NCBI RefSeq assembly: GCF_032051675.1
Contig: NZ_CP116968.1
Span: forward strand, 496,001 to 560,000
Source of the DNA: Candidatus Nitrospira neomarina
Lineage (GTDB): Bacteria > Nitrospirota > Nitrospiria > Nitrospirales > UBA8639
Direction of reading: 5' to 3'
DNA: 64,000 bases
The notes under the pieces were generated by a model. That model had not been told where the DNA came from, did no database searches, and was given only the letters and a program-made list of their open reading frames with translations. Shown one piece after another: positions 1 through 64,000 of this stretch (positions are counted from its first letter, which is position 1; each line of letters opens with the position of its first letter). Position numbers and translations under genes: made by a program.

Positions 1-541
1 CATACGCATACCATTCCAGTTCTTCAAAAAACTCTCGGGCCTTTTGATAAAAACGTTGATCAACAGGCGTGCCATCTTCCTGAAAGGCGTCTTGAACATG
101 GGAGATGGGGAACAAAGATGGAATACTGGACATTCCCAATTCAGCCAACATGGCCCTGAGGGTCATGGCGGCACGGACTCCGCCGAACGCACCTGCTGAA
201 TAACAGACGATGGCGGAAGGTTTCCGAAAGTATTCCTCAAGAAAATGGTCTAATATGTTCGAGAGGGCAGGAGGAATGGTATGATTGTACTCGCCCGACA
301 CAACAATATACCCGTCAGCCGGAATAATCAGGTCAGCCACCTGTTGGAGAGATTGAGGAGCCTGACCAGGCTTGAATTCCTTATACATTTTATCCAACAG
401 CGGGAGGGAGTAGAGAAGGGGATCAATGAGTGTTGCGACATGGCCGCGGGTATGGCAGGTGTTCAGCATAAAACGAGCGGCCTTGATACCCTGCCGGTCG
501 GTTCTGACCGATCCATAAATTATAGCCAAATTTAGTGGCAT
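1..541 (-). CDS. NADPH-dependent FMN reductase family protein (3' end off the window)
   Basis: Flavodoxin-fold quinone/FMN reductase of the NAD(P)H-dependent FMN reductase family, predicted cytosolic. Read on the minus strand, the protein starts MPLNLAIIYGSVR; the GSxR phosphate-binding loop is followed by an EYNHTIPPALSNILD segment and a YSAGAFGG turn, the three flavin-contact regions of the family. About 180 codons are present and the stop lies beyond base 1. The ATG at 539-541 is preceded on the minus strand by a strong AGGAGG. It is divergent from the cyclase gene at 855. The physiological substrate cannot be told; azo-dye, quinone or chromate reductases share this fold. Confidence 0.85.
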   Translation of the reverse strand, partial: MPLNLAIIYGSVRTDRQGIKAARFMLNTCHTRGHVATLIDPLLYSLPLLDKMYKEFKPGQAPQSLQQVADLIIPADGYIVVSGEYNHTIPPALSNILDHFLEEYFRKPSAIVCYSAGAFGGVRAAMTLRAMLAELGMSSIPSLFPISHVQDAFQEDGTPVDQRFYQKAREFFEELEWYAY

Positions 542-854
542 GGAAATCATCCTCCTAATCGAACGAATTTCACCGCAGCATCACTCGTTGATAAGGGATA
601 AACCGCGCAATATTTTCCCCAACTAAAACCTTCATCTCGGCAGTATAAAACGTGTGTTCAGCCGCAGAGTGTGGACAAATCTTATATGAGCCTTTAAAAA
701 AGATCTATTGAGCGCCACCATAATTAACCATAATCTGCTCTATACAATCCATCCAGTGTATGGTTCCGGAAAAAGGTGTAGTAGTAAGAATTGGCCTGGC
801 CTACCTCTCGGTGTGAAAAGAGAAGCCCTTGAGAAGTCGGAATGTGGAAAGGTC
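542..854. other. divergent intergenic region, FMN reductase / cyclase
   Basis: No gene seen. An open frame runs in from a TTG at 708, but the residues before the methionine at 855 match nothing in the cyclase family, so this is treated as leader. A weak sigma70-like pair (TTGAGC at 708-713, 17-base spacer, TAATCT at 731-736) could drive the plus-strand gene. The AGGAGG of the minus-strand reductase lies just inside the left border. Confidence 0.4.
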
Positions 855-1487
855 ATGATACCTAATTGGATTGATATCTCAATGCCTCTGTATCCGGGAA
901 TGGTTCAAAGACCCGAAGACCCACCTTTTCAGATGGAACGGGTGAGGGACAGGAAAAATGGGGAAAAATTTCATATCTCCAAAATCTCAATGAGTTCTCA
1001 TGCCGGAACGCACATTGGTGCTCCGGTGACATGTGGAAATTCTTTTCACGATAATGAACAAACAGAGTTCTCAGCAACAATCGGTCTGGCCAAAGTGATT
1101 GAGATTCAAGATAAGAATTCTATAAAAGCGGAAGAACTCAAAAAACACCGGATCTATTCGCATGATCGGATTCTCCTGAAAATACGAAATTCGGCATCTG
1201 ACTGGGACTCTGGACATCCCCATGAAAATACGATTTTTCTTGACCGAACTGCCGCGGCATGGCTTGCCGAACGGCGGGTGAGCACCGTCGGAATTGATGC
1301 GCTGTTCATTGGAGGGAAACACGAAAGTGAGATTGCACGCCTGCTTATTCAAGCCGGGATTGTCATCATTGAGGGACTCGAATTTTCCCGAGTGAAACCG
1401 GGCGAGTATATGCTCATCTGTTTACCCTTAAAAATTCCAAAGGGAGATGGTGCTCCAGCCAGGGCCATTCTCCAACCGGTTCGGTGA
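855..1487 (+). CDS. cyclase family (kynurenine-formamidase-like) protein with altered metal site
   Basis: Member of the cyclase/KynB superfamily, metal-dependent hydrolases that open cyclic amides or esters. About 210 residues, the usual length. The family motif HxGTHxDxPxH is present only in part: here it reads HAGTHIGAPVT, so the Asp is Gly and the last His is Thr. The C-terminal part is normal, with VGIDALFIGG, a KHESEIARLL helix, IEGLEF and LPLKIPKGDG. The start at 855 is chosen because GGAAAGG lies just upstream and homology begins there; a longer TTG-start frame from 708 exists. With two likely metal ligands missing it may be inactive or use another site. It stands alone, 150 bases before the AI-2E gene. 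Confidence 0.75.
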   Translation: MIPNWIDISMPLYPGMVQRPEDPPFQMERVRDRKNGEKFHISKISMSSHAGTHIGAPVTCGNSFHDNEQTEFSATIGLAKVIEIQDKNSIKAEELKKHRIYSHDRILLKIRNSASDWDSGHPHENTIFLDRTAAAWLAERRVSTVGIDALFIGGKHESEIARLLIQAGIVIIEGLEFSRVKPGEYMLICLPLKIPKGDGAPARAILQPVR

Positions 1488-1638
1488 GGGTGAGGAAGGT
1501 TTTTGAGTAAGTGGCTCATGCCGATGAAGGGTTATCCATTCCTGAAGAACGGAAGGATCAGGATGTTTATGAATGGCTTCTGTGACACATATGTAAGTTC
1601 GGTGCCTCCACCCCTTTTGCCGAACTTGGCTCCCTCCG

Positions 1639-2787
1639 ATGCCTGACATCCAACAGAAGGTACCCTCGGAATCCGAACATGAGGGTTCCTCTCCACCTCT
1701 TTCATCCACATTCGAAGCTGGCCATCTATCCCAATTATTTCAGGGACCGATCAATATCCGGTCCATTGCCCTCACCGGATTGTTTCTGTATGCCTCACTC
1801 ATGGTGATGTATGTGGCCAAAGCCATTATGCTCCCTGTGTTCGTGGCTTTATTTCTGAATCTCTTGTTAGCTCCTCTTGTGCGGGGAGTTGAAAAAATTT
1901 ATATTCCCGCGCCCCTGGCGGCTGGGGGGATCCTTCTCGTATTAATCAGTACTCTGACGTTTGGAATTATCCAGTTGTCGACTCCTGCTTCTCTCTGGCT
2001 GGACCGTGCCCCGGAAGCCTTAGAACAGGTAGAGCGTAAAATTCGGACCATCAAAAGCTCGGTCCTGGAAATGGGGAAGGCGACCCAAGCGCTGGAGCAT
2101 ATGGCGAGTCTTTCGGAATCCCGGAAAGCGCAAAGAATTGAGGTGAAAACCGACAGTTTGGGAGGACTCTTGATTGATTGGACCACGGAATTTATTCTGG
2201 GGCTGGTCTCAACCATGATTTTACTGTATTTTTTCCTTGCCTCCGGCGATTTATTTCTGGAAAAACTCGTAAAAGTTCTTCCACGATTTTCAGATAAACG
2301 ACGAGCGGTGGAAATTGTCCGTGGAATAGAAGGAAATATCTCCAGTTACCTTGTCACGGTGACGAGTGTGAATGTCGGTCTTGCGCTGGTGACCAGTTTT
2401 GCCATGTATCTGCTCGGCATGCCTAATCCGTATTTATGGGGAGCGATGGCGGGTATTCTGAATTTCATCCCTTATGTGGGTAGTATTATTGGTTTAGGCG
2501 CGGTGACATTGGCAGCGACCATCACCTTTGATCATATGAACATTGTGGCTATGGTGTCCGGGACCTATCTATTGCTGACGGCTATTGAAGGAAATTTTAT
2601 CACACCCCATTTATTGGGACGAAAATTGACATTAAACCCTGTGATAATTTTGGTGAGTGTCTTGTTCTGGGGCTGGTTGTGGGGAGCCGTCGGGGCGCTA
2701 CTCGCTGTCCCCTTTGTCGCATCCCTTAAAATTATTTGCGATCAAATCGAGCCGCTCAATCCCATTGGAGAATTTTTAAGTCGTTAA
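1639..2787 (+). CDS. AI-2E family transporter (PerM/TqsA-like)
   Basis: Polytopic inner-membrane protein of 382 residues in the AI-2E/PerM exporter family. A hydrophilic N-terminus of about 55 residues is followed by paired membrane helices (about 60-110), a long soluble amphipathic segment (about 120-180), and a cluster of helices to the C-terminus. The region around 260-300 (NPYLWGAMAGILNFIPYVGS) is the family signature. Some members export autoinducer-2, others act in Na+ or proton exchange; the substrate here is unknown. It lies upstream of a DUF2254 membrane protein (92-base gap) and may be cotranscribed with it. Confidence 0.88.
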   Translation: MPDIQQKVPSESEHEGSSPPLSSTFEAGHLSQLFQGPINIRSIALTGLFLYASLMVMYVAKAIMLPVFVALFLNLLLAPLVRGVEKIYIPAPLAAGGILLVLISTLTFGIIQLSTPASLWLDRAPEALEQVERKIRTIKSSVLEMGKATQALEHMASLSESRKAQRIEVKTDSLGGLLIDWTTEFILGLVSTMILLYFFLASGDLFLEKLVKVLPRFSDKRRAVEIVRGIEGNISSYLVTVTSVNVGLALVTSFAMYLLGMPNPYLWGAMAGILNFIPYVGSIIGLGAVTLAATITFDHMNIVAMVSGTYLLLTAIEGNFITPHLLGRKLTLNPVIILVSVLFWGWLWGAVGALLAVPFVASLKIICDQIEPLNPIGEFLSR

Positions 2788-2879
2788 GTTTACAATAGTT
2801 AGGGCCAAATTTCTGTCTGGCTACGCGGATTAAGGCGGGATGATGAATTCCAATGATCTCGCGACAAGGTAAGTGACTC

Positions 2880-4256
2880 ATGCCGGCTTGGGTATCAAAT
2901 TGGTTGAATAAACTCCGTGCGAGTCTCTGGCTCATACCCACTTGCATGGCCATTGCCGCGATTTTCCTCTCATTGGCCGTTCCGTATCTCGACGTGTTCT
3001 TTTCTCCCAAGAAAATTGACTCTCTTCAATGGCTGAGCAATATGGGACCGGAAGGGGCGATGACTCTGCTTTCGACCATTGCCGGTTCCATGATTACCAT
3101 TGCCGGTGTCGTGTTTTCCATCACAATTGTGGCCCTGACCCTGGCTTCGGGACAATTCGGTCCACGTCTGTTAGGGAATTTTTTGCGAGATCGGGGTAAT
3201 CAAGTAGTGCTGGGAACGTTTGTGGCGACATTCCTGTATTGTCTGCTCGTTTTGCGAACCATCCATATGGATCCCAATGGCTATACCCCCTATTGGGGAA
3301 CGTTGGTGGGCCTTATTTTGGCCGTGTGCAGCCTAGGGGTATTGATTTATTTCATGCATCATATTGCCGTTTCCATTCAGGCCCCGAATTTGATCGCTGC
3401 GGTTTATGGGGAATTGGAAGAAGACCTGACCAGACTTTTTCCAGAACGTTTAGGAATGGAGGAGGAGAATGAAGCGAACAAAACCCGTATTCCCTCTATC
3501 ATGTCAAGGATAGAAAAAGAGGGAATGGAAATTCAGGCCGAAATTGGGGGGTATCTTCAGGCAATTGAAAATGATGCACTGATGCAAATTGCTCGTGAAC
3601 AGAATTTAGTGATATTTCTTCATTATCGGCCAGGGCACTTTATCACCAAGGGAGCATCATTAGCCAAGGTGCTGGCCCTCGGGCCGATGGCAGATGTCGT
3701 AACACAACATATTAACAAGCAAATGATTTGTGGATCCAACCGAACCCAGGAACAAGATATTGAGTTTTCCGTGCTTCAACTTGTCGAAGTGGCGGTGAGG
3801 GCACTTTCTCCTGGAATTAATGATCCGTTCACTTGCATTCAATGTATTGATCACCTCAGCGCGATTTTATGCCAGCTTGGGCAAAGAAAGTTTCCTTCTC
3901 CTTTCCGGTACGATCCTGAGGGAGTTCTTCGTGTGATTGCTCCGTCTGTCACGTTTGAAGGCGTCATGAATGCGGCTTTTAATCAAATCCGACAACACGG
4001 AAAAGGCAATGTGGCGGTGATCATCTGTCTGTTGGAAGGTTTGGGGCGAATAGGTGAAACCCTGGAACGAAATGAGGATCGTGTGGCAATCCTTTGTCAT
4101 GTCGAAATGGTCCAAAGAGGGAGCCGGGAATCCATCCAGGAAAAAAATGATTTAGAGGCCGTGGAGGATCGGTGCCGCCAGGTCATGGCCTCGTTAAGTA
4201 TGGGAGAAAGCCGGAGTTCCCTTTTGATGGATAAAATATTGCATATCCTTCCCTAA
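2880..4256 (+). CDS. DUF2254 domain-containing membrane protein
   Basis: 458-residue predicted inner-membrane protein of the DUF2254 family, no established function. About four membrane segments lie in the first 170 residues (15-40, 60-90, 110-130, 140-165). The sequence between helices, MITIAGVVFSITIVALTLAS followed by GQFGPRLL and NFLRDRGNQVVLGTF, is the family hallmark. The C-terminal 280 residues are soluble and contain the conserved ALSPGINDPFT motif. The start ATG follows AAGGTAAGTG. Homologues are common in soil and freshwater bacteria beside other membrane stress genes. A role as channel or mechanosensor is speculation. Confidence 0.88.
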   Translation: MPAWVSNWLNKLRASLWLIPTCMAIAAIFLSLAVPYLDVFFSPKKIDSLQWLSNMGPEGAMTLLSTIAGSMITIAGVVFSITIVALTLASGQFGPRLLGNFLRDRGNQVVLGTFVATFLYCLLVLRTIHMDPNGYTPYWGTLVGLILAVCSLGVLIYFMHHIAVSIQAPNLIAAVYGELEEDLTRLFPERLGMEEENEANKTRIPSIMSRIEKEGMEIQAEIGGYLQAIENDALMQIAREQNLVIFLHYRPGHFITKGASLAKVLALGPMADVVTQHINKQMICGSNRTQEQDIEFSVLQLVEVAVRALSPGINDPFTCIQCIDHLSAILCQLGQRKFPSPFRYDPEGVLRVIAPSVTFEGVMNAAFNQIRQHGKGNVAVIICLLEGLGRIGETLERNEDRVAILCHVEMVQRGSRESIQEKNDLEAVEDRCRQVMASLSMGESRSSLLMDKILHILP

Positions 4257-4598
4257 CTGTGTCTTTCACTCCTGCTCCTGGGACCATTGAGATGGCCCAT
4301 TTTAGCCCTCCGGTTCATAATTCGTCGATTAAGACTTTCGGATTTCCCAGCATGGTTTTTCTGTAACGTTTGGAAAGCTGCCAGGAAACTTCCTCTCCTT
4401 TGACACCCAAACCTTAAATGACTGGAAACGCTCTGAGGCAGATGTTTGACTTTTCAAGGAGGCTGATGAAAATTTTGTACATTGTCTTAGAAACCCCAGA
4501 AAGTGGTTAATGAATTCATAGGAGAATTTCTACTTATGGTTATTCGAAATCAGGTGCCTGGCCCATTCCTCAATAAACATTAAGGTAAAAGGAAAAGT
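4257..4598. other. intergenic region with an untested mini-ORF
   Basis: 342 bases without a recognisable gene. A 14-codon ORF (ATG 4466, stop 4508-4510, MKILYIVLETPESG) follows a very good AAGGAGG at normal distance, so ribosomes could load here. A second one (ATG about 4535, 15 codons) follows AGGAG at long spacing. Either could be a leader peptide or a gene remnant. No hairpin with a T-run was seen. Confidence 0.3.
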
Positions 4599-5366
4599 AT
4601 GTTGAAACCGTTATTAGAAATGCGAGGCTATGGATTGCGAGCCATCGATAAAGACCTGGGAAGCGTCGATGATTTTTATTTTGACGACCGCTTGTGGGAA
4701 ATACGGTATCTCGTGGCGGATACAGGAAATTGGCTTCCCGGAAGAAATGTGCTCATCAGCCCTGAGGCTCTTGAACCGTCTAATTGGGAGGATAAGGTCT
4801 TTCCCCTGACGCTGACTTCAACGGAAATTGAAGATAGTCCGGGTATAGAAACCGACCTGCCATTTTCCCTTCAAAAAGAAAAGGAATTACGCCTGTTTTT
4901 TAAATGGAGAGAATATTGGGACGATGATATTTTCATCCAACCTTCCGGTTTCACACCGATGAGTGTTCCCGGCGGGGAAGCCATCGAACCTGTGCTCAAA
5001 GATGGAAGGAACTTATCCGGCAAATTGAATGGAAACCCCCATTTGCGATCTGCGAATGAGGTTCAGGGGTATTACATCGGGGCCATGGACGGAGAGATCG
5101 GCCATGTGGACGATTTCATCGTGGACGATACCTCATGGCAAATCCGATATTTAATTGTGGATACCCATAACTGGCTGCCGGGGAAAAAGGTTCTCATGGC
5201 ACACGAATGGGTCAGTTCTATCGATTGGAATAAACAAACTGTTGCGGTAGATATGACTCGAGACACCATTGAAAAAAGCCCTGAGTATGACCCCAACCAG
5301 CCCATCAATAGAGAATATGAAGTTAGAATGTATGAATTTTATGGTAAACCCCACGACTGGGAATGA
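4599..5366 (+). CDS. protein with two PRC-barrel domains
   Basis: 255 residues, cytosolic, with two PRC-barrel modules in tandem. Module one is about residues 8-65 (GSVDDFYFDDRLWEIRYLVA then TGNWLPGRNVLIS); module two is about 150-215 (GHVDDFIVDDTSWQIRYLIV then THNWLPGKKVLM). A linker of about 80 residues separates them. PRC barrels occur in the photosynthetic reaction centre H subunit and in RimM, and as stand-alone stress proteins. The WQIRYLxVDTxNWLPGxxVL pattern marks the stress-type subfamily. Its neighbours are small envelope and stress proteins, which suggests a similar role; the molecular function is unknown. Confidence 0.85.
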   Translation: MLKPLLEMRGYGLRAIDKDLGSVDDFYFDDRLWEIRYLVADTGNWLPGRNVLISPEALEPSNWEDKVFPLTLTSTEIEDSPGIETDLPFSLQKEKELRLFFKWREYWDDDIFIQPSGFTPMSVPGGEAIEPVLKDGRNLSGKLNGNPHLRSANEVQGYYIGAMDGEIGHVDDFIVDDTSWQIRYLIVDTHNWLPGKKVLMAHEWVSSIDWNKQTVAVDMTRDTIEKSPEYDPNQPINREYEVRMYEFYGKPHDWE

Positions 5367-5400
5367 ATGAAATGCAGGACACCTTCAAGGCCTTTAACAA

Positions 5401-5988
5401 ATGGAGCCGTCAATGCGAAATACCATTATGACCATTCCGTTGCCCACCGCTCTCGTTGGATTGGGTTTGTACTGGTTATGTAAAAGTTCCTCGGAAAGTT
5501 CTGTCGGGACCCTGAGATCCGATGGAACTCAATCTTTTCCTTGGCGTAAGCAGGGAGATGACCATCTGCCTATGGAAGAACAAGTCAAAGAGAGATTACA
5601 CGATGCGAAGGATACCGTTGAGGGCCATATGACGGAGTGGAAGGATCAGGCGAGGCAACAGGCTTACGAATGGAAAAAAGAGACCGAACAAAAAATGGAA
5701 AATGTAAAGGGATACTTAACAGAGAAAGGGACGGTTGCCCGAGGAGAATTGACTCAGCTTTTGGATAATTATCCCCTCGCTGTCGGTGCAGGTATGGTCG
5801 CGCTCGGCGTAGCCGTCGCAGCGGCGATACCCGTGAGTCGAAAAGAAAACCAATGGATGGGACCTTCCCGAGAAAAAATGGTGGAATCTGTAAAGACGGC
5901 AGTTCGGTCGACGGCCGAAGATGTGACACAGAAAGCTGGAACCATCGCGGAGAAGGTATTGCAGAATACAGAACACTCAGCTTCATAA
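5401..5988 (+). CDS. DUF3618-tail-like membrane-anchored protein
   Basis: Up to 195 residues (an alternative ATG at 5413 would give 191). One membrane helix near the N-terminus (about 10-27, IPLPTALVGLGLYWLCK), a charged helical middle rich in K, E and Q (about 50-115), a second hydrophobic stretch (about 120-143, YPLAVGAGMVALGVAVAAA), and a QWMGPSREKMVESVK motif. Sequence and order match the C-terminal two thirds of the DUF3618 protein at 21286-22173 (compare NPVPAALVSMGLIWMMK and DQWMGETRDRLLQEAK), but the DUF3618 head is missing. It is therefore a shortened paralogue. It sits 34 bases after the PRC-barrel gene, so the two are probably one operon. Confidence 0.72.
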   Translation: MEPSMRNTIMTIPLPTALVGLGLYWLCKSSSESSVGTLRSDGTQSFPWRKQGDDHLPMEEQVKERLHDAKDTVEGHMTEWKDQARQQAYEWKKETEQKMENVKGYLTEKGTVARGELTQLLDNYPLAVGAGMVALGVAVAAAIPVSRKENQWMGPSREKMVESVKTAVRSTAEDVTQKAGTIAEKVLQNTEHSAS

Positions 5989-6035
5989 AACTCAAATACT
6001 CAATATTTTCATGGCATCATGAAGAAAGGAAATGC

Positions 6036-6218
6036 ATGAATGTTTATGTCAAAAGAATTTTGATGCTTGCATGTTTTGCCGGATCTCTATTTTTTGTCGT
6101 GGGTTGTGAACAAGAAGGTCCTGCGGAACGAGCAGGCGAAAGCGTAGATGAATCAATGGAGAAAGCGGGAGAAAAGATGGAACAGGCCGGAGAAAATATT
6201 CAGGATTCGGCCAATTAG
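6036..6218 (+). CDS. small entericidin-like lipoprotein
   Basis: 60 residues. An N-terminal KRILMLACFAGSLFFVVGC signal with lipobox VVGC predicts lipid modification and export. The mature part (about 40 residues) is a charged amphipathic helix with imperfect repeats (ERAGESVDESMEKAGEKME). The composition resembles entericidin-type and small envelope lipoproteins. The ATG at 6036 is chosen because GAAAGGA lies just upstream and the signal peptide begins there; the frame stays open further upstream but overlaps the preceding gene. Function is unknown; the context suggests a stress-induced envelope protein. Confidence 0.72.
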   Translation: MNVYVKRILMLACFAGSLFFVVGCEQEGPAERAGESVDESMEKAGEKMEQAGENIQDSAN

Positions 6219-6398
6219 AAAACTCTTACTAAGGACGAGGGAATCATTGTCTCCATTTTTCCTCATTTGGAAGAAATTTTGTCCATTGTATAACACGTCT
6301 TGTAATGGCGACACTGACTCATGAAATCGGTAAGGTGCGGGAGAGAGGCATATGTGATGGAAATTCAAAATTTTTCTATACCCTGACGGAAAGGAGAA

Positions 6399-6557
6399 AT
6401 GATGACCACTGCCAATGCTAAAAAATGTGCTCACCCTGCCTGTACTTGTGAAGCCCCTCCAGGAAAAGAGTTTTGTTCCGAAAATTGCTCATCTTCTCAA
6501 CCTTCTAAAGGCGGAAAATGTCAGTGCGGACATTCCGGATGTGGGCACGAAGGTTAA
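6399..6557 (+). CDS. bacterial metallothionein (BmtA/SmtA-like)
   Basis: 52-residue Cys-rich protein. Eight cysteines at 10, 15, 17, 26, 30, 41, 43 and 48 and histidines at 12, 45 and 50 are arranged as KKCAHPACTC, FCSENC and KCQCGHSGC, the pattern of cyanobacterial and pseudomonad metallothioneins, which bind Zn, Cd or Cu in a thiolate cluster. The ninth cysteine of classical SmtA is absent. The start is the double ATG at 6399/6402 after AAGGAGA; the stop is TAA at 6555-6557. It lies 81 bases before an exported protein, in a run of small stress genes. No SmtB-type repressor gene was seen nearby. Expected to buffer metal in the cytosol. Confidence 0.88.
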   Translation: MMTTANAKKCAHPACTCEAPPGKEFCSENCSSSQPSKGGKCQCGHSGCGHEG

Positions 6558-6638
6558 CGGCACGCATGCTCAAAGGACGAACATCAGTCGTGTTCTCTGG
6601 GATATAGCGGAAATTTTAAAAATATGATGGAGGCGAAC

Positions 6639-7031
6639 ATGAATACCCCCAGGCAATATATGAAATGGTTGCTGAATATAAAACTTATGATGACATTGTC
6701 TGTCCTGATGGGGGTTCCGGGATTCGCTTTTGGTAGTGATCTCACAGGACACATCCCTGAACACGACCGTTCGGGGACGACTCCATTACAGGGAGACCGT
6801 CAACTAGATGAAGGTCATCGAATTATTCAAGGGGTAGTAGAGGAAGTGAACGAAAATACGTTACGGGTGGATGCGGGTGAGGCTGGAGAGTTAGCCCCCC
6901 GATACCTGAATTTGAGTAATTCCGAGAAGAATGATGATTTCAAAGTAGGTGACACGGTTCAGATCGAAGTTAACGCCCAAAATAAGGTCGTAGGTTATCA
7001 ACCGGTTCACAAAAATGGAGCGAAGCCTTAA
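6639..7031 (+). CDS. exported OB-like protein (single module)
   Basis: 130 residues. Signal peptide of about 32 residues (LMMTLSVLMGVPGFAFGSD), then a hydrophilic linker and one beta-rich module: HRIIQGVVEEVNENTLRVDA, a PRYLNL turn, VGDTVQIEVNAQNKVVGYQ. This module is clearly related to the first module of the protein at 29683-30552 (HRVITGVVEGV, PRYLSL, GDKVTIVVNAKNHVVDYH). Start 6639 follows GGAGG; an in-frame ATG at 6624 has no ribosome site. Predicted periplasmic; no function can be assigned. Confidence 0.7.
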   Translation: MNTPRQYMKWLLNIKLMMTLSVLMGVPGFAFGSDLTGHIPEHDRSGTTPLQGDRQLDEGHRIIQGVVEEVNENTLRVDAGEAGELAPRYLNLSNSEKNDDFKVGDTVQIEVNAQNKVVGYQPVHKNGAKP

Positions 7032-7151
7032 TTCGCCGTGACCTGAGCTCGAAACGGGGAATGCACACACCCTCAATAGTGGGCATACAAGTCATTCCCG
7101 ATTGAACAAAACATTCCGCCCTTTTTGGAAGGGAACAAAGGAGAATTCCAT

Positions 7152-7316
7152 ATGTTAAGTTGGGCCATTACATTTCTAGTCATTGCTCTGATTGCAGGAG
7201 TGGTCGGCTTAACCGGCGTAGCCGGTACAGCGACCAACATTGCCTGGGTGTTATTTGTCGTATTTTTGATAATTTTTGCCTTGAGTTTTATTACGGGAAA
7301 AAGACCTCCGGCCTAG
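7152..7316 (+). CDS. DUF1328 (UPF0391) small membrane protein
   Basis: 54 residues, two membrane helices with a short Gly/Thr turn ([39 protein letters not shown]). Matches the DUF1328/YtjA family of tiny membrane proteins, widely found next to stress genes. Start 7152 is preceded by AAAGGAGAATTCCAT. Function unknown; often induced by envelope or general stress in other bacteria (family knowledge). Confidence 0.88.
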
Positions 7317-7456
7317 CAGGAGAATTGATGGGGATGAATCCCGTCATTGATCAGAAGCGGGATGTTTTGCGGTTGCGACACGATTGAATCTGACTGCAGA
7401 AAGTTTTCTACAAAAGAACCATCGAAACGTAAGCCAGGGAATAGGTGGTTGGAATC

Positions 7457-7849
7457 ATGATCATTACCCCTGACGATGTCTTTCGAACTGCAATGATTTT
7501 CCACTTTCAGGAAAAAGGACTGTGCCTTTTCTAGACCGGAACATAGACAGGATGTGAATTCACTGGTGGAAAAACATGCCCCGGACGTCATTAGCCTGGA
7601 CATGTCCATTGCCGATCCCAATGGGGCAACCTCCTGAAAGATCTGCGTGCCACAGGTTTCGGCGGAAAAATAATCGTGATCAGTGGACCCTCCAATCGCC
7701 CATTAATAGTCAACATGCATCATCAGAAGGTCGATCAAGCCATGCGGAGAACTCCAACTGATCCTATTGGCCCTTTTATCGATCAACTGAAAAGCATAAT
7801 CCAAGTGATGTTCCGTGAGGAAGTAACCAGAAAACCCTATGAGAATTAG
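7457..7849 (+). pseudogene. decayed response-regulator receiver domain
   Basis: Three frames must be joined. From ATG 7457: MIITPDDVFRTAMIFHFQEK, the start of a receiver domain. After a shift near 7530 the next frame gives RPEHRQDV then LVEKHAPDVISLDMSIADP, which holds the phospho-acceptor block (usually PDVxLLDxxxP). After a second shift near 7628 comes LLKDLRATGFGGKIIVISG (the beta4-Ser region) and an open stretch to TAG 7847-7849. Two frameshifts plus the loss of the acidic pair near the start mean it is not functional. It is the only trace of a transcription or signalling regulator in the window. It lies just upstream of ku. Confidence 0.72.
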
Positions 7850-7865
7850 GGTGAACGGTTTTTTT

Positions 7866-7890
7866 ATATTTTTATAATTTTTATAATTGA
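7866..7890 (+). promoter_or_regulatory. AT-rich promoter candidate for ku-ligD
   Basis: A run of T/A bases just before ku holds two TATAAT hexamers (7873-7878 and 7882-7887). No convincing -35 box is visible at 17 bases. AAAAGGA at 7903-7909 is the ribosome site of ku. Weak, positional evidence only. Confidence 0.3.
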
Positions 7891-7918
7891 TAACGGGAAT
7901 AGAAAAGGATTCAGTGAT

Positions 7919-8779
7919 ATGGCAAGGCCAATTTGGAAAGGGCACATTACCTTTGGCCTTGTCACCATTCCTGTTGTCGTTCATTCAGCGGAAAAACAAT
8001 TTGACTTGCATTTCCGATTGTTGGATAGCCGGAATCATGCCAGGGTCCGGTATGAACGCGTGAACGAGGAGACGGGTGAAGAGGTTCCATGGCAGGACAT
8101 TGTGAAAGGGTTTGAATATGAAGAGGGTCGGTATGTTCTTTTAAATGATGCCGATTTCGAAAAAGTTGCCATTGAAGTGAATAAATCAGTTGAAATCGAA
8201 AATTTTGTTAACGGAAAGGATATCGGTTACGAATATTTTGATAAGCCCTATTATCTTGTTCCCGATAAAAAGGGTGAAAAAGTCTATGTGCTGTTACGGG
8301 AAGTGCTTCGGCGGAGTGGCAAAGTCGGGATTGCCAAAGTCGTTATCCGAACACGCCAGTATTTAGCCGCCCTTATTCCTCAAGGACATGTTCTGGTGCT
8401 GGAGCTTCTGCGATTTCATCAGGAAATCCGTAATGTGAAAGAATTGGATGTGCCTGAAGCGGGCGTGAAATCCTACAAAATTTCGGAAAAGGAATTGACG
8501 TTGGCCCAACAGTTGGTGGAATCCATGAGCACTAAGTGGGAACCCCAGCGCTACCAGGATGATTACCGTGATGCCTTGTTGAAATGGATCGAAAAGAAAT
8601 CGAAAAGTGCCCAGTCACGAACATCCATACCCCCTGTCGCAAAAGAAGAGAAAACAGGTTCAGGAAAAGTCGTTGATATCATGTCCTTATTAAAGAAAAG
8701 CGTTCAGAAGGCCCAACCCTCCGGTCGAGCCAAAAAACGCAAATCCTCCTCCCCTCGAAAATCCCGTAAGGCCAGTTAA
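7919..8779 (+). CDS. ku: Ku, DNA end-binding protein of NHEJ
   Basis: 286 residues; prokaryotic Ku forms a homodimeric ring on broken DNA ends and recruits LigD. The N-terminal signature ARPIWKGHITFGLVTIPV is exact for the family; the Ku core runs to about residue 225 (GYEYFDKPYYLVPDKKGEKVYVLL, GKVGIAKVVIRTRQYLAAL). The last 50 residues are a Lys/Arg/Ser-rich tail, as in many bacterial Ku proteins that bind DNA through this tail. It is 103 bases before ligD, the standard two-gene NHEJ arrangement. Codon use resembles its neighbours. Confidence 0.97.
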   Translation: MARPIWKGHITFGLVTIPVVVHSAEKQFDLHFRLLDSRNHARVRYERVNEETGEEVPWQDIVKGFEYEEGRYVLLNDADFEKVAIEVNKSVEIENFVNGKDIGYEYFDKPYYLVPDKKGEKVYVLLREVLRRSGKVGIAKVVIRTRQYLAALIPQGHVLVLELLRFHQEIRNVKELDVPEAGVKSYKISEKELTLAQQLVESMSTKWEPQRYQDDYRDALLKWIEKKSKSAQSRTSIPPVAKEEKTGSGKVVDIMSLLKKSVQKAQPSGRAKKRKSSSPRKSRKAS

Positions 8780-8882
8780 AGTTCCATTCACCGTGAATTG
8801 CCGGCCTGACTGAGCAGAAAGGTCTTTGTTTCAGTTTTTTCAGGACTCAGACCCTCAAAGCTGCTCGCAGGGTGTCACAAAC

Positions 8883-11507
8883 ATGGGATTAAAGGAATAT
8901 CAGGGTAAACGGCAATTTGGGAAAACCCCGGAACCTCGTGGGACGACCTCCCGGAATAAGGGGTCTTCGTTTGTTGTCCATAAGCATGCGGCAAGCCGGT
9001 TGCATTACGATTTCAGGCTTGAGCTGGACGGTGTGTTAAAAAGTTGGGCGGTTCCGAAAGGTCCCAGTTTAAATCCTTCCCTCAAGCGTCTGGCCGTTCA
9101 TGTTGAGGATCACCCCGTCGAATATGGATCCTTCGAAGGAACCATCCCCAAGGAAGAGTACGGAGGAGGGACGGTGATGGTGTGGGATCGTGGCCAATGG
9201 GTGCCACAGGAAAATCCGCGACACGCGTATGACCGGGGACGATTGAAATTTCAATTGCAAGGAAACAAGCTGAAGGGAGGATGGAGTTTGGTTCGGATGG
9301 GAGGAGCCAAAGCCAAGGATGAAAAAAACTGGTTATTGATCAAAGAAAAGGATAAGGAAGCCCTCCAAGGGACACAGCCCGATATCATTGACACGGCTCC
9401 CCGGAGTGTGGCCACCAAGCGAACATTGGAGGACATTGCCGTGGGGACTGAGGAAAACAGCAAAAAAAAACATCCTTCCCCAATGAAGTCAGGCAACAAA
9501 ACCGCCAAAAGTCGTTCCTCCCGCACCATCTCACGCAAGAAGACCACCGGACAATCCCGCGCCTTTGACCCATCCAAGCTTCCCTCCGCGGTGTCCGGGT
9601 CGCAACCGGCCACCTTTCGTCCTCAATTGGCAACACTGGTCAAGTCAGCTCCGACGGGAGACGATTGGCTTCATGAAATAAAATTTGATGGATACCGTCT
9701 TGTCAGTGTGGTGAAAGACGCCCGGATTCACCTGTTTACCCGGAACGGAAAGGACTGGACCAAGAAATTCCCTGGTATCGCAAACGCCTTGGCCCAATTG
9801 CCGGTGCGGCAGGCGATTCTAGATGGGGAATTGGTGGTCCTTCGTCCTGACGGAATTTCCGATTTCCAGGCTTTGCAAACTGTGCTGAAAGGGGAAACTT
9901 CCGATCCTCTTGTGTATTACGTGTTTGATCTTCCTTATTGCGAAGGGTATAACCTCTGCCGCACGCCCCTTCTCAAACGCAAGGGACTGCTATGGGAATT
10001 GATTAAGTGCCTGCCCGAGGCGGCCGCGTTTCATCTGCGATACAGCGACCACATCCAGGGTCAGGGAGAGCGGTCGTTCGAGCATGCCTGTCGAAAGGCT
10101 CTCGAGGGAATTATTTCCAAACATGCGATGAGCCCGTATCGTCAAACCCGCTCGAAGCAGTGGGTCAAGGTCAAATGCCATCACCGGCAGGAATTGGTCA
10201 TCGGTGGGTATACCAATCCTTCGGGTTCCAGAATGTTTTTTGGAGCTCTGCTGCTGGGATATTATGATCAGGAAGGCCAATTACAGTATGCCGGACGGGT
10301 GGGAACGGGGTTTACGCAACAACGCCTTGCACGCATTCATGCCCTCTTGTCCAAACGTCATCAAGCGAGTCCCCCCTTTTTCCGGTTACCCAACGACCGC
10401 GGGCTCAAAACGGCGCATTGGGTACGCCCGGAATTGGTGGCGGAAGTTGAATTTTTGGAATGGACACGGGAAGGCATTCTGCGCCATCCCTCTTTTCTCG
10501 GCCTGCGCGAGGACAAATCAGTCAGAGACATCAGAAAAGAAAGTCCGACACCCTTGAAAGAGATCGTTCCCAAACCTTCCACATCCTCACGCGGTCGTAA
10601 AACTTCCAGGCGGGGTCATTCCCATCCGCGGGTGGAAATGGCCCTCACGCATCCGGATAAGATTCTTTATCCCCAACAGGGCATTACCAAAGGGGATCTC
10701 GCAGAATTCTACCAACACATCGCGGATTGGGTGTTGCCGCATGTGGCGGGACGGCCGCTCACGCTGGTGCGCTGCCCGCAAGGACATCAGAAAAAATGTT
10801 TTTACCAAAAGCATGGCTCCGGGTCTTTGTCGGAAAGCATCAGAACAATTCTCATAGAAGAAAAGGGCAGCAAAGAGGATAATTCCTATTTAGTGATCGA
10901 TGATGTCCGGGGACTGATCGCGCTCGTGCAGATGGGGGTGCTGGAGATGCATCCATGGGGATGCCTGGAGGATCGAGTGGACCGGCCTGACCGGTTGGTG
11001 TTCGATCTGGATCCCGGACCCGGGGTCAAGTGGGAACAGTTGATCGAGGGGGCGGAACTCTTGCGCCGGAGACTGGAGGAGGATGGAATCGTCAGTTTTG
11101 TCAAAACGTCCGGGGGAAAGGGTTTGCACGTGGTGGCGCCCCTTGTCCGCCGGGCCAGCTGGGATGAGCTGAAACAGTATACCCGCAGGCTGGCGACAGA
11201 AACGGCAGAGCGACAGCCTTCCGCGTTTGTGGCCAATATGAGTAAGGCCAAGCGGAAGGGAAAAATTTTTATCGATTACCTCAGAAACGGATTCGGCTCA
11301 ACGTCCATCGCGACCTACGGCGTTCGTGCCTTGTCCGGAGCGCCTGTTTCGACTCCGATCAGCTGGAAGGAATTACCCTCCCTATCCGGGCCGCAGGCCT
11401 ATACGCTCAAGACGCTTCCGGATCGGCTGAATGCCCTCAAACGTGATCCCTGGGAAGAATTCTTTCAACTGCGTCAGTCCATTTCCCGGGCCGTGCTGAA
11501 TGCGTAG
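8883..11507 (+). CDS. ligD: LigD, multidomain NHEJ DNA ligase
   Basis: 874 residues with three domains. 3'-phosphoesterase about 25-180 (HYDFRLEL, HVEDHPVEYGSFEGTIP, EYGGGTV); a basic low-complexity linker about 190-235; ATP-dependent ligase about 245-560 with nucleotidyl-transfer motif EIKFDGYR near 264 and LDGELV; primase-polymerase about 588-860 with DKILYP, catalytic VFDLDPGPG and SGGKGLHVV. The order PE-LIG-POL differs from the mycobacterial POL-PE-LIG order but is common in other bacteria. Start 8883 (MGLKEYQGKR) matches homologues; the frame also opens at 8826. It repairs double-strand breaks together with Ku. Confidence 0.96.
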   Translation: MGLKEYQGKRQFGKTPEPRGTTSRNKGSSFVVHKHAASRLHYDFRLELDGVLKSWAVPKGPSLNPSLKRLAVHVEDHPVEYGSFEGTIPKEEYGGGTVMVWDRGQWVPQENPRHAYDRGRLKFQLQGNKLKGGWSLVRMGGAKAKDEKNWLLIKEKDKEALQGTQPDIIDTAPRSVATKRTLEDIAVGTEENSKKKHPSPMKSGNKTAKSRSSRTISRKKTTGQSRAFDPSKLPSAVSGSQPATFRPQLATLVKSAPTGDDWLHEIKFDGYRLVSVVKDARIHLFTRNGKDWTKKFPGIANALAQLPVRQAILDGELVVLRPDGISDFQALQTVLKGETSDPLVYYVFDLPYCEGYNLCRTPLLKRKGLLWELIKCLPEAAAFHLRYSDHIQGQGERSFEHACRKALEGIISKHAMSPYRQTRSKQWVKVKCHHRQELVIGGYTNPSGSRMFFGALLLGYYDQEGQLQYAGRVGTGFTQQRLARIHALLSKRHQASPPFFRLPNDRGLKTAHWVRPELVAEVEFLEWTREGILRHPSFLGLREDKSVRDIRKESPTPLKEIVPKPSTSSRGRKTSRRGHSHPRVEMALTHPDKILYPQQGITKGDLAEFYQHIADWVLPHVAGRPLTLVRCPQGHQKKCFYQKHGSGSLSESIRTILIEEKGSKEDNSYLVIDDVRGLIALVQMGVLEMHPWGCLEDRVDRPDRLVFDLDPGPGVKWEQLIEGAELLRRRLEEDGIVSFVKTSGGKGLHVVAPLVRRASWDELKQYTRRLATETAERQPSAFVANMSKAKRKGKIFIDYLRNGFGSTSIATYGVRALSGAPVSTPISWKELPSLSGPQAYTLKTLPDRLNALKRDPWEEFFQLRQSISRAVLNA

Positions 11508-11573
11508 CAGTCCGGTCCGGTAAACGTCCCGCGATTCACAGGAACGCATCCTTCCACGGCAATTCACCCGTTA

Positions 11574-11876
11574 CTATTTCTTGCGGGCGCGTGTTTGTGC
11601 CGCTTTTTTTGCGGAAGCGGATTTCGCGGCTGATGATCGTGAAGCTGAAGCTTTGCCGCCTAACTTTCCGCCTTTCTTCGCTGGAGCGGTATTGGTGGCT
11701 TTTCCGCGTCCGGACCCACCCTTCTTTTTTCCTCCGCCGGTCATCTTATTCACCGTCGCCCATGCCCGTCGTTCGGCTTCGTCCTCCGAGACGCCGCGCT
11801 TTTCGTATCCCTCTTCAATTTTTTCCGCCTGACGCTTTTGTTTTCCGGTGTACTTGGATTTGTCTCCTCTTGGCAT
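11574..11876 (-). CDS. basic Lys/Ala-rich protein, annotated in relatives as plasmid stabilisation protein
   Basis: 100 residues, strongly basic. The N-terminal 50 residues (MPRGDKSKYTGKQKRQAEKI, GVSEDEAERRAWATVNK) are a conserved helical domain found in many bacteria, usually labelled plasmid stabilisation protein without direct proof. The C-terminal half is a G/K then A/S/K-rich tail like histone H1 or AlgP tails, suggesting nucleic-acid binding. AGGAGG lies upstream of its ATG. It is convergent with ligD, 66 bases apart. A DNA-compaction role alongside NHEJ would fit but is speculation. Confidence 0.75.
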   Translation of the reverse strand: MPRGDKSKYTGKQKRQAEKIEEGYEKRGVSEDEAERRAWATVNKMTGGGKKKGGSGRGKATNTAPAKKGGKLGGKASASRSSAAKSASAKKAAQTRARKK

Positions 11877-12468
11877 GAGGACCTCCTTGTTGTGGACAGA
11901 GCCGAAAAGAGAAATTTTTTCACCTGTACGCTCGAAGCGGAGAGTGGGTGAAAAATCTCAAAAGTGTGTTCCGAAAAATTGGAATATCCCATTTTACCGA
12001 TGCCCTCAGTGGTGAATCAGGATACAAATACATTTGTGACACATTAAGATTTGTCCGATAGTAACGGGTCTTGTGTATCCAGTGAATGGCTAGGGTTAAT
12101 CGCAGGTCAGCTACTACACCTGCACTGGTAATATTTTGGATCATGGTCGTCAACGTGAATTCTTTCCACCCCGATTTCAAAGATTGCCACATGGACCTAT
12201 CAGGGGAACATGTCAATTAACCTGAAACGGAAAAGCCATGTGATTTTCCAAATGTGTCCACGGGCGAAGTCAGGCACATTCTTCCGTCCATGTCCTTCCG
12301 CGCAGGAGACGAATTTCCAGACGTCATGGAGGGATGAAAATCTGGAATACCCGCTTTTTAATGTCGCCCTCCCATAGTCAATCTCATCGGGCGATATGAG
12401 AGATCGTGTAAGGGAATGAATCCCCAATACCTCATGGCTTGCCATGACATTTACGGGAGCTGGTTAGA
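11877..12468. other. 592-base gap before the mrp operon
   Basis: No gene could be supported. Visible elements: an imperfect stem with arms TTTTTCACC (11916-11924) and GGTGAAAAA (11947-11955); two loosely similar blocks containing GGAATATCCC (11981-11990) and GGAATACCCG (12344-12353), each followed by a T-rich stretch and GCCCTC. These may be regulatory or decayed sequence. GGGAG before 12469 is the mrpA ribosome site. Confidence 0.3.
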
Positions 12469-15249
12469 ATGATCCGACAGATCCTTCTGCCTTTGCTGAT
12501 AGCCTTCTGTGTACCGCCGGCAGTTCTATTAGGAGGAATCCGGCGGCCGAGGCTGGCGCCTCCGCTCGCCATCGCCGGAGCCTCAGTCACGCTGCTGACG
12601 GTGGTCATGTCCTGGAGGGGAGGCGGGCACACCCTTTCGTGGTCCTGGGTCCCAAACTTCAATATCCGGTTTATGCTTGTCAACGACGGGCTGGCTTTGC
12701 TGTATAGCCTCATTGCCGCCGGCATCGGCCTGATGGTGCTGGTGTATTCCTCCGGCTATCTTCCGCATTATCTCAAGAAACACGATCGCCCGTTGAACGT
12801 CCAGACATCGTATTATGCCTGGCTGGCGTTGTTTATGGCCTCGATGCTGGGGTTGGTTATGGCGGCCGATCTCATCCTGCTGTTTGTGTTCTTTGATTTG
12901 ACCGCCGTCTGTTCGTATTTTTTGATCGCCTTTGACCGGACGGAGGAATCGCGCTCGGCGGCTTTGAGTGCGCTGTTGGTCACGGGCATCACCTCGGTCG
13001 GCATGCTCATCGGTATCTTATGGCTGTATGCGGAGCATGGCACTTTTTCGATTGGGGAACTGATCGACCGTGTCAAACCCGGTATCACGCTTTCCGGTGC
13101 CATGGGTCTTATGGCGCTCGCCGCCGTCGCCAAGAGTGCGCACGTGCCGTTGCACTTCTGGCTGCCGCGCGCCATGTCCGCACCGACGCCGGTTTCGGCC
13201 TACCTGCACTCAGCCGCCATGGTGGCCGCCGGGGTGTTCGTGCTGCACCGCCTGAATCCGCTGATCGCACAGGTCCCTTTGGTACAAACGGTGCTGATGA
13301 TTCTGGCGGGCTTCTCCATTCTCATCGGGAGTCTTCTGGCGCTGGACGCGACGGACATCAAAAAAATTCTCGCCTATTCGACCGTCGCCCAATACGGCTA
13401 TGTGTCTTTAATGTTGGCGGTGGGCGGAGTGACCGCCACCGCGGCGGCGGCCATCTATGTGCTCGTCCATGCGTTGTGTAAAAGCGCCCTGTTCATGGTG
13501 GCCGGAGCGGGCGAGGCGATGACCGGTACACGCTCGCTTGAGCAGCTTGGCGGTCTGGCCAGAAAACAGCCGATGCTGGCGATCACGAGCGTCCTTCCTG
13601 CTGCCACGCTGGCAGGATTGCCTCTCACGGCCGGGTTCTTTAAGGATGAAGGATTTTTCAAGATTGCCTCGGGGCACAGTTGGGGGATGACGGTGGTGGC
13701 GACGGCCGCCGCAGCGTTGACTCTCACCTATACCTGGCGGTTCTGGCACGGCATATTTTTAGGATCTCCCGGAGCCCCTGCCAAGCCGGCCAGCCGGCGA
13801 ATGTTGTTCCCGATCGCATGTCTGGCTCTTCTGTGCCTAGTGGGCGGAATGTATATGGCGCCCGCCGTCCATCTGGCGACTGTGGCCGCATACGATGTGT
13901 ATCCCCAGACTGCTCAGGAAACAGAGGTGTTGAGTTCGACATACCATTTTGCGGCGACCACCCCCAATGTGATGGCATTGACGGCCTATGGCGGAGGCTT
14001 CCTGTTATGGATCAGCCGCCGGTGGTGGGAAAGACGGTTACGCGGGCTGGTGCGCACGATGGAACGGGTAGGGCCGGACGTTACCTATGTGCGGCTGCTT
14101 GAGTGGACGTCCCGGTTGGCGGATTGGCTTCATCAGGTGGAAATGCGTGACCTGCGCGACCGGATTGCCGGTGTACTCATCCCCGCCGGTCTGTTGGTCG
14201 GGTTGGCGATTGTCGGAACATCCACCTACAGTTGGCCTGCCGTATCCGGGAGCAGTCTGACGCCCGTCGGATCGTCCTCGCTGCTTGGCCTCATACTCGT
14301 CCTGGCGGGTGCATCCGCCTTGTGTGTCGTGCGCCAACGTGATCATCTGGGACTGATTCTGACCTTGACGGCAACGGGATTTTTTCTGGCCCTGGTGTAT
14401 GCCCTGCTGGGCGCACCCGATGTCTCGCTGGTGGCGGTGCTGGTCGAGACCGTGTTGACGCTGCTTTTGCTAGCGACCCTGTGGATTCTCCCTGCCTCGG
14501 TGCTGCAACAGGAAAAGGAGCGGGAGGCCCGCCGCCATGATAACCGGTGGTATACAGTGGCCGGGGTGATGGCGGCAGCACTGGTGTTCGTGTTGAGCAT
14601 GACGGTCCTGTCCGAGCCCCGCCAGGACAGTGTGTCCAACCGGCATCTCGAGTTGGCCGAGCAGGTGCATGCCGAGAACATCGTGGCGGCCATTCTTGTG
14701 GATTTCCGCGGGCTGGATACGCTCGGGGAGGCCACGGTGATTTTTGTGGCGCTTCTCGGCGTGGGCACGCTTCTGGAAACCGGCGGCCGCTCGCGATCTC
14801 ACACGATCATGATGAACACGGCATTCAACGAGAAACTGGCCATGGGTCTTCTCCTGCCCATCACGGTGGTGGGAATCGCGTTGCTGGTGAAGGGGTATCA
14901 TGAAACCGGCGGAGGGTTTGCCGGCGGGATGGTGGTGGCATTGGGCATTCTGCTGCAATACATCGTGCTCGGTCATCAACGAATCAAGCAGGGGGTGCCG
15001 CAGGTCGGGTCGTGGGCATACGGCCTTGCCGCCGCCGGCTTGGGACTGATGCTGGCTGTCTCGTTCGCACCACTGATAACCGGTCATCCTCCGTTGTCGC
15101 ATGTGCCGGGGCCGGGCAACGATCCGTTCACGCTCGGTTCGCTGGAGGGACATACGTCGCTGCTTTTCGAATCGGGGATCTTCCTGCTGGTGATCGGATT
15201 CACGGTTCTTATGCTGCAACATGTCATGGAATGGCGGGAACGGGCATGA
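12469..15249 (+). CDS. mrpA: Mrp Na+/H+ antiporter subunit A with fused subunit B
   Basis: 926 residues, very hydrophobic. Residues about 1-500 are NuoL/MrpA-like (proton_antipo_M: FFDLTAVCSYFLIAF, AKSAHVPLHFWLPRAM, AYLHSAAMVAAGVF). About 600-720 is the MrpA C-terminal region (LVYALLGAPDVSLVAVLVET). About 781-926 is a complete MnhB/MrpB domain (LLLPITVVGIALLVKGYHET, GGGFAGGMVVALGILLQYIV). The A-B fusion defines group 2 operons such as rhizobial Pha. The complex exchanges cytosolic Na+ or K+ for external protons. The gene ends in ATGA overlapping mrpC. The operon is noticeably GC-richer than flanking genes (by eye). Confidence 0.95.
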   Translation: MIRQILLPLLIAFCVPPAVLLGGIRRPRLAPPLAIAGASVTLLTVVMSWRGGGHTLSWSWVPNFNIRFMLVNDGLALLYSLIAAGIGLMVLVYSSGYLPHYLKKHDRPLNVQTSYYAWLALFMASMLGLVMAADLILLFVFFDLTAVCSYFLIAFDRTEESRSAALSALLVTGITSVGMLIGILWLYAEHGTFSIGELIDRVKPGITLSGAMGLMALAAVAKSAHVPLHFWLPRAMSAPTPVSAYLHSAAMVAAGVFVLHRLNPLIAQVPLVQTVLMILAGFSILIGSLLALDATDIKKILAYSTVAQYGYVSLMLAVGGVTATAAAAIYVLVHALCKSALFMVAGAGEAMTGTRSLEQLGGLARKQPMLAITSVLPAATLAGLPLTAGFFKDEGFFKIASGHSWGMTVVATAAAALTLTYTWRFWHGIFLGSPGAPAKPASRRMLFPIACLALLCLVGGMYMAPAVHLATVAAYDVYPQTAQETEVLSSTYHFAATTPNVMALTAYGGGFLLWISRRWWERRLRGLVRTMERVGPDVTYVRLLEWTSRLADWLHQVEMRDLRDRIAGVLIPAGLLVGLAIVGTSTYSWPAVSGSSLTPVGSSSLLGLILVLAGASALCVVRQRDHLGLILTLTATGFFLALVYALLGAPDVSLVAVLVETVLTLLLLATLWILPASVLQQEKEREARRHDNRWYTVAGVMAAALVFVLSMTVLSEPRQDSVSNRHLELAEQVHAENIVAAILVDFRGLDTLGEATVIFVALLGVGTLLETGGRSRSHTIMMNTAFNEKLAMGLLLPITVVGIALLVKGYHETGGGFAGGMVVALGILLQYIVLGHQRIKQGVPQVGSWAYGLAAAGLGLMLAVSFAPLITGHPPLSHVPGPGNDPFTLGSLEGHTSLLFESGIFLLVIGFTVLMLQHVMEWRERA

Positions 15250-15623
15250 CGCTGTTGTTCTCTTTGGTGATTGCGATCCTGTTCGGGGCCGGCGCGTACC
15301 TCATGCTGACGCGGGATCTGTACCGGATCATTGCCGGCATCCTGCTGCTGTCCAATGCAACCAACCTGTTCTTGATGACCTCAGGCCATCATGTCGGTAC
15401 CGTACCGATTCTCCCTCTCTCCGAACCTCAGGCGGGTGTGAGCGATCCGCTGGTGCAGGCCTTAACGCTGACGGCCCTGGTGATCACGTTTGCCGTCACG
15501 GCGGTCCTGGGAAGCCTGCTCATCCGTGTCCATGCCAGTCACCGCAGTATCGATATGGAAGACATGGCGGAAATCGAAAACCGGGAGGAGAAGAGGCGGG
15601 AACGTCTCGGGGGGGTGGATTAA
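15246..15623 (+). CDS. mrpC: Mrp antiporter subunit C (NuoK-like)
   Basis: 125 residues with three membrane helices, homologous to NuoK: YLMLTRDLYRIIAGILLLSN, ATNLFLMTSG, then VQALTLTALVITFAVTAVLG. A charged C-terminal tail (about 95-125) is typical of MrpC. The start is the ATG of the ATGA overlap with mrpA, which indicates translational coupling; the longer frame upstream lies inside mrpA. It is essential for Mrp complex assembly in studied systems (family knowledge). Confidence 0.95.
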   Translation: MTLLFSLVIAILFGAGAYLMLTRDLYRIIAGILLLSNATNLFLMTSGHHVGTVPILPLSEPQAGVSDPLVQALTLTALVITFAVTAVLGSLLIRVHASHRSIDMEDMAEIENREEKRRERLGGVD

Positions 15624-15626
15624 CAT

Positions 15627-17006
15627 ATGCTGCTCTCGGTGCCGTTGGTTACGGGTTGGGCTGTCGCCATTCTTCTGGCGTTATTGGACGGCCGCCGCCG
15701 GGGGATCGGAAGAATGGCCGTCGGGTGTCAGGTGTTGATCCTGGGCATGCTGATCTGGCTGCTGATGGATGTTGCCCGATCAGGTGTGCAGCACACGGTC
15801 ACGGGAGGGTGGCCGGCGGGTATCGGCATCCGATTGCGCGGCGACCTGTTGGCATTGTTGTTTGCCACCGTGTCCACAGCGGTGCTGCTGGCCGCCATGG
15901 TGTATGAAGTCAGCCGGGGCGTGGTTTCCCGCACCTTTCCCTCGCTGGTCCTGTTTCTCGGCACCGGTCTGTGCGGGTTGTTTTTGACGGGTGATGTCTT
16001 CAACTTTTATGTCTTTTTTGAAATTTCCATGGTGTCGGCTTTTGCGCTTGCCAGTTACGGGGAGCGGCGCGCCGAAATCAGAACGGCCGCCATCTTTACC
16101 ATGGTCAATCTGCTCGGTTCGGCTTTTTTGCTGATGAGTGTGGCAGCGATCTACCGCCTCACCGGGACGCTGGATATGAAGGATATCGCCTCGGCGCTGG
16201 CCGGCCGGGATGAACCGTGGATCATCGTGGCCCTCTTATTTGCCGCCTTTAGTCTGAAGCTGGGACTGTTCCCCTTTCACTACTGGCTGCCTGCCGTCTA
16301 TCGTGATGCCCGCCCGGCTGTCGCCGCCATTCTCGCGGGGGCGGTGGCCAACATCGGCAGTTACGGATTCCTGCGGTTCGGAGCTCAGGTTCTGTCTCCG
16401 GTGCTGGAGTCGGGGCAGACCGTGGTGCTGACGATGGGAACGGCCAGCATGGTGTATGGGGGATTGCTGGCCGTGGGACGGCAGCCGGCGGCTGAAGTCC
16501 TCGCGTATTCCTCCATCAGCCAGGTCGGATATATTCTGATGGCGCTCGGCTTTGGAGGGTCGGCGGGCACCACGGCGGCGGTATTTTATAGTCTGATCAA
16601 TGCGCTGAATAAGGCGGCCCTGTTTCTCGGGAGGGGGATGCGCGGAGGACTCGCCGTCACGGCGTTTGCCGTGGCGGCAATCAGTGTGGCGGGCGTCCCT
16701 CCCAGCGCGGGCTTTTGGGCCAAGCTGGCGATTTTTCGTGCTGCGCTGGAACAGCATAACGTCTGGCTGCCGTTTGTGGTGTTGATGGGAAGCGCACTCT
16801 CATTCGTGTATATGTTTCAAGCCTTTCAGCGGCTGTTTCTCACAGAAGAAAAGCAGGTGTACACCGGCCCGGCTTCCGTCAATTGTCTCATGGCGGTCTT
16901 GAGCGGATTGATCCTCGCGTTGGGGATCTTTCCGGATTTGTTGATCACGTTGAGCGGGCATGCCGCCACCCAGCTCCTCCACTCGGTTGAGGGGCCGGCG
17001 CCATGA
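15627..17006 (+). CDS. mrpD: Mrp antiporter subunit D (NuoN/M-like)
   Basis: 459 residues, about 14 membrane helices, complex-I antiporter-like fold. Key motifs: NFYVFFEISMVSAFALASYG (family Glu in helix 5), FSLKLGLFPFHYWLPAVYRD (conserved Lys), and VLAYSSISQVGYILMALGFG. Starts 3 bases after the mrpC stop and overlaps mrpE by ATGA. Together with MrpA it probably carries one of the proton channels. Confidence 0.95.
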   Translation: MLLSVPLVTGWAVAILLALLDGRRRGIGRMAVGCQVLILGMLIWLLMDVARSGVQHTVTGGWPAGIGIRLRGDLLALLFATVSTAVLLAAMVYEVSRGVVSRTFPSLVLFLGTGLCGLFLTGDVFNFYVFFEISMVSAFALASYGERRAEIRTAAIFTMVNLLGSAFLLMSVAAIYRLTGTLDMKDIASALAGRDEPWIIVALLFAAFSLKLGLFPFHYWLPAVYRDARPAVAAILAGAVANIGSYGFLRFGAQVLSPVLESGQTVVLTMGTASMVYGGLLAVGRQPAAEVLAYSSISQVGYILMALGFGGSAGTTAAVFYSLINALNKAALFLGRGMRGGLAVTAFAVAAISVAGVPPSAGFWAKLAIFRAALEQHNVWLPFVVLMGSALSFVYMFQAFQRLFLTEEKQVYTGPASVNCLMAVLSGLILALGIFPDLLITLSGHAATQLLHSVEGPAP

Positions 17007-17494
17007 CGGGATGGTGGACGATTCCATTGCTCACAGGCTTATATGTGCTGGTCCTGAGCAGCATGAAACCGTGGGACTGGGTGATCGGTGGGGCACTGGC
17101 TTCAGGATTATGGTTTGCCTCACGGCATCTTCTTCATACCGTATCGCATAAGACAATGCCGCCGTTATGGTCCCGTGTGTGTTATACCCCTCTCCTGGCC
17201 GGAGCCGTGTTATGGGAGATCCTGAAGGATACCTGGCGTGTGGCTCTCCTGACGGTCGGATGGAAACCTGCCGACCGGCCGGGGTTCATCGAGGTCCCCG
17301 TCGGAAAGTGGAGCGACCTGGGAATAACTGTCGGCTGCATGCTCCACACGCTCACGCCCTGTACCTATCTGGTCGAGACGGATCTTGAACGGAAGGTGAT
17401 GGTGTTCAGAGTCCTGGATGGCGCGGATTCTGATGCCGCCATCCGGCGGATTGAGCGTTTTTACCAACGATACCAACGACACGTGTTTCCCTGA
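17003..17494 (+). CDS. mrpE: Mrp antiporter subunit E
   Basis: 163 residues. Two or three N-terminal membrane helices, then a soluble domain containing the family motif ITVGCMLHTLTPCTYLVE. MrpE is less hydrophobic than the other subunits and supports complex assembly. Overlaps the mrpD stop (ATGA) and is 7 bases from mrpF. Confidence 0.93.
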   Translation: MTGWWTIPLLTGLYVLVLSSMKPWDWVIGGALASGLWFASRHLLHTVSHKTMPPLWSRVCYTPLLAGAVLWEILKDTWRVALLTVGWKPADRPGFIEVPVGKWSDLGITVGCMLHTLTPCTYLVETDLERKVMVFRVLDGADSDAAIRRIERFYQRYQRHVFP

Positions 17495-17501
17495 CGAGGC
17501 G

Positions 17502-17771
17502 ATGATGTTGGACATGGTTTATGATGTCGCGCTGATGTGGGGGGCCTTGCTCATGATGGTGCTGCTGGGTTTCCTCATGTATTCCCGGTCATTTCTGATC
17601 CGGATTCTGGCACTGGATGTTCTTTCCATGGTCATGATTACGTTTCTCGTCCTGTATGCCCTTCAGCATCATGCCGCCTATTATCTGGATGTGGCACTGG
17701 CACTGGCGCTGTTGAGTTTTATCGGGACGCTTGGCGCGGCGGGCTACCATCGCCATCGGGGACCCACATGA
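17502..17771 (+). CDS. mrpF: Mrp antiporter subunit F
   Basis: 89 residues with three membrane helices; SFLIRILALDVLSMVMITF is the family signature. Start at the ATG pair 17502/17505 just after GACGAGG; a longer frame from 17418 runs through mrpE and is ignored. The stop overlaps the mrpG start (ATGA). In Bacillus this subunit has been linked to Na+/bile-salt efflux (family knowledge). Confidence 0.93.
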   Translation: MMLDMVYDVALMWGALLMMVLLGFLMYSRSFLIRILALDVLSMVMITFLVLYALQHHAAYYLDVALALALLSFIGTLGAAGYHRHRGPT

Positions 17772-18160
17772 ACGTCCCGTTGTTCGATTGGATAGCGGCA
17801 GGGTTGATCCTGATGGGGATGGTGGTGCTCACGCTGGCCGTGATCGGCATGGTCCGGTTACAAGGCTATCATCTGCGACTGCATGCGGCCGGCATGGCCG
17901 GCGTGATGGGCGTGATACCCGTGTTGCTGGCTTCTCTGCTTATCGGAAACGGCCCCGTGATGTCGCGGGCGGGGTTGACCATCGTATTTGTGTTGCTGAC
18001 GGCACCGGCTTCGTTACATGCGCTGGCGCTTGCCGGATCACGTGAAGCATCCGAATCTGCCGACACCATGCCTGAATCGACGGACCGGACGGATTCCACC
18101 AGCGACTCCCGTACGTCGCGCGGTTCATCTGCGGTTCCGGATGCGACGAATGAGAAATGA
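17768..18160 (+). CDS. mrpG: Mrp antiporter subunit G
   Basis: 130 residues. Three helices (WIAAGLILMGMVVLTLAVIG, then MVRLQGYHLRLHAAGMAG, VMGVIPVLLASLLIGNG) match MnhG. The last 35 residues are a Ser/Thr/Asp-rich tail, longer than in most MrpG and of no known role. It is the last gene of the seven-function operon. A small stem (GCCGAC 18183-18188, GTCGGC 18195-18200) follows without a T-run. Confidence 0.92.
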   Translation: MNVPLFDWIAAGLILMGMVVLTLAVIGMVRLQGYHLRLHAAGMAGVMGVIPVLLASLLIGNGPVMSRAGLTIVFVLLTAPASLHALALAGSREASESADTMPESTDRTDSTSDSRTSRGSSAVPDATNEK

Positions 18161-18248
18161 TGGCAAGGGCGGGGACCGCTAAGCCGACAGGAGGGTCGGC
18201 CGATCCACGGCCTCGCTCTCCAGTGGGCGAATCTGAAGACGACCCGTT

Positions 18249-18805
18249 CTACACGGGCTGTTCTTCCTGCAAACAGTGTCTGAGATAATTCCAGGCCGGT
18301 TTCTTCTCTCCGGTATACGTGACGAGGTCCAGGTGATATTCGTGTTCATCCACGTGAAACCCTTCGATGGCATCCCGTGCGGGATCCAAATCGACGAGCG
18401 AATACCAGTAGATGCATTCAGCCGGGGAACGGATCGCCTCTTTCAAACGCTGTGATTGAGGCTCGCCTTCATTGGGATGTAACTGAGAAAAAGATGAGTT
18501 GGTGGCATATCCTGTTTCGGTCACCCAGATCGGGCGAGGGTCACAGTAGGGTTGGAGATAGGCGATCTTTTTCTCCCATCCCTCCCAATGGCTATACCAA
18601 TCCCACTTCGGCTGGTCCGGCCACTACATGCCGGGGAACCCGTGAATGGCGACCACATCGATATGTTCCAATGCGCCATACCCGTGCATGAGGTTCAGCC
18701 AGTGGTGGTATGAAACCATTGGCACACGTCGACTCTCTCTTGAAGAGACAGCCTGGAACGTGTCATAGATAGACCGTGACGCGTCCCGCCACACAGAGAC
18801 TTTAG
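18249..18805 (-). pseudogene. truncated glycoside-hydrolase (TIM-barrel) relic with internal stop
   Basis: Reading the minus strand from about 18805: VWRDASRSIYDTFQAVSS, then YHHWLNLMHGYGALEHIDVV, AIHGFPGM, an amber stop, WPDQPKWDWYSHWEGWEKK, RPIWVTETGYAT and a C-terminal IYWYSLVDLDP segment ending at 18249. The HGFP strand and WVTETG (usually WVSEVG, the catalytic Glu strand) match the C-terminal half of beta-glycosidases with GH39/GH5-like barrels. The N-terminal half is absent: coding similarity stops exactly at a fold-back hairpin (18781-18831). Non-functional by truncation and by the in-frame TAG. It lies 88 bases after mrpG in the opposite direction. Confidence 0.68.
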
Positions 18806-18831
18806 GGGGAAAGTCTCTGTGTGGGAGACGC
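18781..18831. repeat. long fold-back hairpin at the relic end
   Basis: Left arm 18789-18803 and right arm 18810-18824 are perfect reverse complements over 15 bases, with loop AGGGGG; outer arms GCGTC (18781-18785) and GACGC (18827-18831) extend the pairing with small mismatches. It may serve as terminator for the minus-strand gene ending at 18847, but no T-run follows. The left arm also reads as glycosidase codons (VSVWRDA), so the right arm may be an inverted copy. Confidence 0.7.
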
Positions 18832-18846
18832 GCCGATCAGGTTATT

Positions 18847-19458
18847 TTATTGTAAGAGTTCAGCCGAGATGACGTGGAATTCTTTTTTCTGTGTCACCAA
18901 CGCTTCAACGGTATCGCCCTTCTTCAATTCGCCTGATTGTTCGGCGGATTGGTCCAGGCGAAGACGGATTTCTTTACCGGAATTATCCCGGACGTAGTAG
19001 ACATTTCCATCAACTTTGGAAATTTCTCCTTTAATGGTTCTTGTGAATTTTTCGCCCTGTGACGATGATGATTGTGAAGAAGATTGTGCCTGCATAGACT
19101 TTTCACCTTGTTGTGTGGAAGCTGCAGAAGAACCTCCCTCCTTTTTCACGGAAACCACATCATACGTCTCTTCCCCTTGAGGGATCTTGGCTTGTATTTT
19201 GTCGCCTTCTTTGGGTCGTTCTCCTTGAAAAGCCTTCTCGTCGAGGTGAAGACGGATCGTGTCACCCTTATCATTTTTGATAGTGAACACGTCGCCATCA
19301 ATTTTATCCACGGTGCCTTTCACCGTCGCCATCTGGTTCTGTTGCTGACTGGTTCCTTGGGAATGTTGTGGCATCTGATCGCCGGCAGCCTGAAGAGTGC
19401 CAACGAAACCCAGGGTAAATGCAAAAGCGGGTACGACAATTTTCAATACGTGTGACAT
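18847..19458 (-). CDS. exported protein with two OB-like modules
   Basis: 203 residues. Signal peptide LKIVVPAFAFTLGFVGTLQA with AxA cleavage near residue 25. Two related modules: one about 45-105 (TVKGTVDKIDGDVFTIKNDK, RLHLDEKAF, GDKIQAKIP) and one about 140-203 (TIKGEISKVDGNVYYVRDNS, RLRLDQSAE, KGDTVEALV), joined by a Gln/Ser linker. The module resembles OB-type small beta barrels and those in proteins at 6639, 29683 and 60073. Start 19458 follows AAGGAGG; the frame extends upstream without a ribosome site. Periplasmic; function unknown. Confidence 0.75.
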   Translation of the reverse strand: MSHVLKIVVPAFAFTLGFVGTLQAAGDQMPQHSQGTSQQQNQMATVKGTVDKIDGDVFTIKNDKGDTIRLHLDEKAFQGERPKEGDKIQAKIPQGEETYDVVSVKKEGGSSAASTQQGEKSMQAQSSSQSSSSQGEKFTRTIKGEISKVDGNVYYVRDNSGKEIRLRLDQSAEQSGELKKGDTVEALVTQKKEFHVISAELLQ

Positions 19459-19554
19459 AACGTGAAACCTCCTTAATTTTGGTTGATAGTTAATAGTTGT
19501 CACTGTACGCCATTCATGCTGCAATCGTGCACTCTCATTAACCCTGGTTATGTG

Positions 19555-19974
19555 CTATTTTTCCCAGTATTTTCCGCAGATGCTATATAGATACGTCGCG
19601 GACCATGTGAGCAGCATGAACCCTGCCAATGATTCAAACATTGAGACCAAACGTAAGGGACCATTCACATGCTGGCTGGTGAAACCAAGGGTGGTAAAGT
19701 TTATTCCTGAAAAATATAGCCAGTCTCTGTAAGAGCCTTCAGGACTGCTGATAATTAGGCTCCCGGGGTACAAGGTCTTTTCCAGGCCTGCCAGATACGC
19801 CGCATATAAACTGATCTCCGCAAAGTGTGTCAGGGCCAACAGACAGAAAACGTAAAAGGTGACAAAGGGGGGAGAGGAGGGATGACGCGGCACGAGTCGG
19901 CTAATACCAAAGAGCAGCCCGACATGAACAGCCGCAAGCACAGCGGTTCCGCTTAACCCCAGCACAATGGACAT
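19555..19974 (-). CDS. potassium-channel-like membrane protein with altered filter
   Basis: 139 residues, four hydrophobic segments. The last 65 residues (DWLYFSGINFTTLGFTSQ then LVSMFESLAGFMLLTWSATY) follow the pore-helix, filter and inner-helix order of two-TM potassium channels (Ion_trans_2). The usual TxGYGD filter reads TLGFTS here: Tyr is Phe, and Gly-Asp is Thr-Ser. It could be a non-selective channel, a non-conducting relative or a misreading of a short match. Stand-alone gene between the OB-like protein and YihY. Confidence 0.6.
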   Translation of the reverse strand: MSIVLGLSGTAVLAAVHVGLLFGISRLVPRHPSSPPFVTFYVFCLLALTHFAEISLYAAYLAGLEKTLYPGSLIISSPEGSYRDWLYFSGINFTTLGFTSQHVNGPLRLVSMFESLAGFMLLTWSATYLYSICGKYWEK

Positions 19975-20117
19975 CGTCAGAATTTTCCATCAAAAAGTTT
20001 CGACTGCAAATAATCATTTCTTTCCAATTCACCTTGGATGTCTAGTGGTACAGCACACACGCTATGCCTTCCCGACTGCCCCAAAATGTAGCCTCAGAAC
20101 ACTGGTATGCGTACCAA

Positions 20118-21116
20118 CTATTTGCCCACGGAAGCATGTTGTGAAGAAGTCTTCCCAAGGGTGTCTGCCGAGTAGGCTTCGCGTTGGCCCATCGGTTCGG
20201 GTTCACCGGCCGTCGTGTCCACCCGCGTCTGACGTTCCATTTCAGAATTAATTTCGGCCCCGACCATGACGATGAATGCCGTCAGCCAGAACCACATAAG
20301 CAGAATGACTGCCGCGCCGAGTGACCCGTACGTCTGATTGTAACTACTGTAATCATTTGCATAAATGGCAAAAGCCGACGACCCTATTATCCACATTAGC
20401 GTGGCGATTCCGGCACCCCATGACACCCATTGCCACCTCGGGTAGTTCCGGCAGGGCGCATACCGGTACAGGATGGCCAATCCACCCATGACGATTACCG
20501 CCAAAAGCGGCCAACGACTGAGAGAAAGGACCGTTTGCATGATCTGGCCGAATCCCAGCATTCCTAAAACCGCCGGCAGCAGGGTAATGAGAAAGAGCGT
20601 CAGGATGACAAACACAAGACTTCCAACCGTCAATCCTATCGCCAGCGCGGTCACTTTGATGAAACTCCGCTCTTCTTCTTCATTGTAGGCAATGTTCAAG
20701 GATGTGATCATTGCAGACATGCCCTTAGATGCGCTCCAAATCGCAAAGAGCAATCCCCCTATCGCTCCAAGACTTAACGCTGATTGGCCGCTGGTGGAAA
20801 TGGTTGTCAGCTGCTCTTCGATCAACGTTTGGGCGTCTTGCGGGAGAAAGGAACTGAGAGAAGTAATTTGTGCCTGGACATCAGAGACCTCGGTAATCAA
20901 TCCATACAGCGACACAATGGCGGCCAACGCCGGAAAGAGCGCGAGGACGGCATAAAACGCCACTCCTGCGGCGACGATCGAAACGTTATCCTGTGAGATC
21001 TGATCCTTCACCCGCAGGAGGATGTCCCACCACCCCGCATTCGTGATTTGGCTAGGTTGGGTGGCGTTCCGGCCTCTTGGGCCGGACTTCTTTTCGGTTG
21101 TGTAGTTGGAGGACAT
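20118..21116 (-). CDS. YihY/BrkB family inner-membrane protein
   Basis: 332 residues. Hydrophilic N-terminus, then six membrane helices; signature stretches are GVAFYAVLALFPALAAIVSL (about 50-70), LFAIWSASKGMSAMITSLNI, and YGSLGAAVILLMWFWLTAFI near 265. Members were once called ribonuclease BN or serum-resistance BrkB, but the molecular role is unsettled. Start 21116 (MSSNYTTEKK) is preferred because AAAAGGATGG lies upstream; an in-frame ATG at 21164 has none. The C-terminal 40 residues are hydrophilic. Confidence 0.92.
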   Translation of the reverse strand: MSSNYTTEKKSGPRGRNATQPSQITNAGWWDILLRVKDQISQDNVSIVAAGVAFYAVLALFPALAAIVSLYGLITEVSDVQAQITSLSSFLPQDAQTLIEEQLTTISTSGQSALSLGAIGGLLFAIWSASKGMSAMITSLNIAYNEEEERSFIKVTALAIGLTVGSLVFVILTLFLITLLPAVLGMLGFGQIMQTVLSLSRWPLLAVIVMGGLAILYRYAPCRNYPRWQWVSWGAGIATLMWIIGSSAFAIYANDYSSYNQTYGSLGAAVILLMWFWLTAFIVMVGAEINSEMERQTRVDTTAGEPEPMGQREAYSADTLGKTSSQHASVGK

Positions 21117-21285
21117 ATTCCATCCTTTTGTTGCAAAATTTTGGTCCAAATGAAAAATTTTCATTGAGGAGAACGGACCGGAACAGAATACTCAGACAAG
21201 CATTAACGCACCTGTCATTATTGAGTCATACACACTAACCATTTGGCGAACCGGCTCATGCAACCGTTGATGCGGCTGTCGCTCT

Positions 21286-22173
21286 TTATCTCAGGCCGAC
21301 CTGTTCTTTCATCGCCTCACTGGCTGCCCGCTGCGCCTCACTCACGGCTTCTTTGGCCATGGGCATAATCTCTTTGGCGGTCGCCTTGGCTTCTTGTAGC
21401 AACCGGTCGCGTGTTTCACCCATCCATTGATCTTCCTTTTCAGACCGGGGCAGGGAAAGGCCGATAGCAGTTCCAATGGCAAATGCCATGGCCCCGATCG
21501 CCAGAGGGCTTTCCTGTATATACCGGGACACTTCAACTTTCATGCGTTCGCCCTGCTCGCGTGTGTGCTCCCGAATTTCATCAGACCGGTGTGACGCCTC
21601 TTCTTTCCAGTCTTCTAATGATTCTTTCGCCTGGTCGGTCCATTCTGATATCTGTTCTTTTGCCTGTTGCCCTGAAGCCTGTGCTCTTGCTTTCATGGCG
21701 TCCAGGGATCCTCCCCGGCGGGATGGTTGTCGGGGAATCCGTCCAGCTTCAATTCCGGGAGCATACTCCGGCCACTCTTCATAGGGATCAAGGGAATAGC
21801 CATCGCCATAATCGCCATTTCGGTTTCTTCCAAACCTGTGTCTTTCCGATGACGAATTTGCGGCTTGTTTCATCATCCATATGAGCCCCATACTCACAAG
21901 GGCGGCAGGCACGGGATTGTTCAGGACCCGTTCTACCAGCATGGATTGCCATTGGTTCACTTTCGTCCGGGCATGTTCTTTTGCCGTTTCGACTTTATCC
22001 ATGGCTGCATTTTTGACCTGTTCTTTAATGGTATCCGGAGACAGACGTTGTTGAAGTGTATGAACTGTCTCGTCCAGTTCCGCTCTGGTTTCTCGGATTT
22101 GTTCGCGAAGCCGGTCAGGATCTTCAATCTTTTGCGATTCTGACATTTTTAATTGAGTGCGTTGGTCGTCCAC
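21286..22173 (-). CDS. DUF3618 domain membrane protein
   Basis: 295 residues from a GTG start at 22173 that follows AAGGAG; an ATG at 22146 is an alternative. DUF3618 head about 18-65 (DRLREQIRETRAELDETVHT, LQQRLSPDTIKEQ), membrane helix about 98-114 (NNPVPAALVSMGLIWMMK), long charged helical region (about 160-235), second hydrophobic stretch (SPLAIGAMAFAIGTAIGLSL), then a helical tail. Last gene of a three-gene minus-strand operon; its start overlaps the Holin-X-like gene by 25 bases. Role: probably envelope stress; unproven. Confidence 0.85.
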   Translation of the reverse strand: MDDQRTQLKMSESQKIEDPDRLREQIRETRAELDETVHTLQQRLSPDTIKEQVKNAAMDKVETAKEHARTKVNQWQSMLVERVLNNPVPAALVSMGLIWMMKQAANSSSERHRFGRNRNGDYGDGYSLDPYEEWPEYAPGIEAGRIPRQPSRRGGSLDAMKARAQASGQQAKEQISEWTDQAKESLEDWKEEASHRSDEIREHTREQGERMKVEVSRYIQESPLAIGAMAFAIGTAIGLSLPRSEKEDQWMGETRDRLLQEAKATAKEIMPMAKEAVSEAQRAASEAMKEQVGLR

Positions 22174-22541
22174 TGTTTGGTCTCCTTTATACTGTCAATG
22201 GTTTTTTGCGGGGCGGGGTTGATGTTTTTCAGGTCGCTGATGCCTTTCTGAATTAGGCCGTAACCAATCCCCACGACCACCAGACCGATGATCAGGGCTG
22301 ATGCCCATCCGGGTATAACTAACGCCAGAGCAAGTGTGGCCGCTGCTAAAAGAACCAGCAATCCGGCATAGGCCAGCGCTCCGCCCACCGCTATAAAGCC
22401 CACATCCTTGCCTGCCTGTGTGGCTTTTTGGGACATTTCAAGCTTCAAAAGCTGGATTTCCTGTTGAATGAGTATTTTTGTCTCATTCATCAGGTCACGG
22501 AAGAGATCACTAAGTGGTCGTTCTTCCTGGTACAAACTCAT
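22149..22541 (-). CDS. Holin-X/DUF1469-like membrane protein (YqjE-like)
   Basis: 130 residues. An amphipathic head (PLSDLFRDLMNETKILIQQE, LLKLEMSQKA) precedes two membrane helices (GFIAVGGALAYAGLLVLLAA, ALALVIPGWASALIIGLVVV). This is the phage holin superfamily III/DUF1469 pattern, which despite the name is mostly found in stress operons next to DUF3618 proteins. Start is preceded by GAAGGAGG. It lies 41 bases after the coiled-coil gene and overlaps the DUF3618 gene. Confidence 0.88.
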   Translation of the reverse strand: MSLYQEERPLSDLFRDLMNETKILIQQEIQLLKLEMSQKATQAGKDVGFIAVGGALAYAGLLVLLAAATLALALVIPGWASALIIGLVVVGIGYGLIQKGISDLKNINPAPQKTIDSIKETKQWTTNALN

Positions 22542-22582
22542 AACTTCCTCCTTCTCTTCAATGTGAGTAATTGGATTTCCCG

Positions 22583-23098
22583 TTACATGGTTGGCGCGGC
22601 AGGTGTAGCTGTCGCCGTGGGTTCTTCCCTCCGGAACGATTCTTGCCGTCCATAGGAAGAAGATTCGTCTATCCTTCGATCTCTGGAACTTTTTAAAAAT
22701 CTTCCAGCCACGAGGCCCATCATAAACGCCCCGCCTAAAAACGCTTCGGGATGACGCCGGGCAAACATTTCCGCTTCGTTCAGCAGTTCACCGACATCAC
22801 GGGATTCGAAATATTGCGCCATCCGGTCCATTTGTTCCGCCGCCCGCTCGGCATAATGGGCGACGCCTTCATTCTGTTGCTCCCGCAGGGTGTGACTGGT
22901 TTGGCGCACGGCTTCCGCCAGCCCGCTGAGTTCCCCGACACCCTTTTGTTTCTGGCTTTCGAGTGTGCTCTTTACTTTGCCTTGTGCCTGGTTCGCCAGT
23001 TGAGTGGTCTGCTCACGTACCTGCTCTCCGACCTGACCGGCTTTTTCCTGCACCTGTTTGCCGATTTCTTTCGCTTTTTCCTTCATGTCATTTGCCAT
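22583..23098 (-). CDS. apolipoprotein/LEA-like helical protein with C-terminal membrane segment
   Basis: 171 residues. The first 110 residues are an amphipathic heptad/undecad helix rich in K, E, Q and A (KEIGKQVQEKAGQVGEQVRE, QTTQLANQAQGKVKSTLESQ) resembling LEA or apolipoprotein helices. Around 118-138 is FARRHPEAFLGGAFMMGLVA, a short hydrophobic segment seen in proteins next to DUF3618 genes. The tail is Arg/Ser/Thr-rich. Start 23098 follows AAGGAGA; the frame opens earlier at 23143. First gene of the three-gene envelope operon. Confidence 0.75.
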   Translation of the reverse strand: MANDMKEKAKEIGKQVQEKAGQVGEQVREQTTQLANQAQGKVKSTLESQKQKGVGELSGLAEAVRQTSHTLREQQNEGVAHYAERAAEQMDRMAQYFESRDVGELLNEAEMFARRHPEAFLGGAFMMGLVAGRFLKSSRDRRIDESSSYGRQESFRREEPTATATPAAPTM

Positions 23099-23484
23099 TC
23101 CTGTCTCCTTCCATTGATGAATGTCCTCAATAAGAAACCCCACGAGCGTCTTTCAGCAGGTGTACTACCTACTTGTAAGCCAAAGTGAGGGAGTCGTGAA
23201 CTGTCAACAACCCTTAATTTTCGCGAAATATCGAGGGCACCCACTCCAGGGTATCAGAATGGATCATGCGTGCGGCTTTAAGGACTCTAAAAGGAGGATT
23301 TTCCAGGTCCCTGCCGTTTGCGCGAGAGCATGGCTGCAGGGCAAACCCTCCCAGATCACCCTCGTCGTATGTGTTTCAGGATACAGACTAACCGGCTAAT
23401 ACAGAAAACCCGGCTATTCTTTCCCGTGATAGACGCGGGCTCTGGGGGCGTGGCCCAAATGGAGAGTATGAAGCGGCGGATTCA
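23099..23484. other. intergenic region upstream of the envelope operon
   Basis: 386 bases, no gene supported on either strand. It should hold the promoter of the 23098-21286 operon and the end of the baeRF-like transcript. A short perfect palindrome TTTCGCGAAA lies near 23220-23229. No strong terminator was seen. Confidence 0.35.
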
Positions 23485-24633
23485 TTAATAACGAAAAATA
23501 GCGGACAACGAGGTACTGTCTGGCATCTCTTTCTGGGAGAGGGCATAAACCGTGCCTTTTTTAAGTAACGTCTGCACCACCGCAAAATCTAAGATTTCCA
23601 CTGATTCGGCGGACTTTGTCGGTTTTGTTTCCACTCGGTTTTGCATGACGTCGATACGACCCCATTGTTGAATGTCCCGGGCGACGAATAGTGTATCGAT
23701 TTTTCCCTCATGGGCTGCCAGAACCACGGTTTTCAGATCATGGGAAGCTTTGGACGTACCCAAAAACTCTTCACACTTGTTCTTGGCCTCTTCTATGCCG
23801 TGATCGGCATCTGCTTTCACGACCGGCCAGACTTGCCGGTGCAATTCATGAAGGCTTTTTTCATCAGCATTGCCTGTGACCCCTTCTTCCATAGTATGAG
23901 GGTAGGTATTGACGTCTTTGTAAATCGGAATCAAATATTCCACGCCCGTCAGATATAACGGTGCCTGCGCTTCGTGCAGGAACTCGTGAAGACCTTTTGC
24001 CACCTGATGAAAAAATTGGGAAATGCGGGATTTCGCTTCGTCATCCCCACCGCCCTGTCCATGAAACATGGCGGCCCGCTGGTCGCCTGCATTGGGGGCT
24101 TTGGTATGCCATTGCAAGGATTGCTCGCCGCCGGCCGTTTGATTGGCTTCCTCCATACTGAGGGGAATATCTGGTATGCGCAATTCCTGCAGGCCATCCT
24201 GTGAACCCTGAAAGAAACGGATATGGTTCTGACTGAGCGCGAGAAGATAAAACGTTCCTCCATACATGAACACGGGCAGGATGGGTTTCAGATAAAACCG
24301 GGATTCTACCATCGTGAGTTCGGGAAGACTGAGAGGCAGACGAAAGACCCGATGCCAATCCTTCGCGACGTACATGGCCAGCCCCTGATCCTGATACCGC
24401 CAGAATTGCTCATCCTCCAGGAGTTTCGAGAGAGGTTCCAGCCAGGTTCGAGCGTCTGCGCTCCTGATGCCCTGTTCCGTCAATTGCTGTTCCGTCTCTT
24501 TGAGAAGGTTTTTCAAGCGTATCGGGTCCTGTCGGATTTCCTGTCCTGCGGGATGGGTCGGCATGTATAAGGACACGCAGGGACTTTCCTTCTGTTCAAG
24601 GAGATCCTCTAGATCATTTCTTGTAATTGACAT
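23485..24633 (-). CDS. baeRF family 7-like protein (release-factor-like fold)
   Basis: 382 residues, cytosolic. Starts ITRNDLEDLLEQKESPCVSL then YMPTHPAGQEIRQDPIRLKN, the standard N-terminus of bacterial archaeo-eukaryotic release factor 1-like proteins, family 7. Further markers: FWRYQDQGLAMYVAKD, GGTFYLLALSQNHIRFFQGS, and a C-terminal DTLFVARDIQQWG. The baeRF families were proposed from sequence analysis to act on ribosomes or in stress translation; there is little direct evidence. Start follows AAAGGATC. Stand-alone gene, about 190 bases downstream of the AsmA gene on the same strand. Confidence 0.8.
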   Translation of the reverse strand: MSITRNDLEDLLEQKESPCVSLYMPTHPAGQEIRQDPIRLKNLLKETEQQLTEQGIRSADARTWLEPLSKLLEDEQFWRYQDQGLAMYVAKDWHRVFRLPLSLPELTMVESRFYLKPILPVFMYGGTFYLLALSQNHIRFFQGSQDGLQELRIPDIPLSMEEANQTAGGEQSLQWHTKAPNAGDQRAAMFHGQGGGDDEAKSRISQFFHQVAKGLHEFLHEAQAPLYLTGVEYLIPIYKDVNTYPHTMEEGVTGNADEKSLHELHRQVWPVVKADADHGIEEAKNKCEEFLGTSKASHDLKTVVLAAHEGKIDTLFVARDIQQWGRIDVMQNRVETKPTKSAESVEILDFAVVQTLLKKGTVYALSQKEMPDSTSLSAIFRY

Positions 24634-24820
24634 GTTGATCCTTTCGATGGCTCAGAAGTGGCGGCTGCACTATTTACTTTTCAACGTAACACGGAAAGAT
24701 TGCTTAGAAACCTGTTAATTTCCCTGAAGTCTTTTCCCTTCATCACCTGACACTGAGGTGTATGTTTGGATTTCACTCTGTACTGGCACGTATGGCAACT
24801 GGTGAATAAAACGGAAGGAA

Positions 24821-27800
24821 TCAATTTTTGTTTGCCAGTTGCTCCTTTCTGGCGTTCCGAAGCGCGTCCACCATACCCGTACAGCGGGCGCTATCATCAG
24901 CCATACCAAACTCAGGAGAGGGAAAAGTGGGTTCGACAGAAAATTCAGGATCCGAAAATGTGCCCGTGACGTGCAAGGGCCCGCGTGAACTCAGAATGGT
25001 AAAATCCTGGGGATAGGGTTCTACGGTCAGGTCCAATTTTTCTTGACGAAGATCAATCGACCCGTGACCTTTGAACTTGGTGTCTTTGGTATCCAGTAGG
25101 AAAGGGTGGATGGTCACGATACCACTGCGGGCCTGCAAGTCCGTATACCCACATTCTATCTTGACACGCGTATCTGTGCTCAGGAATATCGCCGCTGATT
25201 CAGTGAAGTCCAATCCGGCCAACTCCACGAGCAGGCCATTGATTTTCCCTCCCGTCATGGTTAAAAAAAGACCACCGTCCGCGGACCCGAACCAATCCGC
25301 CAACGACTGTCCCTGCATCCACAATTTCGCCCGCCCGCCGATGTCACCAAACGAATCATCAGCCACGTCGAAGCGTGCCAGCAATCGACTGAGGTTCACA
25401 TGATCAACATCCGTATGCAGTTTCGCCCGGATGGGATCTTTGCGGGCATTCATCTCAAGTTGCATGGACACCGTTCCGGTGGCCACGCCGAAGTCCAATC
25501 TATCCATCTGTAGATGTCCGTCTTCTAGCGTCACATTCAGGGCAAAATCATTGAGAGGAAGGTCCGGTGCCAGCACGTCGGTCGCGGTATATTCCACTTC
25601 TGCATCCAATTTTCTAAGCTGGGTGAAATCCATGGGCTTAGTCGGCAACACCGTTTGACGATCTTCGGTTTTTTCGGCACGGGCTTCCTGTGCCTCCGAA
25701 GCGGTTTCTTCGGGATCCGGCGGTGCACCGATCAGACCGGCCAGATCATCGAAATCCAGTTTGCGTGAGTGCAGACGAGCCGAGACCATGGGACGTTCCC
25801 CGCCCGTCATCACATGCAGGATGCCGGTCACATCGCTGTCTCCCACGGCGCCGCTCAGGTTTTGAAGAGAGACCGTCTGTTGATCTTCCGGCCCTTGTTT
25901 CCGGTGTACCAGAGCTTCCAGCTGATAAGGGGGAAGATGCGGCAAGGGAATACCTAAGGCCTCACCTAAACGAGCCGGATCCGGTCCTTCTACCCACACT
26001 CGTCCCTTAAAGGCTGAGAGAGGCAACACATTTCCTATCGTGGCGTCCAGTCGGATGGTGGTGTCGTTTACGGAAACGATCGCTTCCACCGGCATCGACT
26101 GATAGTCACTCCAGACTTTCTGGATGGAACCCGTGGTCAGGCGCACATCAACAGGATGTTCACGATATTCCACGGTTCCATTTACCTGAATGCCGGAGGC
26201 GACGCTTTCCGCCCGGACCTGTAAATCCGACTTGGCCTGTAAGTCGGGATCATCATAGCGTATCCGCACTTCATCGATGCGCAAGCGATCAAGCAAGGCC
26301 TCGACCTCAAGCGGATTGTTCACGTTGGGCTCTGCAGAAGGAAGACTCAAGGCGAGGCGGCCGCTCACCGTTCCCAAGCTACCGGATTCTTTCCCCAGCG
26401 ATTGCATGGCCTTATCCAGATCCACCCGTTCGATATCGGTCTGAAGACGGGAGGGCAGCGATGGATCGCGCAAGTCCAGCAGTGCCGATGTCGTTATCAT
26501 GCCTTCACCAATTTCCACTGTCAGCGGGGAGATGCGAATCAGGCCATTCTCGATCTTTGTCACCATGGAAACATCCTCTAACGTGACGTTCGGGACCACC
26601 AGGTTCCCGACGGAAATCTCGAGGATGCCGCTCAGATGCGTCAGCCATTCAGGGGCCTGGATACCTCCTGTCTCCTGAGTTTCGGGTTGTCGTGTTGAAG
26701 ATTCTTCTTTGCCGGAGGTGGGAACCAGCGAAACCAGATCCAATGTTTCAGAATGCACCGTTGCCGTAAAACGGGTCGTTTCACTCGTGTCAACGGTCGC
26801 CCTTGCGGAAAAATCGCTGTGGTCTACCACGCCCGACACGTTCTCCAGTTTCCAGGTCTGTGATCTCTTATGCAGCTTTCCCTTTATTGCGACCGGTCCC
26901 AACGTCGGCATTTCCATGTCAAACATGGACGCGATTTTGGACGGGGATTCGCTGTGAAGGGAAACAGACAAATCCATCCACATGAGCGGCCAGGCGGGCT
27001 CAACCATGGCAGAAAGCGAAGCCGTCGTGTCGAGTAGTTGTAGATCCGCAGAGAGAGGTGTGCGTGTGGCATGATCGGGAGAAGGCTCCAGTACAGTTTC
27101 AATGGTAGGACCCGACACTGTCAGGGTAAGCGGTTGGTCGCGTAAAATACCCTTGGCTTTGAGAACCAGGCCATCCGATGTGTTTTCATCCATGTGCGCC
27201 CGGATCTGGGTGTTCGTGGAAGGATTGGTATAGCGCATATCCAAATTTTCGATGTCCAGTGTGCTCAGCTCAACGGCATGGATCGGTTCATGGGGCTTGG
27301 ATTCCACCGGGGAGCCTTTTTTTTGATCTGGTGGAGGTACCGTGTGTATGTTCATGGCAAGGTTCATTTCGAGATTGCCGGGAAGTCCTTGCGTCGCGTT
27401 CGTTCGAGCTGTTGATGCATTGGCGATCTTGGTCATGTTTGGAGCTTCTTTGTTTTCAGCTCGAAGGTGGACTCGACCTTTCGCCAGATTTTCTTCCACG
27501 GATACCTGCGTCTCGACGTTAAGCTGAATACCGGACACTTCCGCCGATAGGGGTTCTATGATGAGCCTCTGCTCTTCCAACCTCATGGCGATATCGGCAT
27601 TGTGTACCGGCACCGTGCCTGTTTCAATCAGATCGGCTCGATAGGTAAGACTGGTTTGCCAGGCGGCCTGATGGATGCTATTCAAGATGTTGCCGACTTT
27701 CACTGCCAGTGGTTCCGGGTTTGGTTGTTGAGGTACATATTCCTGTAGTTGTGCCACATCCAGCCGCGTGGAAGAGAGGTGTCCTTCAATCCGGACAGGA

Positions 27801-28786
27801 TTGGCCTCGGGAATAATTTTCAGTGTCCCTGTCACATCGCTATCCTTGACCATGGCTTTCAGGTCATTCACTGTCCATACGTGATCAGCCAGCATCAAAT
27901 GTCCGGCCAATTGATATGTGGGAAATTCGGGGAGGGCGGTATCGATTATGTCATTCCATCGGAAGAGGTCTTTGCCTCCCACCCGGATTTGCAGGTCTGC
28001 CCTCTCAGGAGAGAGCAGTGCATCAATTTTTCCTTCAACCTGCAATCTCGTCTGAACGGCATTGATGAGTAACGCCAACTGAATAGGATTGTCGTGTGTA
28101 CCTGTCGCCTGTGATGCAGGCTTTGCAGACAATTCAACCGTGACCGGTTCTCCGGCGAGGTGTCCACCCCCATTGGCCATCAGACCGATTGGAACCGTGC
28201 CGCCTTCTTTTCTCTCGGCATCGAACGACAGCGCAAGAAAGATATCCTTACGGGGATCAAGATACGTCATTCTTCCCCCTTTGACTGTCACGGATTTCAC
28301 CCGAGGGAGATCAAGCGTCGCATTGTCCTGCTGCCGGTCGGTTTGCTGATTATCCGGAGAAGAATCCCCTTCATTCGTCTGAGCCCAATTGCCCTTGCCT
28401 TGACGAGACCACTCCAGATGAACGACTGGTGCGGTCGCTTGCAGGTCGGTGATGAGCAGATCACCTCTCAGAAGCTTCATGAGGTCGATCCCCGCCTCCA
28501 GAACATCCACGGACGCAAGATAAGGATCTGCCGCCCAGGACGGATTCGCGACCCATAACTTTTCGACTCGTAACCGGGCGATACGACCTACGTCTACCTC
28601 CAATGCGCCAATATTCACCTGTTGACCGAGAGATTCCGTCAGCTTGGATTCAGCAAAATGAAGAAACCATTGAGAGTTCAGCGCCATGATTCCTCCTGCA
28701 ACAGTTATGGCAATTACGCAGGCCACAATGACAATCGAAATAAAAAGTCTGCCTCCCCACCTGGGCTGTCTCTCTTGGATCTTCAT
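24821..28786 (-). CDS. large AsmA family protein
   Basis: 1321 residues. N-terminal anchor helix about 14-37 (IVIVACVIAITVAGGIMALN), then an AsmA N-terminal domain (QWFLHFAESKLTESLGQQVN, LDLMKLLRGDLLITDLQA-type pattern) and long beta-rich repeats, ending with an AsmA C-terminal domain about 1150-1300 (WFGSADGGLFLTMTGGKING, LLVELAGLDFTES). AsmA/TamB/YhdP proteins form hydrophobic grooves bridging inner and outer membranes for phospholipid transport (family knowledge). At 1321 residues it is in the size class of YhdP. No strong ribosome site before the ATG. Confidence 0.9.
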   Translation of the reverse strand: MKIQERQPRWGGRLFISIVIVACVIAITVAGGIMALNSQWFLHFAESKLTESLGQQVNIGALEVDVGRIARLRVEKLWVANPSWAADPYLASVDVLEAGIDLMKLLRGDLLITDLQATAPVVHLEWSRQGKGNWAQTNEGDSSPDNQQTDRQQDNATLDLPRVKSVTVKGGRMTYLDPRKDIFLALSFDAERKEGGTVPIGLMANGGGHLAGEPVTVELSAKPASQATGTHDNPIQLALLINAVQTRLQVEGKIDALLSPERADLQIRVGGKDLFRWNDIIDTALPEFPTYQLAGHLMLADHVWTVNDLKAMVKDSDVTGTLKIIPEANPVRIEGHLSSTRLDVAQLQEYVPQQPNPEPLAVKVGNILNSIHQAAWQTSLTYRADLIETGTVPVHNADIAMRLEEQRLIIEPLSAEVSGIQLNVETQVSVEENLAKGRVHLRAENKEAPNMTKIANASTARTNATQGLPGNLEMNLAMNIHTVPPPDQKKGSPVESKPHEPIHAVELSTLDIENLDMRYTNPSTNTQIRAHMDENTSDGLVLKAKGILRDQPLTLTVSGPTIETVLEPSPDHATRTPLSADLQLLDTTASLSAMVEPAWPLMWMDLSVSLHSESPSKIASMFDMEMPTLGPVAIKGKLHKRSQTWKLENVSGVVDHSDFSARATVDTSETTRFTATVHSETLDLVSLVPTSGKEESSTRQPETQETGGIQAPEWLTHLSGILEISVGNLVVPNVTLEDVSMVTKIENGLIRISPLTVEIGEGMITTSALLDLRDPSLPSRLQTDIERVDLDKAMQSLGKESGSLGTVSGRLALSLPSAEPNVNNPLEVEALLDRLRIDEVRIRYDDPDLQAKSDLQVRAESVASGIQVNGTVEYREHPVDVRLTTGSIQKVWSDYQSMPVEAIVSVNDTTIRLDATIGNVLPLSAFKGRVWVEGPDPARLGEALGIPLPHLPPYQLEALVHRKQGPEDQQTVSLQNLSGAVGDSDVTGILHVMTGGERPMVSARLHSRKLDFDDLAGLIGAPPDPEETASEAQEARAEKTEDRQTVLPTKPMDFTQLRKLDAEVEYTATDVLAPDLPLNDFALNVTLEDGHLQMDRLDFGVATGTVSMQLEMNARKDPIRAKLHTDVDHVNLSRLLARFDVADDSFGDIGGRAKLWMQGQSLADWFGSADGGLFLTMTGGKINGLLVELAGLDFTESAAIFLSTDTRVKIECGYTDLQARSGIVTIHPFLLDTKDTKFKGHGSIDLRQEKLDLTVEPYPQDFTILSSRGPLHVTGTFSDPEFSVEPTFPSPEFGMADDSARCTGMVDALRNARKEQLANKN

Positions 28787-28916
28787 GACATATCACATGG
28801 TTTCATTTAGGTAATGTTGGGCAATGAAAAGAATGTGTTCTTAGGATTGCCATTCGTCACACAGAATCTGTTATGTTTTATATTCTTCATTGAAAATTAT
28901 CTTTTAAAGGATTCAT

Positions 28917-29249
28917 GTGAACCATTTCTCTTCCTATTCCTTTTCAGATGGGTGGCACCACATTCCCGCTTTGCTCATAATGGCCCTTGTATTCACGTCG
29001 TTCGGATGTGGCTCTCCGCTTGGCCATGATGCAGAGGTGTCGGATAGGAACGAATATATCGCCGGCAGGGTAAAAGTCGCTCTTATGCAGGAAGGGTTGG
29101 ACGCCGCTCCCATTAACATCATAGTCAGAAATGGTGTGGTGACCTTGGGAGGATTCGTTGAAAAAGGTCCACAACGGCAGACGGCGGAAAAGGCCGCAAG
29201 CAATGTACCCGGAGTGGATTCCGTGATCAACGATATCCAAGTCAAATGA
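28917..29249 (+). CDS. BON domain envelope protein
   Basis: 110 residues from a GTG start (the overlapping ATG is followed at once by TGA). N-terminal hydrophobic signal ending ALVFTSFGCGSP, which may be a lipoprotein signal although the lipobox is not canonical. BON domain about 42-110: VKVALMQEGLDAAPINIIVR, NGVVTLGGFVEKGPQRQTAE, GVDSVINDIQVK. BON proteins such as OsmY and DolP are osmotically induced and bind membranes. Divergent from the AsmA gene with 130 bases between them. Confidence 0.88.
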   Translation: MNHFSSYSFSDGWHHIPALLIMALVFTSFGCGSPLGHDAEVSDRNEYIAGRVKVALMQEGLDAAPINIIVRNGVVTLGGFVEKGPQRQTAEKAASNVPGVDSVINDIQVK

Positions 29250-29682
29250 CGTGTCTTTTCCCAAAACATCTTCCGCTGTTGACAATGTCTCATTCCCTCA
29301 TGTGTTAAATTGAAAGCCACAGAGGTAGCTTGACGGTCGCGATGGGGAAAAGGAAGGGGAGGCTCCGCTAACGAGAGTGAATAGGTGAATCCCAGATCGG
29401 AGTGTGGTTTTCCATGATGTGGAAAGCCTCGTGGGATCATCCGGCTTTCTGAAACTTCGTCGTCAAGACCTCTTATCCCTTCGATTCCACTTTCTTTATC
29501 GACTCTGAGACGCCGCCCTCCCACGAGGGTATCGGCGTCCGTGGCTCAAGTTCGATCTGGAGGGAATACAGGTGGTTTTGCCCCATCGCGATAATTCCAC
29601 TCAGAGAACATGGCTCTGGTGAGCGAGCCTCCAAATGCCCACTCCATGGCAAGGCTCACACTCACTTTCTATTTCTATGAGA
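29250..29682. other. intergenic region with a pair of inverted repeats
   Basis: 433 bases between convergent genes. No gene supported. It contains the inverted-repeat pair described at 29337-29591. Weak coding-like stretches exist in one plus frame (about 29404-29510 and 29520-29610) but with stops, and they match nothing recognisable. Confidence 0.4.
29337..29591. repeat. possible small non-autonomous element with terminal inverted repeats
   Basis: TCGCGATGGGGAAAA at 29337-29351 and its near-perfect reverse complement at 29577-29591 (one mismatch in 15) bound about 255 bases with no gene. No clear flanking target duplication is visible, so this could also be chance or a regulatory pair. Confidence 0.3.
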
Positions 29683-30552
29683 CTAATTCTCACTCGTAGG
29701 AACATAGGCAATATCGGCGATTTTATCATTCTGATCTACCAAGATGGTCACCGCCATGCCTTTGGAAAGTTCCGTCAACTCATTCTGTAAGTAATCCCAA
29801 ACCGGTAATGTCAGGGATTCCTCATTTTTGGTTTGAATCGTCAAAGATTCCTTTTCCGGCTTTTCCTGGACGACTCCTTTAATATGACGATAAACATTGT
29901 ATGCAGTGGAACGAGCCCAATCGTCCTCGGACATCACATCCTTGGTTAATGTGGCACTCGCAATTTTATTGGTTTCATCAATGAGAAACAGCCCCTCAGT
30001 GTCGAAAGGAATGGCTGCGACTTCACTCCTTGCAAGAGGACGGACGGCAAAGGATTGTTCTTTTCCCTCTTTCGTTTTGATGATGGCTTGTTCCTGTCCG
30101 ACTTTCAGCGGTTGCGCAAGTCTGCCTTTGATGACTGTGTGGTGACTCTGGCCTTTTTCTTTCGAGAGGTGATAATCGACAACGTGATTCTTGGCGTTTA
30201 CCACAATGGTGACCTTATCGCCCTGCTTCAGCGTGAATCCTTTTTCTTTCGCTCGTTCAAGGGAAAGATATCTGGGAGTAATTTCTCCGGTATCCCCGGA
30301 ATTGACTTTAGCTTGATCCGCTGCCACTCCTTCCACAACGCCGGTGATAACCCGATGCCCGGGAAGCAATGTAAACTGGTGATGCTGATCACCATCCTTT
30401 TTTTCTTGTTGCGTTGTGGACTGGGGTGCAGATGTATCTGTAGAGGATTTTTCCCCTCCTGAGGCAGCCGTTATCCCCACAAAAAGAACCACACACGATC
30501 CAAGAAGCGAGGTGGTTTTCCAGCCTGGGGCGGATTTTATGAACAGTGACAT
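29683..30552 (-). CDS. exported protein with three OB-like modules
   Basis: 289 residues. Signal peptide to about residue 33 (LLGSCVVLFVGITAASGG), a Ser/Gln linker, then three beta-rich modules: about 60-120 (HRVITGVVEGVAADQAKVNS, PRYLSLERA, GDKVTIVVNAKNHVVDYH), about 125-185 (VIKGRLAQPLKVGQEQAIIK), and about 220-285 (HIKGVVQEKPEKESLTIQTK, GMAVTILVDQNDKIADIA). Module one is closely related to the protein at 6639. Start 30552 follows AAAGGAGAACCT. Periplasmic; function unknown, with a ligand-binding or structural role possible. Confidence 0.75.
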   Translation of the reverse strand: MSLFIKSAPGWKTTSLLGSCVVLFVGITAASGGEKSSTDTSAPQSTTQQEKKDGDQHHQFTLLPGHRVITGVVEGVAADQAKVNSGDTGEITPRYLSLERAKEKGFTLKQGDKVTIVVNAKNHVVDYHLSKEKGQSHHTVIKGRLAQPLKVGQEQAIIKTKEGKEQSFAVRPLARSEVAAIPFDTEGLFLIDETNKIASATLTKDVMSEDDWARSTAYNVYRHIKGVVQEKPEKESLTIQTKNEESLTLPVWDYLQNELTELSKGMAVTILVDQNDKIADIAYVPTSEN

Positions 30553-30570
30553 AGGTTCTCCTTTCGAGTA

Positions 30571-30594
30571 GTACCGGTTGACAGGTACCGGTTG
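30571..30594. promoter_or_regulatory. direct repeat upstream of the exported protein
   Basis: GTACCGGTTG occurs at 30571-30580 and again at 30585-30594, 14 bases apart, just upstream of the ribosome site of the minus-strand gene starting at 30552. Each copy contains the palindrome ACCGGT. Possible operator; no protein known to bind it. Confidence 0.3.
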
Positions 30595-30671
30595 CCGGGC
30601 CACCCTTGAGATTGAGGGAAGCCCGACAACCAGCGACGGGTAAAAGCTTTCAAACCCAAGAACTGAAATTC

Positions 30672-31214
30672 TTAATGCCCCGGAGTCACAGGCATGCCCC
30701 GGTCAACAGCATCCAAAGCCGAACCACCTGAAATTGAACTCATGGCTCGATCACGTTCTTGCCGGAGATCGGACGTTTCCTTTTGAAGGGCATCTCGCTC
30801 TTTCAAGTATTGGTCTCGGTCCTGAATTAAACGGGCATTCTCTTGGTTTTCTGCTCCACTGCCATTCCGGGCACTACTTGTTTGTCCTTGAATGGATTTC
30901 ATACCGGAGCCGGAATCGTCAGAGCCCTTGCCGGCCTGGAGTGCCAAATCGCGTTCTTGCTGAGCTTGGTCACGTTCCTGTTGAGCTTGATCACGACTCT
31001 GTTTTGCCTGATCCCGTTCACGTTGCAATTGGTCGCTCCATTGTGTGTCAGACCCTGACTCAAGTTGAGACTGCACCTCGGGGACGGAGTCTGAAGATCC
31101 GGATGTGGATCCCATGCCCTGGCCGGCTTGTCCCGCTACGGGCAGCAACAACATGCCTGCGGAAAATACCAGACCGAAAGTCTGGATAGTGAATTTTGAT
31201 GCGAGTTTAATCAT
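30672..31214 (-). CDS. exported coiled-coil protein
   Basis: 180 residues. Signal peptide about 1-30 (FGLVFSAGMLLLPVAGQAGQ). Mature part: Ser/Gly-rich start, then RERDQAKQSRDQAQQERDQA repeats (7-residue period, charged), a Gly/Ser break, and a second coiled-coil stretch (RDQYLKERDALQKETSDLRQ) before the end. No known domain. It lies 119 bases upstream of the three-module OB-like gene on the same strand and may be transcribed with it. Likely a periplasmic structural protein. Confidence 0.7.
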   Translation of the reverse strand: MIKLASKFTIQTFGLVFSAGMLLLPVAGQAGQGMGSTSGSSDSVPEVQSQLESGSDTQWSDQLQRERDQAKQSRDQAQQERDQAQQERDLALQAGKGSDDSGSGMKSIQGQTSSARNGSGAENQENARLIQDRDQYLKERDALQKETSDLRQERDRAMSSISGGSALDAVDRGMPVTPGH

Positions 31215-31671
31215 GATTTACCCTCCTACAATTAAGGTGAATGAGTTTTTCTTACTCTTTTCTTTAATGAAACCGAAAAGACGAAGAAAAACTCGTTTGC
31301 TGATTTGAACAAGAATGAATGACGCATTGCTGCTTGCCACCCACTGCTTTCTATCCTAACCAACCTTGATAAATATGGTGACGGACAAATTCCCAATGTC
31401 CTTTCCGGATATGTACGGGTGAAGAGGACCCAGACCTCCAGCCAAAAAATCCAGAGTCCCCTGTTGTAAGTGGAATCAAGATGAAGGATAAGGGGTTGAG
31501 GGTATAAAAGGACCCATGTCTATGTTTTGAATCAGAATCAGAATCGGAATACCCGTTTCCCGGTCAAGAGGAAAAAGAGACGAAGTTGTGGATATCCAAC
31601 CTCGTCTCCTTCGTTTGGAATGCATATAGTCTTTTGACAGTTTCTCTTTTTATTTTTACTTAAATTGAAAG
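31215..31671. other. intergenic region, nothing recognised
   Basis: 457 bases between same-strand minus genes. No ORF supported. An AT-rich stretch at 31240-31300 just before the coiled-coil gene probably contains its promoter. GGAATACCCG at 31546-31555 repeats a motif seen in the gap before mrpA. Confidence 0.35.
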
Positions 31672-33432
31672 TTAAGTAGATATAGGGGCAGGAGGAGCGG
31701 ATGGGGAAGGAGAAGAAGTAGGGTGAGGAAAAAGGACATACCGGGATTCAATGGCGGCTTTGATGCGAGCCAGACTTTGCCCATGTTCCAGCGATTCAGT
31801 GGATTCTATTTCCCGAATTTCGGCGCCCAGCGTTTTATCTTTAATACATTCGTGAGCCCAGGAAGAATAATCATGCCGCTTCAAATGATACATCCACGTT
31901 TCAGGATCCAGTCCTTCTGCCAGTTGAAGAAAAAGCATAAGATTTTGGGCGCGAAGGTTCAGCTTTCCTTCCGGACCTTGAAAGTAAAAACTGCGATCCG
32001 GTCCTAATTCTCCTTCCGCATACTTCCGACGATGACGCCTTCGTTCGCTCCTATTGGGATGTATCCGGAATCGAATCGGCAGAGCCCCTCCGTACCGTTT
32101 CCAGAATATCGCCTCCCCCGGTTGGACGTGATGATCCTCGAAGGAAGGCAGAGATTCCCCCACCGAATTGGTGAAAGCCTCCAATCGTTCGCCTGGAGAT
32201 TTGCCGATCACCACGACACAATCAATAGCGGTAAGGGCGTCGGCAGCCATTTGATCGGGGTGTACGGTGATCATCAGCAGGGAATGTAGTGATGGGGTGA
32301 GCAAGGGGCAAGAGATATCCCATTCTGCCGGCATCAGATGATGAGTCTCATCCAGTACAATCCAGTGAGGGCGGCCCGTTCGTGCTCTGAAATCCTGAAG
32401 ATCTTTAAAGATGTTGTTAAAAAAAGAAGGACGTTCTTGTATCGCCAGACCCACCAGATTGATGACCAGGTTCGTATCCGGGTTTTCCAGAATAGTGATG
32501 ACCTCCTTTGAGTTGGGTGCGTGATTCACATCACCCAGGACCACAGACTGTTCTAACGATTCATAATCGCCTTCTGGATCGATAATACAACATTGATACT
32601 GTTTATCCGTGAGACGCTCAATGATGCCGGTTGAGAGCGTGGATTTTCCGCTTCCCGATGAGCCGGCCAGGAGAAGGTTCGGACCATAGGGACTGATTCG
32701 GACTTCCTGCTCCGTCTCTGTGGATCCCAGCACGACATAATGCCGGTGAAGGGACGGATCAATGGATTGTAAGTCGTCAGCCAGAAGATGCCGGATAAAC
32801 TCCACGACCCCGTCTCCTTGCTCTCCTTCCATCACGATATCGGCGCGTTCCTTGATGGCCGGGAGGGCATTGCCGACGGCCGCGGAGCACTCCACCATTC
32901 CCAGAAAAGGGAGATCATTCTCGGCATCGCCAATTCCGGCGACATTGTGTGGTGATAGACCCATTTTGCGTAGCGCTTTCTCCAGTCCGGTCGCTTTACT
33001 GAATCCGGCGGGAAGCATCATGACGGCTTCTTTGTTAAAAATCAGTTGGATATCCAATCCGAGATCACGGACCACTTCCAATACGGCCGTTTCATGCGGG
33101 CGAACGGTGGAGACGATATTTCGTCCGACTGAAATGGGAATACCGCGGGAACGAAGCCGCATAATGAAATCTTCAGACGGCATATCCGCCAGGGTGATCG
33201 TTTCCTTGGAAGAAGGTTTGTACAATAAAAGCCCATTCTCCGCGACAATCCACTCAAATACATGAGGATGAGGAAATACTTTCAGTAGATCATCCAGTTC
33301 CCGGCCTGTGACCAGAAGGAGCTTTCGATTGGTGGTTAAGACTTTTTCCAGACCTCGAAGGGTCGATTCGTTGACACGCCCATGAAGGGCAAGAGTGCCG
33401 TCGTAATCGGTAGCCAGCGCTAAATATCTCAT
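31672..33432 (-). CDS. HAD-IIB phosphatase fused to HerA-like ATPase
   Basis: 586 residues. Residues 1-235 are a Cof-type HAD hydrolase: motif I ATDYDGTLALHGRV, LLLVTGRELDDLLKVFPH, and motif IV GIGDAENDLPFLGM. Residues about 250-480 are a HerA/VirB4-like P-loop ATPase: Walker A LLLAGSSGSGKSTL near 257, CIIDPEGDYE, Walker B HWIVLDETHHLMP. The last 100 residues are basic then helical (ERRRHRRKYAEGELGPDRSF). Start 33432 (MRYLALATDYDG) is chosen since the HAD domain begins there. A sugar-phosphate or nucleotide phosphatase controlled by an ATPase is possible; substrate unknown. Confidence 0.85.
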   Translation of the reverse strand: MRYLALATDYDGTLALHGRVNESTLRGLEKVLTTNRKLLLVTGRELDDLLKVFPHPHVFEWIVAENGLLLYKPSSKETITLADMPSEDFIMRLRSRGIPISVGRNIVSTVRPHETAVLEVVRDLGLDIQLIFNKEAVMMLPAGFSKATGLEKALRKMGLSPHNVAGIGDAENDLPFLGMVECSAAVGNALPAIKERADIVMEGEQGDGVVEFIRHLLADDLQSIDPSLHRHYVVLGSTETEQEVRISPYGPNLLLAGSSGSGKSTLSTGIIERLTDKQYQCCIIDPEGDYESLEQSVVLGDVNHAPNSKEVITILENPDTNLVINLVGLAIQERPSFFNNIFKDLQDFRARTGRPHWIVLDETHHLMPAEWDISCPLLTPSLHSLLMITVHPDQMAADALTAIDCVVVIGKSPGERLEAFTNSVGESLPSFEDHHVQPGEAIFWKRYGGALPIRFRIHPNRSERRRHRRKYAEGELGPDRSFYFQGPEGKLNLRAQNLMLFLQLAEGLDPETWMYHLKRHDYSSWAHECIKDKTLGAEIREIESTESLEHGQSLARIKAAIESRYVLFPHPTSSPSPSAPPAPIST

Positions 33433-33583
33433 GTAATGTTCTTTGGTAAAAAAGGAACGACGTTTAGGTACACTCTGCGGTGCAGTTGAGAAGGCATATA
33501 TTAATTTTTGCACCAACCCGATCGATACTCGTTCGGCATGATGTCCCGATTTCCCGGTCTCCTCACTGACCTGTTATTGTTAC

Positions 33584-33602
33584 CGGTTCTGTGATCGAAC
33601 CG
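33584..33602 (-). terminator. small hairpin after katE
   Basis: CGGTTC (33584-33589) and GAACCG (33597-33602) can pair with a 7-base loop just past the katE stop on the minus strand. No T-run follows, so termination is uncertain. Confidence 0.3.
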
Positions 33603-33607
33603 CCCCG

Positions 33608-35734
33608 TTATGAAGCCGCGGTGCGGTCCCAGAATCGGAGATGACGGCACATTTCCAGGAATTTGGAGGTGCCTTTATTTCCGTCAAGAGCGATCATTCC
33701 CCCGTCCATATCTGTCAGCCCTGCCTTTGTAAAGAGGGGCGTCGCGGCTTCGACATATCCGATAAATTTCATATGCGCAAAGGCATCTGCCACAAAATCC
33801 CTCGCCGTCGGCTCTTTGGCTAAAGCCTGGCCTCCTTCCTCGGAAAGGAGGAGGGCTACTGCGTCATACAGAACAGAGGGGCCGCCATCGATTTTCTGGG
33901 CGGCTTCAATCCATGTCCCGTCGCTGGCTTCTACTCCGCCGACGCCGGGGGCCACAATCTCCATAATCGCCCCTTCCGATTTGACGGCGGCTTTGAGAGA
34001 TTTAAATAATTTCATATCGACTCCGTCGGTGATGAGCACTCCAAGCTTTCGCCCTTTGAAGGTCTTGGGACTATTAAGAAGAATGCTGAGCGCCGGTGAC
34101 CGTTGGAGATCCTCTTGGGTGGGTTTCGCCGCATCTGCGGGCGCGGGCATCTGCTGGATGCGCAATCCTTTGGCGACCGTTTTGGCCAGATCCTGGTGGA
34201 TATTCAGTAAATGAGAAACCATACGAGTTCGTATCTCAAGACGTTCCACTTTGCTTAATTCAAAGACTAAGGCGTTCGCGATGTGTGTTTGTTCGACCTC
34301 GGTCTGACTGGTGTAGAATTGTCGAGCCTGGCTGTAATGATCGGCAAAGGTCTCGGAGCGAAGGCGGACTTTTGGGCCTTGGTCCTCTGCAGGATAAGAC
34401 GTGAATCCTTTTTCCGGTGATTCACGGGGACCGCCAGTTTCGCCGGGCCAGGAATTGGGTTCATAGTTGGCTCGGCCTTGCGGATTCTGCATGGCCATAT
34501 GCCCGTCCTGTTGAAAATGGCTGAACGGACACTTGGGGGCGTTTATGGGTATGTGAGTGAAATTCGGACTGCCAAGCCGTTTGAGCTGAGTATCGAGGTA
34601 GGAAAAGTTCCGCCCTTGTAATAGCGGGTCATTTGAAAAATCAATGCCCGGTACAATATTTTGCGTACAGAAGGCGACCTGTTCGGTCTCAGCAAAGAAA
34701 TTGTTCACACAGCGATCAAGAACGAGCCGGCCCACGCGTCGAATTGGTAGAATTTCTTCTGGAATGAGTTTGGTGGCATCGAGCACATCAAAATCGAATT
34801 CTTCAGCAAATTCATCATCAAATAGCTGAAGGCCCAGTTCCCATTCCGGATAATCACCCTGCTGAATGGCACTCCATAAATCCCGGCGATGGAAGTCCGG
34901 GTCAGCTCCGTTAATTTTAACGGCTTCGTTCCACACCACGGACTGCATCCCCAATTTTGGTTTCCAGTGAAATTTTACGAACGTTGATTTTCCCTGACCA
35001 TTGATAAGCCGGAATGTGTGCACGCCAAACCCTTCCATGAATCGAAAGGAGCGGGGAATGGCTCTGTCGGACATAATCCACATCACCATGTGCATACTTT
35101 CGGGGGTCAGAGAGATAAAGTCCCAAAAGTTATCATGCGCGGTTTGCGCCTGGGGGAAACCACGATCCGGTTCGGCTTTGGCCGCGTGAACGAGGTCTGG
35201 AAATTTCATAGCGTCTTGTATGAAAAACACCGGCATATTGTTGCCCACAAGATCCCAGTTCCCCTCTTTGGTATACAGCTTCACGGCGAATCCCCGGACG
35301 TCTCTTGCCAAATCGAAAGAACCCTTATTGCCGGCTACGGTGGAAAAGCGGACGAACGCAGGAGTTTTATCACGTGGTCGTTGAAAGAGGTCGGCTCTGG
35401 TTACATCTGCCAGAGATTCGTAGTTTTCAAAATACCCATGAGCTCCAAACCCGCGGGCATGCACGACCCGTTCCGGAATCCGTTCATGGTCAAAGTGGAA
35501 AATCTTTTCCCGAAAGTGAAAGTCTTCCAATGCGCTTGGACCCCGCGGTCCGACTTTAAGCGAGTTTTGGTCATCTGCGACAGGAATGCCCTGCTGAGTT
35601 GTTAATACCGGATTGGTTTTTCCGCTTGTCTGGTGCACTTCCCCTCCAGTGCCGATGTTGACAGTTTGGTCAGCATATTTTGCGGTTTTACCGGTGGAGG
35701 CAGGAGAAGATTTAGTGGGTTGTTTTTTGGCCAT
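33608..35734 (-). CDS. katE: monofunctional catalase, large-subunit clade 2 (KatE/HPII)
   Basis: 708 residues, the length of clade 2 catalases, which carry an extra C-terminal flavodoxin/DJ-1-like domain. The catalytic His is in [15 protein letters not shown], the Asn region is [15 protein letters not shown], and the haem-ligand Tyr is in [13 protein letters not shown]. The C-terminal domain runs from about 560 ([20 protein letters not shown]) to the end. Breaks H2O2 into water and oxygen in the cytosol. AAGGAG lies at correct distance before ATG. Divergent from ahpC, so the two main peroxide scavengers share a control region. Confidence 0.96.
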
Positions 35735-36053
35735 GCGAATCGCTCCTTAACATTGATGAGTTCGTGATGAATAGGTGAGTACACAGATCACGCGAAATTA
35801 CTTATCATATAGAAACAATTGAAGAGGCCACACTGTAAAAAACCCTGGGATGAGATTTTAAAAAGATTGATGGGGTAACGAAAGAGTTCCATGCAAGGGT
35901 TCAAGGCAGTCACCACTTTTTGCATTCCGGGATAAGATTTGTTTAAGTGACTTGAGAGTCGGAGTTTCGGAATTCAGATACAGAGGACAAAACTTGCTCT
36001 GAACGACTTGTGCGAAACATTTCAACCCGTTTCCATGAAGGAGGTCGAAAAGC
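35735..36053. promoter_or_regulatory. divergent katE / ahpC control region
   Basis: 319 bases between two divergent peroxide-defence genes. For ahpC a weak -35/-10 pair can be drawn: TTGCAT 35920-35925, 17 bases, TTAAGT 35943-35948; AAGGAGG at about 36039 is its ribosome site. For katE the minus strand is AT-rich around 35800-35820. No OxyR or PerR site can be proved by eye, although the layout makes shared peroxide control likely. Confidence 0.4.
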
Positions 36054-36620
36054 ATGATGATGCAAATTGGACAGACGATGACGGATGGCACATACCAGGC
36101 CTTTCACAAGGAACAGATCCGTTCTCTCAAGTTGTCCCAATTCCAGGGCAAATGGCTGGTATTGGTATTTTATCCGGGTGACTTTACGTTTATCTGTCCA
36201 ACAGAATTGCAAGAACTGGGGGAGTTGTATCCGGAATTTCAAAAGCTCGGGGCTGAAGTTCTTAGCGTCAGCACCGATTCGGTTTTTGTGCATAAGGCCT
36301 GGCGCGATACCTCGCCTGCCATAAAAAACATTCAGTTCCCCATGGTAGCCGATCCCACGGGACGGCTAAGCCGGGAGTTCGGAACCTATCTGGAGGATGA
36401 GGGAGTTTCGTTGCGTGGGAGTTTTCTGGTCGATCCGGACGGGGTCCTGAAAGTGGGAGAAATCCACGACAACAGCATCGGACGAAATGGCCGGGAACTC
36501 CTGAGAAAACTACAAGCGGCAGTTCACGTCAGGGAAGGAAAAGGAGAAGTCTGTCCGGCTAACTGGAAACCGGGAGATAAGACATTAACACCGGGCTTGG
36601 ATCTTGTCGGAAAAATTTGA
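36054..36620 (+). CDS. ahpC: peroxiredoxin AhpC (2-Cys)
   Basis: 188 residues. Peroxidatic Cys in FTFICPTELQELG near 48 and resolving Cys in GEVCPANW near 167, typical 2-Cys AhpC. VLSVSTDSVFVHKAW and the PMVADPTGRLSREFG stretch match the family. Reduces H2O2 and organic hydroperoxides. No ahpF is adjacent; the thioredoxin-reductase-like enzyme at 49127 is a possible electron donor (inference). Strong AAGGAGG upstream. Confidence 0.94.
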   Translation: MMMQIGQTMTDGTYQAFHKEQIRSLKLSQFQGKWLVLVFYPGDFTFICPTELQELGELYPEFQKLGAEVLSVSTDSVFVHKAWRDTSPAIKNIQFPMVADPTGRLSREFGTYLEDEGVSLRGSFLVDPDGVLKVGEIHDNSIGRNGRELLRKLQAAVHVREGKGEVCPANWKPGDKTLTPGLDLVGKI

Positions 36621-36725
36621 GCCCCACGCTCTGGTCAACATCTATCTCATTAGAAAGACAGGCCGAATTGGCGGTTGATGTAGAAGGTGGCCGTGTCATT
36701 ATGAAAAAGGATCAAGTCCCTGCCC

Positions 36726-37178
36726 ATGACATTGAATCACACCATCGTGGCTGCTAAGGACAAAAATGTTTCGGCAGTGTTTCTGACGCAAATACTTGGT
36801 TTACCGGCACCATTGCTCATGGGGCCGTTTGCGGTGGTCCGGGTAGGAGAGACTTCCTTGGATTATCTCGATGCCGATGGCGACATTCCCCCTCAGCATT
36901 ATGCTTTTCTGGTAAGCGAGGTCGAATTCGACCAGATCTTTGAGCGAATCCAGGAACGACGGCTACCGTATTGGGCTGACCCCTATCGGGAGGAGCCGAA
37001 TCACATCAACGCCTGGGATGATGGACGCGGGATGTATTTCAATGATCCGAACGGCCATTTACTGGAAATCATTACTCGTCCTTATGGTAGCGGTGGGACC
37101 ACTGTTTCGAAACCTCATCCCTTGGTGGCATCTGCAGTGGATCCAGAAGTTCAAGAGAACCGCTCTCAATCTAAATAG
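36726..37178 (+). CDS. VOC (glyoxalase/bleomycin-resistance) family protein
   Basis: 150 residues: one VOC domain with paired beta-alpha-beta-beta-beta modules. LNHTIVAAKDK, HYAFLVSEVEFDQIFERI, and GRGMYFNDPNGHLLEIITRP contain the candidate metal ligands (His near 4 and 62, Glu near 121). The family includes glyoxalases, dioxygenases and resistance proteins; the substrate is not predictable. It lies 105 bases after ahpC on the same strand. Confidence 0.85.
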   Translation: MTLNHTIVAAKDKNVSAVFLTQILGLPAPLLMGPFAVVRVGETSLDYLDADGDIPPQHYAFLVSEVEFDQIFERIQERRLPYWADPYREEPNHINAWDDGRGMYFNDPNGHLLEIITRPYGSGGTTVSKPHPLVASAVDPEVQENRSQSK

Positions 37179-37570
37179 GGTAGATATGGACGAAAGTGTA
37201 AAAAGGAGACGAGGACAAACGAAAAAAATTGACCAACGTTTACAGATTTCATGAAAGCATTTGATGATACCGTTTACCATTGGCCCTGTCGGTCACTTCG
37301 GGCTGGCGGTCCGTCATTCCACGATTAAAGCGAAATGGTTTAGGGGGGCCTGGGATTTCGTGAAGATAGCAATTCCAGGCGAGAGGTCTGTCGGCAACCC
37401 GGCGCGACAATCTCCCAGTTAAAGTTTATGCCCCAGTTTCAGATGAGATTCTTCTTCTGCAAGGCCTATAAAAGATTCTTATAAAGACGTGAGCCAGCCA
37501 GGTGACTCTCGTTTCTGAAAAAACGAGAGTCACCTCAAGCACAGGCCCTCTATTCGGCAGGTGCATCCAG
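37179..37570. other. intergenic region between convergent genes
   Basis: 392 bases, no gene supported. It contains the strong hairpin at 37500-37535. Confidence 0.5.
37500..37535 (-). terminator. strong hairpin terminator after the FG-GAP gene
   Basis: AGGTGACTCTCGTTT (37500-37514) pairs perfectly with 37521-37535 across a 6-base loop. A 15-bp stem ending in an A/T-rich apex, placed 35 bases past the stop of the minus-strand gene. It can also end the plus-strand VOC transcript. Confidence 0.7.
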
Positions 37571-39232
37571 TTAGGGTTGAATTTCCCACGTCGTCGAGGC
37601 CGTGCCGGGGAAACCTACAGAAGTCCTGGTCACCCCATTCATCAACCACACCGCCACCGCGCCGCTTGAGGTGTTGCGCCAGATAATATCCGCCTTGCCA
37701 TCGGCATCCGTATCGCCTACTTGTCTAATCTGCCAGAACGAGCTCAACGCACCTAAGGAGCCGGTAGAGGAGGGCGCCGCGGTCCCATTCAGCAACCAGA
37801 CCGCCGCACTTCCATTTGTGTGTCTAAAGACCAGATCGGCCTTACCATCCCCGTTCAGGTCCCCGACTCCCTGGATGGTCCACGCGGTCGACGCCGTGCC
37901 AGGGAAACCTACAGAAGTCCTGGTCACCCCGTTCATCAACCACACCGCCACCGCGCCGTTCGTGATGTTGCGCCAGATGATATCCGCCTTGCCGTCGGCA
38001 TTGGTATCACCCACCCCCGAGATCTGATAGGCGGAGCCCACCACCCCTAAGGAGCCGGTAGAGGAGGGCGCCGCGGTCCCATTCAGCAACCAGACCGCCG
38101 CACTTCCATTTGTGTGTCTAAAGACCAGATCGGCCTTGCCGTCTCCATTTAGATCCCCGACTCCCTGGATGGTCCACGCGGTCGACGCCGTGCCGGGGAT
38201 GCCCGCCGAAATCCGGGTTCCTCCGTTCATCAACCACACCGCCACCGCGCCCGACGTGGTATTGCGCCAGATAATGTCCGCGTTGCCATCGGCATCTGTA
38301 TCGCCTACTCCCGCGACCTCCCAGTCGGAACCCACCCCGCCGAGAGAGACGGTGGACAAGGGAGCTGCTGCCCCATTCAGCAACCAGACTGCAGCATTAC
38401 CATTGGTATTCCTAAAGACAAGGTCAGCTTTGCCATCTCCATTCAAATCCTGCCCAGCCGAACCCGCCGAACCCGATGACTCAATCAGCCGAACTGCGCT
38501 GCCATACTTTCCCTTATATTGCTCAGCCACACTTCCATCAAAACTGATGGTCAGCAGCACCGTCCCATCGCTACCGGGATCAATGCCACTAAACCGGGCC
38601 ACATAGCCATTATCATTGTCCGCCGGCAACCTTGTGGAAGCACTTGTCGGTCCCGTGAACAGCACTCCCCCTGGATACGTTCCCGTATCAGGATTATCAG
38701 TCGCAATGGAACTCGAATTTGTAAATGCGTCCTGCCCTGAAAGGGTCACCAGGGAAGCTCGATCCCACCCGTTGTTGTTTCGATGAGCATAAAAGGTCAG
38801 ATCATAATTTTTGTTTGGGTTTAGTCCGCTAAAAGTCAACACGAGGGAATTATTCACATCATCGATATAGGTAACCACGCCCTTCCCGTTGACTTTGCCT
38901 TCAAAGATTGTAAAGGCATCACCGACCGTCGGGTCTGCCCCTTGCAAATCATTGGCCCCGGCAACAAATTGGCCGCCGGTTACGGTCATGGTCACGCCCG
39001 TATCAAGGCCGGTAGCAAAATCTTTCAGTAGGCCGGTGGAGGGCAGGCCAGAGCCCCCGCTAGGGGAAGTCATCTTCGTGATATTCGTGTCCAGCTGGCC
39101 TGTCCCCCAAGCCAGGTCGTTATAGGCTGTAAAACCAGCTGCCGCAGCCATAGAGGTCGTCCCCATGGTCAGGACCGCTGCCGCTAGCGACCCCATTATC
39201 CACCCGAAAGTCCGAGACGTATACATGTTCAT
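37571..39232 (-). CDS. exported FG-GAP/VCBS repeat protein
   Basis: 553 residues. Signal peptide ending SMAAAAG near 30. Residues about 30-255 are a beta-rich domain with LTFSGLNPNKNYDLTFYAHR, FARFSGI-type strands, and IETSG-like end, resembling carbohydrate-binding or PEP-type exported domains. Residues 265-553 consist of six integrin-like FG-GAP repeats of about 48 residues with calcium-loop motifs (DLNGDGKADLVFR, DTDADGKADIIWR). Surface-exposed adhesion or binding role likely. Start 39232 follows GGAAAGGG. No anchoring or PEP-CTERM tail is seen. Confidence 0.82.
   Translation of the reverse strand: MNMYTSRTFGWIMGSLAAAVLTMGTTSMAAAAGFTAYNDLAWGTGQLDTNITKMTSPSGGSGLPSTGLLKDFATGLDTGVTMTVTGGQFVAGANDLQGADPTVGDAFTIFEGKVNGKGVVTYIDDVNNSLVLTFSGLNPNKNYDLTFYAHRNNNGWDRASLVTLSGQDAFTNSSSIATDNPDTGTYPGGVLFTGPTSASTRLPADNDNGYVARFSGIDPGSDGTVLLTISFDGSVAEQYKGKYGSAVRLIESSGSAGSAGQDLNGDGKADLVFRNTNGNAAVWLLNGAAAPLSTVSLGGVGSDWEVAGVGDTDADGNADIIWRNTTSGAVAVWLMNGGTRISAGIPGTASTAWTIQGVGDLNGDGKADLVFRHTNGSAAVWLLNGTAAPSSTGSLGVVGSAYQISGVGDTNADGKADIIWRNITNGAVAVWLMNGVTRTSVGFPGTASTAWTIQGVGDLNGDGKADLVFRHTNGSAAVWLLNGTAAPSSTGSLGALSSFWQIRQVGDTDADGKADIIWRNTSSGAVAVWLMNGVTRTSVGFPGTASTTWEIQP
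37585..38420 (-). repeat. 294-base near-identical repeats in the FG-GAP gene
   Basis: DNA blocks starting at 37753 and 38047 are almost identical for about 130 bases and remain similar for 200; the offset is 294 bases (98 codons, two FG-GAP repeats). A third partial copy lies at 37585-37670. The conservation at DNA level points to recent duplication or gene conversion. Confidence 0.8.
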
Positions 39233-39772
39233 AAATTTCCCTTTCCTTTTCCGCATTGAGTTAAAACATTTTTTGCATAAAAGCTGTTCATTTCACGATA
39301 TCTCCTTTAAACATCTACGGGGGAACATGGCTAATACAATCATGGAAAGGTCGATCATTGCCAACGGCATGACAGATGTCTTTTCTGAAGAGATTCACAG
39401 ATTGAAGTGATAAAAAAGAACATACGATTCCATGGAATTTTTAAACGTTTTCTCTCCTATACCACTTCCTGATGTACTTCAACGGAAAATTGTAGGGGGG
39501 GTTATTTATGAGTGCGACGGGCTCCATTCTGTCGCCACCCTCACAGGGCCTTGGCTCATCGCTCATCACGTTTCAGCCTAGAGCCTCATCATTCACCGCC
39601 TGAGGGGGGCTGGCATAGAGCCAGGCCGCCAGCATATCTTGAGTCCACGTGAATGGGCAAGAGATAGGCCGGTGGAAAATTTCCACTATCCCTTATAATC
39701 TTTTCTAGGGAGACATTCAGATTTGAAATTGCCGAACATTCGTTTGTTATTCCGATTGTATTCCGACAAAAT
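39233..39772. other. 540-base gap, nothing recognised
   Basis: Region upstream of the FG-GAP gene and downstream of the alcohol dehydrogenase. A frame running from 40074 to 39589 on the minus strand overlaps the dehydrogenase and is not believed. A 27-codon plus-strand ORF (ATG 39328, after GGGGGAAC) was seen and cannot be supported. No terminator-like hairpin of note. Confidence 0.35.
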
Positions 39773-40966
39773 TCAAGGGCAAAGAACAACTTTCCTGCAC
39801 TCATTTTGGTGAAACCGAAAATTTTTATAGGCATCAGGAGCTTCATCAAGATTATAGCGGTGGGAAATAATGAACGATGGGTGGATCTCTTGTTTTTCAA
39901 TACGTTCAAACAGCGGCTGCATATAATTATGAACGTGAGTCTGGCCGCAACGTATGGTAATGCCTTTACCGAAGATGGCGCCAATCGGAAACTTATCGGC
40001 AAAACCGCCATACACGCCGGGTATGGAGATCGTGCCGTTTTTGCGAACGGCTCGTGCCGCCTGGCGAAGGACATGAATGCGATCGGTCGCGAGAAAACTT
40101 GCCACCTTAACCCGGTCGAAGAGGGCGTCTACCGTTGTGCCGTGAGATTCGAGTCCCACGGCGTCAATGCAGGCATCAGGGCCTCGGCCACCGGTCGCAT
40201 TCATGAGGTAGTCATAGACTTCATCCTCATCAAAATTAATAGTTTCTATTCGATCATCCTCATGAACCTGTCCGGGGTGGCCCCGGCGCGCAAGGTCGAG
40301 ACGTTGGGGGAAATGATCGATGGCAAATACCTTCTCTGCGCCCAGCATCAGGGCGCTTCGTATCGCAAATTGTCCCACAGGTCCACAGCCCCATACGGCC
40401 ACGCTATCGCCCTCCTGAATATCGCAATTCTCGGCGGCTTGATATCCCGTCGGAAAGATATCTGAGAGAAACAACACTTCTTCATCTTTCAACCCAGGAG
40501 GAATTTTAAACGGTCCCATATCTGCAAAGGGAACCCGCACGTATTCGGCTTGGCCACCCGCATAGCCGCCCAGCATGTGGGAATATCCGAACAACCCGGC
40601 GGGTGAATGGCCATAGGCCGCTTCAGCCATCCACGCGTTGGGATTCGAATTGTCGCAGCAGGACCACAACTTCCTTGTGCAGAAAAAACAGTTTCCGCAT
40701 GCGATATTGAACGGGACGACAACCCGATCCCCTTTTTTCAGGTTGTTGATGGCGGCACCGACTTCAACAACCTCCCCCATGAACTCATGACCGAGGATGT
40801 CGCCGGATTTCATGCTTGGAATATATCCATCATACAGGTGAAGGTCCGACCCGCAGATGGCAGTTAAGGTCACTCGAACGATGGCATCACGGGGGTTAAT
40901 TATTTCCGGATCGGAAACGTTTTCGACCCGGACATCATGTTTCCCATTCCAACAGACGGCGCGCAT
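39773..40966 (-). CDS. zinc-dependent alcohol dehydrogenase, FDH-like
   Basis: 397 residues, medium-chain dehydrogenase. Catalytic Zn site [12 protein letters not shown] and [14 protein letters not shown]; structural Zn site [15 protein letters not shown] near 90-104; Rossmann [20 protein letters not shown] near 193, followed by Asp in FAIDHFPQ, suggesting NAD+. The layout matches the glutathione-independent formaldehyde dehydrogenase-like class. Substrate may be an alcohol or formaldehyde. GGAAAG lies before the ATG. In stress islands such genes occur beside catalase; detoxification of aldehydes is a fair guess. Confidence 0.9.
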
Positions 40967-41108
40967 AAAGAATCTTTCCAGCCCTTCGCGGGCTATCCTA
41001 TCGCTGACAAAAAAGTCGGCACATTGGGCATATTTTTATGAACATGAGATAGGTCTGATGATAAATTCAGTGAACCCTCCGGCATGAGAAGTTCCCATGT
41101 TCATGAGA

Positions 41109-41888
41109 TCAGGAGGGACGGTGTGTCGTTGCGACGGGATCTGTGATCCCGAGTTCATCACTGACATCGCGGAGATTGTTTAGCAGCCCGGAGCGATCCG
41201 TGCCCTGGCAGGCTTCCTGGTTTCGTGTAATTTCTCCGGTTTCCATCAATTGGCGAAAACGTCGAAGATCTTCGCTGACCTGCCGTGCAGGGTCATCGGG
41301 AAGGAGTTTTGCCATGGCTGCGCCAAAGACTCCTCCAGGCGGAGACCATCGACAATCCAAGGAAAGAATCGTTCCGCGATTTCCCGCCGCGCGTCGCAGG
41401 GACAAGACTCCCTCGTGTTCAAGGTTGGATTCCGATTCTATGGTTCGCCATGTCAGCATCTCGTTTTGCCGTTCTTCCAGAATCTCGGCTTCCCAATAGA
41501 CTTCTTTATTGAAAGGCCCACGTGCATGCCAAACTGAACGTGTGTCATCGAGTATCTCCACGGCTACGATGTTGTGCATGAATCGGGGAAGATTATTCAA
41601 GTCACGCCAAAAGGCATAGATGTCCGCGGCCGGACGATTGATGCAAATGGATTTTCGAAAATGCACGATTCTATTCAAGGGATGTCGAATAGGAGTTCCA
41701 TAGGATTCGTCTATTCCCAGGGCTTCATAGAGACGACTATGGTTCGAAAAGCCATGCATAAGGAGGCTTCCACCGACCAGGATGGGAAGAATCCGCCCCT
41801 TGCCCCTCTGCGTGAGACCGAAACCGATCAAACCGGTTCCCATGCCAACTGACAGGACTTGTTCAATGGCCCCGATATTATTTTTCAT
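41109..41888 (-). CDS. DUF2892 membrane head plus SRPBCC (polyketide-cyclase-like) domain
   Basis: 259 residues (a GTG at 41894 is an alternative start). About 1-50 are two hydrophobic segments of the DUF2892/YgaP type (EQVLSVGMGTGLIGFGLTQR, ILVGGSLLMHGFS). About 75-220 is an SRPBCC ligand-binding fold (SICINRPAADIYAFWRDLNN, LPRFMHNIVAVEIL, DTRSVWHARGP). The C-terminal 40 residues are polar. This fusion is common in rhizobia and Nitrospira-like bacteria near stress genes. Ligand unknown. Confidence 0.85.
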   Translation of the reverse strand: MKNNIGAIEQVLSVGMGTGLIGFGLTQRGKGRILPILVGGSLLMHGFSNHSRLYEALGIDESYGTPIRHPLNRIVHFRKSICINRPAADIYAFWRDLNNLPRFMHNIVAVEILDDTRSVWHARGPFNKEVYWEAEILEERQNEMLTWRTIESESNLEHEGVLSLRRAAGNRGTILSLDCRWSPPGGVFGAAMAKLLPDDPARQVSEDLRRFRQLMETGEITRNQEACQGTDRSGLLNNLRDVSDELGITDPVATTHRPS

Positions 41889-42064
41889 TTGCACACATGT
41901 GAGAAAAGGTAGAGTGGGTCATTTTCTGTGACTCAGTTTCTGAATCCCATGTGAATCAACTTCATGAGCCAGAACAGGATTAATATAACTATAACGGGTT
42001 CACGAAATCTTTTGACCTGTTAATATCCCTGGATGGTAAAAGTCATGGTCCACTTCTATGGTCG

Positions 42065-43654
42065 TTATGATTGAAGTTTCAGAATGAGGCCTTCGTCCCC
42101 ACGAACCTCAAAAGGCGCATGGAACCTCTCCTGGTTTTTGTCTAAAAAAGTGGAAAGGCATATCTGGGGGGCCCACGTCTGATCCCATTTTAATGTCTGC
42201 GGTGTGCTGCTAAAGTTCAACAGGATCATATAATTTTCTTCGTTTCCCACTCTCTGATACGCCAAGAGAGGCCCCTGGACTGCGATAATCTCGAGCCGAC
42301 CCGTGGTAAGGGTGGAGCGTTCGCGACGAAGTGCAAAAAGTCGGCGATATAATGTCAGGAGTGAAGTCGGATTATCACGTTGTGAGGCGACATTGGCGGT
42401 GTGAAAATCCTCGGCAATCGGCAACCACGGTTCATGGGTAGAAAACCCGGCATGGTGATCGGTATTCCATTGCATCGGCGTTCGTTCCGGGTCGCGGTTG
42501 CGACCCGTGCGGCGGCCCTGCGGATCGACGGCATGTTCACCGGGAATGGGGACTCCCTTCATGCCGATTTCCTCTCCATAATAATGCACCGGTGTTCCCA
42601 GTAACGTCAGCAGCAGCATGGCCGCCACACGCCTTTGTTCTCCCTGGAGTCGCATCGCCAATCTCAGGCAGTCATGCGTACTGATTATCCAGGAAGGCCA
42701 TCCGCCCGTGGGCACCTGTGCGAGATACTCTCCGATGGAACGACATAGTTTGTCGGCAGTCCAGGACGTCCAGGCCAATTGCATGTGAAAGGGCAGATGC
42801 AGTTCGGGTTTTTCGCCTCCGTAATAGGTCACGACCTTTTCCACCGGCAGGTACAGCTCGCCCGCCACCATCCGGTCGCCGCCGAACTCATCTGCCACGG
42901 CCCGGATGGACGCGACCACCTCGTGAATCCCCGGCTGATCCCGCGTGTGGTGTGGGAGCAATTGACTATCCGGCCCCTGACCTTCCTGAAAATCCGGATT
43001 GGGAGGGTTATCCCGAAATTGTTCGTCTTTGATTAACAGGTCGAGGGCGTCGATGCGAAAACCATCCACTCCCTTGTTCAACCAGAACCGAAGCGTCTCG
43101 AACATTGCCGCGCGGACATCAGGGTTGCGCCAGTTCAGGTCCGGCTGTTTGCTGAGAAAGGTGTGGAGATAATATTGGTCAGTGTGGTCGTCCCACTCCC
43201 ACACGCTTCCGCCGAAGACACTAATCCAATTGTTCGGTGGTGAACGATCGGATTTGGCATCACGCCAGATGTACCAGTCACGCTTGGCATGGTCTCGGTT
43301 TGATCGGGATTCGAGAAACCACGGATGTTCGTCGGAGGTATGATTGGGCACCCAATCCAGTATGACTTTCAGATCATGCTGATGCGCCTGGTCGACCAGT
43401 TTTTCAAAATCGCCGAGTGTCCCGAAGGCTGGTCCAATATTCACATAGTCGGAGATATCATATCCCAGATCGGCCATCGGGGAGGGGTAGACCGGGGATA
43501 ACCAGAGGGCGCTCACACCCAGCCACTGAAGATAATCCAGCCGTTGGATCACTCCCTGAAGATCGCCGTATCCGTCGCCGTTGCTATCGGAAAAGGACGG
43601 CACGAGAAGCTGATAAATGATGGCGTCCTGCCACCAGTGGAGAGGGTCTGCCAT
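42065..43654 (-). CDS. GH13 alpha-glucosidase/alpha-amylase family enzyme
   Basis: 529 residues. GH13 motifs: GVSALWLSPVYPSPMADLGY, ILDWVPNHTSDEHPWF, nucleophile GVDGFRIDALDLLIKDEQF (Asp near 200), acid/base VAGELYLP, and THDCLRLAM for the third acid (usually NHD, here THD). QPDLNWRNPDVR is typical of oligo-1,6-glucosidase/alpha-glucosidase subfamilies. No signal peptide, so cytosolic. Start 43654 because GAGGAAA lies 7 bases upstream. Divergent from the debranching enzyme; together they would degrade glycogen or maltodextrin. Confidence 0.92.
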   Translation of the reverse strand: MADPLHWWQDAIIYQLLVPSFSDSNGDGYGDLQGVIQRLDYLQWLGVSALWLSPVYPSPMADLGYDISDYVNIGPAFGTLGDFEKLVDQAHQHDLKVILDWVPNHTSDEHPWFLESRSNRDHAKRDWYIWRDAKSDRSPPNNWISVFGGSVWEWDDHTDQYYLHTFLSKQPDLNWRNPDVRAAMFETLRFWLNKGVDGFRIDALDLLIKDEQFRDNPPNPDFQEGQGPDSQLLPHHTRDQPGIHEVVASIRAVADEFGGDRMVAGELYLPVEKVVTYYGGEKPELHLPFHMQLAWTSWTADKLCRSIGEYLAQVPTGGWPSWIISTHDCLRLAMRLQGEQRRVAAMLLLTLLGTPVHYYGEEIGMKGVPIPGEHAVDPQGRRTGRNRDPERTPMQWNTDHHAGFSTHEPWLPIAEDFHTANVASQRDNPTSLLTLYRRLFALRRERSTLTTGRLEIIAVQGPLLAYQRVGNEENYMILLNFSSTPQTLKWDQTWAPQICLSTFLDKNQERFHAPFEVRGDEGLILKLQS

Positions 43655-43866
43655 ATAATATTTCCTCGACAAGCATGTTGGGCCGGGGGGAAGAGCGGAG
43701 ATTGAATAAACCGGTAGTCGGTCTTCCCCTGTCTTTACAAAGATGTCCGGGTGAACCTATCCCAACCTTCAGTTGAATCCATTATCTAAGTTGGAAAAAT
43801 TCGCGCAGGATTTATACCTTGAGTCGTACCGAAAAATATGGTTTTACAACAGAATGGTAGGACATC

Positions 43867-45939
43867 ATGTTTGACGGGAAACTTGCTATGCATCCCATTG
43901 TTCGACAGCTGACACGTGCTCAATTACATGAGGACGGACAGGATATCTTACTCTCCCGGGAATGGCTGGTGACCAATGGGTTGGGCGGCTATGCCTCCGG
44001 CACCGTCGCCGGCGTGGCCACGCGGCGATATCATGGCGGGTTGATTGCGGCGTTGCCTGCGCCGCTTGGAAGACAAATGACTTTGTCGCATCTGTCGGAA
44101 CGTGTACGTCTTGGGGATAAAAGCGTCATTAAATTGAGCGGGGAGACGCAAACGCCTGGGGACAGCCATGTGTACGGCATTAATTATCTCACCGAATTCC
44201 GATTGGAGATGGGATTGCCGGTCTGGCGCTATGAATTGTCCGGTGCGACGATCGAAAAGCAAGTGCTCATGCCTCATCAGCAAAACACCGTCTACATCAT
44301 CTATCGACTGCTTCAAGGAGATCCCGTCAGGTTGAAACTCATGCCGTCGGTCCACAACCGGTCACACGACTCGTCGGTGAGTACACCGCTCCCCGGAACC
44401 TTTAGGTTGTCGGAATTCGAATCACGGTTTGAACTGTCGGTCCTGCCGGATCTTCCGACCATCCGGATGTCTCTGGATGGTGCGCGCCAGGCATTTACCG
44501 TTAATCGTCAGACGTTACCGGAGGTGATGTATCCGGTGGAAGAGAGTCGTGGGTATGAGGAAATCGGGACATTATGGAGCCCCGGATATTTCAGAGCGGA
44601 TCTTTCACAGGATCGCTCTGTATGCCTGGTAGCATCGACCGAATCCTGGGACATCGTTGCCGCCTTGCCGGCCGAGGAGGCTCTAAGGTTGGAATATGAG
44701 CGGCGGGCTCGGGCATTGGCCGCAGCACACCCGTCGGCGCGGGACGGACTCGGTGCGGAGCTGGTGTTGGCCGCGGATCAATTTATTATTAAACCTGTCG
44801 GTCGCACTGAAGATACCGCCCGGGTCAGAGCCGGCGGCGATGAAATGCGAACGATCATCGCCGGTTATCATTGGTTTACGGATTGGGGTCGCGACACCAT
44901 GATCAGTCTGGAAGGTCTGACACTCACAACCGGCCGTCAGGCAGACACCGGCTATACCTTACGGCTGTTTGCCCATTATCTCCGGGACGGACTGTTGCCG
45001 AACCTCTTTCCCGAAGGTGGGAAAGAAGGTCTCTATCATACCGCTGACGGCACATTGTGGTTCTTCCATGCGATCGAGCGATATGTACAGGCCACGGGAG
45101 ACCTGGTGACGCTTGACATTCTCCTGCCTCATCTTCTGAATATCGTGGAGCATCATGTACGGGGAACGCGTTTCGGCATCGGCGTCGATCCGCAGGATGG
45201 TCTGCTGCGACAGGGAGAAGATGGATATCAACTCACATGGATGGATGCCAAAGTTGACGATTGGGTGGTGACGCCGCGCCGGGGGAAAGCCGTTGAAATC
45301 AATGCCCTTTGGTATAACGCCCTCTGTCTGCTCGCTGACTGGCTTCGACAACGGAACAACCCGGATGACGCCGGGAAATGGGAACGGTTTGCGGAACAGG
45401 CGCGGATCTCCTTCAACCGGCGGTTCTGGTATAAAGGCGGAGGGTATCTCTTCGATGTGGTTGACGGTGAGCAGGGCGATGACAGCGCCTGCCGGCCCAA
45501 TCAATTACTGGCGATTTCCCTGACCCATCCGATTCTCGATTCGTCATATTGGTCCTCCGTGGTCGAGGTGGTGGAGAAGCGTCTGGTGACGCCTGTCGGT
45601 CTCCGGTCGCTTTCCCCGGATCATGCCGACTATAACGCCAAATATGATGGAAATCTGCGCGCGCGCGATGCCGCCTATCACCAGGGGACGGTGTGGGCCT
45701 GGCTGATCGGTCCTTTCATCGATGCCTGGATGAAAGTGCATCCTGATAATCCGGCAGGGGCGCGCCGGTTCCTCTCCGGATTTGAACGACACTTGAATGA
45801 AGGCTGCATCGGCAGCATCAGCGAAATTTTTGATGCTGAAGCGCCCTTTACCCCCCGCGGTTGTATTGCGCAAGCCTGGAGCGTGGCGGAAGTGTTGCGC
45901 TGTTGGGTCAAAACCACTCCCGTGGTTCGTGACGCATAG
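43867..45939 (+). CDS. glycogen debranching enzyme (amylo-alpha-1,6-glucosidase, GH133-like)
   Basis: 690 residues. N-terminal GDE domain about 20-240 (REWLVTNGLGGYASGTVAGV, TRRYHGGLIAA), C-terminal catalytic (alpha/alpha) barrel about 290-680 with the family motif IAGYHWFTDWGRDTMISLEG near 335, EINALWYNALCLLADW and YHQGTVWAWLIGPFIDAW. Archaeal/bacterial GDE hydrolyses alpha-1,6 branches of glycogen. Cytosolic. Pairs with the divergent GH13 gene (213 bases between). No glycogen synthase is in the window. Confidence 0.93.
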   Translation: MFDGKLAMHPIVRQLTRAQLHEDGQDILLSREWLVTNGLGGYASGTVAGVATRRYHGGLIAALPAPLGRQMTLSHLSERVRLGDKSVIKLSGETQTPGDSHVYGINYLTEFRLEMGLPVWRYELSGATIEKQVLMPHQQNTVYIIYRLLQGDPVRLKLMPSVHNRSHDSSVSTPLPGTFRLSEFESRFELSVLPDLPTIRMSLDGARQAFTVNRQTLPEVMYPVEESRGYEEIGTLWSPGYFRADLSQDRSVCLVASTESWDIVAALPAEEALRLEYERRARALAAAHPSARDGLGAELVLAADQFIIKPVGRTEDTARVRAGGDEMRTIIAGYHWFTDWGRDTMISLEGLTLTTGRQADTGYTLRLFAHYLRDGLLPNLFPEGGKEGLYHTADGTLWFFHAIERYVQATGDLVTLDILLPHLLNIVEHHVRGTRFGIGVDPQDGLLRQGEDGYQLTWMDAKVDDWVVTPRRGKAVEINALWYNALCLLADWLRQRNNPDDAGKWERFAEQARISFNRRFWYKGGGYLFDVVDGEQGDDSACRPNQLLAISLTHPILDSSYWSSVVEVVEKRLVTPVGLRSLSPDHADYNAKYDGNLRARDAAYHQGTVWAWLIGPFIDAWMKVHPDNPAGARRFLSGFERHLNEGCIGSISEIFDAEAPFTPRGCIAQAWSVAEVLRCWVKTTPVVRDA

Positions 45940-46237
45940 GATGAAAGGCGTGCGGAGGGGAAAGAAATGAAGAGTAAGATTGCCTCCCACTTTCCTGTAT
46001 CTCTTTTCTCTCCTTAATCATCTCATATTTCACGGCACACCCCGGACGGAGGCGAGTTGGAAAATCCTGTCGCCAGGTCTCTGGCCAAGGGTTATGTACA
46101 GTTGTGGTTCACCAGGAATTCACAAATGATCTTTCATGAACGGTAGTCGGGGAAGCCTTTCCGAAGCAGGGTCGCAGGCTTACCGGCATTGTCTCTTACT
46201 TCATAGAGATAAAACAGGAGAAGAAAGGAAGAATTCT

Positions 46238-46696
46238 ATGATGACTCCCGCCAGTATTAAAGGACATCCGTTACACGTCATGTTAATTCCGTTGCCACTC
46301 GGTTTATGGATTTTTTCATGGGTGGCCGATGTGATCTATATCAGCGGGTGGGGGGAAGACGTATGGCGCGAGGTTGCTTTGTACACGCTCGGAGGAGGTG
46401 TGGTCGGTGCCTTACTGGCTGCCATACCAGGCTATCTGGATTTCCGCTCGCTGACCGATCCCCATCCTAAGAAGATCGGCACCTGGCATATGACACTCAA
46501 TTTGACGATTTTCCTCTTGTTTATGGTGAACTTTTGGATGCGTGCCGCAGACTTATCGTGGAACGGAGGATTCGTGCTTTCCACATTAGGAGTACTGTTG
46601 TTGGGAATATCCGGATGGTTGGGTGGAGAACTGGTCTATAAACATGGGGTGGGAGTCGACACCGGCCATGTCCTGCGCACAACGAAACAACGCTGA
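46238..46696 (+). CDS. DUF2231 membrane protein
   Basis: 152 residues with four membrane helices. IKGHPLHVMLIPLPLGLWIF (HPLH motif near residue 8) and AAIPGYLDFRSLTDPHPKKI are the DUF2231 signature; the invariant His residues may bind haem or metal, which is not established. Start 46238 (MMTPAS) follows AAAGGAA; the frame also opens at 46136. It is directly before an SDR gene and probably cotranscribed. Confidence 0.88.
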   Translation: MMTPASIKGHPLHVMLIPLPLGLWIFSWVADVIYISGWGEDVWREVALYTLGGGVVGALLAAIPGYLDFRSLTDPHPKKIGTWHMTLNLTIFLLFMVNFWMRAADLSWNGGFVLSTLGVLLLGISGWLGGELVYKHGVGVDTGHVLRTTKQR

Positions 46697-46720
46697 TTGG
46701 TGTTCCGTATGAGAAACGAG

Positions 46721-47440
46721 ATGAAGCCTCGCACTGTGGCCATTTCCGGTGTCGGTCCAGGTTTGGGCGCGGCCCTGGTGCGGAAGTTTGTGGAGGAAGG
46801 GTGTAAGGTCGGCATGTTTGCCCGCACAGGATCATACCTCCAGCAATTGTCGGATGACATGAAGAACCACGGCGGGCATGCCGTCGCCATTCCAATGGAC
46901 CTCACGGACCCGCGACAGATCACAGAAGGATTTCACTCCCTGCGGAATCAGTTCGGACCGGTTGATGTGTTGATCAATCATGCAGGCCATGCCGCATGGA
47001 ATCCTGTGCATGAACTGACACCGGAGCAGTTTACTCAGGCATGGCAAGTTGGACCCTTAGCGGGATTTCTGTGCACCAAGGAAGTGCTCCCGGACATGAT
47101 GAAAGCTGGAAAGGGATGTATTCTTTTTACAGGAGCCACCTCCTCTGTGCGTGGACGGGGCGGAGCCGCTGCGTTCAGCAGTGCCAAATTCGGCGTCAGG
47201 GGCTTGGCGGAATCGCTGGCCAGGGAATTATGGCCGAAGGGAATCCATGTGGCTCACGTGGTCATTGACGGCGTAATCGGAGAATCCGACCAGCATCACC
47301 AGACCACGGGCAAGGAGGGAGAACCGCTGCTCAATCCTTCGAGGATGGCAGAGGCCTACTGGCACCTGACGACGCAGGACAAACAGGCATGGACGCTGGA
47401 ACTGGACCTGCGTCCATTTAACGAAGATTTTTTTATCTAG
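46721..47440 (+). CDS. SDR family oxidoreductase with unusual active site
   Basis: 239 residues. Nucleotide-binding VAISGVGPGLGAALVRKF near 7-24; NNAG equivalent is INHAGHAAW; the active-site region reads FTGATSSVRGRGGAAAFSSA then KFGVRGLAESLARELWP. The usual YxxxK is FSSAK, so the catalytic Tyr is Phe; the Ser and Lys remain. Such variants are a known atypical SDR subgroup. Start chosen at 46721, preceded by GAGAA; ATG 46709 and TTG 46697 are alternatives. Substrate unknown. Confidence 0.85.
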   Translation: MKPRTVAISGVGPGLGAALVRKFVEEGCKVGMFARTGSYLQQLSDDMKNHGGHAVAIPMDLTDPRQITEGFHSLRNQFGPVDVLINHAGHAAWNPVHELTPEQFTQAWQVGPLAGFLCTKEVLPDMMKAGKGCILFTGATSSVRGRGGAAAFSSAKFGVRGLAESLARELWPKGIHVAHVVIDGVIGESDQHHQTTGKEGEPLLNPSRMAEAYWHLTTQDKQAWTLELDLRPFNEDFFI

Positions 47441-47541
47441 ATACGTGGAATATCTCTGCATATTCTTTCCCTAATATGTCTTTATTAGGATCAGAACGCC
47501 ACTCGACAGAATAGTTCTTCCAATTCATGATGCCCACGTGA

Positions 47542-48465
47542 TCAACGTGTGGTGAATGCCAGGCCGGTCGGCGCGAGAATCTCGCCCGTATAATACCGCG
47601 CATCCGACGAGGCCAAAAACACATAGCTTGGAGCAATTTCCGCCGGTTGAGCCGGCCGTTTCCAAAAGGTATTCGAGCCGAAGTCTTTCACGGCCTCTTC
47701 CTTGCGGGTGGAAGGAATTAAGGGCGTCCATACGGGACCAGGTGCCACACAATTCACTCTAATCCCTCGTTCCGCCACCACCTGAGCCAATGAATGCGTG
47801 AAATTATGAATGGCCGCTTTCGTCGCAGCATAATCCAGGAGGTGTGAATTTCCCTTAAGCGCCACCACCGACCCTGTATTCAAAATCACATCGCCTTCCT
47901 GCATATGCGGTAAGGCGGCTTGTGCCATCCAGATGGAAGCATAAACATTCGTGTAAAAGGTTTGATCCAGTTGCTCAGGGGTGATGTCTAGAAAATCCGA
48001 GGTTTCACTATGAAAGGCCGCATTATTCACAAGAATATTCAACCGGCCAAACTCCCGCACCGTTTGCTCGACCACATGCCGGCAATGATCCCGTTCGCGC
48101 AAATCTCCGGAAAACGCCAGTCCTCGTTGGCCGGCCTGTGTCACCCATCGGTAAGTTTCTTCCGCATCGTCCTGCTCATTGTAATAGGTAATGGCGACAT
48201 CCGCTCCTTCCCGTGCGAAGGCTATCGCAATGGCCCGTCCAATCCCGCTGTCTCCGCCTGTGATGAGGGCAGTGCGGCCCGTCAGTTTGCCCGAGCCCCG
48301 ATAGGATTCCTCCCCATGATCCGCCTTTGGACGCATATCCGCCTCTTGTCCCGGCCATGGTTGTTGCTGGGAAGGCACCCCGTCTTGCGTCCGCTCATCC
48401 ACAAAAGGATTCGGATCGTCCTGTAAGCCTGACCGGGAAGCTTTCTCTGTTGTGGATTTGTCCAT
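47542..48465 (-). CDS. SDR family oxidoreductase, YhdF/GSP39-like
   Basis: 307 residues. A 45-residue polar head rich in Gln/Pro/Asp precedes the SDR core: ALITGGDSGIGRAIAIAFAR near 67, LNILVNNAAFHSETSDF, catalytic Ser in ILNTGSVVALKG and LLDYAATKAAIHNFTHSLAQ (YxxxK intact). This matches the general-stress SDR class (Bacillus GSP39, YhdF). Convergent with the SDR at 46721, 101 bases apart. NAD(P)-dependent; substrate unknown. Confidence 0.92.
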   Translation of the reverse strand: MDKSTTEKASRSGLQDDPNPFVDERTQDGVPSQQQPWPGQEADMRPKADHGEESYRGSGKLTGRTALITGGDSGIGRAIAIAFAREGADVAITYYNEQDDAEETYRWVTQAGQRGLAFSGDLRERDHCRHVVEQTVREFGRLNILVNNAAFHSETSDFLDITPEQLDQTFYTNVYASIWMAQAALPHMQEGDVILNTGSVVALKGNSHLLDYAATKAAIHNFTHSLAQVVAERGIRVNCVAPGPVWTPLIPSTRKEEAVKDFGSNTFWKRPAQPAEIAPSYVFLASSDARYYTGEILAPTGLAFTTR

Positions 48466-49126
48466 GGTCGTTCTCCTTCACCAGAAATATTCAGGAAAGG
48501 TTGATTAATGTTCTTTCTCCATTTCATTCGTGATTGACAGCATACCCGGTCCCCGGATTTACGGATAACTGGAGAAAACCCTTGGCACGAAAACTTCATT
48601 TTCCTCGATCGTTCTACCTCCTGAAACCTCATGAACAAAAGTCAATTATTCTCTCCTTTTTTATACTTTTGCCGGATGGAATTCCCTTGCTATAGATCGG
48701 GGAGGCTGTGACGCGCGAGGGGTAATTAAGAGGAAAAGAGGAAAGATGGACCATGGCCATGACGAAGTTGTCCGGTAGTATAAAATTCCCCACTTCCCAA
48801 ACGGAAAAAAGAAGGAGAAATCGTTGTGGCCGCACAAACCGAGAAGGGCACATGCCACACCACTCACCGACATGATTCGAGAAAAATATCAAACTCATTC
48901 CAGATCGGTTTAATTGATTTACAAGGATGAATGTGTACCCAAGAAGGAGCAAATCGTCGAGACAGTGCCATTCCCATCATGCGGGGACACCGTATGTTCT
49001 TCTGGTAGGAAAGGGAAGGCGGGAGGTCGTCGAACCAGTGTATCCTCCGGCACCAGACGGTAAATTGAATGAAGAAATGAGAAATATCTTCCCCTGTACC
49101 ACGTTTGCGGGATACGTGTAGAGCAC
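48466..49126. other. 661-base divergent intergenic region
   Basis: No gene is supported. Frames seen: minus 48629-48952 and plus 48927-49121; neither has a good ribosome site or a match I recognise. The plus frame ends 5 bases before the reductase at 49127 and might be a relic of an upstream partner. ATG-proximal region of 49127 has no strong ribosome site. Confidence 0.3.
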
Positions 49127-50077
49127 ATGACGGACATTCGAGAGGTCATCATCATTGGCGGAGGTTTGGCGGGTCTCTCTGCGGCCATTTATCTCGGCCG
49201 AGGGAAACGGGACACCCTCGTCATTCATTCCGGCCGGTCAATGGCTAAATGGGAACCGGAAGTCCAGAACTATCCTGGATTTCCTCATGGGATAGCCGGG
49301 GCGACGCTTCTCGACCTTTGCATGGCCCAGGCTTCCCGATTCGAGGTGGGCATCGTGAAGGACGACGTTCAGTCACTGACGAAACAGGATGGGATCTTTA
49401 CTCTTCGAGGGCATCAGCAAAGCTATCAGGCCAAACGAACATTACTCGCCACAGGGCTCACCCATCTGCCCCCGGAAATACCCGGCGTACGGGAGTGCGT
49501 GGGAACCAGTCTATTTTTTTGTAAGGACTGCGATGCCTATCGGCTGAACGGAAAACGGGTGATCATTATCGGGCAAAACAATGAAGCCGCGGATTATGCG
49601 CTCGGCATGCTACTGTTCACACCGCACGTCATGCTGACCACGAATGGCAAAGGCGTCCAGTGGAATGATGATCGTGCGGGATGGCTGAGGGAGTATGACA
49701 TTCATGTGCGCCTGGAGAGTATTGGTGGCCTTGAGCATGAAGAGGGGCGTGTGCATTCCATGGTCTTTGTCCGTGGTGAATCGGAACAGGTGGAGGCTAT
49801 CTTTACGACACGTGGAGATGTCTGCCACAACGCATTGGCTGAGGAAGTCGGAGCTCGAATAGATTCCGAAGGCCAAATCATCGTGGATACCAGTATGAGG
49901 ACCTCCGTGCCAGGCCTCTACGCAGCGGGCTGCGTCACGCCTGTCAATTGTCAAATGATTGTTGCGGCCGGCCAGGGAGCCACGGCGGCCCAAGCCATCA
50001 ATCGCGATTTGTTCGATGAGAGCCTTCGACAACACACCCTGCCCCGCATGGCAAACCAGACTCCACCTTCCATTTGA
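49127..50077 (+). CDS. thioredoxin-reductase-like NAD(P)/FAD oxidoreductase
   Basis: 316 residues, the length of low-Mr thioredoxin reductase. FAD site IIIGGGLAGLSAAIYLGRG near 8; redox pair CKDC near 131-134 in FFCKDCDAYRLNG; NAD(P) site VIIIGQNNEAADYALGM, where the usual GGGxSA is GQNNEA; and FAD-binding VPGLYAAGCVTP near 264. The changed NADPH loop suggests an alternate donor or altered activity. It could supply electrons to AhpC, but that is inference. Stand-alone gene. Confidence 0.85.
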   Translation: MTDIREVIIIGGGLAGLSAAIYLGRGKRDTLVIHSGRSMAKWEPEVQNYPGFPHGIAGATLLDLCMAQASRFEVGIVKDDVQSLTKQDGIFTLRGHQQSYQAKRTLLATGLTHLPPEIPGVRECVGTSLFFCKDCDAYRLNGKRVIIIGQNNEAADYALGMLLFTPHVMLTTNGKGVQWNDDRAGWLREYDIHVRLESIGGLEHEEGRVHSMVFVRGESEQVEAIFTTRGDVCHNALAEEVGARIDSEGQIIVDTSMRTSVPGLYAAGCVTPVNCQMIVAAGQGATAAQAINRDLFDESLRQHTLPRMANQTPPSI

Positions 50078-50405
50078 ATTTGCCTGTCGTGGCGTTGAAA
50101 TACTAATAACAACCGGAGAAACAACAACATCACAGACCTCCTGCGTCTACCAGGGTTCCCGCTAGTTCCCTCCTCTGCTGCTCTTGAGTATTTTCAATCC
50201 AGCAGAACGAAATTTTAGAAGGCTCATTTCTTGGACATTCTGTCACTGGTTGCAATTAAAAACGAATAAAAGAAAGGAGGGGAAAGCAAACATAAGATGC
50301 TGAGGAAGGAAGAGGCTCCTCTAACACCTGCGGACCGTGAGTGAATAGTTCATCAATGTCATGTTTAAGTCACTTTAAAACTAATTAAAAAATTGAGGTC
50401 AGAAC
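50078..50405. other. intergenic region, nothing recognised
   Basis: 328 bases. A good AAAGGAGGGG at about 50275 is not followed at normal distance by a start codon that opens a believable gene. GAGGT before 50406 is the ribosome site of the next gene. Confidence 0.35.
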
Positions 50406-50969
50406 ATGAATACAAAGCGAATCTCAGTTGCTGTATTTGCCTCCCTTTGTCTGTTTGCCTCATCCGCCATGAGTGCCGGTACAGGAACAATGGGTGCAGG
50501 TTCTGGAAGCACGGGTACCGGCCTGGGAGAAGGAGCAGTAGGGACAGGAAACACGGGCGCCGGAATGGGGATCACAGGATCCGGAGCGGGGAGTCGGGGT
50601 ACCGATTCCGACAGTTTCAGTTCCGGGGCAGGCAGTTTGGGTTCCGAGACGGGCAGCATGGGCACAGGAACCGGAAGGACGGGTACTGGTATAGGAAGCA
50701 CAGGCACCGGTACTGGAAGCATAGGCTCCGATTCTGACAGTTTAGGTTCCGGGACGGGCAGCATGGGTACAGGAACCGGAAGGACGGGTAATGGTATAGG
50801 AAGCACAGGCACCGGAACAGGAAGTGTAGGTTCCGGTTCTGACAGTCTAGGATCCGGGACTGGAAGGATGGGCACGGGAACCGGCGGCATGGGCACAGGA
50901 ACCGGTGGAGTGCAAGGCTCAGGAACGGGAAGCCTGGGCACTGGGAGAACAGGTGGTTCTCTACCTTAG
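50406..50969 (+). CDS. exported Gly/Thr/Ser-rich repeat protein
   Basis: 187 residues. Signal peptide (RISVAVFASLCLFASSAMSA), then almost only Gly, Thr and Ser with occasional Met, Arg and Asp. Units such as GSMGTGTGRTG and GSDSDSLGSG repeat in a 35-residue superperiod (105 bases). No known domain. Could be a secreted or outer-surface disordered protein. A strong terminator follows at 51008. Function unknown. Confidence 0.72.
   Translation: MNTKRISVAVFASLCLFASSAMSAGTGTMGAGSGSTGTGLGEGAVGTGNTGAGMGITGSGAGSRGTDSDSFSSGAGSLGSETGSMGTGTGRTGTGIGSTGTGTGSIGSDSDSLGSGTGSMGTGTGRTGNGIGSTGTGTGSVGSGSDSLGSGTGRMGTGTGGMGTGTGGVQGSGTGSLGTGRTGGSLP
50646..50855 (+). repeat. two tandem 105-base coding repeats
   Basis: The blocks starting at about 50646 and 50751 differ at only a few positions; a partial third copy follows. 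The repeat length is a multiple of three, so copy number can change without loss of frame. Confidence 0.8.
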
Positions 50970-51007
50970 GAAGTGCTTTGCTCCACCCTTCTTTAGAAGA
51001 CAGTCGT

Positions 51008-51048
51008 GAGAGACAAAAGCCGACTCCTGGAGTTGGTTTTTGTCTCTC
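51008..51048 (+). terminator. rho-independent terminator
   Basis: Arms 51008-51025 (GAGAGACAAAAGCCGACT) and 51031-51048 pair over 18 positions with two G-T pairs; loop CCTGG. A T-run sits inside the right arm. It lies 39 bases after the repeat-protein stop. Confidence 0.75.
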
Positions 51049-51162
51049 TTCGTGTGAAATGAATGTCATCGTGCGGGTTGTACTTTGTGTTGAGAGGCCA
51101 ACATTACAAGCCCCATAAGGTTGTCGTTCTTGTCATCTTGAAGGAATGATGTCTTCTGGCCT

Positions 51163-51489
51163 TTAATGGTTTGGTTTCACAGGAATTGAATTCACTTTAG
51201 TAGTTAGTTTTTCCTCTTCCTGGTCCTCACGTACTTTCCGCCCTTTTGAAAAATATCCGCTGGTGTTCTCACCATTTACCTGCTCACGAATGACGCATAG
51301 CGTGTAATCCATCAGCACCACAGCCAGCGGAATTTCCAGCCAGACCGGAAGCGAAAGCCACTTGAGAACGCCCACCTTTCTTTGGGTGATATAACGGGAT
51401 AATCGCGAAACGAGAGGACGTTCAGTAACACGAAGCGCCAGTGCCGTAAAAAGCAGAAGGTACCGAAAATCAATGGTCCGCTGAACCAT
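51163..51489 (-). pseudogene. possible truncated sterol-desaturase-like membrane protein
   Basis: 108 residues in an open frame. FRYLLLFTALALRVTERPLV then KWLSLPVWLEIPLAVVLMDY resembles the N-terminal helices of fatty-acid hydroxylase/sterol desaturase proteins, ending where the first His box (usually DYxxYxxHRxxH) should begin: here DYTLCVIREQVN, so the histidines are absent. The following 40 residues are unrelated charged sequence. Most likely a decayed 5' fragment; a small membrane protein is possible. Confidence 0.42.
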
Positions 51490-51888
51490 CCAGGCAGACG
51501 TCTCAGTAGTTAATCCATTTTCGCATGGCTTGATTCAGGAAAGTTTTCCTAGGTGCGGGACTGCGCCTGCTTCATCTTAGCCGATCCTCTCTTTTCCTGT
51601 GCCGTTTTCGGCGGACTCTTGCCTGGAGTATTTTCTTGTATTGATACCTTGGCAAGTTTCACATGTATCTCTTCCGCACAAGCCTATTCGGCAAGTTCAT
51701 CAGGGATTCATCACGGTTAACGCTCTAATTTCCCAACTGGACATTTAGGCAAGATGCCTGACTTATTCATCCATATCCTACCAATATTCACCTGTGTTGT
51801 AGTTGAGAGAGGTGAAATTCACTCTGTCGTCATGACCAGTTGCAGTTCAATTTCACCCGCAAGACGTATATCTTGAAAGGAGATGAAG
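51490..51888. other. intergenic region, nothing recognised
   Basis: 399 bases with no supported ORF. AAAGGAG at 51876-51882 is the ribosome site of the small Cys protein that follows. Confidence 0.35.
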
Positions 51889-52110
51889 ATGGCGACCCAA
51901 TGGGGCCTATGTAAAAGATGTCAATGGTGGCAAATTGAACCATCTGCAAAAATCGAAGATGCCACAATGGGACTTTGTATCGATGAAAACCTGCAATCGT
52001 ATCGATTGTTGGTCTCCGGCAATAGTGGATGCAATCGATTTATGAAAGGCAGTCCGGCTCAAGCGGAAGGTTCCTCTTCTCAGCCCCCGACCGCTTCGCC
52101 CACACGATAG
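51889..52110 (+). CDS. small Cys-containing hypothetical protein
   Basis: 73 residues. CKRCQWW near the start, further Cys at about 29 and 47 (TMGLCIDENLQ, NSGCNRFMKG). Four Cys could bind zinc or an iron-sulfur cluster. The C-terminal 20 residues are Ser/Pro/Thr-rich. Start 51889 sits 6 bases after AAAGGAG; ATG 51883 would be too close. No family recognised. A hairpin terminator follows at 52248. Confidence 0.6.
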   Translation: MATQWGLCKRCQWWQIEPSAKIEDATMGLCIDENLQSYRLLVSGNSGCNRFMKGSPAQAEGSSSQPPTASPTR

Positions 52111-52247
52111 CGGGAAGAGAGCCTTATGAGGGCATAGCGTGGGAAATTGATAAGCGCGTCTCATCCCAGTGCAGGAAAGGACTGCTCAGCAAATACATAC
52201 GACCGCCTTGGACGAGGCAGGTCTTTATGTATGCGTGAAGGTCTCTA

Positions 52248-52273
52248 ACACGGGAGAGCATGCTCTCCTGTGT
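52248..52273 (+). terminator. hairpin terminator
   Basis: ACACGGGAGAGCA (52248-52260) and TGCTCTCCTGTGT (52261-52273) form a near-perfect palindrome with one G-T pair. Placed after the small Cys protein and before the DUF2238 pair. Confidence 0.6.
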
Positions 52274-52353
52274 CCTATCATTCATAACTCCGTGGGAGAG
52301 AATGGAATTGCTGTTTGATCAATCGATGAAAATTGCGTTCAGGGAGTACAAAT

Positions 52354-52998
52354 TTGAAAAAATTGGTGATGGTGGGTTTATTGCTGTGGTATATCGGATT
52401 CTTTTTGGTAATGGGGTGGTCCCCTCTTGATCCGGAAAGCTGGGCATTTTCCAATATCCTTCCTCTTCTTTTCGTCGGTGTCTTGACCCTTTCCTACCGA
52501 CAATTGCCCTTTTCCATCGCCTCCTATGTGCTTATGGCGTTGTTTCTCACCCTGCATACCATTGGATCACATTATACTTATGCGCAGGTGCCTTTCGGCG
52601 TCTGGTTGGAAGAGCTATTCGAATTACCCCGTAACCATTTCGATCGAATCGTCCATTTTTGTTTTGGTTTGTTCTTTGGCTATCCCTTATTGGAACTCTT
52701 CGAAAGGGTTCCCGGGATGTCTGCATGGATCCGCGCTGGAATGGTCGTGGTGACACTTGTGGGATTGGGCGGGCTGTGGGAAATTCTTGAATCGTGGGTA
52801 ACCCGCATTGTTCATCCGGAATTAGGTCTAGCCTATCTGGGTGCACAGGGAGATATTTGGGATGCCCAAAAGGATATGGCAGCTACGTTATACGGCGCGC
52901 TCCTCTGGTTGGCAATTATGGTGTGCTCCTGGAAATGGAAAGGGGTTTTGTTCATCCGGATTACAGGAAAGGACGGTAGATCTTCCACATGCGTCTGA
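52354..52998 (+). CDS. DUF2238 membrane protein, first of a tandem pair
   Basis: 214 residues from a TTG at 52354 preceded by GGGAG; a TTG at 52333 is possible. Six hydrophobic segments. Family motifs: LHTIGSHYTYAQVPFG, RNHFDRIVHFCFGLFFGYPL, GLWEILESW and GDIWDAQKDMAATL. DUF2238/YjdF members are membrane proteins of unknown role. Overlaps the next gene by 10 bases, so the two are translationally coupled. Confidence 0.88.
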   Translation: MKKLVMVGLLLWYIGFFLVMGWSPLDPESWAFSNILPLLFVGVLTLSYRQLPFSIASYVLMALFLTLHTIGSHYTYAQVPFGVWLEELFELPRNHFDRIVHFCFGLFFGYPLLELFERVPGMSAWIRAGMVVVTLVGLGGLWEILESWVTRIVHPELGLAYLGAQGDIWDAQKDMAATLYGALLWLAIMVCSWKWKGVLFIRITGKDGRSSTCV

Positions 52999-53651
52999 CC
53001 ACTGCAGTTAACGCCCCTAACCGGAAAAATTTTCGGGAGCATCATCTTGGACACGTGCTTCTGGCTTGGTACGCGGTGTTTTGGATATTTCTCGCCATAG
53101 AACCGATCGACCGGCATGATTGGTTTCTCGAAAATATTTTAGCGATAGGACTGGTCATTGTCCTTGTCGCGACGTATCGATGGTATCCCTTATCGGATCT
53201 TTCCTATATTTTCCTCACAGTGTTTATGACCCTTCATGCCATCGGAGCCCATTATACCTATTCAAAAGTTCCTCTTGGATTTTGGATGCAGGATTGGTGG
53301 GGATTTGAGCGCAATCATTTTGACCGGATCGCACATTTTTCATTCGGGCTGCTCCTGGCCTACCCTTTAAGGGAATTATTCCTTCGCCGGGTCAATGTGC
53401 GTGGATTCTGGGCTTATTATCTTCCCATTAGCGGAATATTGGCCCTCAGTGGATGTTTCGAAATTATCGAATCGTGGGTGGCTCTCCTTGTTCGTCCGGA
53501 ATTGGGAGAGGCGTACCTTGGTACTCAGGGTGACGAATGGGATGCACAAAAAGATATGACTGTGGCGGTCCTCGGAGCATTTATCACCATCATGCTGACC
53601 TATGCACTTTCCAAGGTCGTCTCCCAAAAATCTCTTCAGGTTCCTCCCTAG
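52989..53651 (+). CDS. DUF2238 membrane protein, second of a tandem pair
   Basis: 220 residues, same family as the preceding protein and clearly a diverged duplicate (LHAIGAHYTYSKVPLG, RNHFDRIAHFSFGLLLAYPL, GDEWDAQKDMTVAVL). The matching conserved His, Asp and Trp residues suggest both copies keep function. A heterodimer is possible. Followed after 16 bases by a putative outer-membrane protein. Confidence 0.88.
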   Translation: MRLTTAVNAPNRKNFREHHLGHVLLAWYAVFWIFLAIEPIDRHDWFLENILAIGLVIVLVATYRWYPLSDLSYIFLTVFMTLHAIGAHYTYSKVPLGFWMQDWWGFERNHFDRIAHFSFGLLLAYPLRELFLRRVNVRGFWAYYLPISGILALSGCFEIIESWVALLVRPELGEAYLGTQGDEWDAQKDMTVAVLGAFITIMLTYALSKVVSQKSLQVPP

Positions 53652-53667
53652 CATTTGCTGATTTCCT

Positions 53668-55038
53668 ATGAACAACCTGTCCACCTTGGGCTCCATTCCG
53701 ATTCACGCTCAGAGGAATAGATTCAGCCGACCACGGTGGCGTGAGCGTGTCGTACGTTCAATCCCTGTTCATATTGGGCTGTTGGGTTTGGTGTTAAGTC
53801 TGATGGTGATTTCCCCTCGGTTCGCTTCGGGGGAAGAAACCGACACGCCGCTTGCCGGAGAACCCCATCAAGCGGAAATTTTTGGACAGGAAATTCATGT
53901 CCCTCCACGGGATCGCCGACATGTGACGGCGATAAATATCGGTATGAATTGGATTCCGGACGGACCCAAACGGTTAGAACTTCTTCCATTCGGCGCGTTG
54001 TTTGTCTGGCGCAATTGGGATGATGAAAACCAGCGATTTCGGGGGACCTTCTCAGGTGTATTCAATGACATCAACTATCAGCGTGGTCTGTCATCAACCA
54101 GCCCATGGTTTGCCGCCATGACCTTTGAAAATGTGATCATTCCATTCGGCCGATACGAATATGTAGAAGGACAGGCTATCAAGGACGTAGACCTGCAATG
54201 GAATTATTTCTTTGCGGGAATCGGTATCGGGTATCGCAGGCCATTATCCCCGGGAGGGCAGGATAATGCAGCCGAATTTTCTTTAACGTATGAACCCGGT
54301 TACCGTTGGTTCGATCGCAGTTCAAAGACGTCCAATAATTTCATTGTGCCCCAAAATACATACGAAGGCCGAGTCCATGCCCGGCTTCGGATAGATAAAT
54401 TTGAACGAAATCTTATGGAATTGCTTCATCACGGATTCGCTTTTGGAGGTGATGCCCTCTATGGACATCGTGCCCGTTGGCGTCAGTGGGGAGATCCGGA
54501 ATTCGAGACCCCGGATAACCATGATGACCACACATTTATGCTTGCCAGCTTCTATGCCGCCTTGGCGGGGAAAATCCCTTTGGTCCCGTCAGAGCGGCAC
54601 AGATTGATTGTCACGATGTATGGAGGAATCGGCAAGAACCTTGACCGGTTTTCCACCTTCCGGTTGCCTGGGCGTCCCACGGGGTATGAATGGGAGGCGC
54701 TCTCCCGTCCTCTCATTCCGGGAGTGGCCTTCAATGAATTGTTTCCGCGGAAGTACGCGATTGCCAATTTCACCTACCGGTATGAGGCGCTCTTTTTCTT
54801 GTATCCGTATATTCGGGGAACCTGGTCGGCGATCGAACGAGCCCGTTTCAACGATAATGGTTCTCTTCGCTATCAGGTAGATATGCTGCCGGCCGTGGGA
54901 GGTGGAATTGTCAGCGGGGCTCCATGGGGTTCACAGATAGAAATTAATTATAGTTATAACTTTGGCATATACCGTGATCGCCATGGGCCGAAACTGGGAG
55001 GGAATAGTGTCGTAGTGTTCTGGTCAAAGCTTCTTTAA
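53668..55038 (+). CDS. putative outer-membrane beta-barrel protein
   Basis: 456 residues. A long N-terminal region with hydrophobic helix VHIGLLGLVLSLMVISPRFA (signal-like, near 33-52), then beta-strand-rich sequence with alternating hydrophobic and aromatic residues (NYFFAGIGIGYRRPLSP, EFSLTYEPGYRWF, IANFTYRYEALFFLY). The last strand ends VVVFWSKLL, like many barrel C-termini. No named family recognised. It follows the DUF2238 pair and may be cotranscribed. The start ATG lacks a strong ribosome site; the true start may lie further in. Confidence 0.6.
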   Translation: MNNLSTLGSIPIHAQRNRFSRPRWRERVVRSIPVHIGLLGLVLSLMVISPRFASGEETDTPLAGEPHQAEIFGQEIHVPPRDRRHVTAINIGMNWIPDGPKRLELLPFGALFVWRNWDDENQRFRGTFSGVFNDINYQRGLSSTSPWFAAMTFENVIIPFGRYEYVEGQAIKDVDLQWNYFFAGIGIGYRRPLSPGGQDNAAEFSLTYEPGYRWFDRSSKTSNNFIVPQNTYEGRVHARLRIDKFERNLMELLHHGFAFGGDALYGHRARWRQWGDPEFETPDNHDDHTFMLASFYAALAGKIPLVPSERHRLIVTMYGGIGKNLDRFSTFRLPGRPTGYEWEALSRPLIPGVAFNELFPRKYAIANFTYRYEALFFLYPYIRGTWSAIERARFNDNGSLRYQVDMLPAVGGGIVSGAPWGSQIEINYSYNFGIYRDRHGPKLGGNSVVVFWSKLL

Positions 55039-55120
55039 CACGAAGCGAAATTCTCCCGCATCCGATTTTTTCATGAATCAGGATGAGGATCTTTCCCTTC
55101 TCTTTTTTCCTTCGATACGG

Positions 55121-55324
55121 TTAGTTCCGTTCTTGCGTAGGGACCTGTGGATCGATATGCATTTCTGTTTGAACCACTCCATAGAAGATCGTTGCGAGGG
55201 ACAGAATCAACAAAAAATAAAAGGCCACACGCGCCGGTCCCACAACAGGGGTTGTAAAAGCTCCAAATCCAATTAACGCACAAATTCCGGCAATGATGAG
55301 TAATATGAAACCGATGGTGAGCAT
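55121..55324 (-). CDS. small two-helix membrane protein
   Basis: 67 residues from an ATG preceded by GGAGG. Two membrane helices (MLTIGFILLIIAGICALIGF, VAFYFLLILSLATIFYGVVQ) with a Pro/Val loop. General build like DUF1328 or Pmp3-type small stress membrane proteins, though the sequence does not match closely. Function unknown. Confidence 0.7.
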   Translation of the reverse strand: MLTIGFILLIIAGICALIGFGAFTTPVVGPARVAFYFLLILSLATIFYGVVQTEMHIDPQVPTQERN

Positions 55325-55437
55325 TGGTACCTCCTTTTTCAGTAGGCAAAGAGCCGACATTTTTCGAAAATAATTATTTCCGCCACGGGTTTCTCTGCCC
55401 GGCCTTTCGGAAGACCCAGACGCCTATTCAGCACCTT

Positions 55438-55737
55438 CTATTTCTCTTTGAAGAACCTCAGCCGTATGGAGAGCGTTCCGTCGGTGGTTTGCACGATTTG
55501 TTCGCGACAACTGAATCCATCGGCAACGACTAATTCTTTTTTTGCCGCCGCCTCCCAAATTTTCGGAGGAAGAATTTGTTCTCTATCTCCGGCCCGGGTT
55601 CCTATCCGCAACACCACCAGCGTTGTAGAATCCCACGTATACGTTCCATCCGATTCTGACATGTCAGTGGGAATTTTATAGGCCGAGACCTCATAGCGAT
55701 CAATCCTGGTTTCAGCCTGCGGCAGAGACATCACCAT
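55438..55737 (-). pseudogene. chimeric relic: enolase-superfamily head joined to FAD-oxidase/Fe-S oxidoreductase tail
   Basis: 99 residues in one frame. Residues about 10-48 (IDRYEVSAYKIPTDMSESDG, WDSTTLVVLRI) are the N-terminal capping strand of mandelate-racemase/enolase proteins. Residues about 52-88 (PPKIWEAAAKKELVVADGFS, CREQIVQTTDG) match the C-terminal VADGFSCREQI segment of FAD-linked oxidase/CCG Fe-S oxidoreductases. The middle of both genes, including every catalytic residue, is missing. Best explained by a deletion that fused two neighbouring genes. Not expected to be active. Confidence 0.65.
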
Positions 55738-56280
55738 TCCACCAACGCGTCAACGTATCCGGCAGATGCACCGAGTCCGGTGGAGGGACAACATGAATCA
55801 TACAATCCAATCTTCCACCTTGGATATCCTCACTGACTTTTTTCAACACCGTTACCATTCACATGCTCCTTTTCACCGGCCTCATCGTATCCACAAGTCA
55901 CACGGTCTTGTCTTTTCCTTTCAACGAATTGGTACGCAAGAGAAATGGCCGGCCCCATTGCACACGAAGAGAGAATGGTGTTGGTGTCTTCGATGTTTTC
56001 ATTCATCCACTCCATCTCTGTAATTATCGTAAGAGGAGACATACAGCCGATACATCGCAAATCGGATTCCTTGAGAATGAACCCTTCATGGAATTTTTCA
56101 ACACCATTAAAATTCCTTTACCCATCCCTCATAAACACTGACCTTTTTTCAATAACCGTACAAGGGGACATAACCCTTGGCGCGGAGAAGAAAGGAGAGA
56201 GGAACAAAATCTTGGACCTATTATTTCTGAAGCGTCGCTAGCGTCCCCTTCTCGAGGCTACGGATTTCTCCACCATTCCA
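55738..56280. other. 543-base gap with imperfect repeats
   Basis: No gene supported. Similar pieces recur: CTGACTTTTTTCAACACCG (about 55832) and CTGACCTTTTTTCAATAACC (about 56138), and GAGGAGACATA (about 56033) against AAGGGGACATA (about 56161). Coding-like fragments near 55740-55800 on the minus strand may be further remains of the genes broken at 55438. Confidence 0.3.
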
Positions 56281-58032
56281 TTACACGAGTTCCCGTACCC
56301 GATCTGACAAGGCCGTCATAGCAATTTTCACCCGGTTCGGTTCGCCTCTTGCCAACGATTCTGCAAATTTGGCGGCTTGGCTCATCGTAATGTTGGCCGG
56401 CATCGGAGGCTCAAACGGATCCACGATGGCCTGTACCAATACCGGTCCCGGCGTTTGGAAGGCCTGGTCGATGATGGAACCACAATCCGCAGGATCGTCG
56501 ACGGTCAGTCCGGTTCCTCCGCATGCCTGAGCCACGAGGGCAAAGTCGATGGGATGCAATTCGCATCCGTATTCGGGATTTCCCAGAAACACCATCTGTT
56601 CCCATTTAATCTGGCCGAGCGTATTGTTTTTGATGACGAACACTTTCACGGGCAATTGATATTTGACACAGGTGGCGAATTCAGCCATAAGCATCGAAAA
56701 TCCCCCATCTCCCACAAAGGCGATACATTGACGATCCGGATAGGCGATTTGGGCCGCAATGGCATAGGGTAACCCGCAGGCCATGGAGGCCAGAGTGCCG
56801 GATACCGTGTGTTTCTGCCCTCGTTTGGCCGGAATTTGTCTAGCCCACCAGGTCGTGATCGTTCCCGAATCACAGGAAACGATGGCGTGGTCGGAAAGGC
56901 GTTTGCCGAGTTCCCAGGCCACCACCTGGGGTTTCATGGGTTTGTCTTTTCGGGTTCCCCGTTCTTCCATCAATGTCCGCCATTTGGCCATTGCCGTTTG
57001 TGCCCGTTCCAAAAATTTCCGGTGTTTATTCCGTTGCAACATCGGCGATAGCTCTTGGAGGGTTCTTCTGCAGTCGCCAACTAAACCGACTTCCACCGGG
57101 TACCGCAGTCCGATTCGCGCCGGATCAAGATCGATTTGAACGGCCCGGGCCTGTCCGGGTTTGGGATAAAATTCCATATAGGGAAACGACGTGCCGATGA
57201 GAAGGAGGGTATCGCAATCCTCCAAAGCCTCTTGAGAGGGCGCGGTCCCCAACAATCCAATGCCTCCTGTTGTATAGGGACTATCGTCAGGCACTGACGC
57301 TTTTCCCAATAACGGTTTAATAATGGGCGCTCCCAGCATTTCTGCAATGTGTTCCAGTTCATCGGTTGCTTTCAAGGCTCCAGCCCCGGCCATAATGGCA
57401 ATACGTTTTCCCTCATTCAGCACGTTGGCGGCCTGTTGCAAATCTGCTGCATTGGGTAATCGCGCGCCACGGGAAAAGATTTCTACCGAATGGTGGGGAA
57501 TATTGCGTTTGGAATAGCCTTTATCTGCTTTTGTTTCTTGCAGATCGACGGGAAAATTAATGTGAGCAACTCCGCGATAGCTCAACGCGGTCCGACAGGC
57601 TAAGTCGACCACATTCTCGACATGTGTCGCACTCATGATTCGGGTGTTATAGACCACGACATCTTCAAAGACTCTGGTAAGATTCACATCCTGTTGGGCA
57701 TGGGTATCGATCAAATCGTGAAAATGATGACCGGTAATGGCCAGTACCGGTTGTTTCTCCATTTTGGCATCATACAAACCATTCAGAAGATGAAGCCCTC
57801 CAGGCCCTGAGGTGGCCAGGCACACGCCAAGCTTCCCCGTGTATTTTGCATACCCGCAGGCCATCCAGGCTGCGGACTCTTCGTGGCGAACCTGGATGAA
57901 TCGTATTGTATCCTTTCGTTGACGCAGGGCTTCCATAATCCCATTAATGCCATCTCCGGGAAGACCGAATATGACTTCCACGCCCCAATTTTGAAGCTTC
58001 TCTATCAACACGTCCGCGGCGGTTTTTGGCAT
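56281..58032 (-). CDS. TPP-dependent enzyme, pyruvate oxidase/dehydrogenase (quinone)-like
   Basis: 583 residues. N-terminal TPP pyrimidine domain with catalytic Glu in FIQVRHEESAAWMACGYA near 50; central FAD/ADP-type domain about 190-330; C-terminal TPP pyrophosphate domain with AFVGDGGFSMLMAEFATC near 440 and VIKNNTLGQIKW (GDG...NN motif). Length and pattern match PoxB-like pyruvate oxidases rather than acetolactate synthase. Probably turns pyruvate into acetate and CO2 with electrons to quinone. GAGAGGAA before ATG. Single gene. Confidence 0.88.
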   Translation of the reverse strand: MPKTAADVLIEKLQNWGVEVIFGLPGDGINGIMEALRQRKDTIRFIQVRHEESAAWMACGYAKYTGKLGVCLATSGPGGLHLLNGLYDAKMEKQPVLAITGHHFHDLIDTHAQQDVNLTRVFEDVVVYNTRIMSATHVENVVDLACRTALSYRGVAHINFPVDLQETKADKGYSKRNIPHHSVEIFSRGARLPNAADLQQAANVLNEGKRIAIMAGAGALKATDELEHIAEMLGAPIIKPLLGKASVPDDSPYTTGGIGLLGTAPSQEALEDCDTLLLIGTSFPYMEFYPKPGQARAVQIDLDPARIGLRYPVEVGLVGDCRRTLQELSPMLQRNKHRKFLERAQTAMAKWRTLMEERGTRKDKPMKPQVVAWELGKRLSDHAIVSCDSGTITTWWARQIPAKRGQKHTVSGTLASMACGLPYAIAAQIAYPDRQCIAFVGDGGFSMLMAEFATCVKYQLPVKVFVIKNNTLGQIKWEQMVFLGNPEYGCELHPIDFALVAQACGGTGLTVDDPADCGSIIDQAFQTPGPVLVQAIVDPFEPPMPANITMSQAAKFAESLARGEPNRVKIAMTALSDRVRELV

Positions 58033-58086
58033 GTTCTGAGTTCCTCTCTTGTTTACTCAAGGTGGAAAACCCTGGTATGTGCGTCT

Positions 58087-58467
58087 TTATGAATGGTCCG
58101 TATAGGCGATGGTAGACATGAGAGCATTCTCGGCCTGTCGGGAATCCAGCCTGGTGTGTTGCACCACAATCGGCACATCGGACTCGAACAAGCTTGCGAA
58201 ATCTGTATCCCTGGGTATGGGTTCAGGGTCCCTCAAATCATTAAAACGAACATGACTCGTTCGACGAGGGGGGACGGTGATATGGTAAGGCCCCGCCGGG
58301 TCACGGTCCGCATAAAAAATGGTGACAACCACGTGCGCCGGATCATTGGAGACGTTCAACAGGCATGCAGTTTCATGACTCGTCATCTGCGGCTCAGGTC
58401 CATGGCTTCCCGCAGGAATATACCCTTCCGGAATGGCCCATCGTTTGGCCCCCATTGGTGGATTCAT
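58087..58467 (-). CDS. Anabaena sensory-rhodopsin-transducer-like protein (ASRT family)
   Basis: 126 residues. KRWAIPEGYIPAGSHGPEPQ, ETACLLNVSNDPAHVVVTIF, YADRDPAGPYHITVPPRRTS, HVRFNDLRDPEPIPRDTDFA cover most of the ASRT domain, a small soluble beta-sandwich that in Anabaena works with a sensory rhodopsin and binds DNA. No rhodopsin gene is in the window; most ASRT homologues lack one and may bind carbohydrate or DNA. Start 58467 overlaps the stop of the small gene upstream (ATGA), so it is translated with it. Confidence 0.85.
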   Translation of the reverse strand: MNPPMGAKRWAIPEGYIPAGSHGPEPQMTSHETACLLNVSNDPAHVVVTIFYADRDPAGPYHITVPPRRTSHVRFNDLRDPEPIPRDTDFASLFESDVPIVVQHTRLDSRQAENALMSTIAYTDHS

Positions 58468-58643
58468 GAACTCATTCCCTCTTCTGGTGAAGTTCCTTGA
58501 GCTTTTCCAATCTGACCTTGCCGATGGCGACGCTCCCATTCCCTATCCAATGCGGCTTCAAGAAGGTAGGGAGGCAAAGACTGATCGATCTCCCCGGAAG
58601 AGGGTAACCCCTGTGAATCAATGTTGTTCGCTTGTTCATTCAT
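58464..58643 (-). CDS. small hypothetical gene coupled to the ASRT gene
   Basis: 59 residues on the minus strand: MNEQANNIDSQGLPSSGEID, then LPPYLLEAALDREWERRHRQ and a polar end. ATG at 58641-58643 is preceded by AAGGAA at normal spacing; its TGA overlaps the ASRT ATG. The C-terminal half is a charged amphipathic helix. No known family. The coupling suggests it acts with the transducer-like protein, for example as partner or regulator (inference). Confidence 0.6.
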   Translation of the reverse strand: MNEQANNIDSQGLPSSGEIDQSLPPYLLEAALDREWERRHRQGQIGKAQGTSPEEGMSS

Positions 58644-58698
58644 ACAGAGATTCCTTTCCTTTTACCTGTAACAGATGAATGAGAATCATTCATGTCCA

Positions 58699-59832
58699 TC
58701 ATGATCCTGAGGGACTCTGAGCGTGGATAAGTCGGGGCTTTCTAACCGGCGGACGGCGAAGTTTTTGCCGAAGGGTTGGACGGCGTTTCCGCTCGACTCC
58801 TTTGACCGGGACCGGTTGGCCCTTCTGGGCTGAACGGTACAGAGCTTCAATAATGCGGACATCATGGAGGCCCTCATCGCCTGCCGGTTCCGGAACCGTA
58901 TCCTTCAAAATGCTATCCGAAAATTTTAAAAGTTGTGGAGCAAATTGATCACGTTTAGAGAATGTGTGCTTTTTCTCTTTCCCGTTCACCGTAAGGTATT
59001 GAGTAATGGGCTCGACATATTCGTAGGCCGAGGTCACCCGCAGTTGTCCCTTTGTACCCACAATCCGAAACTCGGAAACGTCGGCGGCCCCGAAACTACA
59101 GATAAAAGTAGCCAACCGGTCATCAGGGAATCGGAGCGTAACGGCGCTCATTTCTTCGACTTCTTCAAATTGGTCCGTCCCTTTTCCTGCCGTACTGGCA
59201 AACACCTCAAGGGGTTCCGCATGAAAAAGATTTCTGGCGGCATTCAAACAATAAATGCCGATATCCCACAGCGTGCCTCCACCGGTCTCTTCCCGTAACC
59301 GGATATTCTGTTTATCTTTGACCGGGAGACTAAATGCCGATTGGAAATACCGGGGCGTGCCAATTTTCCCTGATTGAACCATGTGTATGGCCCGAAGATT
59401 GGCTTCTTCAAAATGCAGCCGATAGGCCACCATCAATTTGACACCATGATGGTCCGCTGTGCGAATCATGATTTCACATTCCTTGACTGATAAGGCCATG
59501 GGCTTTTCACACAACACGTGAACGCCCGTTTTGGCAGCTCTGACGGTATATTCGCAATGCAAATGATTGGGAAGCGCGATATACACGGCATCAATTTCTT
59601 CCTTTTCCAGACATTCTTCATACTGGTCATACGAATAGAGACCGCTGATGCCGTATTTTGCTCCCAATTGCTTTAATTTTTTGGGATCATCGGAAATTAA
59701 TGCTGCTAATTGGGAGTTTTTTTTCGCATGTGCAAATGCCGGAAGTACGGCGACCTGAGCGATATAGCCGAGCCCCACCACCGCGTAGCGTATTTTCTTA
59801 GAGCCAGATGTTCTATTGGGCGAACGTGCCAT
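58699..59832 (-). CDS. Gfo/Idh/MocA family oxidoreductase
   Basis: 377 residues. Rossmann start YAVVGLGYIAQVAVLPAFAH near 16, dehydrogenase signature IALPNHLHCEYTVRAAKTGV and HVLCEKPMALS near 110, C-terminal beta domain (GGTLWDIGIYCLNAARNLFH). The conserved EKP Lys is present. The extra C-terminal 40 residues are basic (RKRRPTLRQKLRRPPVRK). NAD(P)-dependent sugar or sugar-like substrate; glucose-fructose oxidoreductase-like. Start 59832 follows AGGAGAT. Confidence 0.9.
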   Translation of the reverse strand: MARSPNRTSGSKKIRYAVVGLGYIAQVAVLPAFAHAKKNSQLAALISDDPKKLKQLGAKYGISGLYSYDQYEECLEKEEIDAVYIALPNHLHCEYTVRAAKTGVHVLCEKPMALSVKECEIMIRTADHHGVKLMVAYRLHFEEANLRAIHMVQSGKIGTPRYFQSAFSLPVKDKQNIRLREETGGGTLWDIGIYCLNAARNLFHAEPLEVFASTAGKGTDQFEEVEEMSAVTLRFPDDRLATFICSFGAADVSEFRIVGTKGQLRVTSAYEYVEPITQYLTVNGKEKKHTFSKRDQFAPQLLKFSDSILKDTVPEPAGDEGLHDVRIIEALYRSAQKGQPVPVKGVERKRRPTLRQKLRRPPVRKPRLIHAQSPSGS

Positions 59833-60021
59833 CCTGGGATCTCCTTGGAATCGTGTCAAAAGAGTAAGACCGAATAATTATTTACAGCTTGTATCAGCGT
59901 TTGAATCGAAAATGAACTGGAAAGAACCCTGGTTCCAAAAAATATCAGTCAGGCTTTAACACTCAGATCTTGAAGAGTTTCTAAAAAGAGGAGGAGGACA
60001 GGGAAGGGCGAAACGAAATCA

Positions 60022-60054
60022 AACGGGAAAAAGCCCGGAAGGCTTTTTCCCGTT
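60022..60054 (-). terminator. strong hairpin terminator after the PRC-barrel gene
   Basis: AACGGGAAAAAGCC (60022-60035) pairs perfectly with 60041-60054; loop CGGAA. A-run in the left arm means a T-run on the minus strand. Placed 19 bases past the stop of the gene at 60073. Confidence 0.8.
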
Positions 60055-60072
60055 AATAGACATGGAGAAATA

Positions 60073-60873
60073 TTATTTATTTCCGGACGATGTCTTGCTA
60101 TGGATTCCACTCCCTGTGTCCCATTTGGGAGTGCCGTCATCCTTCCGCACTGCCAGGACTTTTCCATTTCCCTTCAGGGTAACTTGAGAGGCGATGACCA
60201 GACTTTCCCCCTCCCGCATGATCCGTGATCCGGTCACTTCGACCTTATCGCCTTCCTTGATCTCGATCCCCTGCTCCTTGAGATAGTTATCAGGCGCGAC
60301 ACGAACCCGTTCGGTCCCGGATGGCGTTTTGACGTCCAACACTATCAAACTATCGGTCGTAGTCACTCCGGGCTCCAACATATCGTGATCCACATTTTCC
60401 ACAGTCCCCTCTACCGTTTCGACGGTTGCAGGATTGAAATCCTTAATCTGGGCCGTAGCCGCTTGCTGGTGGCCCATGAAGGCGTGGTCTTTAGGCGTTC
60501 GTTTTTCGCCAATGGGAGCTTCGGCTACCTGAACCAACATCTTCTCATCCTGTTTGGTCAGTTTCACCTCTGACCAAGGGATCGAATAATTTTCAGACCC
60601 GATCCCAAGAGTGCCACCGAATGTGCCACCATACGAGAGAACTATGTAGGATATTTGCCCTGTGGTTTGATCAATCAGTAAATCTTTGACCGTCCCGAGT
60701 TCTTTGCCGGCCTTGTCAATGACCGTATTCCCGATAAGGGTATTGGCATTGAGAAGAAGTTCCTTGGATGGTTGGCCTGACTCGCTAAGGGCTAAGGACA
60801 TGCCTCCTCCTATGAGTGCAAAGGCTAATGCCATTCCGAGTGTGCCGCTGTTTTTGCGCCTTGTGTTCATCAT
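60073..60873 (-). CDS. exported PRC-barrel protein with OB-like tail
   Basis: 266 residues. Signal-like head TLGMALAFALIGGGMSLALS near 11-30. PRC-barrel about 40-115 (LIGNTVIDKAGKELGTVKDL, LIDQTTGQISYIVLSYG, YSIPWSEVKL). C-terminal part about 148-245 (VETVEGTVENVDHD, RVAPDNYLKEQGIEIKEGDK) is a beta-rich module like those at 6639, 18847 and 29683. AAAGG precedes the ATG pair. Periplasmic. A shortened relative is encoded at 60964. Function unknown. Confidence 0.78.
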   Translation of the reverse strand: MMNTRRKNSGTLGMALAFALIGGGMSLALSESGQPSKELLLNANTLIGNTVIDKAGKELGTVKDLLIDQTTGQISYIVLSYGGTFGGTLGIGSENYSIPWSEVKLTKQDEKMLVQVAEAPIGEKRTPKDHAFMGHQQAATAQIKDFNPATVETVEGTVENVDHDMLEPGVTTTDSLIVLDVKTPSGTERVRVAPDNYLKEQGIEIKEGDKVEVTGSRIMREGESLVIASQVTLKGNGKVLAVRKDDGTPKWDTGSGIHSKTSSGNK

Positions 60874-60909
60874 GATACCTTTCCTTTTGTGAAAGTGGTT
60901 AACCGATGG

Positions 60910-60949
60910 TGCTTGGGATTTGTCCTCTTTGCTTGGGATTTGTCCTCTT
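60910..60949. repeat. 20-base tandem duplication before the PRC-barrel gene
   Basis: tgcttgggatttgtcctctt occurs twice head to tail (60910-60929 and 60930-60949), 37 bases upstream of the start of the minus-strand gene. Could double a promoter or operator element or be a simple slippage product. Confidence 0.85.
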
Positions 60950-60963
60950 CATCTCTTTTATGA

Positions 60964-61200
60964 TTAAGGTACCGATTTTCGATGGGATACCACCTGTTTT
61001 TGAAAGTGTTCAGTAATGGGAAACGATATATAGGAAATTTGTCCGGGGTTCTGATCTCTCAACAATTCATGAACCGTTACCATTTCCTTCACCGGACTTG
61101 TCGTGTCAAAAGCAGTAAGAAGCATCACGAACCCCCCTCCCGCTAGGCTCAAGGTTAAAGCCAGTCCGATAAATTCTTTGATGGTGATGAGTGAGTTCAT
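60964..61200 (-). CDS. shortened PRC-barrel-type exported protein
   Basis: 78 residues. Signal-like FIGLALTLSLAGGGFVMLLT, then KEMVTVHELLRDQNPGQISY then ISFPITEHFQ. Compare the full gene at 60073 (KDLLIDQTTGQISYIVLSYG): the same order is kept but the barrel is cut to about one third, with a deletion around the first strands. Either a degenerate duplicate or a minimal paralogue. Start at 61200 follows CAAGGAAC. Confidence 0.5.
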   Translation of the reverse strand: MNSLITIKEFIGLALTLSLAGGGFVMLLTAFDTTSPVKEMVTVHELLRDQNPGQISYISFPITEHFQKQVVSHRKSVP

Positions 61201-61446
61201 GGAAGTGTTCCTTGGGGTTAAATAGAATTTTTCTTAGTTTCATTGAAGTCTTGTTCAGATTGTAGAGAAACTGAAAAAAAATGGGCCTGAGTAAAACCCT
61301 TGCATGTAAGGGCCTGTCCCCTTAAGGATTTGCCCCGATTATAAATTTAATGCGATTTTCCAGGGTTCTTGTCAGATGCTTTTGATCTGTATGCGGGGGA
61401 TAATGATGAAAAAGAGACAAGAAAAATAAAAAAAAGAGGTGAAAAA

Positions 61447-61821
61447 ATGAAACGACCAAAAGTGGATATGTGGTCAGTGGTGCTGGGAATCTTTGTGATT
61501 CTTCTGATGAATGCCTCTCATCTCCCCATGGGGGTGTCGGGATCAGGTGTCCCGAAACCGGCAATTTCATCTGAAACAATCGAGCAGGATCCAACGGGCT
61601 TGAATAAGGAACCTCGGAAGACACAGCCGGTTATTCCTCCGAATGATTCGGAGATGGTGGTGGAGCCGGATATTCCGCCTAATCCGGAGGCGGTGGTGAC
61701 TCCCCCGGTGGTGGATCCGGAGATGGCGGTGGATCCAACAACCCGACAGCCTATGACCGAAGAAAAACTGGAACGATTGACTCCGGAAGAACTGGAAAAA
61801 AGCCCTTCCGATGAGAAATAA
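61447..61821 (+). CDS. exported or anchored Pro/Glu-rich hypothetical protein
   Basis: 124 residues. N-terminal helix VDMWSVVLGIFVILLMNASH (signal or anchor), then a Pro/Val/Glu/Asp-rich region with repeats (VVEPDIPPNPEAVVTPPVVD), and a charged end (EEKLERLTPEELEKSPSDEK). Start 61447 follows AGAGGTG; the frame is open upstream from 61369. No family known. Looks like an extended periplasmic spacer protein. Confidence 0.6.
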   Translation: MKRPKVDMWSVVLGIFVILLMNASHLPMGVSGSGVPKPAISSETIEQDPTGLNKEPRKTQPVIPPNDSEMVVEPDIPPNPEAVVTPPVVDPEMAVDPTTRQPMTEEKLERLTPEELEKSPSDEK

Positions 61822-61870
61822 CAGCAGAATCTAATAGCAGAGCGCTGAAAAAATTTCGATTCAATCGTTG

Positions 61871-62669
61871 TTAAATTTTTTCTATGACAACCCTCCGCAA
61901 GAGAGACTCGATGTGGCGTCGGGTGGGGTATGAAGATTGGGAGCCGTACCCGGTCACAGCGTGGGTGGACGCGGCAACCGCAAATGCTGGGGCTTGCTCA
62001 GGGGGTTGATGTTCCAGAATCGCCACACTGAATGCTCCCGCAAATGCATCGCCCGCTCCGGTGGTATCCACCGCCTCGACCTCGGGAGCGGAGATGACAT
62101 ACTGAACGTCCCTTGTGACTATCGCGCATCCCCCTGTTCCCAGTTTTACGCAGACTCCTTTTTCCGTGTTTCATGAGTCTCTTAGCCGCTTCCAAGGCCT
62201 GGTCATGAGTATCTATTGGAATGTTTGTCAATCGCTGAGCCTCGGATTGATTGGGGGTCAAATAGCAGTCGGCTTCCAATAATTCCTCATCCAATCTCTC
62301 CGCCGGTGAAGGATCTAGAACAATGGGCATACCACATTCCTCGGATTGTCGAACCACCTGCTTCACAATTGACAACGGGACTTCCAAATCCACAGACAAT
62401 ACGGATCCGGGTGGTGCCGATTGAATGGCGTATCTGACTAATTCTTCATCCTCTTTGGACCAGATGCCATTGGCATTCGGAGCCAACATCATCCCTTTTC
62501 GTCCGTTGGGTGGAACAATGATGACTGACACACCGGTGGCTTGGTTTTTTATGCTTCGGATGGTGGATACATCGACACCCATTGCCCGCAATGGATGAAG
62601 GGCGATTTCCTGAAGTGAATTGGAGCCTACATGGCCTATGCCTCGATTCCCAGATGGCCCAATGAGCAA
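61871..62669 (-). pseudogene. broken ribokinase-type (PfkB) sugar kinase
   Basis: Two frames. From a TTG at 62669 to about 62150: LRAMGVDVSTIRSIKNQATG, VLDPSPAERLDEELLEADCY, LTPNQSEAQRLTNI. The true frame then continues with GVCVKLGTGGCAIVTRDVQY, and AVDTTGAGDAFAGAFSVAI (the PfkB ATP/catalytic-base motif). The shift is one extra A in the run AAAAA near 62165. The N-terminal 50-60 residues, including the GGKGAN substrate motif, are absent: the remaining part begins right after the hydrolase stop. Truncation makes loss of function likely even if the frameshift is an error. Confidence 0.75.
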
Positions 62670-63524
62670 CTAGACCATTAAAGGCCGGGATGGCACGGTA
62701 CGGTCGAAAAAGTCCAGCAGATGCTTTGTCACGATGTCCGGTTGATCCCACATCAGGAAGTGTCTTGCGTCTTTCACGCGAATCAGTCTCGATTCGTGGA
62801 TATCATTCACCAGCCGTTCCCCGTAATGGATCGGCTGAAATCGATCCTTCACACCCCAGAGGACAAGTGTGGGAATTCTAATACCGGACAGGAGATGAGT
62901 AATCTCCGTCGTCAGATTGGTATTCAGTGCAGCAGCATTTCGTATGAGGGATAGTTTCCCCGTCTCAGTGGTGTAGGGTGCCAACAACCCCTCCAATATG
63001 TTCCGGTTCAGGGATGACGCAAATCCGCGTTTTAAGGCTTGTCGAAGCAATCGCACGGCCAGTGAGGCCGATAGTTTCCGATGCGCTTCAGGGTGTCCGA
63101 ACTGGAGCATCAATTCAATTGGCCAGGAGTCATAACAGACGGTGTTCATGACGATCAGCGCTTCGACTCGTGCGGGGAATAGGGTGGCCATCCTCAACGC
63201 CACCCCGCCACCGATATCATGTCCGATGATTGTGGCCCGAGGAATCCCTAATTGTGTCATCCAGGCGGTGATCATGTGTGCCTGGCAGGCAATGGATCGG
63301 TCAAAACAATCCGCCTTATCACTAAAACCAAATCCGAGTAAATCGGGAATCAGGACGCGACGGGTTCGCGCCAACTCAGAATAGATACCGTGCCACAGGT
63401 AACCCCAGACCGGAATCCCATGAATCAGAATGACCGGGGGACCATCTCCCGCCTCCACATAACTGACAAACCGGTCATTGACCCGGCTGACATTTTGGAG
63501 CCGTTGAAATTCGCGCCAGGTCAT
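62670..63524 (-). CDS. alpha/beta hydrolase, epoxide-hydrolase/haloalkane-dehalogenase-like
   Basis: 284 residues. VILIHGIPVWGYLWH (oxyanion-hole HGxP) near 31, nucleophile elbow IIGHDIGGGVALRMA with Asp as nucleophile near 104, acid in LWGVKDRFQP, His in DARHFLMWDQPD. Asp nucleophile puts it with epoxide hydrolases and haloalkane/haloacetate dehalogenases; the Trp after Asp that binds halide in haloalkane dehalogenases is Ile. Start 63524 overlaps the DehI stop by ATGA, so the two are coupled. Cytosolic. Confidence 0.87.
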   Translation of the reverse strand: MTWREFQRLQNVSRVNDRFVSYVEAGDGPPVILIHGIPVWGYLWHGIYSELARTRRVLIPDLLGFGFSDKADCFDRSIACQAHMITAWMTQLGIPRATIIGHDIGGGVALRMATLFPARVEALIVMNTVCYDSWPIELMLQFGHPEAHRKLSASLAVRLLRQALKRGFASSLNRNILEGLLAPYTTETGKLSLIRNAAALNTNLTTEITHLLSGIRIPTLVLWGVKDRFQPIHYGERLVNDIHESRLIRVKDARHFLMWDQPDIVTKHLLDFFDRTVPSRPLMV

Positions 63525-64000
63525 GTCGATGGTTCCAGGACCGGTGAGGAGAATTCGATGGGAAAGGGAGATCCCTCTAAGTCCTGACGAGATCGCCAAT
63601 CCAGGGATATCAGCACGATATTGATAATCAGGGGTGGCAAAAGTTGGGTAAAATGAGCGGTCGTCTCAAGGAAGTGTGTGCGTTTCCTACCCAGAATCCT
63701 CAACTGATCCTCAGACACAGTCAGTCGAGGAAGCACATGGCTCGCCATCTGTTGAGCCGCTTCCCGCAGTGTTAGCGCGGTTTCCAGGTAAAGAGGGTGG
63801 GTGATCACCGGTTTCAACCGATGCCATACTGAACATAAATATTCCGGCCACAATGCCAGCGTGCGATAATCGCTGTTAATGCCGGGTAAACCCAATGTTC
63901 GTTGGATATCCCGGAAGGTTCTCCGGAGAGTGGCATCGTCGGGGGTTTCGTCGATCATTTCCATGGGATACATGCGAAGGGGAATGCCTCGTGGAACAAG
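63521..64000 (-). CDS. DehI-like halocarboxylic acid dehalogenase family protein (5' end off the window)
   Basis: About 160 residues of the C-terminal part. RRTFRDIQRTLGLPGINSDY then RTLALWPEYLCSVWHRLKPV match the second repeat of DehI-family proteins (typically LGLPxxNxDYRALARWPxYL). The frame stays open to the window edge. DehI enzymes remove halide from 2-haloacids of both configurations, but many relatives have unknown activity. The catalytic Asp could not be placed confidently. It is upstream of and coupled to the hydrolase. Confidence 0.68.
   Translation of the reverse strand, partial: LVPRGIPLRMYPMEMIDETPDDATLRRTFRDIQRTLGLPGINSDYRTLALWPEYLCSVWHRLKPVITHPLYLETALTLREAAQQMASHVLPRLTVSEDQLRILGRKRTHFLETTAHFTQLLPPLIINIVLISLDWRSRQDLEGSPFPIEFSSPVLEPST

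Follow-up and report, generated by a model that had tools for sequence, protein, structure and literature searches.

The known work of HerA-class motors is the movement of DNA, both in repair and in defence. The functional roles of the HAD catalytic motifs and of the Walker motifs are established, and the substrate specificity of HAD-IIB phosphatases is poorly predictable from their fold. Canonical HerA proteins have an N-terminal HAS beta-barrel and a four-helix bundle beside the RecA core, and in DUF4297-HerA the Walker A lysine and the Walker B acid lie 269 residues apart (K157 to E426), with R455/K456 serving as the trans R-finger (PMC11291478). The non-canonical HAD protein Saci_0016 dephosphorylates trehalose-6-phosphate (PMC7688234). 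In Thermoproteus tenax, the trehalose synthase/phosphatase of the msc-gt-tpsp operon is activated by complex formation, and the operon also encodes an MscS-type channel (PMC3634074).

The gene described here (31672..33432, minus strand) encodes 586 aa comprising a HAD domain, a HerA core and half of an OrfY/DUF5752 repeat. It was found in a window of 64,000 nucleotides, positions 496001-560000 of the single 4.8 Mb contig that forms the host genome. The HerA systems and the fusion are alike in coupling an effector enzyme to an ATPase. However, the effector of the fusion is in cis at the N terminus and belongs to the phosphatases, where the HerA systems have a nuclease or NADase, and the chain is without a HAS barrel, without an RK trans-finger pair and has a far shorter distance between Walker A and Walker B. 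The idea of an effector on HerA is already known, and what we file as new is the phosphatase in cis together with the reduced core. No paper describing the three-part fusion was found among the open-licence titles and abstract openings listed, nor was an open-licence paper found that names DUF5752 or deals with OrfY of Thermoproteus.

One reading frame and three modules

The minus strand from 31672 to 33432 forms a single ATG-started frame, while the plus-strand reading contains stops. The sequence-only reading had given exactly these coordinates for a Cof-type HAD phosphatase fused to a HerA-like ATPase. The HAD-IIB phosphatase domain occupies residues 1-223 (32764..33432, minus strand; motifs D9xD11, T42, K146 and D169/D173) and the HerA-class ATPase core occupies residues 229-465 (32038..32748, minus strand; Walker A at 257-264, DPEGDY at 285-290 and Walker B at D361/E362). 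The fusion was thus correctly recognized, but a third conserved module near residues 466-567 had been overlooked; this helical module, residues 466-566 (31735..32037, minus strand), is followed by a Pro/Ser tail of low confidence (residues 567-586, 31675..31734, minus strand, with pLDDT below 50 at 568-586). An AF2 model of the chain as a monomer, made for the window protein with 72 rows, had a pLDDT of 90.6 and a pTM of 0.81. The VIA-align listing for this full-chain model held 50 rows, mostly matches to the HAD part, and such listings leave room for other folds.

The sequence-only reading had itself raised the possibility of a frame artefact, with homologues that are always two separate genes. 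Both were ruled out, as the whole chain was found in one frame in 96 of 102 fetched loci, distributed over ten phylum-level groups. In eight of the 96 the match continued beyond a stop, which was placed in the tail because the ORFs of these loci measured 569-621 aa. The six partial loci comprised four cut by contig ends, one broken and one clean HAD-only gene. In the broken locus (L013, G017:C533) the HAD part runs into a stop and no more than a C-terminal piece follows downstream. The HAD-only gene (L024:8001-8666), on a Nostoc plasmid, has 55% identity; no other of the 102 loci holds a clean gene for the HAD part alone.

Conservation was counted in an alignment (A2) of 79 rows, 76 from the main family and three from a second subfamily. 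Gene calls in the fetched loci came from a longest-ORF picker, which failed to report the fusion frame at 11/103 loci; ten of these were entered into A2 by their match coordinates and one (L101) was left out. The catalytic motifs of both enzymes were intact, as had been claimed: D9, D11, K146, D169 and D173 of the HAD part and G257, G262, K263, D285, P286, G288 and E362 of the ATPase were present in 79/79 rows. T42 was present in 77/79 rows, with S in the other two, and D361 in 77/79.

The modules compared with described proteins

The HAD part of the window protein matched Pfam Hydrolase_3 (1.9e-23) and passed the NCBIfam cut-off for HAD-IIB (TIGR01484, 66.6 against 41.8). The narrower label Cof-type did not hold, since TIGR00099 scored 83.2 against a curated cut-off of 137 and the wider HAD-IIB cut-off alone was passed. 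By VIA-align, residues 1-223 matched PH1421 with a Z of 27.1 (221 residues, 2.4 Å), mannosyl-3-phosphoglycerate phosphatase with 21.0, OtsB (trehalose-6-phosphate) with 20.2 and SPP (sucrose-6-phosphate) with 19.6. PH1421/TA0175, MpgP, OtsB and SPP share the fold and catalytic motifs of this domain, but the fusion falls below the listed equivalog cut-offs and also contains the HerA core and the OrfY-type module.

The best NCBIfam E-value for the HAD part (6.6e-25) came from TIGR01487, the archaeal phosphoglycolate phosphatase equivalog. Together with PH1421 as best fold and the oxidative-stress genes for catalase and AhpC in the window, this would suit a role in metabolite repair: under oxidative stress a phosphoglycolate or general phosphatase would remove a toxic by-product, with the HerA-type module as no more than an oligomerisation platform. 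However, the TIGR01487 score of 88.2 lies below the cut-off of 122.75, fold is a poor guide to HAD-IIB specificity and the relationship of the third module is to the trehalose/OrfY family, and we consider metabolite repair rather unlikely.

The assignment of the ATPase to a HerA-like class was borne out. The DUF87/HerA central domain PF01935 scored 35.3 bits against a cut-off of 23.2 (E 1.7e-8) and the best structural matches of residues 229-465 were HerA proteins, namely HerA of HerA-NurA (Z 21.6, 225 residues, 2.7 Å), SsoHerA (21.0), DUF4297-HerA (20.9) and SIR2-HerA (19.5), with DndH also at 19.5. Structure 8xav is taken by us, from its title and PMC11291478, to be DUF4297-HerA. The RecA-like core fold (Z 19.5-21.6) and Walker A/B are therefore common to the fusion and to NurA-HerA, SIR2-HerA and DUF4297-HerA.

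The core departs from canonical HerA on the features tested. The HAS barrel is absent; its place at the N terminus is taken by the HAD domain, and the model has just two short strands between this domain and the P-loop strand. The Walker A lysine is separated from the first Walker B acid by 98 residues (K263-D361) as against 269 in DUF4297-HerA, and a 233-residue span of the fusion model aligned with 348 residues in 4d2i, so the four-helix bundle has apparently been lost. R455/K456 of DUF4297-HerA was confirmed by a separate alignment to be the RK of GRKYG. When the fusion profile was aligned to 8wiv (E 0.028), this pair had no counterpart in the fusion, and the SQRP that follows it read TVHP. 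Position 391, the Arg of the HerA QRP, was His in 65/79 rows and Arg in three, which are the second subfamily. Of the 76 main-family rows, one had an adjacent basic pair in the finger loop, and in 43 the loop contained R or K at one position or more. Five core positions were at least 85% basic (R230, K263, R334, R349 and R354), R334 being present in 76/76 main-family rows, and another R-finger, such as R334, is possible. We infer that the core behaves as an ATP-binding ring ATPase.

The absence of the finger pair and the replacement of the QRP arginine by His in 65/79 rows would also suit an ATPase that is dead or a purely structural remnant, with the phosphatase alone at work. The constancy of K263, G262 and E362 in every row and of D361 in all but two argues for retained nucleotide binding and hydrolysis, and a dead ATPase is accordingly regarded as very doubtful.

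The third module was identified as half of the OrfY/DUF5752 repeat. Residues 466-566 gave a DUF5752 match below threshold in three of six relatives scanned; the best member, from the second subfamily, reached 20.4 against the curated PF19027 cut-off of 23, and the host's own genome gave no match. In profile comparison, hhalign of the module against seven DUF5752 proteins returned a probability of 96.5 (E 9.8e-10; E 1.4e-7 for the whole chain). The module profile found OrfY of T. tenax (PDB 4cso) in two stretches with an HMM E-value of 6.7e-9, and the DUF5752 profile matched OrfY at 2.5e-40. Modelled alone (467-567), the module had a pLDDT of 92.7 and aligned with 4cso by VIA with a Z of 11.3 over 95 residues (2.1 Å), the next entry scoring 5.0. 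The Foldseek E-value against 4cso was weak (0.91), and a Z below about 13 for a helical model may reflect a common arrangement only, so the assignment to OrfY is carried by the sequence results. Each half of OrfY/DUF5752 (PF19027; 4cso) aligns with the third module, but the fusion has one half-repeat only, C-terminally fused and below the PF19027 cut-off.

The module occurred 13 times in 12 fusion-carrying genomes, always in frames of 569-694 aa. Among 117 genomes from the phylum of the Anabaenopsis genome, five matched it: the centre genome's own fusion, a short broken fragment and three longer proteins, each measuring about 980-1010 aa. Two proteins from this phylum of about 1010 aa (L154 and L155) appeared by eye to combine receiver-like, DUF5752-like and PEP-synthase-like parts.

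In the host phylum, nine loci encoding DUF5752 proteins were inspected. HMM-confirmed genes for TreT, GT20-TPP, separate TPP, MscS, GH13, GH77 and G6PDH were found at 5/9, such trehalose, alpha-glucan or MscS genes were recognized by eye at three more and none was seen at the last (L124). The gene company of the T. tenax msc-gt-tpsp operon is like that of these loci, but the accessible portion of its description mentions no HerA-type ATPase and does not name OrfY (PMC3634074). At one locus (L121:6977-8368) DUF5752 is fused to an MscS-type channel and adjoins a trehalose-6-phosphate phosphatase gene, which offers a lead to DUF5752 function.

Distribution and genomic surroundings

The fusion forms a family of single polypeptides with three modules that occurs sporadically in many phyla and without a constant gene partner. 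Among 59 genomes, the host included, 11 relatives matched over about 520 or more residues and three were partial, two at contig ends (G004 and G040) and one interrupted (G017); two further genomes (G024 and G028) held distant HAD-only matches of 33% identity and the remaining matches were weak and to HAD. In plasmid records, 11 of the 15 matched covered at least 80% of the query. Among the best 80 of 360 confirmed relatives on genome contigs, 79 reached residue 565 or further and are part of the 96 whole-chain loci, and one (L053) was cut by a contig end; the closest named relatives in this set were Nitrospirales MAGs with 68-69% identity. Seven annotated full-length plasmid homologues were named only as HAD-IIB family hydrolase, HAD hydrolase family protein or HAD family hydrolase.

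A quick tree of the 79 rows, with ten labelled groups, placed the eight labelled cyanobacterial rows on one branch (99*). Five changes were needed for Planctomycetota and seven for Pseudomonadota, and transfer is therefore likely, though not proven. The second subfamily (L142, L143 and L144, corresponding to L015-L017) is separated by a deep split at 28-29% identity, has the same three modules and carries YRP in place of the usual VHP of the main family. One of its copies (L144) is flanked by hypF and hypC, which belong to a hydrogenase set.

In the window a large katE-like catalase gene (33608..35734, minus strand) lies upstream of the fusion across a gap of 175 bp; it is context and not a shown functional part. 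The remark that the fusion stands next to katE applies to the window, and adjacency was seen at 11/103 loci in all, many of the 103 having short flanks; the named ones among the 11 belong to Nitrospirota and the others to near kin of the host. Because adjacency is limited in this way, katE was rejected as a functional partner. In Paraburkholderia the fusion has a manganese catalase gene at a distance of about 4 kb, but this catalase is from a different family. Also present in the window, as context only, are genes for a GH13 alpha-amylase-family enzyme (42065..43654, minus strand) and an archaeal-type debranching enzyme, amylo-alpha-1,6-glucosidase (43867..45939, plus strand).

The sequence-only reading had proposed a search for the fusion and its neighbours across genomes; the fusion recurred and a constant gene partner did not. 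In a Pfam scan of 138 of 167 neighbouring proteins, which omitted those of plasmid loci and a number of ORFs that were long, short or cut, the commonest families reached 3/138 each among the 25 of 171 families listed. A same-strand ORF was present within 80 bp upstream at 16/97 loci, including a peptidase, a sigma-54 activator and oxidoreductases. When nine of these 16 and one further neighbour were scanned, no family was common outside two Chloroflexi contigs (L083 and L084), which share a pyridine nucleotide-disulphide oxidoreductase, and three of the nine gave no Pfam match; a conserved operon partner was therefore rejected. Suggestive single cases were noted in Caballeronia (a GT4 gene ending 15 bp upstream of the fusion), Aminobacter (trehalose-6-phosphate synthase and debranching enzyme nearby) and Synechococcus (Dps, a BON protein and hemerythrin nearby).

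The stress-gene region of the window also contains the bacterial end-joining set Ku and LigD (7919-11507) and a baeRF-type (archaeo-eukaryotic release-factor-like) protein (23485-24633). Ku and LigD, a Ku-like cluster seen by eye at four other loci, the HerA fold (Z 21.6) and the labelling of OrfY as a transcription factor in PDB entry 4cso are compatible with a DNA-linked enzyme, that is, a true HerA-type translocase whose HAD domain would act as an end-phosphatase on DNA ends under damage. However, Ku and LigD lie 20 kb off within the window and do not regularly accompany the fusion, and the HAD fold is closest to small-molecule and sugar phosphatases. The lack of a HAS barrel and of the known trans R-finger pair, and the apparent loss of the helix bundle, also make DNA pumping unlikely. 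Overall, we judge a DNA-linked enzyme quite unlikely.

The earlier suggestion of a stress enzyme or defence component fared differently in its two parts: a stress enzyme fits the family of the third module and the setting, whereas a defence component was not supported. An anti-phage effector would pair a ring ATPase with a phosphatase, and infection would set the latter to use up a nucleotide or sugar phosphate; there is a known defence system in which a HerA ring activates its partner effector (PMC11291478). Occurrence is sporadic and includes plasmids, and similarity to mad8 of the MADS system extends over the ATPase in 79/79 rows (E 1.8e-11 for the window protein). Against this, a pattern-based scan of IMG/VR yielded 34 pattern matches of which none passed tblastn, no neighbour family among those listed exceeded 3/138 and the PADLOC matches were mostly to generic ATPase models (HerA and mad8). 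On these IMG/VR, neighbour and PADLOC results a defence role was rejected as highly improbable.

A candidate ATP-gated phosphatase

Our preferred reading, held tentatively and at somewhat less than even chances, is that the fusion is a phosphatase for sugar phosphates with a role in stress, which a HerA-type ring that binds ATP would both carry and gate, with an OrfY regulatory or docking module, and is not a DNA pump. The substrate of the HAD module would be a sugar phosphate, or a small molecule close to one, from stress or compatible-solute/alpha-glucan metabolism. Through the HerA-type core the chains would assemble into a ring, probably hexameric, and the ATP state of this ring would gate the phosphatase; the fused phosphatase would then take the place held by NurA, SIR2 or DUF4297 on separate HerA rings. 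The OrfY-type module, which trehalose gene clusters also have, may serve in regulation or in the docking of a partner.

Saci_0016 offers a partial parallel, as a HAD-superfamily sugar phosphatase non-homologous to characterised TPPs and assigned to a proposed salt-stress pathway, but it is an archaeal single protein of 27 kDa (PMC7688234), and the likeness drawn here is one of description. The host genome gave no GT20 and no Trehalose_PPase match, so the canonical OtsA product trehalose-6-phosphate is an unlikely substrate in this host and another phosphate ester is likelier.

Several observations count against the preferred reading. There is no conserved neighbour, and TPP was not commoner in carriers of the fusion (3/15, the host and partial and second-subfamily copies included) than in other genomes (18/44; counts compared by hand). 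The HAD part is nearest to archaeal phosphoglycolate phosphatase, which would also allow 2-phosphoglycolate, and one second-subfamily copy, between hypF and hypC, is not in a sugar context. The transcription-factor label of OrfY would allow a role on DNA, and the R or K in 43/76 finger loops and the invariant R334 make another finger possible.

A bolder reading is a 'metabolic HerA', in which the ring has left DNA and serves as the ATP-gated chassis of a sugar phosphatase, tied through OrfY to osmotic or desiccation stress. This is somewhat unlikely as it stands. If true, it would mean that the coupling of effectors to HerA exists outside DNA repair and defence. A widespread reduced HerA core joined to a phosphatase would be an example of such a ring put to use as an ATP-controlled scaffold for metabolism, and DUF5752, a family of unknown function in Pfam, gains a likely context in trehalose and osmotic stress together with another architecture.
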